NCBI RefSeq assembly: GCF_016937535.1
Contig: NZ_JAFHKK010000024.1
Coordinates: forward strand, 1-39,115
Direction of reading: 5' to 3'
DNA length: 39,115 bases
Source of the DNA: Sulfurospirillum tamanense
GTDB lineage: Bacteria; Campylobacterota; Campylobacteria; Campylobacterales; Campylobacteraceae
Position 1 is the first letter of the stretch. Every line of letters starts with the position of its first letter. This document shows, one piece after another, positions 1 to 39,115 of this stretch. The notes beneath the pieces were generated by a model. That model did no database searches and had not been told where the DNA came from. It saw nothing but the letters and a program-made list of their open reading frames with translations. The position numbers and the translations under genes were made by a program.

Positions 1-656
1 CAGAGCCTTTTTATCACGTGCACATGCGCATGCGCCATAAAAATGGCGAATGGATTTGGATTCATTCGTGCGGTGGCATATTAAAGCGTGATATTAACGG
101 TAACCCTGAATTGTTAGGCGGATGGCACCTTAGAATCGACGAACCAAAACATAAAGAAGACTCTCTTTTGGAATACCTTGACGCTACAACAGGACTATTT
201 TCAAGCACTTTTTACAATGTTTTAGTCCCTTTACACATTCGCAGAGCGCGCAGGGAACACGCGGGTGTTGCCTTGTTTCTTTTTGAATTATCTAACCTTC
301 ATGCCATCGAAACCACTTACGGTGTAGCCCAGTCTAATGAGGCGGTCAAGGCAGTCGCATTGGTGCTTCAAGGTCAGCTCACCCACCCCAGTGGGATGCT
401 TTTTCGTATGAATGCCTTTACTTTTTGCATGGTTTTTTGGTTTGATGTTTACAAGGAAGCAAACCAAACCCACGCAAAAACCCAAGATCGACTCAAAGAT
501 ATCACCCTTTTTGCAGGGGAAAAACCCTTGAAACTCACCATTCAAAATGGCAGAGCATTTATGTTTCCGGGGTCTTACATGGATGAGGCACTTTTATACC
601 AAAGCGCCTACAGTGACCTTAAAAAATACCAAAACGAAGAGATAGCCCAATTTTAG
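1..656 (+). CDS. PAS / degenerate GGDEF-domain protein, 3' part
   Basis: The reading frame is open from the first bases of the window, so the gene begins upstream; the GTG at 18 is not a convincing start. The first ~45 residues look like the end of a PAS domain of the PAS_3 type (HKNGEWIWIHSCGGILKRD, then GGWHLRIDE), a fold often used to sense ligands. The remaining ~160 residues align in style with a GGDEF domain, with DATTGLFSS in place of the usual D.LTGL.NR opening. Where RxGGDEF is expected the protein reads RMNAFTFCMVF, so the active-site loop is lost and diguanylate cyclase activity is unlikely. It may be a signalling adaptor or a c-di-GMP/GTP-binding relic. Two c-di-GMP hydrolase-type (HD-GYP) proteins lie downstream in the window. 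Family assignment is moderate; the degenerate active site is seen directly. Confidence 0.6.
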   Translation, partial: EPFYHVHMRMRHKNGEWIWIHSCGGILKRDINGNPELLGGWHLRIDEPKHKEDSLLEYLDATTGLFSSTFYNVLVPLHIRRARREHAGVALFLFELSNLHAIETTYGVAQSNEAVKAVALVLQGQLTHPSGMLFRMNAFTFCMVFWFDVYKEANQTHAKTQDRLKDITLFAGEKPLKLTIQNGRAFMFPGSYMDEALLYQSAYSDLKKYQNEEIAQF

Positions 657-696
657 TAACGTGCTTTAGTGGATTTACTACAAAGATAAAATGAGC

Positions 697-702
697 TACA
701 AT
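697..702 (+). promoter_or_regulatory. Putative -10 element before the hybrid kinase gene
   Basis: TACAAT lies 115 bp before the chosen kinase start, in an AT-rich stretch. No good -35 is visible, which is usual for Campylobacterota sigma70 promoters. An iterated palindrome copy begins 3 bp downstream, where transcription would initiate. Confidence 0.35.
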
Positions 703-704
703 GC

Positions 705-716
705 TTTACATGTAAA
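705..716. repeat. Iterated palindrome copy (intergenic, kinase promoter)
   Basis: Perfect TTTACATGTAAA just downstream of the putative -10 (697-702) of the hybrid kinase gene. At this position it could act as an operator over the transcription start. Confidence 0.9.
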
Positions 717-720
717 CAAA

Positions 721-748
721 GTTCTTGCAAAACAGGATTAGCAAGAAC
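721..748. repeat. 8-bp inverted repeat in kinase leader
   Basis: GTTCTTGC (721-728) and GCAAGAAC (741-748) are perfect inverted repeats separated by 12 bp, between the putative promoter and the kinase start. There is no T-run after it, so it is not a typical terminator. It could be an operator or a leader hairpin. Confidence 0.45.
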
Positions 749-816
749 GCCAATGCTTGTTGTTGCCGCAGGCTTCCTTTTTAGTCATCTTGCACCAACC
801 GTGCAAAAGGGTCTAC

Positions 817-3800
817 ATGAGGGTTTTACTTTTTTTAGTTGTGTTATTTAGCTTACTTCACACAGAACATGCGCGTAATAGCATGCGCGAATCAACCGCT
901 TTTTCTCTTGATTTTTTAACCCCCGAAGAACAAAGTTTTTTAGCACAAAATCCCACCATTCCCATTGGCGTAGATTTTCAATGGCCACCTTTTGAATTTC
1001 AAGAAAACGGTATTCAACAAGGCTACTCCATGGATGTCTTGCGCCTCCTTGAAGAACGCCTTGGCGTCCGCTTTACACTCGTTTCAAAAGCACAATGGAG
1101 CCAAACCTTTGCCTTGTTTGAAAAAGGAGAAATTCCTGCTCTTTCCATGGTTGCTCCCACAAAAGAACGTGAAGCCTTTGCGCTTTTTGGAACACCCATC
1201 CTTCAAGCCAACCTCGCCCTTGCCTTACCAAAAAATGCACAACAAGTGGTCTCTTTTGAACAGCTTGTTGGCAAAAAAGTAGGTGCTATTGCTGAGTATT
1301 GGTATATTCCTTACATTCAACAAGAACATCCGCGCATCACCCTTGTGACTTTTTCTTCCATTCAAGAGGCATTTAAAGGGTTGCTAGAGGGAGAAATTGA
1401 TGCTTATTTAGACATTCAACCTGTTTTGCATTATTATCTTAACCGTTATTTTTCCACTGAGTTTAAAGCCTCACTTCCTCTAAAAATTCCCCACGCCCCT
1501 TTGGTTGATTATCACATTGGCGTACACAAAGAGTTTCCTCTTTTGCGCACCATTTTAGACAAAACATTGCATACCATCCCCCCTCAAACCCTTTTAAGCT
1601 TACAGCAAAAATGGCTAGGCGATACTTTGGCACCAAGCCTCTCTAGACAGCTTCTGATTCGCCCCCAAGTGCAACAATTTTTATCAAACCTACACACACT
1701 AAAACTTGGCATTGATACCAGCTGGCCGCCTTTTGAGTTTTTAGATGAACAGGGTCACCACAAAGGGGTTGTGCAAGAGGTTGTTGATTATATACTAACC
1801 CAATCACTAGGCATCACACCTCTACTTGTAAGCGCGCCTGTATGGAAAGAGCACATTGAAGCCATTCAAACCCAAAAAATCGATGTGATTTCAGGCATTG
1901 TTAACAACGAAGAGCGCGCCAAAAAAATGCTCTTCACGAACCCCTACCTAACCATGCCGTTGATGATTCTAGGAAGGTTTGATGAAAAACTGATTGATTC
2001 TTTAGATGAGCTACGAGGCAAAAATGTTGGTGTAGTTAACGGCTACGTTACGGGGGATATTTTGACCCAAAAGTACCCCCAGGTTATTCCGCGTTTTTTT
2101 CCCGATTTAAAAAGCGGTCTTATTGCGCTTAGTCAAGGCGAAGTGGACTATTTTTTCGACGGTTTAGCTGCCATGAATTACACTATTCGCGCCGAAGGAA
2201 TTACAAACCTTAAGCTTCTTGGCCAAACAGGAGAGGTGTATGCTTTGAGTTTTGGTGTGCGTAAAGATTGGCCTGAACTTGTTGAGGCACTCAATTATGT
2301 CATTGACACCACGCCAAAAGAAACCATCAACCGGCTCATTGACCCTTGGGTTCATATGGAAATCCAAGGGTCAATTGACTATTCGCTAGCATGGAAAGCG
2401 GTCTTAATCTTCAGTTTTATTATTGCTTTTATTGTCTACTGGAACCGCCGCTTGCACGCTGAAATTCTCCATCGCAAAAAAATCGAGGAGCAGCTCTTTC
2501 AAGCGCAACTGCGGGCAGAAAAAGCCAATCAAGCCAAGAGTGAATTTCTCTCTAACATGAGCCATGAAATTCGCACGCCCATGAACGCGGTTATTGGGTT
2601 TGCAGACCTTACCGCCAAGATGGATTTGCCACCAAAAGCCCTACACAACATTCAAACCATTCAAAAATCCGCCAAGGCTCTCGTTGGACTCATTAACGAT
2701 ATTTTAGATCTGTCAAAAATCGAAGCAGGAAAGGTTGAAATCAAACGCGAAATTGTCAACGTCACCTCACTAGCAGAAGATTTGCAAGCTATTTTTTCCT
2801 TGCGAGCTAAACACAAAACTATCTACTTTGAAACCATCGTGCACCAAAACACGCCTAAGGCTTTGATTTTTGATGAATTGCGCGTGCGTCAAATCCTCGT
2901 CAATCTCATCGGAAATGCCGTAAAATTTACCCACGAGGGCGGTGTAAAAGTCTGCTTTAGTGCCACCCCAAACCCCCAAAGAGATAGCACTGTTGATTTA
3001 CATGTAAAGGTCGAAGATACAGGCATTGGCATCCTTGAAGAGGAGCAAGAAAAAATCTTTGGTATGTTTGAACAACAAAGTGGGCTAAATGGCAGAACCT
3101 ACGGTGGCACGGGACTTGGACTAGCTATTTCAAAAAAATTTGCGGAGCTTATGGGAGGTGTTATTCGCGTAAAAAGTGCGCCCAAAAAAGGCTCAACATT
3201 CACTCTGACGCTCACCCATGTGGAAGTAGCCGCCAGCCTTCCCTCACGCTCTAAACAAACCCACAGTTTACATTTTCACGAGGCCTGCGTGTTGGTTGTT
3301 GATGATATTGAAGAAAACTTAGAATTGCTTGGAGATATTTTAGAAACATACGGCCTTAGCACTATTTTAAGTGCTTCAGGGGAAGAGGCCATTCATCTGG
3401 CCGAAGAAGAGCGGCCGAACCTTATTTTAATGGATATTAAAATGCCCCAAGTAGATGGATGCACCGCCGCAAAAGCCATCCGCGCCAATGCAATCACTGC
3501 TCACATTCCCATCATCGCCGTCTCTGCTTCGGTTTTGGGGGAGGAGGATGAGGCCAAAAACGGCACGTTTGATGGGTTTATTCCCAAACCTATCGACATT
3601 GCCGAGCTTGAAACACTCTTGATGGACTTTCTTCCCCATGAAAAAAAAGCACTGCCTTGCGCACCCTTAACCGCGCAAAACAACACCTTACTCGCCGTCT
3701 CAACGGCCGCCCTTCCTCCTTTGTTGGCCAAGGCTAAAGAGGCGCTTAATAGTGGGGATTTTGATATTATCGAGGAGTTAATACTTCTTCTAAAAGAAAC

Positions 3801-3927
3801 GCCTGGCAACGAAGCATTGATTGAAAACTTAGAACTTGGATTAGAAGATATCGACATAGACGCACTCGAAACAAAACTTACAGCCATAGTGGCATTCTTA
3901 GAAAAAAGGGTTCAAGATGGTATTTGA
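817..3927 (+). CDS. Hybrid histidine kinase with two periplasmic solute-binding (SBP_bac_3) domains
   Basis: The frame opens at a TTG at 757, but the ATG at 817 is preferred: AAAAGGG sits just upstream and it begins a clean signal peptide (MRVLLFLVVLFSLLH). That gives 1036 residues. Order: signal peptide 1-19; two tandem SBP_bac_3 modules (~35-270 and ~290-510), each with a W-P-P-F-E-F motif as in amino-acid-binding proteins; one membrane segment (~526-543); HisKA with the H-box SNMSHEIRTPMN (phospho-His ~583); HATPase with LIGNAVKFT, DTGIGI and GGTGLGLAIS; REC with LILMDIKMP (phospho-Asp ~873) and the conserved Lys in PKPI; then a ~100-residue acidic tail with no recognised Hpt motif. The architecture resembles BvgS/EvgS. 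It probably senses a small organic ligand in the periplasm and passes phosphate to the REC-HD-GYP gene that overlaps its end. The ligand cannot be read from sequence. Confidence 0.9.
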   Translation: MRVLLFLVVLFSLLHTEHARNSMRESTAFSLDFLTPEEQSFLAQNPTIPIGVDFQWPPFEFQENGIQQGYSMDVLRLLEERLGVRFTLVSKAQWSQTFALFEKGEIPALSMVAPTKEREAFALFGTPILQANLALALPKNAQQVVSFEQLVGKKVGAIAEYWYIPYIQQEHPRITLVTFSSIQEAFKGLLEGEIDAYLDIQPVLHYYLNRYFSTEFKASLPLKIPHAPLVDYHIGVHKEFPLLRTILDKTLHTIPPQTLLSLQQKWLGDTLAPSLSRQLLIRPQVQQFLSNLHTLKLGIDTSWPPFEFLDEQGHHKGVVQEVVDYILTQSLGITPLLVSAPVWKEHIEAIQTQKIDVISGIVNNEERAKKMLFTNPYLTMPLMILGRFDEKLIDSLDELRGKNVGVVNGYVTGDILTQKYPQVIPRFFPDLKSGLIALSQGEVDYFFDGLAAMNYTIRAEGITNLKLLGQTGEVYALSFGVRKDWPELVEALNYVIDTTPKETINRLIDPWVHMEIQGSIDYSLAWKAVLIFSFIIAFIVYWNRRLHAEILHRKKIEEQLFQAQLRAEKANQAKSEFLSNMSHEIRTPMNAVIGFADLTAKMDLPPKALHNIQTIQKSAKALVGLINDILDLSKIEAGKVEIKREIVNVTSLAEDLQAIFSLRAKHKTIYFETIVHQNTPKALIFDELRVRQILVNLIGNAVKFTHEGGVKVCFSATPNPQRDSTVDLHVKVEDTGIGILEEEQEKIFGMFEQQSGLNGRTYGGTGLGLAISKKFAELMGGVIRVKSAPKKGSTFTLTLTHVEVAASLPSRSKQTHSLHFHEACVLVVDDIEENLELLGDILETYGLSTILSASGEEAIHLAEEERPNLILMDIKMPQVDGCTAAKAIRANAITAHIPIIAVSASVLGEEDEAKNGTFDGFIPKPIDIAELETLLMDFLPHEKKALPCAPLTAQNNTLLAVSTAALPPLLAKAKEALNSGDFDIIEELILLLKETPGNEALIENLELGLEDIDIDALETKLTAIVAFLEKRVQDGI
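2997..3008. repeat. Iterated palindrome copy inside kinase gene
   Basis: Perfect TTTACATGTAAA in the HATPase region, read TTA-CAT-GTA-AAG as LHVK just before the VEDTGIGI box. The residues suit the fold, so no disruption is seen. Confidence 0.9.
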
Positions 3928-4978
3928 AGAAAGCACTGTTATGATTGTGGATGATATTGTTGAAAACATTAAAGTCGCCATGGGGCACTTGCAAGCTTTA
4001 CATGTAAAGGTTGTCTACGCCACCAATGGGCTTCAAGCCCTCGAACGCGCCGAAAAAACCCGTCCAAACCTCATCCTCATGGATGTGATGATGCCCCAAA
4101 TGGGTGGTTTTGAAACCGCTAAAGCCCTAAAGAAAAATCCGCTACTGCGGGAAATTCCCATTATCTTTTTAACCGCGCGCGCCGAAGCAGAAGATGTCAA
4201 ACAAGGCTTTGAAGCAGGCGGGGTAGATTACATTACTAAGCCTTTCAACGGCGAAGAATTGCTTATGCGGGTCAAAACCCACCTTGAACTCACCCTTCAC
4301 CGATGCCGCCTCGAAGAGCAAGTCAGCAGACGCACCCAAGAGATTGAGCTACTAAAATCTAGCATCATTGAAGCCATGGGTTCGCTGGCCGAATACCGCG
4401 ATGGCGAAACAGGCGCACACATCAAACGCACGCAACACTACGTCAAAATTCTGTGCCAACATCTCTTAACGCTTCCTAAATATGCCGAGTTTGTCACCCA
4501 AGATTACGCCCAGCTCTTGTTTAAATCTGCACCATTGCACGACATTGGAAAGGTTGGCATTCGAGACCATATTTTGCTAAAACCGGGAAAACTCACTCCC
4601 GAAGAATTTGAAATCATGAAGCAACACGCCGCTTTTGGAGAGGCCATCATCGACAAACTCATTGGCATTAATGGCCCTACTGATTTTCTTGTTTCGGCCA
4701 GAGAAATCACAGGGGGTCACCATGAAAAATGGAATGGCAGCGGCTACCCTAGAGGATTATCAGGTGAAGAAATTCCCCTCTCAGCACGTATTATGGCCAT
4801 TGCTGATGTGTACGACGCCCTCACCTCTCCTCGGGTTTATAAAATAGCCTTTTCCCATCAAGTGGCAATAGATACCATTCGCGATCAATCAGGAAAACAT
4901 TTTGATCCCACTCTTGTTGAAGCTTTTTTGCATCTTGAGCAAGAGTTTCTTTTTATTGCTACCACCTTAAAAGATTAG
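3917..4978 (+). CDS. Response regulator with HD-GYP output (putative c-di-GMP phosphodiesterase)
   Basis: 353 residues. The ATG overlaps the end of the kinase gene by 11 bp and follows AAAAAAGGG, so the two are probably translationally coupled cognate partners. Residues 6-120 form a receiver domain with the acidic pair in VDD, phospho-Asp56 (LILMDVMMP) and Lys108 (TKPF). A short helix leads into an HD-GYP domain with DGETGAHIKR, HD at 208-209 (LHDIGKVGIRDH), HHEKWNGSGYP (GYP at 276-278) and ARIMAIADVYDAL. All residues of the HD-GYP signature that I can check are present, so hydrolysis of c-di-GMP (RpfG-like) is expected. Phosphorylation by the upstream kinase would link periplasmic ligand sensing to c-di-GMP level. 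Confidence 0.92.
   Translation: MVFEESTVMIVDDIVENIKVAMGHLQALHVKVVYATNGLQALERAEKTRPNLILMDVMMPQMGGFETAKALKKNPLLREIPIIFLTARAEAEDVKQGFEAGGVDYITKPFNGEELLMRVKTHLELTLHRCRLEEQVSRRTQEIELLKSSIIEAMGSLAEYRDGETGAHIKRTQHYVKILCQHLLTLPKYAEFVTQDYAQLLFKSAPLHDIGKVGIRDHILLKPGKLTPEEFEIMKQHAAFGEAIIDKLIGINGPTDFLVSAREITGGHHEKWNGSGYPRGLSGEEIPLSARIMAIADVYDALTSPRVYKIAFSHQVAIDTIRDQSGKHFDPTLVEAFLHLEQEFLFIATTLKD
3997..4008. repeat. Iterated palindrome copy inside REC-HD-GYP gene
   Basis: Perfect TTTACATGTAAA in the receiver domain, read as LHVK (QALHVKVVYA), the same frame and peptide as the copy in the kinase gene. Confidence 0.9.
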
Positions 4979-5083
4979 GCGCCAATCATTCCCAACTGTA
5001 ACACTTTGGGGTTTTCTTACAAAACCTAACGCCAATACCCTCTCAACGCCCAAAAACCCCACAAAAAAATGGTGCATTTTAGT

Positions 5084-5089
5084 TATAAT
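5084..5089 (+). promoter_or_regulatory. -10 element of the MCP-cheB-cheR operon
   Basis: A perfect TATAAT stands 32 bp before the MCP start, preceded by TTTTAGT, with no clear -35 hexamer. This fits the Campylobacterota sigma70 promoter pattern. The 143-bp gap upstream also has GGGGTTTT and AAAACCCC segments that could pair at long range. Confidence 0.6.
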
Positions 5090-5121
5090 GGTGCTAAGTT
5101 TCTCTATGCAAAGGACACCCC

Positions 5122-6813
5122 ATGAACCTTTCTACTCGCATTATTACCATGATTATTGGCTCTTTGGTTCTTTTAACACTACTTCTTGGATTGACAACGC
5201 GCCACTTCATGGAAGAATCTGTTGCATTTTTTACCCAAAATTATCATGAAAAAATGGTTCAAGCCCGCAAAGATGAGCTTAAAAGTGAGATGCGCATCAT
5301 TCAAACCGTAGCGCAAAAGGTCTACGAAGAAGAGACTGCACGGGGCAGCAGTGAAGAGGCGACCAAAGCAGCTATCCTTCACAAAATTCGCGATATTCGC
5401 TTTTTTGAGGATGATAGTGGGTATGTTTTTGTCTACAGTCCTGATGGCACCAATATCATGCTCCCTGTTAACACTTCTTTGGAGGGCAAAAACCTCATTG
5501 GCCTCAAAGACAGCGATGGAATGTTTTTTGTCAAAGAGCTTATTGAAGCTTCCAAGCGTGGAGGAGACTTTGTTTTGTATAATTTTCCAAAAATCAAAGA
5601 CGGAGAGCCTTTGCCAAAACTGGGCTATGCCGTCCCTTTTGCTCCCTATGGTTGGATGATGGGCACGGGCGTTTACATCGACAATATCGACAAAGACGTT
5701 GCCATACTATCAGCAGAAACAGCAGCAGAAAACAAAAAAGTGCTCTTTCTTTTTACACTCATTAGTGTGGTAATGGTTCTAATCATAGGCGTGTCTAGCC
5801 TTTTCCTCATTCGCCTCAAAATCACTTCACCTCTAAAAAACCTCATTCAGCGAGCACAAAACCTTTCTAGCGGCGATGGTGACCTGACTCGAAAACTGGA
5901 CATTGATGGCAATGACGAAATTAGCCGTGCCAGTGAGGCTATCAATGCGTTTATCGAGAAAGTACGCATTCTCATTAGTGACGCAAAACAACTCTCAAGT
6001 GAAAACTCTTCTGTGGCCCATGAACTCTCCACCACTTCCTTGCAATCAGGCAAGCGCATTGAGGATTCCACCACACTAGTAGGCAACACCACCCAAAAAG
6101 CCACCAGCATGCAAAAAGAGATGCGAGGCTCTATTAAAGAGGCAAAAGAAGGTAAAGCAGAACTTGAAAAAGCCAGTGTCTTTGTCCAAGAAGCTAGCAC
6201 TTCCATCTTGGATTTAACCGAGCAAATTCAAGAAAGTGCGCATACTGAAATCGAGCTAGCGCGAAAAATCGAACAACTTAGCCACGATGCCGAACAAGTC
6301 AAAGAGATTTTGACCGTCATTAATGACATTGCCGATCAAACCAACCTTTTAGCCTTAAATGCCGCCATTGAAGCAGCACGTGCTGGAGAGCATGGGCGTG
6401 GGTTTGCAGTTGTAGCTGATGAAGTGCGAAAACTCGCCGAGCGCACCCAAAAAAGCCTTATTGAAATCAACGCAACCATCAACGTCATTGTCCAGGCTGT
6501 TGCTGATTCGAGTGAACAAATGACCCGCAATGCCAAACGCGTTGAAGAGCTCACCCATGTAGCAGGCAATGTCAAAGAAAAAATCACCCACATGGACACC
6601 ACCATGCGCCACGCTATCACCATGTCAGACAAAACAGCCCAAAGCTACATTACCAATGGCGACGAAATAGAAGAGATTATCCAAGGGGTTTCCCACATCA
6701 ACACCCTCTCTACTGAAAATGCCAGAAGTGTAGAAGAGATTGCCAGTGCCGCTGAACACCTTAACAAAATGACCGAAATGCTTAACAGTAAGCTCTCAGA
6801 ATTCAGAACCTAG
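5122..6813 (+). CDS. Methyl-accepting chemotaxis protein with periplasmic single Cache domain
   Basis: 563 residues, ATG with AAGGA upstream. Order: TM1 (~7-25); periplasmic sCache_2-like domain (~45-195) with [16 protein letters not shown] and [16 protein letters not shown] typical of small organic-acid sensors; TM2 (~206-230); HAMP (~231-285); a long cytoplasmic coiled-coil with the highly conserved hairpin tip around [19 protein letters not shown] (~400-430). There is no C-terminal CheR/CheB-tethering pentapeptide; the protein ends LSEFRT. It lies directly before cheB and cheR, 1 bp from the former, which suggests that this receptor is made together with the adaptation enzymes. The ligand is unknown, though Cache receptors of this type often bind short carboxylates. 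Confidence 0.93.
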
Positions 6814-6814
6814 C

Positions 6815-7390
6815 GTGAAAGAAAAACTCATCCTAATCGGGGCTTCCACAGGAGGCCCTGGGCACTTAAAAATACTTTTAAACGCATTGCCAAATACCTT
6901 AAACACACCCATCATCATTGCCCAACACATGAACGCTGTGTTTATTCCAAGCTTTGTACAACAATTTCGCGCGGAACTCAAAGTTCCTGTTGTACGCGCC
7001 AACGAACCTTTACATGTAAACCAAGGTGGTGTTTATATTTGCGAAAAAAATTGCCTTCTTGAGACCGCGCGACCTCTAAGACTCTCCTTTGAAGAGGCTC
7101 CTGCGCAAACCTTGTATAATCCCAGTATTGATGACTTGTTTCTCTCGGCGGTTCCGCTGTGTGAAAAAGTAGATATTTTGGCTATTTTGCTCACCGGCAT
7201 TGGACATGATGGCGCCAAAGGAATCCAAGAGCTTCACAAAGCAGGAGCAAAGTGTCTTGGAGAAAACGAAGAAAGCGCCGTAGTCTACGGCATGCCAAAA
7301 CGCGCTAAAGAGCTTGTTCCTGAGCTTGAGATGCTTCCTCTTGGAGAAATCAAGCAACGTATCGAAAGGTTTACCCATGTTTTTTTTTAG
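6815..7390 (+). CDS. cheB: CheB-type protein-glutamate methylesterase without receiver domain
   Basis: 191 residues, only the catalytic half of a classical CheB. The Ser-His-Asp triad is visible: Ser11 in GASTGG, His38 in AQHM, and Asp132 in TGIGHDGAKG. It removes methyl groups from (or deamidates) receptor glutamates during chemotactic adaptation. The start is GTG one base after the MCP stop; no Shine-Dalgarno is visible, so translation probably relies on coupling. The missing receiver is also known for CheB of Campylobacter, so activity is not controlled by CheA phosphorylation in the usual way. Its last 14 bp overlap cheR. Confidence 0.93.
   Translation: MKEKLILIGASTGGPGHLKILLNALPNTLNTPIIIAQHMNAVFIPSFVQQFRAELKVPVVRANEPLHVNQGGVYICEKNCLLETARPLRLSFEEAPAQTLYNPSIDDLFLSAVPLCEKVDILAILLTGIGHDGAKGIQELHKAGAKCLGENEESAVVYGMPKRAKELVPELEMLPLGEIKQRIERFTHVFF
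7009..7020. repeat. Iterated palindrome copy inside cheB
   Basis: Perfect TTTACATGTAAA, read TTA-CAT-GTA-AAC as LHVN (NEPLHVNQGG). Confidence 0.9.
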
Positions 7391-8216
7391 AAAAAAGTCT
7401 AAAGAACCCCAAGATGCCCCAGCCTCTTCTCCTAAGCCTGTTTTTGATGAGCGTAACCTTGAAGCCCTTCTTCATTATGTTGAACACTACAGCGGCGTAA
7501 ACCTCACCCCAAAAAAAGAGGTACTTAAGCAGCGGCTTATTTTATTTTGTGAAAACAACGGACTTATTGGCTTTGATGATTTGTTTACTAAAATTCAAGC
7601 AGACGCCTCTTTGCGCCAAAACCTCATCAATCTCATCACTGTTAATGAGACCTATTTTTACCGCGAAACCATTCAGCTTGAAGCAGCCGTAGCTTGGTTG
7701 AAAGAAAGGGGTGGAAAAGCACGTGTATTGAGTGCTCCTTGTGCCTCAGGGGAAGAGGTCTACTCCCTTTCCATGCTTGCTAGCCAAAGCGGGTTTGCAC
7801 CCTATACATTAAGCATTTTAGGCATTGATATTAACTCTGAAGCTATCCAAAAAGCTCAAAAAGGCATCTTTAGTGAGCGCTCTTTGCACCGTCTTGATGA
7901 GGAGTTAAAATCAACCTATTTTATGAAAATCGCAGGTGAATACACCATTGTGCGTTCACGGTTTGCAGGAGTGGATTTTCAGGTATTGAACATTTTCGAT
8001 GATGCTTTTTTACGCCTAGAACCTTTTGATATTATTTTTTCAAGAAATATGATGATTTACTTTGATGATGTTTTTAAACAAAAAACAGTAGAGCGGTTTC
8101 ACAAGTTACTAAAAAATGGTGGTAGACTCTACACTGGCCACGCAGATTTGGTGCCCAGTACGCCCTTGTTTACCAAAGTCACCCAAGGGCGGTTGAGCTA
8201 CTACGAGAAAGTTTAG
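7377..8216 (+). CDS. cheR: CheR chemotaxis protein methyltransferase
   Basis: 279 residues from the ATG at 7377, chosen over the open frame from 7314 because GAAAGG stands 7 bp before it. It starts within the last codons of cheB. The N-terminal helical CheR_N domain (~25-90) is followed by the SAM-dependent methyltransferase domain: NETYFYRE (~90-97), the SAM loop VLSAPCASGEEVYS (~117-130), FDIIFSRNMMIYFD, and a C-terminal TGHADLV segment. It methylates receptor glutamates and opposes CheB. Its stop overlaps the convergent cupin gene by 4 bp, leaving no room for a separate terminator. Confidence 0.95.
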   Translation: MFFFRKKSKEPQDAPASSPKPVFDERNLEALLHYVEHYSGVNLTPKKEVLKQRLILFCENNGLIGFDDLFTKIQADASLRQNLINLITVNETYFYRETIQLEAAVAWLKERGGKARVLSAPCASGEEVYSLSMLASQSGFAPYTLSILGIDINSEAIQKAQKGIFSERSLHRLDEELKSTYFMKIAGEYTIVRSRFAGVDFQVLNIFDDAFLRLEPFDIIFSRNMMIYFDDVFKQKTVERFHKLLKNGGRLYTGHADLVPSTPLFTKVTQGRLSYYEKV

Positions 8217-8566
8217 CCTATCAGGCGAATCTCATCCTCAAGGTTGGGCACCATACACAAAAACACATAAGGCACGTCACCCTTGACGCGGTACCAGTGG
8301 GGGATTCCCGCAGGCACATACAACGCGTCACCCGCCTTAGCCTCAAAGACTTCATTGCCAATCCCCACGCTCGCACAGCCCTCTAGTACGTACTGCTCGT
8401 GCTCCACGCTGTTGGTGTGGTTTGGCATAAAACCGCCAGGGGCAATGGTAAACTTGCGCATGGCAAAATGGGGGGCCATTTTAGGGGAGATAATCATCTG
8501 CATCTGTGCACCCTCACCCGCTTGCAACGGGGTAGACTCAATAGCACTCACATCAATCACTGGCAT
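8213..8566 (-). CDS. Small single-domain cupin protein
   Basis: 117 residues; AAGGAG lies 7 bp before the ATG. Cupin motif 1 is seen in PNHTNSVEHEQYVLEG (His, His, Glu as probable metal ligands) and motif 2 in GDALYVPAGIPHWYRVKG. Such small beta-barrels bind a divalent metal and may be enzymes, sensors or storage proteins; the substrate cannot be told. It lies 15 bp after the exonuclease gene and probably shares its transcript. Confidence 0.85.
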   Translation of the reverse strand: MPVIDVSAIESTPLQAGEGAQMQMIISPKMAPHFAMRKFTIAPGGFMPNHTNSVEHEQYVLEGCASVGIGNEVFEAKAGDALYVPAGIPHWYRVKGDVPYVFLCMVPNLEDEIRLIG

Positions 8567-8581
8567 ACACTACTCCTTGCG

Positions 8582-9196
8582 TTAAAGACGTTGAATGTTT
8601 TGCAGTTTTACAAACATCATCGCAGTCATGATAGCATCATTTACCGCGTCGTGCTTGCCAAAAATCGGCAATCCAAGTTCCCGCATTATTGTATCAAAAC
8701 GCAGGTCAATTACCCCATCAGGGATGGCTTTGATTTTTTTGTCGTGATAGATGCCTGAAACTTCAATCTGAGCATTAGGTAGCTTGATACCAAGCCAAGG
8801 CTGAAGATAGCGGTTCACCATCGCCACATCAAATTCCAGATAATACCCCACTAAAGGCAAGGGCCCAATGAACGCCAAAAACCGCTCCAAAGCTTCCTCG
8901 GGCGCCAAAGCCCCCACCATGTCGATGTTGCGCAACTGATGGATAGTGATGCTCTTAGCGGCAATGTCTTTGCTGGGCCGAAGCAACAAAGAGAGGGTTT
9001 CTTGGGCGAGGATTTTATTGCCTTTTATTTTCACTGCCCCGATAGATAAGATCTCATCCTTTTTAGGGTCCAAGCCAGTGGTTTCGGTGTCAAACACCAC
9101 AAACTCATCCTCAGAAAAGGAGTCGTCAAACAAGAACAAAAACCGTGGGTCGCGCAACTTTTTTTTGTTGCGCTCTTTAAAAAAGCGTGTAAACAT
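8582..9196 (-). CDS. DnaQ-like 3'-5' exonuclease (DEDDh family)
   Basis: 204 residues from the ATG at 9196; a GTG one codon earlier is also possible. The ATG shares one base with the stop of the upstream gene (TGATG), a coupling arrangement. ExoI motif FVVFDTETTGLD, an ExoII-like segment with LVGYYLEFDVAMVNRYL, and the DEDDh ExoIII motif HDAVNDAIMTAMMF are present, so the catalytic acids and His appear intact. Similar stand-alone DNA polymerase III epsilon-like exonucleases are often found beside cNMP/CBS/DUF294 proteins and sodium:solute symporters, as here. Whether it proofreads DNA or degrades small nucleic acids is unknown. Confidence 0.88.
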   Translation of the reverse strand: MFTRFFKERNKKKLRDPRFLFLFDDSFSEDEFVVFDTETTGLDPKKDEILSIGAVKIKGNKILAQETLSLLLRPSKDIAAKSITIHQLRNIDMVGALAPEEALERFLAFIGPLPLVGYYLEFDVAMVNRYLQPWLGIKLPNAQIEVSGIYHDKKIKAIPDGVIDLRFDTIMRELGLPIFGKHDAVNDAIMTAMMFVKLQNIQRL

Positions 9197-11010
9197 CACT
9201 GCACCATATTGATTTTAAAATGATGGACTAAAAAACGTTTAAACTGGTCTACGATTTTAAAACTGTCTTTAAGGAGTTCAGTTTCGAGCTGATTGAGTTT
9301 GTCGGTGCGGATGAAATTGTGCCGCGTTTCGCCCCGTTCGGTTGAGAAAAGTTGTTCTTTAAGGCGCATACTCATGAGCGTATCAAAGGCTTCAACAAGG
9401 GCGTCTCCAAAGTGTTCTTCAAAGATCTTTTTTGACTTTAGGGCATGAATACGCCTGATGGTCTCCGTCTCTTCCACGTGGTACTCTAGCGCCAAAGAGC
9501 GCACCCCTTGAACGATGGGGAAAATCCCTCCTTTTTTCACATCCAAGCGGTTTTCATCGGCTTTGAGATTAGAAAAAAAGCTAATAGGCGTCTCAAACAA
9601 CAACGCCGCTTTAGCAAAATTAGCCATAAAAATGTCTTTTCCTGCCATCTGCTCGTAAATACTATCTTTAAGTTTTGCCAGTAATGTTTTATTGCCCGCT
9701 ACTGCCAAAGCGTCATAAAAAATGGCTAAATGCATGTAATCGTCCTTGCGTGGACTCTCCAAATAACGGGCAAGCTCCACCCTAAAGGCCTTGAATGACT
9801 TGCGCCAGTAAGGGTTAGAAACCATAATCCCTCCCTCGCACGCAGGATAGCCAAAATCAAGCAAAGTCTGTGTATAGCGTTCCATCACTTCTTTAAATGC
9901 TGGGGCATCGGCCTCATTTTCGATAATAAGCGCATTATCTTGGTCTGTTTTAAGCATCTGCTCTTTACGGCCTTCACTTCCCATAACCACCAAACATGCC
10001 TTTTGCTGGAGCTCTTTGGGCACCATCATCTCGTAGAGTTTACGGTAAACTTGCTCATTAAGCTCACTGATAAGCTGAGAAATATACTCTACCTTAGTGC
10101 CTTTAGCGTGGAGTTTTTTGATGATGTGCACAAAATCTTGGCTTGCTTTCTTAAGCGCATCAACATCTTTTGCTTTGCGAATTTGAACAGACACCAAGTA
10201 CGTGTGATTAGCAAAATAGCTGAGTAAATCCAACTGTTCCAAAACCCCAACAACCTTACCATGGTCTGTTACGACAATGCGCTTAATGGCATTTTTAGTC
10301 AAATACAACAAAGCATTAAATAAAAAATCATTCGCTTCAATGCTGATGATAGGCCGCAAGGCAATAGGCCCGATGGGAGCGTGTTTATCATACCCTTCAT
10401 ACACTAGCCGCTTGCGTACGGTGCTGTCGGTAACAATCCCATAATCCCCCTCATCATCCACAAGAATACACTTTGCATCCATGCTGTCCATCTTATGTAA
10501 AGCACCTAAAATTGGCATTTGCGGAGTAACAACACAAGCTTTATGCAAGAACGAATCTGACACGCGTGCTAACATAAAACCTGAAAGTTGCGTGGTATAC
10601 TCTTTTTGTTTGGCCGATTGGATGCGATTGGCAAGGTCTGTGAGAAAATAGGCCTTAAATACCCCATTACTCTCCAGCAGTTGACGAAAAGTCTCTTTTT
10701 TAATTTCAAAACAAATCAGTTCTTCGTGCACCAAAAAAGTATCCTCGGTTTTGCCATACAGCAGCGCATCCGCGTCAAAGGAGTTTTGGTTGTGGTAAAT
10801 TTTGATCAGTTCATTATCGTGGTATTCGCCCACCTCTCCTTTAATGATGATATATAAAAATTCAGGAATTTTTTGCGGAGAAATCATCACTGTATCTTTT
10901 GTGTAATAAGCAATGTTCATGGCGTTAGTCACGCGAGCAAGTTCAGTGGGAGTAAGCAAACCAAAAGGGTGAATGGATTTTAAAAAAGCTTCTTGGTCTT
11001 GAAGGCTCAT
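9196..11010 (-). CDS. cNMP-binding / CBS / DUF294 putative nucleotidyltransferase
   Basis: 604 residues from the ATG at 11010, preferred over the open frame to 11055 because AAGGAG stands 5 bp upstream. Order: cyclic-nucleotide-binding-like domain (~15-120, LYIIIKGEVGEYHDNELI); CBS pair (~160-275, with AKCILVDDEGDYGIVTD and IKRIVVTDHGKVVGVLEQ); DUF294 nucleotidyltransferase-like domain with GSEGRKEQ (~344-351) followed by TDQDNAL, which resembles the GS...D.D site of GlnD/GlnE enzymes; and a DUF294 C-terminal helical domain (~440-590). It probably senses nucleotides and may modify a protein. The neighbouring symporter is an obvious candidate target, but this is inference. The ribosome binding site is formed by one arm of an iterated palindrome. 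Confidence 0.88.
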   Translation of the reverse strand: MSLQDQEAFLKSIHPFGLLTPTELARVTNAMNIAYYTKDTVMISPQKIPEFLYIIIKGEVGEYHDNELIKIYHNQNSFDADALLYGKTEDTFLVHEELICFEIKKETFRQLLESNGVFKAYFLTDLANRIQSAKQKEYTTQLSGFMLARVSDSFLHKACVVTPQMPILGALHKMDSMDAKCILVDDEGDYGIVTDSTVRKRLVYEGYDKHAPIGPIALRPIISIEANDFLFNALLYLTKNAIKRIVVTDHGKVVGVLEQLDLLSYFANHTYLVSVQIRKAKDVDALKKASQDFVHIIKKLHAKGTKVEYISQLISELNEQVYRKLYEMMVPKELQQKACLVVMGSEGRKEQMLKTDQDNALIIENEADAPAFKEVMERYTQTLLDFGYPACEGGIMVSNPYWRKSFKAFRVELARYLESPRKDDYMHLAIFYDALAVAGNKTLLAKLKDSIYEQMAGKDIFMANFAKAALLFETPISFFSNLKADENRLDVKKGGIFPIVQGVRSLALEYHVEETETIRRIHALKSKKIFEEHFGDALVEAFDTLMSMRLKEQLFSTERGETRHNFIRTDKLNQLETELLKDSFKIVDQFKRFLVHHFKINMVQ

Positions 11011-11018
11011 GGGACTCC

Positions 11019-11028
11019 TTACATGTAA
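11019..11028. repeat. Iterated palindrome copy at the DUF294 gene RBS
   Basis: Core TTACATGTAA (flanks C and AGG). On the minus strand the right arm runs into AAGGAG, the Shine-Dalgarno of the DUF294 gene, so folding or protein binding here could control its translation. Confidence 0.9.
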
Positions 11029-11089
11029 AGGATAATTATGACACGTTTTAAGCAAAACCGTGCGCGGCGACGCGCACGGAATTCAAACA

Positions 11090-12982
11090 CTAGTGCGCGC
11101 TTGCCGCACCTGCACCGCGAGGGATGCGGATGCTTTCCACAAGCTCTTGGATGTGAGATGGGGGTGGTGGTGTCATCTGTGCGACCACATACGCCACGAT
11201 GAAATGCAACACCATCCCGATGGTGCCAATACCCGTTGGCGCAATGCCCCACAAATAATTGGCCTTATCGCCGCCCATGAACACGAAATACACGATATAC
11301 GCAAAAGTGAACGTCAAGCCCGTAGCCATGCCCGCAATCGCTCCTTCTTTGTTCATGCGTTTGTAAAAGATACCCATGACGATGGTCGGGAAGAACGAAG
11401 CCGCTGCCAAACCGAAGGCAAAAGCAACCACTTGTGCTACAAAACCTGGAGGGTGAATCCCCAAATACCCTGCCACGATGATAGCTACTACCGCCGCAAG
11501 TCGCGCAGACATAAGTTCTGCTTTTTCGCTCATCTTAGAACGCCCTGTCACCTTGTCTTTCATGAGTACTTTACCCAAAAGGTCATGGGAAATGGACGTA
11601 GAGATAACCAGCAAAAGTCCAGCAGCTGTAGAAAGTGCCGCCGCCAAACCGCCCGCAGCGATAAAGGCAATAACCCAATTGGGAAGCCCTGCAATCTCTG
11701 GATTGGCCAAAACGATAATATCCCTGTCTACATATAATTCATTCACTATTTTGCCACTTGCGCGCATTTCTTCAGCACTTGCGGTATGGTTTGAAGCGCC
11801 ATTGGAAGCCAAACGCTCACCAGAAACACCACGTTCCCCCGTAAAAGTAGGTCTGCCCTTAAAAGCTTCGCCTGCAGCGTATTGGATTTTGCCATCACCA
11901 TTGCGGTCATTCCACGCCAAAAGACCCGAGTTTTCCCAAGTTTTAAACCACGCACCTTGATTAGGAGTGCCATCCAAATGGGTAGCTTGGCCGTCTGTAA
12001 AGGCTTGGTATTCCACGTTTTGGACATTTTTAATGAGGTTCACCCGTGCAAACCCAGCGACTGCGGGGATAGAGGTATACATAATGGCGATGAACAGCAA
12101 CGCCCATCCTGCCGAAATACGCGCACCTTTTACCGTAGGCGTGGTAAAAAAACGCACGATAACGTGGGGCAATCCCGCTGTACCAAGCATGAGTGCTGTG
12201 GTTAGCATAAACACATTCCACGTGCCTGAAATACTTGACGTGTACGCCGCGAACCCAAGGTCTTGGATGGACTGGTCAAGAGCATGCAAGAGGTAGGTTC
12301 CCTTGTCAATCATCTGCACCCCATTGTCAAATTCAAAGGCAATCTTAGACCCAAAACCAAGCTGAGGCAAGAACGTGTCTGTCACTTGTAACGAAAGGAA
12401 AATAGCAGGTACCGTAAAGGCAAAAATCATCACACAATACTGCGCCACTTGCGTGTAGGTAATGCCCTTCATGCCTCCAAGTACCGCGTACACAAACACG
12501 ATAGCCATCCCGATGATAACACCCGTGTTAATGTCCACTTGCAAAAAGCGTGAAAAGACGATGCCAACCCCGCGCATTTGCCCTGCAACGTAGGTAAAGG
12601 AGATAAAGATAACACACACCACCGCCACCATGCGCGCCACGTCGGAGTAGTAGCGGTCACCGACGAAGTCTGGTACCGTAAACTTTCCAAATTTGCGCAA
12701 ATAGGGTGCTAAAAGCATGGCAAGAAGCACATAACCGCCTGTCCAGCCCATCAAATACGCTGAACCGTCGCTCCCGATGAACGAAACAATTCCCGCAAGG
12801 GAGATAAACGAAGCCGCGCTCATCCAATCCGCGCCCGTTGCCATGCCGTTGGCGATAGGATGCACCCCGCCGCCTGCGACGTAAAACTCTTTCGTTGAGC
12901 CCGCCCGTGCCCAAATAGCAATGCCAATATACAACGCAAAAGAGGCGCCCACAAAGAGGTAGATTAAGGTTTGAAGTTCCAT
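11090..12982 (-). CDS. Sodium:solute symporter, large subunit (VC_2705 / ActP-like)
   Basis: 630 residues; AGGAG lies 7 bp upstream. Many hydrophobic helices and the SSS-family pattern (AGGGVHPIANGMATGADWMSAASFISLAG) place it in the sodium:solute symporter family, related to acetate permease. The small DUF4212 protein encoded just before it identifies the two-component VC_2705 type. A hydrophilic insertion of ~110 residues (~315-425) separates two membrane blocks and carries an EF-hand-like segment, NDRNGDGKIQYAAGE (~358-372). The substrate is probably acetate or another short carboxylate; this is from family knowledge only. The DUF294 gene begins ~80 bp downstream. Confidence 0.92.
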   Translation of the reverse strand: MELQTLIYLFVGASFALYIGIAIWARAGSTKEFYVAGGGVHPIANGMATGADWMSAASFISLAGIVSFIGSDGSAYLMGWTGGYVLLAMLLAPYLRKFGKFTVPDFVGDRYYSDVARMVAVVCVIFISFTYVAGQMRGVGIVFSRFLQVDINTGVIIGMAIVFVYAVLGGMKGITYTQVAQYCVMIFAFTVPAIFLSLQVTDTFLPQLGFGSKIAFEFDNGVQMIDKGTYLLHALDQSIQDLGFAAYTSSISGTWNVFMLTTALMLGTAGLPHVIVRFFTTPTVKGARISAGWALLFIAIMYTSIPAVAGFARVNLIKNVQNVEYQAFTDGQATHLDGTPNQGAWFKTWENSGLLAWNDRNGDGKIQYAAGEAFKGRPTFTGERGVSGERLASNGASNHTASAEEMRASGKIVNELYVDRDIIVLANPEIAGLPNWVIAFIAAGGLAAALSTAAGLLLVISTSISHDLLGKVLMKDKVTGRSKMSEKAELMSARLAAVVAIIVAGYLGIHPPGFVAQVVAFAFGLAAASFFPTIVMGIFYKRMNKEGAIAGMATGLTFTFAYIVYFVFMGGDKANYLWGIAPTGIGTIGMVLHFIVAYVVAQMTPPPPSHIQELVESIRIPRGAGAASAH

Positions 12983-12992
12983 TTACTTGCTC

Positions 12993-13247
12993 CTATTCGT
13001 GGATGTCGTATTTTTCTTCGATGCGTTCCATGAGCTTTGCATACACAAAGATAAGAACAACAAAGACATACATGGCGCCTTGTTGGGCAAACCAAAAGCC
13101 CAGTTTAAAACCACCAAACTCAATGGCATTGAGCTCTTCTAAGAAGATAATGCCGCATCCAAACGACACCACAAACCACACTACTAAAAGTTTTAGAATG
13201 GTTGAGATGTTCTCTTTCCAGTATGCTTGCGCAACTTCTGGGTTCAT
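12993..13247 (-). CDS. DUF4212 small subunit of sodium:solute symporter
   Basis: 84 residues, AAAGGAG before the ATG. Two membrane helices (~18-36 and ~48-68) flank a short loop, with YWKENI near the start and an acidic/basic C-terminus (KLMERIEEKYD). This matches the DUF4212 small membrane protein that accompanies VC_2705-type symporters. It ends 10 bp before the large subunit. Confidence 0.92.
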   Translation of the reverse strand: MNPEVAQAYWKENISTILKLLVVWFVVSFGCGIIFLEELNAIEFGGFKLGFWFAQQGAMYVFVVLIFVYAKLMERIEEKYDIHE

Positions 13248-13290
13248 TCTGGCTCCTTTGTTGAATTTACAAAGTCATAGTAAAACCTTG

Positions 13291-13311
13291 GCGTAGCATT
13301 AGCGTAGCATT
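13291..13311. promoter_or_regulatory. Tandem direct repeat, 11-bp period, upstream of the symporter operon
   Basis: GCGTAGCATT occurs at 13291-13300 and 13302-13311, one helical turn apart, 44-64 bp upstream of the DUF4212 start. Two same-face direct half-sites are typical of OmpR/PhoB-type response regulator binding near -35. The regulator is unknown. Confidence 0.55.
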
Positions 13312-13419
13312 GGGAGAAGATTGTTAAAAAGAAACAGATTTTTAGAAATTAAGTGTATTTTTGTAACATTTTTATGAAGATAGTTTAAAAAATACCTCTT
13401 AAAAAAGAATTTCTGGCCT

Positions 13420-13471
13420 AATTATTAAAAATAACCCGCAAAAAACCTATTTTAAGTTATTTTTAATAATT
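13420..13471. repeat. A+T-rich perfect 16-bp inverted repeat
   Basis: AATTATTAAAAATAAC at 13420-13435 is the exact reverse complement of 13456-13471, with a 20-bp spacer. It sits mid-way between divergent promoters. It could extrude as a cruciform, form an RNA hairpin, or be a double operator. The arms carry no G/C-rich stem, so a standard terminator is unlikely. Confidence 0.7.
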
Positions 13472-13504
13472 TTATGGGAGTTTATGTGTAACTTTTTTAT
13501 ACAC

Positions 13505-13516
13505 TTTACATGTAAA
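13505..13516. repeat. Iterated palindrome copy near the -35 position of the 13555 gene
   Basis: Perfect TTTACATGTAAA ending 11 bp before a putative -10 (TAAAAT, 13528-13533). A nearly identical arrangement occurs at 14423-14450. Confidence 0.9.
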
Positions 13517-13554
13517 GCCCACTTGTGTAAAATGGCACTTTTCAAAGGAGACCC

Positions 13555-13818
13555 ATGACACCCACACTGGAAGCTTATTTGGCCAAGGCTGATTCTCTAG
13601 CCAAACTTGAACCCAAACACATGCCAAAGGATATTCTCAGAGAATTCACCAAACTCGATGCACCAGCACTGTACAAAACTTGCACCCAGTTTGCCATCTT
13701 GCGCCACAACATTCCCCAAAAAGATGCGGTGCTGACACTGGAGGAGGAGGAGATTGCCTCTTTGGCACAGCGCTATGCAACAGAGGTATTAGACGCCCTT
13801 AAAGCCCTTGTGCGTTAG
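13555..13818 (+). CDS. Small protein of unknown function
   Basis: 87 residues, not recognised. The ATG follows AAAGGAGACCC, a strong RBS. The sequence is soluble, helical in character and charged (LAKADSLAKLEPKHMPKDIL; LEEEEIASLAQRYATEVLDA), with one Cys and no signal peptide or membrane segment. Its end overlaps the convergent SGNH hydrolase gene by 20 bp. The good RBS and a promoter-like region upstream argue that it is expressed. It may be a lineage-specific small regulatory or binding protein; there is no evidence for a specific function. Confidence 0.7.
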   Translation: MTPTLEAYLAKADSLAKLEPKHMPKDILREFTKLDAPALYKTCTQFAILRHNIPQKDAVLTLEEEEIASLAQRYATEVLDALKALVR

Positions 13819-14413
13819 TTACACGCAACAACGCTTCGTAGAGCACCTGGGCTAAGTGCGCATACCCTTCATCATTAGGGTGTACGTGGTCACTTTTGAG
13901 CGCACCATTTTTAATAACATCAGTGAGTGCGTTTGGCACATACACCACATCCGTTTCTTTGGCAAGAGCATCGTAAATGTCTGCTGTAACAATGCGAATG
14001 CCCGTAAACAAAGGTACACCTACGAGCACGGCTTTAGCGCCAGAGGCTTCCACAAGCGCGATCATCTGGCGCACATTAGCCTTGGTTTGAGCTAAATCCA
14101 TACGGCGCAATATGTCATTCCCACCATGGCAAAGAATCACAATATCAGGCCGCGTTGTTTCAAGCAGCTGGCCCAGACGCGCTAACCCTTGGGCACTCAC
14201 TTCGCCTGGAATACCTGCATTGGTCACCTTAACACCCGATAATATTGCTAGTTTTTGTGGGTACCCCACACTAGCCCCTGTCCCAAATGTAATGCTATCT
14301 CCAAAGGCCAAAATGTGCGTCTCTTTTGGAAGTTCTTCTTTTAAAGACTGGAGTTTTACAAACACCTGATACGCCACCATCCCCAAAATAACCACATACA
14401 AAATATACCGCAT
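13799..14413 (-). CDS. SGNH/GDSL-family lipase/esterase, membrane-anchored or secreted
   Basis: 204 residues. An N-terminal hydrophobic segment (MRYILYVVILGMVAYQVFV) acts as anchor or signal. SGNH blocks are all visible: GDSITFGTG (catalytic Ser), NAGIPGEVSAQG (Gly), GGNDILRR (Asn), and DHVHPNDEGY (catalytic Asp and His). The family covers TesA-like thioesterases, arylesterases and lysophospholipases; the substrate is unknown. The RBS (AAAGGA) is the arm of an iterated palindrome. It is divergent from the DMT transporter gene. Confidence 0.9.
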   Translation of the reverse strand: MRYILYVVILGMVAYQVFVKLQSLKEELPKETHILAFGDSITFGTGASVGYPQKLAILSGVKVTNAGIPGEVSAQGLARLGQLLETTRPDIVILCHGGNDILRRMDLAQTKANVRQMIALVEASGAKAVLVGVPLFTGIRIVTADIYDALAKETDVVYVPNALTDVIKNGALKSDHVHPNDEGYAHLAQVLYEALLRVTNAQGL

Positions 14414-14422
14414 GATTTTTCC

Positions 14423-14434
14423 TTTACATGTAAA
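14423..14434. repeat. Iterated palindrome copy between divergent SGNH and DMT genes
   Basis: CCTTTACATGTAAAGC. On the minus strand its arm gives the AAAGGA RBS of the SGNH gene. On the plus strand it ends 10 bp before a perfect TATAAT. Confidence 0.9.
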
Positions 14435-14444
14435 GCACTTTGGC

Positions 14445-14450
14445 TATAAT
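14445..14450 (+). promoter_or_regulatory. -10 element of the DMT-LOG operon
   Basis: TATAAT in GGCTATAATACGCG, 42 bp before the GTG start of the transporter gene. The iterated palindrome covers the -22 to -33 region. Confidence 0.6.
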
Positions 14451-14491
14451 ACGCGTTTATTTTACTCCCATTTTAACATGAAAGCATCTTT

Positions 14492-15394
14492 GTGAGAAAA
14501 CCGCTTAGCAACAAAACCGTCGGCACTATTGCCGTTGTCACCGCTACACTCATCTGGGCAAGCTCGTTTATTGCTCTTAAAATTGCCCTAGGAACAATGG
14601 GGCCCATGAGCATCATCTTTGGGCGTATGGTCGCAGCATCTGCGGTGTTTTTACTGTTTTGGAAACACTACCGCGGGCTCTCCTTTACTGCTTCAGACAT
14701 TAAATACCTTCTAGCTATGGTGCTACTGGAGCCGTGTTTGTATTTTATTTTTGAAATCAAAGCCTTGCAATACACCTCCGCCTCCCAAGCGGGCGTCATC
14801 ACCTCCACCATGCCTTTGTTTGCAGCTATTGGCGCGGGAATTTTTCTCAAAGAAATCATCACCAAAAACCTGCTCATTGGGTCAACTTTGGCTATTTTGG
14901 GAGCTGTTTGGCTCAGCCTTGAAGCTTCTGTGGAAGCGTACGCACCCAACCCGCTCTTGGGTAACACCCTTGAACTTCTTGCCATGCTTTGTGCAGCAGG
15001 TTACACCATCATTATCAAACACCTCACTAAACGTTTTTCAGCCCTTTTTCTTACCGCCATCCAAGCCTTCGCGGGGGCTATTTTTTACCTTCCTTTAGCC
15101 CTTTGGGAATGGCAAGGCACGCTTCCTGTGGTGAGTTTAGAAGGAATGCTTGCCATTTTATACCTTGGTGTTGTGGTTACCCTTGGGGGCTATGGGCTGT
15201 TTAACTTTTCTCTCACCAAGCTTCCTGCTTCAAGGGCTTCAGTGTTTATCAACCTCATCCCTGCCTTTGTGGTCATTTTGGCCTTTATTATTTTGGGTGA
15301 AACCCTTAATGTCGCTCAACTCTTTGCCGCAGGAGTCATTTTTCTGGGTGTGTTTATCACTCAAATCAACTTCAAACGAAAGGAACGCTCATGA
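14492..15394 (+). CDS. EamA/DMT-family transporter
   Basis: 300 residues, GTG start; the ATG at 14478 is out of frame and meets a stop quickly. About ten hydrophobic helices form two EamA repeats. The first begins GTIAVVTATLIWASSFIALK and the second GNTLELLAMLCAAGYTIIIK, and each has the typical late helix (LQYTSASQAGVI; LPASRASVFINLIPAF). Members export metabolites or amino acids; the substrate cannot be predicted. The stop overlaps the next gene by 4 bp (ATGA), so the two are co-translated. Confidence 0.9.
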   Translation: MRKPLSNKTVGTIAVVTATLIWASSFIALKIALGTMGPMSIIFGRMVAASAVFLLFWKHYRGLSFTASDIKYLLAMVLLEPCLYFIFEIKALQYTSASQAGVITSTMPLFAAIGAGIFLKEIITKNLLIGSTLAILGAVWLSLEASVEAYAPNPLLGNTLELLAMLCAAGYTIIIKHLTKRFSALFLTAIQAFAGAIFYLPLALWEWQGTLPVVSLEGMLAILYLGVVVTLGGYGLFNFSLTKLPASRASVFINLIPAFVVILAFIILGETLNVAQLFAAGVIFLGVFITQINFKRKERS

Positions 15395-15951
15395 ACATTG
15401 CTGTTTTTTGCGGGTCAAGCGGTGGGCATAACCCACTATACGCTAAAGAAGCGCACGCTTTTGGAAAAATCCTCGCTAAAGGAGGTCATGGGCTTGTTTA
15501 TGGCGGAGGAAGAGTGGGGCTTATGGGCGCTGTTGCCGATGGTGTGCTTGAAGGAAAAGGCCATGTTATGGGTGTTATTCCCCATTCTTTGGAGCAAAAA
15601 GAGCTGGCCCACACGGGTGTTAGTGAACTGCACATTGTCAACAACATGCACGAGCGTAAAGCTATGATGGCAGCGCGCGCCGATGCGTTCGTGGCACTTC
15701 CTGGAGGCGTGGGAACACTCGAAGAGATTTTTGAAGCGTGGACATGGGCACAGCTTGGCTACCACCAAAAACCCATTGCGTTTTTAGATTTTGGTGGATT
15801 TTACACCCATTTGTTTTCTTTTTTGAATCACATGAAAGAAGAGGGATTTTTGCAGAGCATTCACCGTGAGATGCTCATTAGCGAAACTGATCCGCACATA
15901 CTGCTAGAAAAACTAAAAGCTTACACGCCCCCACGCAACAAGTGGGAGTAA
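15391..15951 (+). CDS. LOG-family protein (nucleoside 5'-monophosphate phosphoribohydrolase)
   Basis: 186 residues. Rossmann-like fold with VFCGSSGG, YGGGRVGLMG, MHERKAMMAARADAF and the family signature PGGVGTLEE. In plants and some bacteria LOG enzymes release the base from N6-modified AMP (cytokinin activation) or from AMP and purine nucleotides generally. The ATG overlaps the transporter stop; a nucleotide-salvage or export pairing is possible but unproven. The stop codon is the left end of a 26-bp palindrome. Confidence 0.9.
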   Translation: MNIAVFCGSSGGHNPLYAKEAHAFGKILAKGGHGLVYGGGRVGLMGAVADGVLEGKGHVMGVIPHSLEQKELAHTGVSELHIVNNMHERKAMMAARADAFVALPGGVGTLEEIFEAWTWAQLGYHQKPIAFLDFGGFYTHLFSFLNHMKEEGFLQSIHREMLISETDPHILLEKLKAYTPPRNKWE

Positions 15952-15984
15952 GCCTTTACATGTAAAGGCTTACATGTAAAGGCT
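15948..15984. terminator. Paired iterated palindromes between convergent LOG and lutC genes
   Basis: 15948-15973 is a 26-bp perfect palindrome centred on ACATGT. The 14-mer TACATGTAAAGGCT is then duplicated head to tail (15957-15970 and 15971-15984), giving a second core at 15970-15979. It lies exactly between two convergent stops, so a bidirectional terminator role is plausible, although no long T-run follows. Confidence 0.65.
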
Positions 15985-16570
15985 AGACCAAAAAGACATA
16001 CCCCGATTTTGGTCCGTGTGCTCCAATAACCAAAGATTGTTCAATGTCTGCCGTCTTTGAAGGTCCCGAAACAAACACCCCATAACCCGCTTTGTCAAAC
16101 CCAATGCGCTCATACGCTTCGTGCATAGTAGAAACTAACTGCGTTTTGTCCACTACAATCACAATATGTTGTGCCAAAAAGTAAAGGGCGCGGTGACGCA
16201 CCGAAGCGGCATCTAGCCACACCGCACCGTTTTCTGCCACAGCAAACTCCCCACGCACGATGGCCAAATCAACGTGCGCCACGTCATGAGGTGTAGCGTA
16301 TTTGGAGCCATCATCACTGCTCAGTCCGCACCCTTCCACATTGCACACAATATGTTCTGCCTCTTGAGCAATAGCACGAATAGCGTCGTCTAAATGGGTT
16401 TTATCTTCAAGTAAAACAGCCTTTCCCCCTACACTCGTAAGGGCAGTTGAGAATTGCTCAAAAAGATCTTCATACATAATCGTCGCAAACCCAGCATGCT
16501 CAGGCAACGGCGTATTACTTTGTTTTTTGTACTGACAAATGCTTTGAAGCATTGTTTCTTTACTGCTCAT
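15983..16570 (-). CDS. lutC: Lactate utilization protein C (LUD domain)
   Basis: 195 residues. LUD/DUF162 domain: VCNVEGCGLSSDDGSKYATP, ENGAVWLDAASVRHRALYFL, and the C-terminal GPSKTADIEQSLVIGAHGP motif. It is the third subunit of the non-flavin, iron-sulfur L-lactate dehydrogenase complex LutABC, which oxidises L-lactate to pyruvate and feeds electrons to the respiratory chain. The ATG overlaps the lutB stop by 4 bp. Confidence 0.93.
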   Translation of the reverse strand: MSSKETMLQSICQYKKQSNTPLPEHAGFATIMYEDLFEQFSTALTSVGGKAVLLEDKTHLDDAIRAIAQEAEHIVCNVEGCGLSSDDGSKYATPHDVAHVDLAIVRGEFAVAENGAVWLDAASVRHRALYFLAQHIVIVVDKTQLVSTMHEAYERIGFDKAGYGVFVSGPSKTADIEQSLVIGAHGPKSGYVFLV

Positions 16571-17940
16571 GATTGTTTCCTTTTTTGACGCTCAACATAA
16601 AGTTCTTTGAAACTCTTTTCGGGAAAATCCATCATTTCGCGGTGCTCTCCCCATGCGTTCATGGAACTATACATCATCCATCTAGGCAAATGTGGCACCA
16701 CTTTACGCGCCATTTTTCCACAAAAATCTAACACTTTCGGGTGCTGAAACAGCCACCCTGCAAAGCCTAAAGCCCGCTCTTTTTTCTTGTCCAAAAGCCC
16801 CGCTTTAACTACGTCTTGACGGTGAAAATAGAGCTGATGGTGCAAGTCAATGCGAATGGGACACACATTAGAGCACGACGCACACAGCGAACACGCGTAA
16901 GGCAACGTTTTGTGTTTAGCTAAATCTTTACAAGGCTCCAAGGTTGAGCCAATAGGACCTGGGATAGTCGCTTCGTAGCTAAACCCGCCACTGCGTCGGT
17001 ACACAGGACAGGTGTTCATGCACGCTCCACAACGAATGCAGTTTAAGGCTTGGGAGTAATGCTCGGAGCCCAAAATTGGTGAACGGCCATTGTCAACGAT
17101 GATGACATGCATCTCGCCGCCCTCGATTGGGCCGTGAAAATGGGAAGTATACGATGTGATGGGCTGCCCCGTAGCACTGCGTGCCAACAAGCGGGTAAAG
17201 ACCGCCAAATCTTGGAGGCGTGGGATGATTTTCTCAATCCCCATCGAGGCGATGTGTACTTTGGGGATAGTCGCGCCCAAATCCGCATTGCCCTCATTGG
17301 TGCACACCACAATGCCGCCCGTGTCAGCAATGGCATAGTTCACCCCCGTGATACCCACATCTGCTCCTAAAAATTTCTCACGTAAGTGCGCACGCGCTGC
17401 GCGGGTAAGGTAGGTGGGGTCATTGTTGCCCGCTTCTGTGCCAATGTGCTCTTGAAAGGTTTTACTTACGTCCTCTTTTTTGAGGTGAATGGCAGGCAAC
17501 ACGATGTGTGAAGGCGGCTCTTTGCGAAACTGAATGATGCGTTCGCCAAGGTCGGTGTCCACGACTTCGATGCCCTGCTCTTCCAGATAAGGGTTAAGAT
17601 GGCACTCTTCCGTGAGCATGGATTTACTCTTGACAACCTTTTTGGCATTGTGAAGGTTCAAAATCTGAAGCGTAATGCGGTTGTGTTCTTCGGCATTTTT
17701 AGCCCAATGCACCTGAATCCCCTTGGCCTTTGCGTTTTTCTCAAACGCCTCAAGGTAGGTATCGAGGTTTTCCATGGTGTGGGTTTTGATTTGTTGGGCT
17801 TTGCGGCGCAAGGCCTCCCACTCAGGAATGCTTTTACTAGCGCGGTCACGTTTTTCCCGCACAAACCACAGCGCTTTATCATGCCAATGGGTGCGCTCTA
17901 CGTCTTGGGTAAATTTAGCGGCTAACTCTGGGTGTCCCAT
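16567..17940 (-). CDS. lutB: Lactate utilization iron-sulfur protein B
   Basis: 457 residues, GGAG before the ATG. An N-terminal LUD-like domain (~60-290, with the GITGVNYAIADTGGIVVCTN segment) is followed by two ferredoxin-type 4Fe-4S motifs, CIRCGACMNTCPVYRR and CSLCASCSNVCPIRIDLH, and a C-terminal LutB region (KKKERALGFAGWLFQHPK). It is the electron-transfer core of the LutABC lactate dehydrogenase. Its start lies within the last 26 bp of lutA. Confidence 0.95.
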   Translation of the reverse strand: MGHPELAAKFTQDVERTHWHDKALWFVREKRDRASKSIPEWEALRRKAQQIKTHTMENLDTYLEAFEKNAKAKGIQVHWAKNAEEHNRITLQILNLHNAKKVVKSKSMLTEECHLNPYLEEQGIEVVDTDLGERIIQFRKEPPSHIVLPAIHLKKEDVSKTFQEHIGTEAGNNDPTYLTRAARAHLREKFLGADVGITGVNYAIADTGGIVVCTNEGNADLGATIPKVHIASMGIEKIIPRLQDLAVFTRLLARSATGQPITSYTSHFHGPIEGGEMHVIIVDNGRSPILGSEHYSQALNCIRCGACMNTCPVYRRSGGFSYEATIPGPIGSTLEPCKDLAKHKTLPYACSLCASCSNVCPIRIDLHHQLYFHRQDVVKAGLLDKKKERALGFAGWLFQHPKVLDFCGKMARKVVPHLPRWMMYSSMNAWGEHREMMDFPEKSFKELYVERQKRKQS

Positions 17941-18682
17941 GGGGGTCTCCTCCGTTTAGAATCTGAACAATGTGAATAATTCGTAAAGGTTTGCCTTGAC
18001 GGCGGATAAGTCCGTCCATGTGCATCAAACACGACAAATCGGCCCCTGTGATGATTTCTGCGCCTGCTTTTAGGTGGTCATCAATGCGGTCTGTGCCCAT
18101 AAATGCTGAAATGGCACTCTCAGTAATGGCAAAGGTGCCACCAAAACCGCAACACTCATCCACGCGCCCTAGCTTAACCAACTCAATGTCGTTTACTTTA
18201 GCAAGCAAGGCTTCGAGTTTGTTAAAGTAGGGGATATTGCGCTCACTGGGTGCACCAAGCCCTGCGTCACGGTGAGAGTGACAGCTGTTATGTAAGCCTA
18301 CTTTATAGGGAAAGGAAACATTGAAGGTTTCAGGCTTAATGATGTCGTGCAAAAATTCGCAGATTTCAAAGGTTCTGGTTTTTAAGCGCTCAAAGTCAGG
18401 GTCGCCTGCTAAAAATTGGTTGTAATTGTTGCGCACCATGGAAACACAGCTTCCGCTTGGCCCTACCACATAATCGTACTTTTTAAAAAGATCCACAAAA
18501 CGTCGTGCTAACGTTTCCATGTCTTTAGTGCAACCCGTGTTGGCCATGGGTTGCCCACAGCACGTTTGTTCTAGTGGATACTCCACTTCAAGTCCCTGTT
18601 TTTCAAGCAGTTCCAGTGTTGCCATCGAGGCACCCGGATACAACTCATTCATATAACAGGGGATAAAAAGCCCTATTTTCAT
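17915..18682 (-). CDS. lutA: Lactate utilization protein A (CCG domain)
   Basis: 255 residues; AGGAG stands 9 bp before the ATG. Two cysteine-rich CCG modules are visible: CYMNELYPG with CCGQPMANTGC, and HNSCHSHRDAG with DECCGFGGTF. These resemble heterodisulfide-reductase and glycolate-oxidase iron-sulfur subunits. It is the first gene of the lutABC operon, whose order and overlaps match other bacteria. Confidence 0.95.
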   Translation of the reverse strand: MKIGLFIPCYMNELYPGASMATLELLEKQGLEVEYPLEQTCCGQPMANTGCTKDMETLARRFVDLFKKYDYVVGPSGSCVSMVRNNYNQFLAGDPDFERLKTRTFEICEFLHDIIKPETFNVSFPYKVGLHNSCHSHRDAGLGAPSERNIPYFNKLEALLAKVNDIELVKLGRVDECCGFGGTFAITESAISAFMGTDRIDDHLKAGAEIITGADLSCLMHMDGLIRRQGKPLRIIHIVQILNGGDPHGTPRVSR

Positions 18683-18715
18683 GCTTGCCGCTCCTGTGTT
18701 GATTAAAATGCTTTT

Positions 18716-18721
18716 ATTGTA
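18716..18721 (-). promoter_or_regulatory. Putative -10 element of lutABC
   Basis: TACAAT on the minus strand in CTGTTACAATAAAAGC, 34 bp upstream of lutA. Confidence 0.45.
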
Positions 18722-18817
18722 ACAGACTCAATATGAGATTCGGATGAAAAAGAGATATTCGGTATTTTAGATTGACGCAATATGCCCAAAAATTCACACC
18801 CCAGAAGCGTTGTGTGC

Positions 18818-18823
18818 TACAAT
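18818..18823 (+). promoter_or_regulatory. Putative -10 element of the DEAD-box helicase gene
   Basis: TACAAT in GTGTGCTACAATACG, with a TG-type extension just upstream, 28 bp before the ATG. Confidence 0.45.
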
Positions 18824-18851
18824 ACGCCAAACCACACGAGGAACTTCTTTT

Positions 18852-20075
18852 ATGCCTTTTAGCACTCTTGGACTCTCACCTCTTTTTAACGCTTCCCTCT
18901 TGGAAAATGGCTTCACAACCCCCACGCCCATTCAACACAAGGTCATCCCTTTGGTTCTTGAAAATAAGGACATCATCGCCCTTGCCCAAACAGGTAGTGG
19001 CAAAACGGCCAGCTTTGTCTTGCCCCTCTTGCATACTCTTTCTAACGCACCAAAAACCCGCGCCCCAAACATCCTTGTGCTCACCCCCACGCGCGAGCTT
19101 GCCGTCCAAGTGGCGCAGGCGTTTTCTCTTTTTGGAAGCGCACTTTCTCAGCCTCCGCGGGTCGTAAGCATCATCGGTGGAGAAGGATTGGGAGAACAGA
19201 TGCGCTTGGTGCAACAAGGGTGTGATGTGGTCGTAGCTACACCAGGACGCTTGCTTGAAATCCTCCAAAAAGGGCAAATTTCCCTCTACCATGTAAAGAC
19301 GTTGGTGCTAGATGAAGCAGATAAAATGTTGAGCCTTGGCTTTAGTGAAGCCCTCGAATCCTTGCTTCACGCCCTGCCAAGCGCTCGCCAAAACCTGCTC
19401 TTTTCTGCATCCTACCCTCCCTCTATGGAAACCCTCGCACGCACTATTAGCGACAACTTTTTATGGGTCAACCAAGAGAGCGCTCCTACCGTCCAAGAGC
19501 TCATCCAGCGGGCCATCAAAGTAGATGCGCACAACCGTGGGCCACTTTTGCGTCACCTCTTATCTACCCACAAATGGGCACAAGTGCTTGTCTTTATGTC
19601 CAATAAAAGAGCGGCCGATAACATCGCGGCAAAATTTCACAAACATGGCTTTAACACCACCTCTTTTCATGGAAACCTCTCCCAAGAAGAGCGCGTTCAA
19701 ACCCTAGAAGCGTTCAAAACCCACAAGGTGGCCCTGCTTTTTGCCACCGACATTGCCGCGCGCGGACTGGACATCAAAGGCATTGAATGCGTTGTAAACT
19801 TTGACCTTCCCCGTTCCACCGAGGATTACATCCACCGTGTGGGAAGGACGGCTAGAGCGGGGCGTGGGGGCGAGAGCATCACCTTTGTGACCCCCGAAAA
19901 CCACGCCCATTTTGCCCTCATTCAAAAGCGCTGTCACACCTCCATGGCACTTGAATCCATCAGTGGATTTGAAAGCACCACGCCGTGTGCGCTCCCGCCA
20001 AAAGGCCAAGCGCCCGTAAAGGGCAAGCGCAAAAGCAAAAAAGACAAATTAAGAGAGAAGGCGCAAGAGGCGTAA
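18852..20075 (+). CDS. DEAD-box ATP-dependent RNA helicase (RhlE-like)
   Basis: 407 residues from the ATG at 18852; the open frame reaches 18810 only through a TTG inside the promoter. Motifs in order: Q motif (NGFTTPTPIQ), I AQTGSGKT, Ia PTRELA, Ib TPGRLLE, II DEAD, III SAS in place of the usual SAT, IV VFMSNKRAAD, V ATDIAARGLD, VI HRVGRTARAGR. A short basic tail (KGKRKSKKDKLREK) likely binds RNA. It probably helps ribosome assembly or mRNA turnover. The SAS variant is conservative and should not abolish activity. Confidence 0.94.
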   Translation: MPFSTLGLSPLFNASLLENGFTTPTPIQHKVIPLVLENKDIIALAQTGSGKTASFVLPLLHTLSNAPKTRAPNILVLTPTRELAVQVAQAFSLFGSALSQPPRVVSIIGGEGLGEQMRLVQQGCDVVVATPGRLLEILQKGQISLYHVKTLVLDEADKMLSLGFSEALESLLHALPSARQNLLFSASYPPSMETLARTISDNFLWVNQESAPTVQELIQRAIKVDAHNRGPLLRHLLSTHKWAQVLVFMSNKRAADNIAAKFHKHGFNTTSFHGNLSQEERVQTLEAFKTHKVALLFATDIAARGLDIKGIECVVNFDLPRSTEDYIHRVGRTARAGRGGESITFVTPENHAHFALIQKRCHTSMALESISGFESTTPCALPPKGQAPVKGKRKSKKDKLREKAQEA

Positions 20076-20114
20076 AAATCCTTTACATGTAAAGGATTTT
20101 GGGCTTACATGTAA
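20075..20114. terminator. 26-bp palindrome and second core between convergent helicase and efflux genes
   Basis: 20075-20100 is a perfect 26-bp palindrome with A-rich left and T-rich right ends around CCTTTACATGTAAAGG, so it resembles a bidirectional intrinsic terminator. A second core (TTACATGTAA, 20105-20114) follows 4 bp later. It begins at the last base of the helicase stop codon and ends 9 bp before the stop of the outer membrane factor gene. Confidence 0.7.
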
Positions 20115-20123
20115 CGTCAAATC

Positions 20124-21494
20124 CTACTTTTCCCATCCACCCCCTAAGACTTTATGGAGCGTGACGGTTGCGTTAAGTAAGGAAAGTAGTTGGGTTGCCC
20201 GCTGGTCTTGGGCTTGGTAAAAAGAGCGTTGGGCATCCAAAAGGGTGGCATAATCACTCACGCCCTCTTGGTACAGCAAAGTAGACTGGGCTAAAGTTGT
20301 TTTTTCAAGTGCCAAAATCTCCTCTTGCAACGCAAGCTGCTGGGTGCTCAAAGCTTGGTCCAGCAAAGCATCTTCTACCTCTTTTAGTGCTGTAAGAATA
20401 GTCTTTTCATACGCCAATAATGCTTCGTTGCCTCGAGAGCGTGCCGCGTTTAATGCCTCTTTTATGTTACCACCATCAAAAAGCGTGTACGCAAGAACCC
20501 CCTCCAAAACGCTTGTCAAAGGGTTGGAAAGAGAAAGCAACGCGGTACTAGCAAGCCCCGTGTTGCCTGTTAATTTGAAGCTAGGAAAGCGTTGCGCGCT
20601 TGCCACGATGATGGCATCTTCTGCGTTTTTTAATTTGGCCATCATTGAAGCAATGTCAGGTCGTCGGACCAAAAGCTCCGAAGGAATCCCTGACCCAACA
20701 CGCAAAGGGGTGATTTCATCAAAAGAGACAAGGGGAACTTCAAACTCTTGCGGGGCTTTTCCTACCAACAACGCCAAAGCATTAGCTGTTTGCTTGGCTT
20801 GGCTTTGCAATGCCACAAGGGCCACTGTGTTTTGGAGCAAAGAGGAGTTTTGGCGGTTAATATCCACTTGTGTCGCCAAACCCTCCGCTTCTTTGTGCGT
20901 TACAATCGTTAAAAGCTGTTGTGCGATTTGGACATTTTCTTTCGCGAGTGTCACGCGCTTTTGCAGTGCCGCTAGGCGCAAGTAGTACTCCACAACACTC
21001 GCACTCAAAGAAAGACGCAACGTGTCTAAGTCGTATTGGCTTGCCATGTAAGAGGTTTGTGCCATGCGGGTTTGTGCTGCTACTTTTCCCCAAAAATCTA
21101 CCTCATACGCCACATTCAAAGAGAGGCTTGAAGCCTCACTGCGCGTTGATACGCCATCTGCATTAACCCCTCTGGCCGAAGTCTGCGCTGTGAGCGCAAA
21201 AGGGAGGACATTTGCCTCAGCAATGCGCACTTGTGTGCGTGCTTGTTCTAGCCGCTCATAGGCCATTAAAATATCGTGGTTATTAACAAGGGCCTCTTCC
21301 ACAAGGGCATTTAAAGGATCGATATTAAATTTTTCCCACCATTGAGGCGAGATTTCATTTTCTTCTTGTGCCACTTCGGTGCTGTAAGCACTGGGAAGGA
21401 TTTGCTTGGAGTTTAGAGCTTGTTCGTGCATACTGCATCCTCCCAACACTAATCCTATCATCACTATTCCAATTTGCTTCATCGTTTTCCTCAT
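20124..21494 (-). CDS. Outer membrane efflux lipoprotein (TolC/NodT family)
   Basis: 456 residues. The signal peptide ends in a lipobox (MIGLVLGGCSM), so the protein is probably lipidated at Cys. Two OEP repeats follow, with long coiled helices (VEEALVNNHDILMAYERLEQ; TRSEASSLSLNVAYEVDFWG; LLVRRPDIASMMAKLKNAED). It should form the outer membrane duct of the tripartite pump encoded upstream. Its ATG shares one base with the macB stop. Confidence 0.92.
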   Translation of the reverse strand: MRKTMKQIGIVMIGLVLGGCSMHEQALNSKQILPSAYSTEVAQEENEISPQWWEKFNIDPLNALVEEALVNNHDILMAYERLEQARTQVRIAEANVLPFALTAQTSARGVNADGVSTRSEASSLSLNVAYEVDFWGKVAAQTRMAQTSYMASQYDLDTLRLSLSASVVEYYLRLAALQKRVTLAKENVQIAQQLLTIVTHKEAEGLATQVDINRQNSSLLQNTVALVALQSQAKQTANALALLVGKAPQEFEVPLVSFDEITPLRVGSGIPSELLVRRPDIASMMAKLKNAEDAIIVASAQRFPSFKLTGNTGLASTALLSLSNPLTSVLEGVLAYTLFDGGNIKEALNAARSRGNEALLAYEKTILTALKEVEDALLDQALSTQQLALQEEILALEKTTLAQSTLLYQEGVSDYATLLDAQRSFYQAQDQRATQLLSLLNATVTLHKVLGGGWEK

Positions 21495-23428
21495 TATTCT
21501 GATGCCAAAGCGACCACAGGGTCAAGCTTGGCTGCTTTTTTGGCGGGCAAGTACCCAAACACAAGGCCCGTTAAAAACGAACACCCAAAGGCCAAGGCAA
21601 CAGGCCACACCGAGTACACCACCCCAATACCAAAATAGCCCACAACAGCCGTCACTGTTAGTCCAATAACAACCCCAATAAACCCTCCCAAGGCTGAAAC
21701 CACAATGGCCTCGATGAGAAATTGTTGCATAATGTTGCGCATCCTTGCACCATTGGCCATGCGGATGCCTATCTCTTTAGTGCGCTCCGTGACACTCACG
21801 AGCATGATGTTCATGATCCCAATGCCACCCACAAGCAAGGAAATTCCTGCGATGGAGCCTAGTAAAATCGTCAACGTGTTTTGGGTTTGGCTCACATTTT
21901 CAATCAATGAAGCCATGTTGCGGATGCGAAAATCCTCCACTCCGTGACGTGCCAACAAAAGAGCTTCGATCTCTTTTTGGGTTCTATCGATATGCTTTAC
22001 ATCCTCTACTGCTACGGTAATGTTGCGCAAGTTCTGATACCCTAAAATATGTAAACTTCCCGTAGTGTAGGGCATAAACACCACATCGTCTTCATCTTCC
22101 CCCATGGCCGAAGCCCCTCGCTCGCTCATTACTCCAATAACTTGAAACAAGATATTTCCCACCAACACAAATTCCCCTAAGGGGTCTTTCTCTCCAAACA
22201 AAGATGTAGCCACGGTCTGCCCAAGCACAATCACCTTAGCGAGGTTGTCTTCATCTTCTTGGGTAAAAAAAGTGCCTTGCGCCACTGGCCAACTACGCAC
22301 AAGTGGCAAGGCATAAGAAGTGGTATTAATAGGAGTTTGTGCATCATTATTGCCATAACGCACGGTGGTATTGCGTCTGGACTCAGGCATGGTGCCTAGA
22401 ATATTTTCCATCATATCAATAGCCTTCATGTCTTCAGGCACGAGTGTGGCAATGTTAGCAAATCCTCTTGTATTTGGCCCACCAGGGCGAATTACTAGTA
22501 AATTCGTTCCTAAAGAACTAATGCGGTCCACCACCTCTTTTTTTGCCCCATCGCCAATAGCAAGCATCACGATGACAGAAGCCACCCCAATGACGATGCC
22601 AAGAAGAGTCAAAATGGTGCGAAAAATATTCATTCGCAACGCACGCAACGAGGATTTCATAGACTCAGCTAGTTCAAAAAAGAGGGTGCTTTTAGAGGGT
22701 GGTGGGGTTTTGAAAGAAGCCTTTTTACATGTAACGTCTCGCACCGTGTCGCCAATAATCTCCCCATCTTTAATCTCTATCACACGGTTTGCGTGGCTTG
22801 CTACTTCTTTGGAGTGGATGATGAGAATGAGCGTATGGCCTGCTTGCCAAAACTCAATAAGTAGCTTCATCACGTCTTCACCACTTTTGCTATCAAGCGC
22901 GCCGGTGGGCTCATCGGCTAAAATAATCTGCCCGCCGTTCATGAGCGCTCTGGCAATGGAAACCCGCTGTTGTTGGCCACCTGAGAGTTGATTGGGGCGG
23001 TAAGTAAGACGTTCTTCAAGGCCAAGATACCTCAGCAGCTCCACAGCACGTTCTTGGCGTACCTCAAGGCTAGCCCCTGCGTACACGGCAGGCATTTCAA
23101 CGTTTTGACTGGCGTTAAGTGAATGGATGAGGTTGTAGCTTTGAAACACAAACCCGAAAGACTCACGGCGCAAGCGGGCAAGCCCATCGGCATCAAGCCT
23201 AGAAACATCTGTCCCTTTAAAAATATAACTTCCCGAACTTGGTCTATCTAAACAGCCCAAAATATTCATTAGGGTAGATTTGCCCGAACCCGATGCCCCC
23301 ACGATAGCCACAAACTCACCCGAGTGAATTGTAAGATTCAACCCTTTTAAAACTTGGACTGCGGCTTCTTTTTCCCCATAAGAACGGGTGATGTCAACCA
23401 ATGTAACAAGTGGCGCTGCCTGCTGCAT
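21494..23428 (-). CDS. macB: MacB-type ABC transporter (ATPase-permease fusion)
   Basis: 644 residues, the family's usual length. The N-terminal ABC domain has Walker [10 protein letters not shown], signature LSGGQQQR and Walker [12 protein letters not shown]. The C-terminal half has one membrane helix (~270-290), a large MacB_PCD periplasmic domain, and three more helices of the FtsX type ([39 protein letters not shown]). It is the mechanotransmitting inner-membrane pump for macrolides, peptides, toxins or lipids. It has one-base overlaps (TAATG) with macA and with the outer membrane factor gene. Confidence 0.95.
22725..22734. repeat. Iterated palindrome copy inside macB
   Basis: Core TTACATGTAA, read on the minus strand as ACA-TGT-AAA (VTCKK), in the linker between the ABC domain and the first membrane helix, where sequence is free to vary. 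Confidence 0.9.
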
Positions 23429-24699
23429 TAACGAGGCCTTTGGGCGACAGCTGTACTGTTTGCGCGATTAACACTAGTTGTTCTGACAACATTGGATGTT
23501 ACTAATGTTTCCCCCTCTTTGACGCCTGAGAGAATTTGTGCATGGATGCGGTTTGTCACACCCACTTGCACTACGCGCTCCTCAATGGTTCCATTTTCTA
23601 GAACAACCTTTACCAAGGCTTCCTTGGGGACACTTTGGGTTTGATTTTCTCGCGAAGGACGTCGTCTTTCTTGCTCTTCTCCACGAGGCTGACGCGGGCT
23701 CTCCTTTTTTGCGCTAGGAGTTTGGGAAGGTTGAGCGCTTTGGGTGTTAACAGGAAGAGCATGCAAGGCTGAGAGAGGTACCAACACCCCATTGCGCGCC
23801 CGCGCTTTGATAAAAAACACCTGTACTGTCATGGAAGTCATGAGCTCCCCTGCGGTGTTGTCAACATCAAAAAGGGCATTATAAAGAACAACATTGTTTG
23901 TAATAGTGGGCGTAGGTTCAACCATCTCCAACACCCCATTCCAACGCTTTTGGCTACCAAGGGTTTTAAAGTAGACGCCCATTCCTTTTTTAAGGTGCAA
24001 CACGTCCGCTTCAGATACTTCTGCACGCACAGTCATGGTGGCCAAATCGGCAATGGTTAAGATGGTGGGCGTTGACTGGTTAGCGTTGAGGGTTTGGCCT
24101 TTTTTCGCACTTACAGAAACCACTGTTCCGCTTACAGGTGCGTAAATGCGCGTGTATTGGAGGTTGGCTTCTTCAGCGCGCAAGGTGGACTCGTTTTGCT
24201 CAATCTGCGCTTCAAGCATCTTCACTTGCGCTTTGGCCGAAGTGTAACTTAGTTCGGCGTTTTGCAAACTCTCCAAGGTTGCTACGTTTTGCGCGTGCAA
24301 GCGCTGTTGCCGTTCATAGACGATTTTAGCAAGAGCGGCTTGGGCTTTTCTGTCTTCCATTTGGGCTTTTTGGTACTTTAATTGAGCCCTTGTGCCGTCC
24401 ACTTTGGCTTCGTACACGGTCGCATCGATGGTGGCTAAAAGCTGTCCTTCCTCCACCTTATCGCCCACCTCAACCAAAATCTCCATCACTTGACCCGAAA
24501 CCTGCGCGCCCACATCAACCGTCTCATGAGGCTCCACGGATCCCGTCGCTGTGACAACATCTTCAATGTCATCCACGAACGCCTTTACATGTACAAGTGC
24601 GGGTGCAGGGTTTTGTCCTTTTTGGTACTGTAAATACCCCACATATCCTCCTCCGCCCATAAGACCCAACAGAACAAACAATACAACCAACCGTTTCAT
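23428..24699 (-). CDS. macA: MacA-type periplasmic adaptor (membrane fusion protein)
   Basis: 423 residues. N-terminal membrane anchor ([20 protein letters not shown]), first lipoyl half ([20 protein letters not shown]), a coiled-coil hairpin (~100-190), second lipoyl half ([21 protein letters not shown]), beta-barrel and membrane-proximal domains. A low-complexity Q/P/R/E-rich insertion (~318-360) interrupts the membrane-proximal region, an oddity shared in style with the PepSY protein next door. A weak palindrome (TTTACATGTAC, 24584-24594) codes VHVK near the start. Confidence 0.93.
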
Positions 24700-24713
24700 T
24701 TTTTTTCATCACC

Positions 24714-24725
24714 TTTACATGTAAA
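24714..24725. repeat. Iterated palindrome copy upstream of macA
   Basis: CCTTTACATGTAAAG in the leader of macA. The arm supplies AAAGG 12 bp before the ATG, a longer spacing than ideal. Confidence 0.9.
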
Positions 24726-24749
24726 GTCTTTAAACGCACTAACCCAGTA

Positions 24750-24776
24750 CCTTCATTTTGTATAGCATTATGAAGG
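24750..24776 (-). promoter_or_regulatory. Inverted repeat flanking a putative macA -10
   Basis: CCTTCAT (24750-24756) and ATGAAGG (24770-24776) are perfect inverted repeats. On the minus strand they enclose GCTATACAAAA, whose TATACA could be the macAB -10. A repressor bound here would block the promoter, as TetR/MarR-type regulators do for efflux pumps; no regulator gene is in the window. Confidence 0.45.
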
Positions 24777-24794
24777 CATTAGGTTAATGGTTTT

Positions 24795-24828
24795 TTAATA
24801 AGCCAAAAAAGGGAAAACCCCTCCTTTG
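24795..24828 (-). terminator. Putative intrinsic terminator after the PepSY gene
   Basis: On the minus strand CCAAAGGAGGGGTTTTCCC is followed by TTTTTTGG, giving a GGG/CCC stem with a TTTT loop and a T-run, right after the stop of the PepSY gene. Confidence 0.4.
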
Positions 24829-24829
24829 G

Positions 24830-26020
24830 TTATTTTCTACGTTTATTTTTGCGTTCGCGCTTAAAGCGTTCGATATAGAGCATCACGCCCGTGATAAAAA
24901 AGAGAGGCATGAGCAAGCTGGCTATAAACATCAATGCGCGAACAACCTCTCCAAAATACTCCCCGCTGTGCAAAGGAAGCATGCTGCGCATCAAACGCAC
25001 ATTGAGCGGTCTCTCTTCGTAGCGGTCATGGTTGAGGAGTTGCCATGTAGTTACATCCAAATCCAACTGGCTCCTTGCTCTAGAGTGAGCAGGGTTAACA
25101 TCTAAGTAACTAAAACTATACACACTCCCTGAGGCTGGAATGCGCAAAGAGGCACTTTCGTAGCAACGGCCCAAAAAGGCTTCAAAAAGTGTCCAAGCTT
25201 GGGCAACAGGTGCATAAGAAACCTCTTGTGCTTGTGACGCATTGGCCCCGCGTCCTTGTCCACGCCCACGAGCTTCTTGTGTCTGTGGAGTCTGTTTTGA
25301 CTCTTGTGGCGCAACTTGGCGCTGCATTTGGCGTACGGGTGCAGGGACACCGCTGATGCTATGAAGACCCGCACGGTACCAGTCGTACGACCAATACAGT
25401 CCCGTCAACACGGCCAACACATATAAAAGGGTTACCCACATACCAACGGCTGAATGCATACTGTAGAGCAAGTAACGCCCTTTGCTTTTAACGCTAAAAG
25501 TGAGCGATTTTCCAAAGCTTCGCCTAATGCGCGGCCAGTAAAGGTAAATGCCCGACACCACAAGCACAAGCAAGATGACAGAAGAAGCCCCTACAATCTG
25601 CTTGCCCACCTCCCCATAAGTAAGCCGACGGTGCAAGTCTTGCATAAACACAAAAAAGGCGCGGCCTTGAATCTGCGGCAATATTTCCCCCGTATAGGGG
25701 TTGATGTAATGGGTCACTCCGCGTCTAGCACTAGGCCCCTCTCCAGGCACTGTGACACTCATGGAGGCCTTTGGGTCACTGGAAAGCGCCACTGCACTAA
25801 TGGGCTTTTTAAGCTCCTCTTGTACTTGCGCCAAGAGAAGGTCAAGGGGGAGTTTTTTGCCGTGTTTAGGAACCGCAACAGTAAAAGTACTTTTATTGAT
25901 AGCCTGCAAAATCTCTTTTTCGTACGTCAATGCCGCACCACTGACTCCCACAATAGTAAGCACCAAGCCTGCCCCAAGACCAAGAATCCAATGTGCCTTA
26001 AACCACAACCTACTAAACAT
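24830..26020 (-). CDS. PepSY-associated transmembrane protein (iron-regulated membrane protein type)
   Basis: 396 residues. Four membrane helices: near the start (WILGLGAGLVLTIVGVSGAA), around 145-165 (IVGASSVILLVLVVSGIYLYW), around 190-212 (MHSAVGMWVTLLYVLAVLTG) and near the end (ALMFIASLLMPLFFITGVML). PepSY-like periplasmic segments lie between helices 1 and 2 and after helix 3. His residues by the helices could bind haem, as in related siderophore-reductase-type membrane proteins. A Q/R/G-rich insertion (~240-270) is unusual. It lies 15 bp downstream of the DUF4198 gene beside a TonB-dependent receptor, so a role in periplasmic iron release or reduction is likely by context. Confidence 0.85.
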   Translation of the reverse strand: MFSRLWFKAHWILGLGAGLVLTIVGVSGAALTYEKEILQAINKSTFTVAVPKHGKKLPLDLLLAQVQEELKKPISAVALSSDPKASMSVTVPGEGPSARRGVTHYINPYTGEILPQIQGRAFFVFMQDLHRRLTYGEVGKQIVGASSVILLVLVVSGIYLYWPRIRRSFGKSLTFSVKSKGRYLLYSMHSAVGMWVTLLYVLAVLTGLYWSYDWYRAGLHSISGVPAPVRQMQRQVAPQESKQTPQTQEARGRGQGRGANASQAQEVSYAPVAQAWTLFEAFLGRCYESASLRIPASGSVYSFSYLDVNPAHSRARSQLDLDVTTWQLLNHDRYEERPLNVRLMRSMLPLHSGEYFGEVVRALMFIASLLMPLFFITGVMLYIERFKRERKNKRRK

Positions 26021-26035
26021 GGCCGCCCCCCAACG

Positions 26036-26716
26036 CTATTGTTTTGCGCAATCATCAGTGGTATTTCCCCAGCCGATGCCTTTTTCCACTGAAAAATTTA
26101 AGCTCATGGCGTAAGTTGTTTGGTCGTACGCGACACCATCAACCTCGCCCTTGCTTTCGTCCACATGACGCACTTGGGCTAGATACTCACCCTTCCACGG
26201 GGTTTTAAAGGTCACTTTTCCCGCATCATCACTGCGCAAGGCGATGCTCCATTTTGGTGGGCCCCATAGGGTCACAGAGGCTCTTGGAAGCGGCTCTCCT
26301 TCTAGCATAAGAGTAAATTCATTGCTATGTGGCGCCACTGGCACAAGGTCTAAAGGTAGGAGTGCTTTATTCTCACTGCGCCCTGCTCTTCCCATGTAGA
26401 GGGTTCGGCCAACAGTATCAGCAAGGCGGCTTTTGCGTGGCGCGATAGGCTCCACCACGGCGACATCTCCCGCGTGCTTGGTTTGGATAAAAATATGGTC
26501 ATATTCCCGTGAAGCTTCCGTTCCAACGCCTTGGGGTAATACGGTTTTTGCTTTGATGTTATCCAGACGCTTGCCTGTTAACTCTTTAGAGTCTTTGTCC
26601 CAGTCTCCAAAAAATACCTTGGTAGCATCCCCCTCTTTTTCCACCCAAAGGGCATGGGCCATAAGAGAACTTAAGCTCAACGATGCAACACACACAGCGC
26701 TTAGTAATTTTTTCAT
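26036..26716 (-). CDS. DUF4198 periplasmic protein
   Basis: 226 residues with a clear signal peptide (KKLLSAVCVASLSLSSLMAHA, cut after AHA, leaving LWVEKEGD). The pattern HALWVEKEG, the mid-region PVAPHSNEFTLMLEGEPL and the C-terminal region typical of DUF4198 place it among periplasmic proteins often linked to metal (nickel, cobalt or iron) uptake via TonB-dependent receptors. A Fur-box-like site precedes it. It is probably co-transcribed with the PepSY gene. Confidence 0.8.
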   Translation of the reverse strand: MKKLLSAVCVASLSLSSLMAHALWVEKEGDATKVFFGDWDKDSKELTGKRLDNIKAKTVLPQGVGTEASREYDHIFIQTKHAGDVAVVEPIAPRKSRLADTVGRTLYMGRAGRSENKALLPLDLVPVAPHSNEFTLMLEGEPLPRASVTLWGPPKWSIALRSDDAGKVTFKTPWKGEYLAQVRHVDESKGEVDGVAYDQTTYAMSLNFSVEKGIGWGNTTDDCAKQ

Positions 26717-26773
26717 AATGTTCCTTTTTGTGATTTTTAATCTGCGGATTGTAAAACACTTATCTTAACAATC

Positions 26774-26792
26774 TGATAATGATAAATGTAAT
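26774..26792 (-). promoter_or_regulatory. Fur-box-like site before the DUF4198 gene
   Basis: TGATAATGATAAATGTAAT contains three head-to-tail GATAAT-like hexamers (GATAAT, GATAAA, TGTAAT), 58-76 bp upstream of the start. It matches the Fur array consensus well in the first two units. Confidence 0.6.
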
Positions 26793-26807
26793 CTTTATGT
26801 TTAAAAG

Positions 26808-26841
26808 CTTTACATGTAAGGATTTTTCCTTACATGTAAAG
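26808..26841. terminator. Inverted pair of iterated palindromes after the receptor gene
   Basis: CTTTACATGTAAGGA (26808-26822) and its exact reverse complement (26827-26841) flank TTTT, forming a possible 15-bp hairpin whose arms are themselves palindromic (cores 26810-26819 and 26830-26839). It lies 7 bp after the stop of the receptor gene (minus strand), where a terminator is expected. Confidence 0.65.
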
Positions 26842-26847
26842 AAAGGG

Positions 26848-29184
26848 TTAGAAAGTAGCGTTAACGCTTACCCAAAATTCACGGGATTTTGCCTTGAGGT
26901 TATAATCATCGTTATAGCTCGCATTGTAACCGCCCGACCCATCATCCGTAAAAGATGTTTGGTATGTTGTAAAATCTTTATCAAGCAGGTTATTGACACG
27001 CGCATTGATAGTGATATTTTTCCGAGGCTTATAAGAAGCGCCCAAATGCAGCACATGGTAATCTTCCCAGTACAATGCTTTATCTTCAACCGTATCCCAA
27101 TTTCTATAGCGCTCTTTTTCGCCAGAAAGGGTTAGGAATGTATTCCACTTTTTGTTAACTTCCCAATCAATGGTTGCGTTATACATGTGTTTTGGAGTGT
27201 TGTTAAGCGGCCTGCCATCTTGTGCGCCACCATCTTGCTCACTGTCAGTGTAGGTATAATTTGCTTTTACTGATAGATTTTCAAGAATGTAATAACGTCC
27301 CGCAATTTCAATCCCTCTTGTCATAGCCTTATCAAGGTTATAGTTTTGCGTCCATCTTGTATAGCCCAAATCTGCCCAATCTCCCACATTGTCATTATAA
27401 ATATATTCTCCACTAGCAATCTTATCTTTAAAATCGTTATGAAAAAATGTAATGTTAAAGTTGTGACGCTCTGGATGTGAGTAGTACACTGCAATTTCTT
27501 TACTAATGCTTTTTTCTGGTTTTAAATCTGGATTGCCGATCCATGGACCCGTCCCTTGTCCTCCAAACCCACGAATTCCGGGGTACAAAAGATCTGTTTT
27601 TGGCGCCTTGTAGCCTGTGGCCACGCCGCCCTTAATTGTCCAGTCAGTATTGATGTGATACACCCCATAAATCCTTGGGCTCACATTGCCGCCAAATTTA
27701 TCATGGTTATCGTAGCGCACCCCACCTGTCAAGGTAAAGGCATCGGTTATCATGTAGTTATCTTCAAGAAAGAGTGCCCACTGCTTATGAGGCTGCACTT
27801 TATCGTACCCTGAACCACTAAGAGCAAACACTCCATCCTCATGCTCTGCATCGATATATTGGCCACCCACGACAACAAGATGGTCACCAAGAGGAATATC
27901 CATTTTGGCATCAAAGGTGAGTTGTCTTGTTTCCATAATTCTGCGTTCTCTTGGCAAAAAGGCTTCAAGTTCTGCTTGTTGTGCAGGCGTAAGATCTGCT
28001 CTATCAGCATTAGCACAATTCGCTGCTCCACCGCCAGCAACGCACGCTGCATCCCAAAGACCCTGAAGAGATTTACGCTCATCTACACTAAAAGGCATGG
28101 CTCTCCCAAGATTCGCCGTTTTTATATAAGAAACACCAATGTCGGTTTTACCAAAATTCCAATGGCCAACGTGACTTAACGCCATTTGGTCTCTTTCAAA
28201 ACGCTGATCTTCAAAATACCCAACTCTTGGCATCACCCGCCTAACGGTAGCACCTGGGGTCATATCAGGATTATAAGAGGTGACATTTCCAGACCTCCAA
28301 AGAGAATCGATCCCATCTATTGTTCCTAGTTGATTTTCACTATTATCGTACTTTTGTCGTGAAATATCATAATCAAGAATTACCTCCTGATTGTCCGTTG
28401 GCAACCAAGAGAGTTTGGCACCTGCGCTCCAATTTTGATTATCGACGGTTCTTCCACCACTGCCAAACCCAAGAGTTCGCTCATGCACCACACCAGCAGG
28501 GTCTGTCACGGGCGCATAACGAGGATTTGAGGCATCTTTTTTATACAAACTTCCTCGAAGCGCTAAGCCTAATTTGTTTTCAATAAGTGGACCCATCACG
28601 ACAATGTCTGTGGTGCGGTCATCGCCAAAGTCTTTGTTTTCTTGAAAAGTTTGACCAAAAGTAATAGAGCCAACCCATTCATCGGTTATTTTTTTAGTAA
28701 TAATATTAATCACCCCGCCCATAGCGTCACTTCCATAGAGCGTTGCCATAGGGCCACGGATAACTTCAATGCGCTCTACCATATCAAGAGGTGGAATGTG
28801 GTTTTGTTGGTTACCGCCAAAGCTATTGGGATAAATGTCGCCCACATTATTTTGACGCCTTCCGTCAATCAATACAAGAGTATAATCTCCGCCCATCCCT
28901 CGAATACTAATACTCCCTTGGCCTGTTTTATCTCGCGTTTCGCCAAGATCAATCCCCTCTATTTCACGTACTGCATCAAGAAGGTTGGTGTAAGGTTTTT
29001 TCTCCAACTCTTCCTTGGTAATAACAGAGATGCTCGCGGGTGCGTCGGTGATTTTTTGCTCGAATCCTGCCGCACTCGTGACAGTGACTTCAGAGAGTGT
29101 CACCGCTATCTCATCTGCCAACAAGGGATGTCCCAAGATTGCAACAGCTGCTGCCACTGCAATGGCATGCTTTTTTTGAACCAT
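26848..29184 (-). CDS. TonB-dependent outer membrane receptor (siderophore/haem type)
   Basis: 778 residues. Signal peptide (AIAVAAAVAILGHPLLADE), TonB box (AVTLSEVTVTS), plug domain (~45-160, with ASISVITKEELEKKPYTNLL, SIRGMGGDYTLVLIDGRR and VERIEVIRGPMATLYGSDAM, GGVINIITKK), and a 22-strand barrel ending in Phe (EFWVSVNATF). It resembles the FepA/CirA/CfrA group of ferric-catecholate receptors; haem is possible since hemP is encoded in the neighbouring operon. The RBS AAAGGAG is present. It is flanked by Fur-like sites and the Ton system genes, so iron-repressed expression is expected. Confidence 0.93.
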   Translation of the reverse strand: MVQKKHAIAVAAAVAILGHPLLADEIAVTLSEVTVTSAAGFEQKITDAPASISVITKEELEKKPYTNLLDAVREIEGIDLGETRDKTGQGSISIRGMGGDYTLVLIDGRRQNNVGDIYPNSFGGNQQNHIPPLDMVERIEVIRGPMATLYGSDAMGGVINIITKKITDEWVGSITFGQTFQENKDFGDDRTTDIVVMGPLIENKLGLALRGSLYKKDASNPRYAPVTDPAGVVHERTLGFGSGGRTVDNQNWSAGAKLSWLPTDNQEVILDYDISRQKYDNSENQLGTIDGIDSLWRSGNVTSYNPDMTPGATVRRVMPRVGYFEDQRFERDQMALSHVGHWNFGKTDIGVSYIKTANLGRAMPFSVDERKSLQGLWDAACVAGGGAANCANADRADLTPAQQAELEAFLPRERRIMETRQLTFDAKMDIPLGDHLVVVGGQYIDAEHEDGVFALSGSGYDKVQPHKQWALFLEDNYMITDAFTLTGGVRYDNHDKFGGNVSPRIYGVYHINTDWTIKGGVATGYKAPKTDLLYPGIRGFGGQGTGPWIGNPDLKPEKSISKEIAVYYSHPERHNFNITFFHNDFKDKIASGEYIYNDNVGDWADLGYTRWTQNYNLDKAMTRGIEIAGRYYILENLSVKANYTYTDSEQDGGAQDGRPLNNTPKHMYNATIDWEVNKKWNTFLTLSGEKERYRNWDTVEDKALYWEDYHVLHLGASYKPRKNITINARVNNLLDKDFTTYQTSFTDDGSGGYNASYNDDYNLKAKSREFWVSVNATF

Positions 29185-29214
29185 AGCCTAACTCCTTTAA
29201 ATGGTAAAATTTTC

Positions 29215-29250
29215 TGGCTGGCTACTGGCGGTAAAAGCGATGGCTGGCTA
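29215..29250. repeat. Direct repeat TGGCTGGCTA in the receptor leader
   Basis: The 10-mer occurs at 29215-29224 and 29241-29250, 26 bp apart, in the probable 5' untranslated region of the receptor gene. Function unknown. Confidence 0.5.
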
Positions 29251-29259
29251 AGTAACAAT

Positions 29260-29326
29260 TGAAAATGAATCTCGAAATAGTAGTTAATGTTTACTTAATG
29301 TTTAATTATATTGAGTATGATTATCG
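29260..29326 (-). promoter_or_regulatory. Two Fur-box-like sites upstream of the receptor gene
   Basis: TGAAAATGAATCTCG (29260-29274) and, on the minus strand, CGATAATCATACTCA (29312-29326) each match the TGATAAT-N-ATTATCA consensus at 10-11 of 14 positions. They lie ~75 and ~130 bp before the receptor start. Confidence 0.5.
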
Positions 29327-29369
29327 TTTATTAATAAAATGGAGTAGGACTTTCAGAGGAAGATATGGG

Positions 29370-29396
29370 AAAAATAACCCCTACCTTGAAGGGGGC
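29370..29396 (-). terminator. Intrinsic terminator of the exbB-exbD-hemP-tonB operon
   Basis: On the minus strand CCCCCTTCAAGGTAGGGG is followed by TTATTTTT, ~20 bp after the tonB stop. This separates the Ton operon from the receptor gene. Confidence 0.65.
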
Positions 29397-29416
29397 CACT
29401 CCTGTGACCCTAAGCG

Positions 29417-30178
29417 CTAATTTAGTCGAAAACCGATAGGAAGAATGACAGTAGAAGTTGATTTTGGCTTGGGGAAATCCGCTTTAGCGACACGCTCTAC
29501 GGATCTAAGTGCTGCTGTGTCTAGTGTTTTGTGTCCTGAGCTTTTTGAGACAAAATACTCTTTAAGCTTGCCTTTTTTGTCAATCACCAACGTCATCTCC
29601 ACAACACCTGTTTGTCCCATGCGCCTCGCAATGTTAGGATACACCAAGTTACGCAAAACCATGTCCCGAATAATCGTAAAATTTGTCTGTACAAACTGCG
29701 CAGAAGCTGCGGCAAGCAAAGCTTGCTTATTGGCCACAGCAGAAGGTGGTGGGCCGGAAGATTGGGCCACTTGGGTGGCTGTGGACTCCTCGTGAAAAAC
29801 CTCCTCAGGCACAACCTCCGCCACCTCCTTTACTGCCTCAACAGGCGCTACAGGTGCTTTTTCGACCACGCGGGGCTTCTCAATGGGTTTTGGCTTTGGT
29901 AGCTCCTTTTTTATGGGCTTGGGTTTCACAACAGGTTTGGGAGCCTCTTGTTTAATGATGGGTTTGGGTGGAGGCGGGGGTGGTGGAGGCGTGAATTCTT
30001 GCACCACAGGAGCAGGTTGTTTATATTCAACCATGTTAATTTGCATGCTGACAATTTCATTACCCGAGGTGCTCATTTTAATAGGATTGCTTTGTGCCAA
30101 AATCAAATACCCCACAAACACCATTCCGTGCAACGCAAACGATGCCATAAAGCTTTTGCGTTCTAAACGTTTTGTCAT
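29417..30178 (-). CDS. tonB: TonB energy transducer
   Basis: 253 residues. N-terminal membrane helix (FMASFALHGMVFVGYLILA, containing the expected helix His), a long Pro/Lys-rich periplasmic spacer (EFTPPPPPPPPKP, KPVVKPKPIKKELPKPK), and a C-terminal TonB domain (~165-253) with NLVYPNIARRMGQTGVVEM and the YFVSKSSGHKTLDTAALRSV segment. It carries proton-motive energy from ExbB-ExbD to the outer membrane receptor. It is the last gene of the operon, ~15 bp after hemP. Confidence 0.94.
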   Translation of the reverse strand: MTKRLERKSFMASFALHGMVFVGYLILAQSNPIKMSTSGNEIVSMQINMVEYKQPAPVVQEFTPPPPPPPPKPIIKQEAPKPVVKPKPIKKELPKPKPIEKPRVVEKAPVAPVEAVKEVAEVVPEEVFHEESTATQVAQSSGPPPSAVANKQALLAAASAQFVQTNFTIIRDMVLRNLVYPNIARRMGQTGVVEMTLVIDKKGKLKEYFVSKSSGHKTLDTAALRSVERVAKADFPKPKSTSTVILPIGFRLN

Positions 30179-30192
30179 CTGTTTCCCCTTGA

Positions 30193-30333
30193 TTATTTTG
30201 TCAAAATGAGTTTGTTGTCTTTGGTGATGCGCAATACATAGACACTTCCCTCATGGGCAATTTTCACCACACAGTGCTCGCCAAAGAGTATTTTTGAGTC
30301 TATTTTCTTAGACACAGTGGTTTCCTTTTTCAT
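30193..30333 (-). CDS. hemP: HemP-like hemin uptake protein (46 residues)
   Basis: This short gene lies in the gap between exbD and tonB. Its ATG overlaps the exbD stop as ATGA and it ends with TAA at 30193. The family pattern is clear: SKILFGEHCVVKIAHEG followed by SVYVLRITKDNKLILTK, matching the HemP signature (a Leu/Phe-Gly stretch, I.H.G..Y.LR.T..GKLILTK). HemP proteins are small cytoplasmic, Fur-controlled factors; in some proteobacteria (HmuP) they bind DNA and activate haem receptor expression. Placement between exbD and tonB supports an iron/haem role. Confidence 0.9.
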   Translation of the reverse strand: MKKETTVSKKIDSKILFGEHCVVKIAHEGSVYVLRITKDNKLILTK

Positions 30334-30722
30334 TTTTTAACCACCATGGAGATTTTGTCGATGCTGTTTTGCTTTAACAAATCAATCACATAGATAAAAT
30401 CTTCATAAAACGCCTGCTTGTCAGACATGATGGTGATGGTGTCTTCCTTGGAAAATGTCTCTATTTTTTGCACCAATGCATCCCGAGAAATAGGAGCATC
30501 ATCCAAAAAAAACTCTTTTTGAGCATTAATGGCAATCGTGCGTTTCACGTGGTCTATCTCCTCCATAGTAGAGGCTTGCGGGAGGTTTATGTCAATTTTT
30601 CCCAAGGCGATAAAGTTCGAAATCACAAACACAATCGCCAACAGCACTAACAGCACATCGATGAACGGAATAACGTTCATCGCATCTTGACGTTTAAGCG
30701 ACCTCATCTTCCCATTTTCCAA
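30330..30722 (-). CDS. exbD: ExbD biopolymer transport protein
   Basis: 130 residues. One N-terminal membrane helix (VIPFIDVLLVLLAIVFVIS) containing the essential Asp (FIDVLLVLL), then a periplasmic domain (INLPQASTMEEID; TITIMSDKQAFYEDFIYVID). It uses the proton gradient with ExbB to drive TonB. Its start lies 29 bp inside the exbB end, so they are tightly coupled. Confidence 0.95.
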   Translation of the reverse strand: MENGKMRSLKRQDAMNVIPFIDVLLVLLAIVFVISNFIALGKIDINLPQASTMEEIDHVKRTIAINAQKEFFLDDAPISRDALVQKIETFSKEDTITIMSDKQAFYEDFIYVIDLLKQNSIDKISMVVKK

Positions 30723-31116
30723 TCAATGTGTCGGCTTTGCGCAGGTACATGTTGTACACCATGGTCGTAGGAATAGCCACAAGCAAGCCCACCGCGGTCA
30801 CTTTTAACGCCATTGAAAGCCCCACCACAATGACCCCAGGGTCAATGGAAGACTGGGTTCCCATGTCATAAAAGACAATCATAATCCCTGCAACTGTCCC
30901 CAAAAGCCCCACATAAGGCGCGTTAGAGCCGATGATAGAAAGGGCGGCCAGGTTGTTGGTCAAGTGTGTTTCGGCCTCATTTTTTGTTTTAAATTGGCGG
31001 AGATTGATTTTGCGGTAGTAAAAAAAACGCTCAATTGCAAAACTCAAAGAAACAAGGCTCATCAAGAGCAACAAAGCTAAAATAGCCCATTCAACATAGT
31101 CTTTTAACACTTCCAT
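30694..31116 (-). CDS. exbB: ExbB biopolymer transport protein
   Basis: 140 residues from the ATG at 31116, chosen because AAGGA stands 6 bp upstream; the open frame to 31149 would begin inside the Fur site. Three membrane helices: AILALLLLMSLVSLSFAIER, APYVGLLGTVAGIMIVFYDM and ALKVTAVGLLVAIPTTMVYN. The MotA/TolQ/ExbB signature GLLGTVAG is present. It is shorter than enterobacterial ExbB, as is common in Campylobacterota. It is first in the exbB-exbD-hemP-tonB operon. Confidence 0.93.
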   Translation of the reverse strand: MEVLKDYVEWAILALLLLMSLVSLSFAIERFFYYRKINLRQFKTKNEAETHLTNNLAALSIIGSNAPYVGLLGTVAGIMIVFYDMGTQSSIDPGVIVVGLSMALKVTAVGLLVAIPTTMVYNMYLRKADTLIGKWEDEVA

Positions 31117-31133
31117 GTATGTCCTTAAAGGTA

Positions 31134-31148
31134 TGATAATCACTATCA
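31134..31148 (-). promoter_or_regulatory. Fur box before exbB
   Basis: TGATAATCACTATCA matches the 7-1-7 Fur consensus TGATAAT-N-ATTATCA at 13 of 14 positions, 18-32 bp upstream of the exbB start. This is the best Fur site in the window. Confidence 0.8.
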
Positions 31149-31427
31149 TTATTTAAACGGAATGTTAACACAGGCAAACTTTACGAACTCTTAACACTCT
31201 AAAAATTTAACATTCAACTCAGACAACCGCCCATCAATAGGGCATTTGAGGATAAAGAAAATCGTAATCATCACTACAGTTCGCAACAGCCTGTACGCGT
31301 GAAAAAGGAGAATAAAATTAATCTTAAAAAAATTTTTGAAATAATAATGTCATATTTTCTTTATTTTTAACGCCATTCGTGCTACACTTTCACCTTAAAA
31401 CTTCTACACTTTAGTTCATAAAGAGTA

Positions 31428-32534
31428 ATGATGAAACCCTATTCTATTTATCCTGACCAATTCTTCTCCACATTCAAGAAAATCATCAGCAAACTGGGTT
31501 TCATTAAAAATTCAAAACGCCATGAAGGGTTGTTGCGCGAATACAAAGAAGCCATCGACCGAAGCGCTATCGTCTCCAAAACCGACCCAAAGGGCACCAT
31601 CACCTACGTCAACGATGCTTTTTGCACCATCAGCCAATACAGCGCCCAAGAACTTCTGGGAAAACCCCACAACATCATCCGCCATCCCGACATGCCCGCC
31701 CTTGCTTTTGAAGAGATGTGGCACACCATCACGTCCAAACGCCCTTGGGGTGGCGTGGTTAAAAATCGCAAAAAAGACGGCACGGCTTATTACGTCAAAA
31801 GCCTCATCAACCCCATCCTTAACGAGCACGGAGAAATCGAAGAGTTCATCGCCATCCGTCACGATGTTACCGAGTTAGAAATGTACCGCCAAGACTTAGA
31901 AACACGCCTTCAAGAAAGCGTCGATGAAATCGTTCAAACCCAAAGGGAGATTCTCTACACCGTGGGTGCCATCGGCGAAAAACGCAGCAAAGAAACGGGC
32001 TTACATGTAAAGCGTGTAGCCCATTATTCTTACGTGCTTGCTAAGCTCTATGGGCTTGATGAAAAGCAAGCGCAACTGCTTAGGGAAGCCAGCCCCATGC
32101 ACGACATCGGGAAAGTTGGCATTCCCGATTCTGTGCTTCTCAAACCCGGTCCACTGGATGATGAAGAATGGGCGATTATCAAAACGCATCCCACATTGGG
32201 ATACGAAATGCTCAAACACTCCAACCGTGAAATCCTCCAAGCCGCCGCCATTATCGCCCACGAACACCATGAGCGCTGGGATGGCAAAGGCTACCCGCGC
32301 GGTCTTAAAGATGAGGAAATCCACATTTTTGGGCGCATTACAGCCATCGCGGACGTGTACGACGCACTAGGGCACGATCGTGTGTATAAAAAAGCTTGGT
32401 CTTTGGCACAGATTCAAGAGCTTTTTCACGAGGAAAAAGGGCGCGGGTTTGACCCTGTTTTGTCCGAACTTTTCCTTACCCACATCCACCAATTTGAAAC
32501 CATCAAATCCAACCTTTCCCCCTCTTTTTTTTAA
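31428..32534 (+). CDS. PAS-HD-GYP protein (putative c-di-GMP phosphodiesterase)
   Basis: 368 residues, start ATG-ATG after AAAGAG. A PAS domain (~41-150) has the Aer-like pattern NIIRHPDMP, AFEEMWHTI and PWGGVVKNRKKDGTAYYVKS, a form often binding FAD and sensing redox or oxygen. A coiled linker (~151-180) joins an HD-GYP domain: ETGLHVKR, HD at 225-226 (MHDIGKVGIPDSVLLKP), HHERWDGKGYPRG (GYP 288-290), and RITAIADVYDAL. There is no signal peptide or membrane helix, so it is cytoplasmic. Redox or energy state could thus control c-di-GMP degradation. Its HD-GYP domain is close to that of the 3917-4978 gene. Confidence 0.92.
   Translation: MMKPYSIYPDQFFSTFKKIISKLGFIKNSKRHEGLLREYKEAIDRSAIVSKTDPKGTITYVNDAFCTISQYSAQELLGKPHNIIRHPDMPALAFEEMWHTITSKRPWGGVVKNRKKDGTAYYVKSLINPILNEHGEIEEFIAIRHDVTELEMYRQDLETRLQESVDEIVQTQREILYTVGAIGEKRSKETGLHVKRVAHYSYVLAKLYGLDEKQAQLLREASPMHDIGKVGIPDSVLLKPGPLDDEEWAIIKTHPTLGYEMLKHSNREILQAAAIIAHEHHERWDGKGYPRGLKDEEIHIFGRITAIADVYDALGHDRVYKKAWSLAQIQELFHEEKGRGFDPVLSELFLTHIHQFETIKSNLSPSFF
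32001..32010. repeat. Iterated palindrome copy inside PAS-HD-GYP gene
   Basis: Core TTACATGTAA (then AG), read as LHVK in ETGLHVKR. The paralogue at 3917-4978 has ETGAHIKR at the same place without the palindrome. Confidence 0.9.
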
Positions 32535-32601
32535 TTTTTTACCGCCATTTTAAGCGCCCTTTTAGAGCCAAATCGCTAAGGTTATAGCCCAAGGAGTCCC
32601 C

Positions 32602-33423
32602 ATGAAATCCCCTTCTGTTTTAGTGTTAATGGACTTTTCGCCCAAAAGTTTTGAAGCCCTGCCTCAAGCCCTCGTCTTAGCTGGCGGTAAGCCTGTGTAC
32701 GTGCTTCATATCGTTGAAACCTCTTTCTTTTCTGCCAAAGTAAACATGGAGGCCATCACAAAAAACCTCCTAGGGCAACTGCTTTTAGCGTTTCCACATT
32801 TTCCAAAAGAGCACTTCATCTGCACTTCGGGTGCTTTCAACAAAGTCCTAAAAGAGCAGATTAGCGCGCTTAATGTAGCCCTCGTGGTCATGGGGCAAAA
32901 TGGCGAAAAAGGCGCACTTGAAACTTTTTTCCTAGGCTCACACGTCAAATCCATCGTCAAGACCGCAGGGGTCCCAACCTTGTTGCTCAAATCCTACACG
33001 CCTGTACCCTACACCCATGTGCTCATCCCCTCAGACTTAAGCGCTGAGTCCAAAGAGCACATCGCACACATGGTCGCGCTGTTTCCAAAAGCGCGTTTTA
33101 GCGTTGTGTACATGTATACCGTTCCTTTTGAAAACCGCCTCAGCTTGTACGGCTTGAACCAAAACGAAGCAGAAACCTTTAAAATGGGATTTGAAAACGA
33201 AGAAGAAGACAGAGCAAAACTCTTTTTCAAACACCTCACGGATACGTACCCCAACATGCGTTGCATGGTACGCAACGAAAGCGTGAGCCCTGCGACGTTT
33301 GTCGAGCTTGCCGACACCCTAGAAGCAGATCTCATCGCCGTGCACACCACGGGCAATTTTAGTTTTTTAGCCTTTGACCTTTTGGAAATATGTGAGGACG
33401 ATATTCTCATCCATCAAAAATGA
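32602..33423 (+). CDS. Tandem universal stress (UspA-type) protein
   Basis: 273 residues, AAGGAG before the ATG. Two Usp folds: residues 1-~132 (VLVLMDFSPKSFEALPQAL, VVMGQNGEKGALETFFLGSH, PTLLLKS) and ~137-273 (HVLIPSDLSAESKEHIAHM, ADLIAVHTTGNFSFLAFDLL). The first half keeps a partial G-x2-G...GS nucleotide-binding motif; the second has lost it. These proteins aid survival under stress or energy limitation. The last codons overlap recQ by 4 bp, which ties its expression to a DNA repair helicase. Confidence 0.85.
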   Translation: MKSPSVLVLMDFSPKSFEALPQALVLAGGKPVYVLHIVETSFFSAKVNMEAITKNLLGQLLLAFPHFPKEHFICTSGAFNKVLKEQISALNVALVVMGQNGEKGALETFFLGSHVKSIVKTAGVPTLLLKSYTPVPYTHVLIPSDLSAESKEHIAHMVALFPKARFSVVYMYTVPFENRLSLYGLNQNEAETFKMGFENEEEDRAKLFFKHLTDTYPNMRCMVRNESVSPATFVELADTLEADLIAVHTTGNFSFLAFDLLEICEDDILIHQK

Positions 33424-35198
33424 CCCAGACCATCGACTCTTTGCTCTTAGAGGAATTTGGGCACCACCAGTTTAGACCCAAACAACGCGAAGCCATTGAA
33501 GCCATCTTGGCCAAACGGGATGTGCTCATGGTGCTACCCACAGGCGGAGGAAAGTCCCTAGCCTTTCAGCTGCCCACTTTACTCATGGACGGCGTGACGC
33601 TCATCATCTCGCCCCTCATCGCCCTCATGCAAGACCAAGTGCGCGCCCTTCGCGCCAACGGATTAAACGCGGCTATGTTAAGTTCTGCCCAAAGCGCCGA
33701 AGAAAACGCCGCCACCATCGCCGCCATGCGTGAGCGCAAACTCTCTTTTGTCTATCTCTCGCCAGAACGCCTCAACACCACGTTCATGCAACACGTCCTC
33801 TCGTCCATCCTCATCAACTTTTTTGTCATCGACGAAGCCCACTGCATCAGCGAATGGGGACACGAATTTCGCGAAGATTACCGCGCTCTATCCTTGCTCA
33901 AAGCCCAGTTTCCTACCGTCCCCATCGCCGCGTTTACCGCCACAGCGACCCCTGAGGTCCAGCGGGACATCCTAGGGCAACTGCGCTTGCATAACCCCCT
34001 CGTACTCAAAGGTGACCTCTTCCGCTCCAACCTTTTCATTAGCGTCCAACCCCGCCTTCAAAAAGGGATCGATGCCCTCTTGGCTTTCTTGGCTCCTCGC
34101 GCCCATGAGAGTGGTATCATCTACGTTTCAAGCCGCAAACAAAGTGAAGCCTTAGCGGCCCAACTGCGTGCCAAAGGCTTCCGCGCGGGGTGTTACCACG
34201 CGGGCATGAGCAAAGAAGACAGAGAGCGTGCCTTTGAAGATTTTGTTTTTGAGCGCGTAAGCATCACGGTGGCGACTATCGCGTTTGGGATGGGAATCGA
34301 CAAGAGCAACATCCGTTTTGTGGTGCACATGAGCTTGCCTAAAACCCTCGAAAACTACTACCAAGAGATTGGACGCGCGGGAAGAGACGGTGAGAAGGCC
34401 GAAGCATTGTTGCTTTATGGCGCCGAAGATGCCCTCTTGGCGCGCATGCGCATCGGAGAGGTTCAAGACACGGCACACCAACAGTTACTACACCAAAAAC
34501 TAAACGCCATGGTACGGTTTGCTTCGACGCAAACCTGTCGCCACCAAGCCCTCGCACGGTATTTTTCCGACACCATCGACCCGTGTAATGACGCCTGTGA
34601 CAACTGCAAAGCTGGCCCTGTGGAAGAGCGCGACATCACCACCCAAGCACGCCAATTTCTCTCGGCCATCGCGCGCACCCACCAGCGTTTTGGAAAAAGC
34701 TACCTCATCGACCTCGTGCGCGGCAGTGGCACCCAAAAAATCGCCCAAAACGGCCACGACACCTTAAACGTGTTTGGCATCGGAAAAGAGCACAGCAAAA
34801 AAGAGTGGCTTAGCATCGTTGAGCGTTTATTGGAAATGGAAACTTTGGGACTTGGGGAACATTTTGAACTCTTTTTAACCCACGAAGGCGCGCGCCTCTT
34901 AAAAGGTGAAACCACCCTAAGTATCGCCGCGCACCGCCTCACGCCACCCAAAAAAGAACGGGTTGCATCCTTACATGTAAAGGACGGATTGTTTGAACTT
35001 CTACGTCAAACACGCTCCATGATTGCCACGCAAAAAGGCATCCCTGCGTACCTTGTTTTTAGCGACAAAACCCTCCATGCCATGGCCGAAGCAAGACCTC
35101 AAACCAAAGCAGCGTTGCTAGAAGTCGGCGGCGTGGGAGAGAAAAAATGCGAAGCGTACGGGGAAGCGTTTTTGGGGGCTATTGGGTCTTACATGTAA
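33420..35198 (+). CDS. recQ: RecQ ATP-dependent DNA helicase
   Basis: 592 residues. Motif 0 (GHHQFRPKQREAIEAIL), I LPTGGGKS, II DEAH, III TATATPEVQRDI, V TIAFGMGIDKSNIRFVVHM, VI QEIGRAGRDG. The RQC zinc-binding cysteines are seen in CRHQALARYFSD and CNDACDNCK, followed by a winged-helix region and a C-terminal HRDC domain (~515-592). It unwinds DNA 3'-5' in recombination repair. The final codons TAC-ATG-TAA coincide with an iterated palindrome and overlap the convergent Nudix gene by 20 bp. Confidence 0.96.
   Translation: MTQTIDSLLLEEFGHHQFRPKQREAIEAILAKRDVLMVLPTGGGKSLAFQLPTLLMDGVTLIISPLIALMQDQVRALRANGLNAAMLSSAQSAEENAATIAAMRERKLSFVYLSPERLNTTFMQHVLSSILINFFVIDEAHCISEWGHEFREDYRALSLLKAQFPTVPIAAFTATATPEVQRDILGQLRLHNPLVLKGDLFRSNLFISVQPRLQKGIDALLAFLAPRAHESGIIYVSSRKQSEALAAQLRAKGFRAGCYHAGMSKEDRERAFEDFVFERVSITVATIAFGMGIDKSNIRFVVHMSLPKTLENYYQEIGRAGRDGEKAEALLLYGAEDALLARMRIGEVQDTAHQQLLHQKLNAMVRFASTQTCRHQALARYFSDTIDPCNDACDNCKAGPVEERDITTQARQFLSAIARTHQRFGKSYLIDLVRGSGTQKIAQNGHDTLNVFGIGKEHSKKEWLSIVERLLEMETLGLGEHFELFLTHEGARLLKGETTLSIAAHRLTPPKKERVASLHVKDGLFELLRQTRSMIATQKGIPAYLVFSDKTLHAMAEARPQTKAALLEVGGVGEKKCEAYGEAFLGAIGSYM
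34971..34980. repeat. Iterated palindrome copy inside recQ
   Basis: Core TTACATGTAA (CCTTACATGTAAAGG), read as LHVK (ASLHVKDGLF), at the start of the HRDC domain. Confidence 0.9.
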
Positions 35199-35598
35199 GG
35201 CCTAAAATCGCCTCTTTGATGGTTTCAAAAAACGGCTCGACGATGGCGGGTGTGTCCATCGCAAGTACTTCTCCAAGAGGCACCCACGCGAGGGCTTGGT
35301 GCTCTAAAAGTTGCAGGTTTTCTCCCGTGTTTAAGGTGCATGCGTACAAATGTAAGGTCACTTCGCCGTGGTCATAGGGCCATATTTGTTTTCCCAAGTA
35401 AACCCGTGGGGTGATGAGCGCGCCAAGTTCTTCCATGATTTCGCGCACCACGCACGCTTCTAGGCTCTCATCAGGCTCTAGCTTTCCTCCAGGAAATTCC
35501 CATTTGTCGGCCAACGCTTTGCCTTTGGGGCGTTTGGCTAAAAGCACCTTGCCCTCTTCATCGTAAAGCACCGCGCCTACAGCTTCGATTTTGTGCAT
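35179..35598 (-). CDS. Nudix hydrolase (MutT / CTP pyrophosphohydrolase-like)
   Basis: 139 residues. The Nudix box is complete: GGKLEPDE followed by SLEACVVREIMEELGAL, fitting Gx5Ex7REUxEExGU. VGAVLYDEEGKVLLAKRPKG and ADKWEFPGG are typical of MutT-type enzymes that hydrolyse oxidised nucleoside triphosphates. It is convergent with recQ, and ywbE lies just upstream on the same strand. Confidence 0.93.
   Translation of the reverse strand: MHKIEAVGAVLYDEEGKVLLAKRPKGKALADKWEFPGGKLEPDESLEACVVREIMEELGALITPRVYLGKQIWPYDHGEVTLHLYACTLNTGENLQLLEHQALAWVPLGEVLAMDTPAIVEPFFETIKEAILGLTCKTQ
35189..35198. repeat. Iterated palindrome copy in the recQ/Nudix overlap
   Basis: Core TTACATGTAA lies inside both coding sequences. 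It forms the recQ stop (TAC-ATG-TAA) on one strand and codes LTCK (LGLTCKTQ) in the Nudix C-terminus on the other. As it is between convergent genes, it may also mark a transcription end. Confidence 0.9.
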
Positions 35599-35607
35599 GG
35601 CTTTTCC

Positions 35608-35802
35608 TTAGGCTAAAATCTTTTTCACGCGTCCTACTGCGCCACCAACCAACCGCACTTTGATGCCATGAGGGTGTGTGGGGGAGTTGGTTAAGAGGCT
35701 TTGCACCACGCCTTCGGTGAGTGTTCCTGTGCGCTGGTGTTCTTTGAGCACAATCGCGACGCGGAGTCCTGCGCGGATTTCGCTCCTGCGGGTTCCTTCC
35801 AT
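35608..35802 (-). CDS. ywbE: YwbE family protein (DUF2196)
   Basis: 64 residues, AAAAGGA before the ATG. The family signature is clear: RSEIRAGLRVAIVLKEHQRT, GTLTEGVVQSLLTNSP, THPHGIKVRLVGGAVGRVKKI. These small beta-rich proteins are widespread; function unknown. It ends 9 bp before the Nudix gene, so co-transcription is likely. Its leader contains a long hairpin. Confidence 0.93.
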   Translation of the reverse strand: MEGTRRSEIRAGLRVAIVLKEHQRTGTLTEGVVQSLLTNSPTHPHGIKVRLVGGAVGRVKKILA

Positions 35803-35816
35803 GCTTTTTTCCTTTT

Positions 35817-35856
35817 AGACTTCTTGCATAACCTTTGAGGGTCATGAAAGAAGTCT
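35817..35856. repeat. Long imperfect hairpin in the ywbE leader
   Basis: AGACTTCTT (35817-35825) pairs perfectly with AAGAAGTCT (35848-35856); after one mismatch the pairing continues inward (35827-35829 with 35844-35846, 35831-35834 with 35839-35842), leaving a 4-nt loop. On the minus strand it ends just before the ywbE RBS. On the plus strand it is followed by ATTTTT, so it could also act as a terminator in that direction. Confidence 0.6.
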
Positions 35857-35879
35857 ATTTTTGGTAAGATTATACCATG

Positions 35880-36013
35880 ACGGTCCTCCAATAGCTCTGT
35901 GAGCGGATTTTTGAGGCCACAAAGCACTCAGGAAGAGTACTGGCCGAAAACCCTCGGAGATTTGCCAAGGATGGCAAATCGAGAATGAGCGAATAGGGCT
36001 ATTGGAAGACCGT
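35880..36013 (+). ncRNA. Putative structured RNA or leader upstream of the amr operon
   Basis: A 134-nt element with no ORF. 35880-35898 and 35995-36013 form a 19-bp closing stem with one C-A mismatch and one G-U pair. Inside are two hairpins: A (35915-35919 with 35941-35945, then ACTC/GAGT at 35926-35929 / 35935-35938, loop AGGAA) and B (GATTTGCC 35959-35966 with GGCAAATC 35973-35980, loop AAGGAT). An extended -10 (TGGTAAGAT, 35862-35870) would place transcription start at about 35877-35880, the foot of the stem. No T-run follows, so it may be the leader of amrA, 17 bp downstream. It does not match 6S, SRP, RNase P or tmRNA core motifs that I know. A MITE-like insertion is an alternative. 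Confidence 0.5.
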
Positions 36014-36030
36014 TACCCATGGAGGTTCCC

Positions 36031-36573
36031 ATGCACGCTGCTCTTCTTTCCATTGCCCACCATGCCATCGAGGAGGTTTTTGACCCCGCTTGCGCTTTGG
36101 ACACAAAAGCGTTAAAGGAACAATTTCCCGAACTTTTAACACCACGAGCGACGTTTGTGACACTCACCCTTAATGGAGAACTTCGAGGCTGTATTGGCAC
36201 ACTCGAAGCGAACCATCCTTTGTTGGATGACCTTATCGCCAACGCCAAAGCGGCGGCTTTTGAAGACCCGCGGTTTTACCCGTTGAGCCTTGCGGAGTTT
36301 GAAAAAACTGTCCTTGAAATCTCCCTACTCACCCCACCTGAAAAACTTTTTTATCACGGCATCGCCGACCTTAAAGCCCAAGTCGTCCCAGGGGAAGATG
36401 GCATCATCTTGCAACTTGGCCGCCACCGTGCAACCTTTTTGCCTCAAGTATGGGAACAATTACCTAGCTTTGCACAATTTTTTAGCCATTTGTGCCACAA
36501 AGCTGGCTTGGAAACTGACTGCCTCGCCTCTGGTCCTGACATCTACCGCTACCGTGTAGAGAAAATCCGATGA
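36031..36573 (+). CDS. amrA: AmmeMemoRadiSam system protein A (AMMECR1 domain)
   Basis: 180 residues from the ATG at 36031, chosen over the in-frame ATG at 36019 because GGAGG lies 5 bp before it. AMMECR1 fold: ATFVTLTLNGELRGCIGTLE with the near-invariant LRGCIG, then ANAKAAAFEDPRFYPL, FEKTVLEISLLTPPE, VVPGEDGIILQLGRHRATFL and FAQFFSHLCHKAGL. It is part of a conserved bacterial and archaeal triad (AMMECR1, Memo, radical SAM) whose biochemical product is not settled to my knowledge. Its stop overlaps the radical SAM gene by 4 bp. Confidence 0.92.
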   Translation: MHAALLSIAHHAIEEVFDPACALDTKALKEQFPELLTPRATFVTLTLNGELRGCIGTLEANHPLLDDLIANAKAAAFEDPRFYPLSLAEFEKTVLEISLLTPPEKLFYHGIADLKAQVVPGEDGIILQLGRHRATFLPQVWEQLPSFAQFFSHLCHKAGLETDCLASGPDIYRYRVEKIR

Positions 36574-37526
36574 TCATCTGCCCTTATTGTGCCCACGCGT
36601 GTCACCTTGAAGAGGGGCAAGTGGGACGTTGTGGGGTCAATCAAAACATCCAAAACACGCTAAAAACCTTAGTCTATGGCCATCCTGAAGCCTTACATGT
36701 TGACCCTGTGGAGAAAAAACCTCTTTACCATTTTTTGCCTGGCTCTTTGACCCTTTCTCTGGGCACCGCAGGGTGTAACTTCGTGTGCGATTTTTGCCAA
36801 AACTGGCAACTCTCTCAGGTTGTGCCCAAAACATTTGCGCGCACCCTTTCCCCCGAAGCCATCGTTGCGCTCGCCCAAGAAAAGGGCTGTGCGTCCATCA
36901 GTTACACCTACAATGAACCGACTATTTTCTTCCCCTACGCCAAAGACATCGGCCTGTGCGCTAGGGAGGCGGGGCTTAAAAACATTTGGGTGAGTAACGG
37001 TTTTTTCTCCCAAGAAACCCTGCGCGCCCTGCCCTTTTTTGTGGACGCCGCCAACATCGACCTCAAAGCCTTTAATCCTACCACCTACAAACGCCTTGGC
37101 GGGAGGCTAGAGGTGGTGTGCGACAACCTCATCGGCCTTAAAGACCTTGGGATTTGGACAGAAGTGACCACCTTGCTCATCCCTTCTCAAAACGACAGTG
37201 AGGAGGAAGTACGCGCCCTCGCACGGTTTATCGCTACCGAGCTTGGCGCGACTACACCATGGCATGTGAGCGCCTTTTTTCCCACCTACAAACAGACCGA
37301 CCTACCACCCACCTCAGCCCAAAGTTTGCTTCGCGCCAAGGCCATTGGGCACGAAGAAGGTTTGGCAACTATTTACCTTGGCAATGTGGGGCTAGACAAC
37401 CCTACCCACTGCCTTACATGTAAAGCCTTACTCATCGAACGAGACGGTTTTAAAAGCCGTATTTTAGGGCTAAAAGAGGGCAAATGCCTTACATGTAACC
37501 GCCCCCTAGAAGGAGTTTTTTTATGA
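36570..37526 (+). CDS. amrS: AmmeMemoRadiSam system radical SAM enzyme
   Basis: 318 residues. It starts with a zinc-type CPYCAHACHLEEGQVGRC motif, then the radical SAM cluster motif CNFVCDFC (Cx3Cx2C) in GTAGCNFVCDFCQNW. Further features are YTYNEPTIFFPYAKDI, WVSNGFFSQETL, NIDLKAFNP and HVSAFFPTYK. A C-terminal rubredoxin-like zinc pair is present (CLTCKALLIERDG and KCLTCNRPLEG). It resembles pyruvate-formate-lyase activating enzymes and is the likely catalytic subunit. Each CLTC motif is coded through an iterated palindrome. It overlaps amrB by 4 bp. Confidence 0.95.
   Translation: MIICPYCAHACHLEEGQVGRCGVNQNIQNTLKTLVYGHPEALHVDPVEKKPLYHFLPGSLTLSLGTAGCNFVCDFCQNWQLSQVVPKTFARTLSPEAIVALAQEKGCASISYTYNEPTIFFPYAKDIGLCAREAGLKNIWVSNGFFSQETLRALPFFVDAANIDLKAFNPTTYKRLGGRLEVVCDNLIGLKDLGIWTEVTTLLIPSQNDSEEEVRALARFIATELGATTPWHVSAFFPTYKQTDLPPTSAQSLLRAKAIGHEEGLATIYLGNVGLDNPTHCLTCKALLIERDGFKSRILGLKEGKCLTCNRPLEGVFL
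37414..37423. repeat. Iterated palindrome copy inside amrS (first CxxC)
   Basis: Core TTACATGTAA (then AG), read CTT-ACA-TGT-AAA as LTCK, covering the second Cys of the first C-terminal CxxC. Confidence 0.9.
37489..37498. repeat. Iterated palindrome copy inside amrS (second CxxC)
   Basis: Core TTACATGTAA (then CC), read as LTCN, covering the second Cys of the last CxxC, 75 bp after the previous copy. Confidence 0.9.
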
Positions 37527-38293
37527 GTTCACGCCCCTTGGCCGTTGCGGGAATGTTTTACCCCGAAGATGGCGAAGAAATCGCGCGTTTGGTCGCCCAC
37601 GCCAAAAAACAAGCACCCGTCCTTGCCTCTCCTCCTCGCGCACTCATCGTGCCCCATGCGGGGTACATTTACAGCGGGATTACCGCGTCGTTGGCGTACG
37701 CCTCTTGTGCCACGCCCAAACGCGTCGTGGTCATCGGCCCAAGCCACCGCGTACGCCTCAATGGCGCGTCCGTGGCACAATACACGCACGTTCCAACCCC
37801 TTGCGGAGCCCTTGCTATCGACACAGCCTTTTGCGCTCATCTTCGAGAACACTTTGAGTGGCTTGGGTTTTTTCCAGCCGCCCATCACGAGCACTCTACG
37901 GAGGTGCAAATGCCGTTGCTAAAGTGCCTTTTCCCGCAAGCGAGTGTCGTGGAAATCGTCTATGGCACGCTTTCGCACGAAAACCTTGCAGGGCTTGTGC
38001 GCCTCTGCCTTGACGCGCCAGAAACCTTGGTGGTCATCAGTACGGATTTGAGCCATTTTTACCCGCTTGCGCAGGCAAAAGAGAAGGATAACGCGTGCAT
38101 CGAGGCCATCAAAGCCTTACATGTAAAGGAATTGGAGGGGCACGAAGCGTGTGGCATCACGGGAGTGAAAGCCCTCGTGGAAGTCGCCGCGTCTTACCCG
38201 CTCACGCCCAACGTGCTAGAGTATCGCACCAGTTTTGAGCGCAGCGGGGATGCGAGCAGTGTCGTGGGGTATGTTTCGGTGACGTTTAACTAA
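37523..38293 (+). CDS. amrB: AmmeMemoRadiSam system protein B (Memo-like)
   Basis: 256 residues. Memo family: RPLAVAGMFYPEDGEEI, ALIVPHAGYIYSGITASLAY, VVVIGPSHRVRLNG, FPAAHHEHSTEVQMPLLKCL and LVVISTDLSHFYP, with the metal-binding His residues (PHAGY, GPSH, HHEHS) and the late Cys (GHEACGITG). Memo is structurally related to extradiol dioxygenases and binds a metal. It completes the three-gene operon amrA-amrS-amrB; all junctions are 4-bp ATGA overlaps, implying equal production of a functional complex or pathway. Confidence 0.94.
   Translation: MSSRPLAVAGMFYPEDGEEIARLVAHAKKQAPVLASPPRALIVPHAGYIYSGITASLAYASCATPKRVVVIGPSHRVRLNGASVAQYTHVPTPCGALAIDTAFCAHLREHFEWLGFFPAAHHEHSTEVQMPLLKCLFPQASVVEIVYGTLSHENLAGLVRLCLDAPETLVVISTDLSHFYPLAQAKEKDNACIEAIKALHVKELEGHEACGITGVKALVEVAASYPLTPNVLEYRTSFERSGDASSVVGYVSVTFN
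38117..38126. repeat. Iterated palindrome copy inside amrB
   Basis: Core TTACATGTAA (CCTTACATGTAAAGG), read as LHVK (KALHVKELEG). Confidence 0.9.
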
Positions 38294-38363
38294 ATCTACT
38301 GCAAATGATGCCCACTGCTTACTCCAATAGCGCAACGGCATAATTGGCTTGTCCACGCACACC

Positions 38364-38393
38364 TTTATTTATCGGCGCTTGTGTCGGTTCTAG
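38364..38393 (-). repeat. Decayed terminal CRISPR repeat
   Basis: Only the last 18 bp (38376-38393, CGCTTGTGTCGGTTCTAG) match the repeat; the other 12 bp have mostly diverged. A 36-bp spacer-length gap separates it from the next repeat, so it is in phase with the array and marks its leader-distal end. Confidence 0.85.
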
Positions 38394-38429
38394 CTAAGCC
38401 GTCGCGTGGTATCTGCCATAAACCGCAGA

Positions 38430-39115
38430 ATTTCAATACAACGCTTGTGTCGTCTAGACGAAAACCCAGAACTTTTACATGTAAAGGAGTAAGATTTCAA
38501 TACAACGCTTGTGTCGGTTCTAGCTATCACAAGGGATTTTAAAGACGACTTCTTCCAATTTCAATACAACGCTTGTGTCGGTTCTAGAATCTAACTTTTT
38601 AGAGTTTGAAACTTTTTCAAAATATTTCAATACAACGCTTGTGTCGGTTCTAGATTACCAATAGAATTTATATAAGAAGTAATAAGAGTATTTCAATACA
38701 ACGCTTGTGTCGGTTCTAGTTTACAAAAGAAAAAACCAACAACGTCCACACCACTATTTCAATACAACGCTTGTGTCGGTTCTAGGCACAAACATTCAAG
38801 AGTCACAGCATAAAATCGGCAATTTCAATACAACGCTTGTGTCGGTTCTAGTTTTGACGGGAAAAGTGAAGCTCCCCTTTGCAAAGTTATTTCAATACAA
38901 CGCTTGTGTCGGTTCTAGTGGGAGCATGGGGAGGCATGTTTGATTGGTTTGGATTTCAATACAACGCTTGTGTCGGTTCTAGACCTTTTTGCAAAAGCAA
39001 CCAAAGATGGGAGTATTTGATTTCAATACAACGCTTGTGTCGGTTCTAGGTCTTATTAAACAAATTCGTAAACTACCTTTTCAAAATTTCAATACAACGC
39101 TTGTGTCGGTTCTAG
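38430..39115 (-). CRISPR. CRISPR array, leader-distal end (continues past the window)
   Basis: The repeat is 30 bp (ATTTCAATACAACG plus CTTGTGTCGGTTCTAG). Ten identical copies start at 38494, 38558, 38624, 38690, 38756, 38822, 38889, 38953, 39020 and 39086; the copy at 38430-38457 has lost 2 bp (GT) near its end. Spacers are 34-37 bp, all different. The reverse complement of the repeat ends in ATTGAAAT, the typical crRNA 5' handle of type I-A/I-B and type III systems, so transcription is probably leftward with the leader beyond the right edge. The decayed left repeats agree with this. No cas gene is in the window; the last repeat ends at the final base. Confidence 0.97.
38474..38485. repeat. 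Iterated palindrome copy inside a CRISPR spacer
   Basis: Perfect TTTACATGTAAA within the oldest well-defined spacer (38458-38493), in the context CTTTTACATGTAAAGGAGT. The flanking bases match no other copy in this window over the whole spacer. Confidence 0.9.

Follow-up and report, generated by a model that had tools for sequence, protein, structure and literature searches.

The window, the whole 39,115-nucleotide stretch of DNA that was analysed, contains at positions 35880-36013 a strongly folding, non-coding element directly upstream of a gene whose product we take, from its sequence, to be an AMMECR1-type protein (Table 1). The true start of this gene is likely ATG 36031, for which GGAGG at 36021-36025 could serve as the Shine-Dalgarno sequence, so the element would form part of the AMMECR1 gene 5' leader if transcription begins upstream. 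Folding of positions 35870-36020 on the plus strand yields -63.5 kcal/mol, compared with -36.5 +/- 3.7 in shuffled sequences (z -7.3), and the minus strand gives z -6.9. The closing stem spans 23 positions, comprising 19 Watson-Crick pairs, 3 G.U pairs and 1 A.C; a first-pass annotation of this DNA had described 19 base pairs with a single wobble, and the pair count stands while the wobbles number three. Its GGA inventory, with one triplet in each loop and three more in the element, is exact, the five triplets beginning at 35905, 35931, 35956, 35969 and 36004 (two in loops, three elsewhere). The upper stem of hairpin 2 includes 1 C.A mismatch, at a position that is paired in the orthologous copy L009, and the GC of the 3' junction strand pairs with the GC of the 5' GAGCGG and is flanked on the outer side by tandem G-A mismatches. 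A promoter and terminator consensus scan at this copy found neither, and a search of Rfam gave no match at gathering scores and only chance-level matches up to E 10. Immediately 5' of the element, a second, independent hairpin at 35816-35857 (18-bp arms, 89% complementary) falls within the leader of the gene at 35608-35802, which is encoded on the minus strand.

Table 1. Parts of the element and the gene that follows it (window coordinates).
Feature	Position	Strand	Description
Outer stem, 5' arm	35880..35900	+	Sequence unique to this copy and its orthologue; the arms of other copies differ, each pairing with its own partner
Conserved core	35901..35992	+	Three-way junction with two hairpins
Hairpin 2	35915..35945	+	Lower stem GGCC/GGCC, 5' bulge ACAAA, upper stem, loop AGGAA (35930-35934) containing GGA
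Hairpin 3	35953..35983	+	Base CUC/GAG and G-C, GGA bulge (35956-35958), stem AUUUGCC/GGCAAAU
Hairpin 3 loop AAGGAU	35967-35972	+	Closed by C-G; CAAGGAUG fits CANGGANG
3' junction strand AATGAGCGA	35984..35992	+	Near-invariant across phyla
Outer stem, 3' arm	35993..36013	+	
First downstream gene, AMMECR1-type protein	36019..36573	+	

Two other repeated features were recorded in the window. The 10-bp palindrome TTACATGTAA, often found as CTTTACATGTAAAG, occurs 22 times in these 39 kb against an expectation of 0.05 (for example at 706, 2998, 15956, 15970, 35189 and 37414). Its density is 47-72 per 100 kb in sampled DNA of the source genome (G000) and of a congeneric sister species (G001), and 0 in sampled DNA of G039, from another family of Campylobacterales, or of Nitrospirota. 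It resembles a DNA-uptake sequence or a highly iterated palindrome (HIP1-like) specific to the genus, and the open-licence literature yielded no paper describing it in bacteria like these. Positions 38381-39115 hold a CRISPR-like array, in which 10-mers of the repeat containing TTTCAATACAACGCTTGTGTCGGTTCTA recur 11-12 times.

The element at 35880-36013 is one of a dispersed set. DNA similarity and a covariance model both recover 8 copies in the source genome, and ~14 copies are found in G001 and 23 in G039, although carriers within Campylobacterales amount to only 8 of 120 genomes. Beyond this order, a 21-base gapped pattern drawn from hairpin 3 and the junction matched 55 of 396 Nitrospirota genomes, with up to 32 copies each (32 in G092); the reversed control pattern gave 0 matches in this screen, and a few of the genomes matched only once are probably fortuitous hits. 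The phylum to which a Desulfocapsa genome belongs had 8 matching genomes of 395, with up to 48 copies (48 in G959). The pattern also recovered the element in records titled Latescibacterota, Gemmatimonadota and Melainabacteria. By record titles, then, six phyla carry it (Campylobacterota, Nitrospirota, Latescibacterota, Gemmatimonadota, Desulfobacterota and that of a Melainabacterium), and it spans at least five. One carrier record is titled Nitrospinota (L103, in G078); RpoB places this genome inside the Nitrospirota clade, and the title is probably a misclassification. Collections of plasmids, phages and viral contigs were searched for the element with no match, and carriage by such vehicles was rejected on that basis. 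Searches of the open-licence literature, by core sequence or by CsrA together with repeats, turned up no account of such a family, though one may exist elsewhere. The locus is best described as one member of a family of short, non-coding DNA inserts, dispersed and apparently new to the literature, and its standing as a dispersed RNA element is close to certain.

All copies share a core in which a three-way junction, AGCGG / CUCGGAG / GAGAAUGAGC, is mounted on a stem of ~20 bp. The 5' side of the junction reads (T/A)GAGCGG, hairpin 2 varies in sequence, and hairpin 3 is opened by CCUCGGAG and closed by CGAGAAUGAGCGAA. That CUCGGAG and CGAGAAUGAGCGAA never vary among the collection-derived copies follows in part from the search pattern, which required both, but the copies of G000, G001 and G039, which were found by similarity, conserve them equally. 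Several copies of family f10 replace the junction pairs and their flanking G-A mismatches with Watson-Crick ACC/GGU. Each copy has an outer stem (median 21 bp) of its own sequence, yet the pairing is kept: between copies of one genome, identity is 0.30-0.66 in the 5' arm versus 0.58-0.92 in hairpins 2 and 3, and pairing reaches 0.75-0.98 with a copy's own arm versus 0.39-0.80 when arms are swapped among copies of the same genome. Across 56 sequences, 92.8% of cells are paired, compared with 62.9% in shuffled and at most 44% in slid controls, and both sides have changed in 406 cells versus 132 after shuffling. The orthologous pair L004/L046 shows the same on a small scale, with 2 stem pairs changed on both sides and 0 broken.

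The mismatches in the stem bear on which strand folds. Read on the plus strand, they comprise 191 G.U and 68 A.C; roughly equal numbers would be expected without single-strand folding, since a G.U on one strand is an A.C on the other. The excess of G.U fits a plus strand that folds while single-stranded, as RNA or as single-stranded DNA. The first-pass annotation had proposed an unassigned structured RNA at this locus, and the covariation and the G.U bias of one strand support it. Two reduced copies were also seen: L008 (G000; orthologue L041 in G001) lacks hairpin 2, and L046 (G001; orthologue L004 in G000) lacks most of the 5' half of the core, with the outer stem still paired in both.

The source genome encodes CsrA, and the hairpin loops can be compared with the known preferences of this regulator. 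The sequences that C. jejuni CsrA selects follow mAwGGAs and lie mostly in loops (PMC6692469), and hexaloops with CANGGANG serve as CsrA sites of high affinity (PMC4894983). Outside a clade of Nitrospirota that lacks CsrA, an apical GGA occupies hairpin 3 in 79 of 82 copies and the exact CANGGANG motif in 53 of 82; inside the clade, both counts are 0 of 48. A CAGGA-type site is present in hairpin 2 in 58 of the 82 copies outside the clade, and the median GGA-GGA spacing in these copies is 39 nt. Of 56 sequences, 50 retain the C-G pair that closes hairpin 3, whereas the pairs below it vary, the commonest type accounting for only 20-31 of 56. Judged from sequence, the loops carry a CsrA signature, given the conservation of the hairpin 3 GGA, of CANGGANG and of the closing C-G in line with what C. 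jejuni CsrA prefers, and CsrA is likely to bind the element RNA.

Loop type also follows the presence of csrA across genomes. The link was first seen in CsrA-less carriers, whose loops are devoid of GGA, and the presence of csrA was then predicted beforehand from the loops. A first round was right for 17 of 21 genomes: all 10 predicted to be CsrA-less were confirmed, as were 7 of the 11 predicted to have CsrA, and the four misses are GGA genomes with no detected CsrA gene, possibly incomplete MAGs. Two further genomes for which no prediction had been made also fit. A second round was right in 16 of 16 cases, and pooled counts give CsrA in 32 of 37 GGA genomes versus 0 of 24 non-GGA genomes. 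All sampled non-GGA genomes fall into one clade of the RpoB tree (support 88/92), within Nitrospirota, so the tie between loop and CsrA represents one evolutionary event rather than 24, and a Fisher test on these counts treats as independent genomes that form a single phylogenetic contrast. A third prediction, that G574 would be CsrA-less on account of its decayed hairpin 3 loops, proved wrong: this genome has a CsrA gene, and the four copies examined retain GGA in hairpin 2. G088 and G677 have CsrA, yet both carry a GGA-less subfamily with ACGA loops. The putative CsrA-type loops of the first-pass annotation thus gain comparative support across copies and genomes, with G574 and the ACGA subfamily of G088 and G677 as exceptions. 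The core is kept in CsrA-less genomes as well, which indicates that CsrA binding is not the sole constraint on it.

Gain and loss of the element can be followed between the two sister species. For four copies of G001 (L038, L043, L044 and L045), the orthologous sites in G000 are empty and contain neither the core nor either arm. The unit gained or lost must therefore include the stem, and a stem copied from the insertion site was rejected as an origin of the arms. The four sites would be compatible with either insertion or deletion of the whole unit; no target duplication is recognisable at them, where the flanks have diverged. The inverted repeats at both ends of the element are the outer stem arms themselves, and these, together with presence or absence at a site and with multiple dispersed, short, non-coding copies, are traits of a MITE. 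The murG-murC region holds a copy in four Nitrospirota genomes (L108, L118, L129 and L156), so some copies may keep one site over long times. Where copies lie between tandem genes, with genes called by a simple longest-ORF rule, those of the GGA group are balanced in orientation (21 sense versus 17 antisense), whereas those of the non-GGA group are largely antisense (5 sense versus 29 antisense). One reading is that sense copies would be harmful in transcripts unless CsrA occupies them. In G039, the plus strand of the element lies mostly on the strand of negative GC skew (~15 of 20 copies), which amounts to a weak bias towards one replication strand.

We consider it marginally probable that the element is a MITE-like dispersed insert whose transcripts carry an RNA module able to capture CsrA. 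The unit would be a non-autonomous element of about 130-150 bp, dispersed by transposition. Its plus strand, transcribed within whatever transcript hosts the insert, would fold into a three-way junction and two hairpins on a long stem whose sequence is specific to the copy. Where the host has CsrA, the two apical loops, ~39 nt apart, would each offer a site of CsrA type, either A-N-GGA with a closing C-G pair or a shorter AGGA, and each transcribed copy could capture one CsrA dimer. At a given insertion, such capture may change how stable the host transcript is or how well it is translated (at this locus, the leader of the AMMECR1/radical SAM/Memo operon). Taken together, the copies may titrate CsrA in a lineage with no known CsrB-like RNA. 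The support consists of dispersal, gain and loss as a unit, a conserved fold, the single-strand bias, the conservation of the loops and the tie between loop and CsrA in one clade contrast. The mostly antisense elements of CsrA-less genomes (29 versus 5) speak against a general role in sense transcripts there; the negative promoter and terminator scan at 35880-36013 also counts against this reading, and no transposase linked to the element was found.

A plain MITE or REP-like DNA repeat is a rather unlikely alternative. The fold would then be what a transposase recognises when it acts on single-stranded DNA in folded form, in the style of REP/RAYT or IS200/IS605, the GGA loops would be recognition features of the enzyme or a matter of lineage history, and CsrA would be irrelevant. 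Dispersal, patchiness among Campylobacterales, empty sites and unrelated insertion contexts suit a selfish insert, and around the copies no shared neighbouring gene, protein family or cognate protein was found; the neighbours of the source-genome copies are presumably mostly metabolic or housekeeping genes with no common theme. The plus-strand bias also fits folded single-stranded DNA, and the preference for one replication strand in G039 points the same way. The Y1 transposase domain, however, is absent from 6 of the 17 genomes searched for it, and the Y1 genes that do occur have no copy of the element nearby; a REP/RAYT origin was rejected because these 17 genomes show no linkage to a Y1 (TnpA_REP) transposase. 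The lack of a recognisable target duplication at the four empty sites may also count against a plain repeat, which moreover leaves unexplained why CANGGANG is kept in loops while stems turn over completely, and why it is lost in the CsrA-less clade. The first-pass annotation had held that many dispersed copies would indicate a MITE and overturn its RNA reading. Copies are indeed many and dispersed, yet they keep RNA structure and loop motif, which an ordinary MITE need not keep.

It is improbable that each copy is a stand-alone small RNA gene, a CsrB/RsmZ-like sponge multiplied by duplication. In favour, the core of the 35880-36013 copy has two loop GGAs and two further GGAs, and no CsrB-like RNA is known in C. 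jejuni (PMC4894983). Many copies, however, sit only 5-20 bp from both neighbours within tandem gene pairs, often antisense, with no room for signals of their own, and neither promoter nor terminator was found at the copy studied here; two loop GGAs per copy are few, and the core persists where CsrA is missing. A riboswitch or attenuator leader specific to the AmmeMemoRadiSam operon, as the first-pass annotation had also offered, agrees with the position of this copy and of its G001 orthologue L009 directly upstream of the AMMECR1 gene, but is very improbable, and the dispersed copies refute it as an account of the family at large, since L009 alone shares this place, the other seven copies of the source genome lie between other, unrelated genes, and relatives occur in many contexts and orientations; a local effect on the amr operon is possible.

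On the reading of a dispersed insert with a CsrA-capturing module, a broader proposition can be put forward more tentatively, as possible rather than probable: that these are multi-phylum mobile RNA elements whose CsrA docking sites are tuned to the host, being kept where CsrA is present and lost where it is absent. If so, in lineages that lack CsrB-like RNAs, the copies would constitute a distributed CsrA sponge, and host genes would be rewired insertion by insertion. It would be a dispersed insertion family in which the RNA is the conserved part, across several phyla, and its members would be possible RNA antagonists of CsrA in lineages with no known CsrB-type RNA (Campylobacterota and Nitrospirota). 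A mobile element would thereby be tied to a global regulator in a way that can be tested directly, and the CsrA-less clade offers a natural experiment in loop evolution.

Several known systems share part of this anatomy. ERIC and Correia (NEMIS) MITEs are likewise short, intergenic, non-coding and dispersed, with a long imperfect inverted repeat and a stable fold when transcribed, and they can alter the stability of host transcripts (PMC10969869); the text of that review makes no mention of CsrA. Unlike them, the element described here has a covarying three-way junction and conserved loop motifs on an outer stem that varies by copy, and it spans several phyla; no parent insertion sequence was found, and no target duplication is recognisable at the four empty sites. 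REP/RAYT systems resemble it in being extragenic palindromic repeats in which the folding of one strand matters, but REPs measure 20-40 bp and most bear GTAG or CGTC tags (PMC3733652), and our element shows no RAYT linkage in the 17 genomes searched. The copies also do not show the conserved association with genes of one pathway that would mark a riboswitch. With CsrB/CsrC and RsmX/Y/Z, the element shares apical GGA hairpins closed by C-G and several GGAs per molecule; it differs in having no Rfam match to known families, and in consisting of dispersed inserts with no promoter or terminator of their own detected, with two loop sites per copy and with a core that outlasts CsrA. The 5' leader of C. 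jejuni flaA, an mRNA that titrates CsrA, similarly presents two neighbouring hexaloop GGA sites in a bacterium with CsrA and FliW (PMC4894983). In flaA, these sites are spaced 21 nt apart and belong to one gene (PMC4894983), whereas in the element they are ~39 nt apart and recur, as a repeat, beside many genes.
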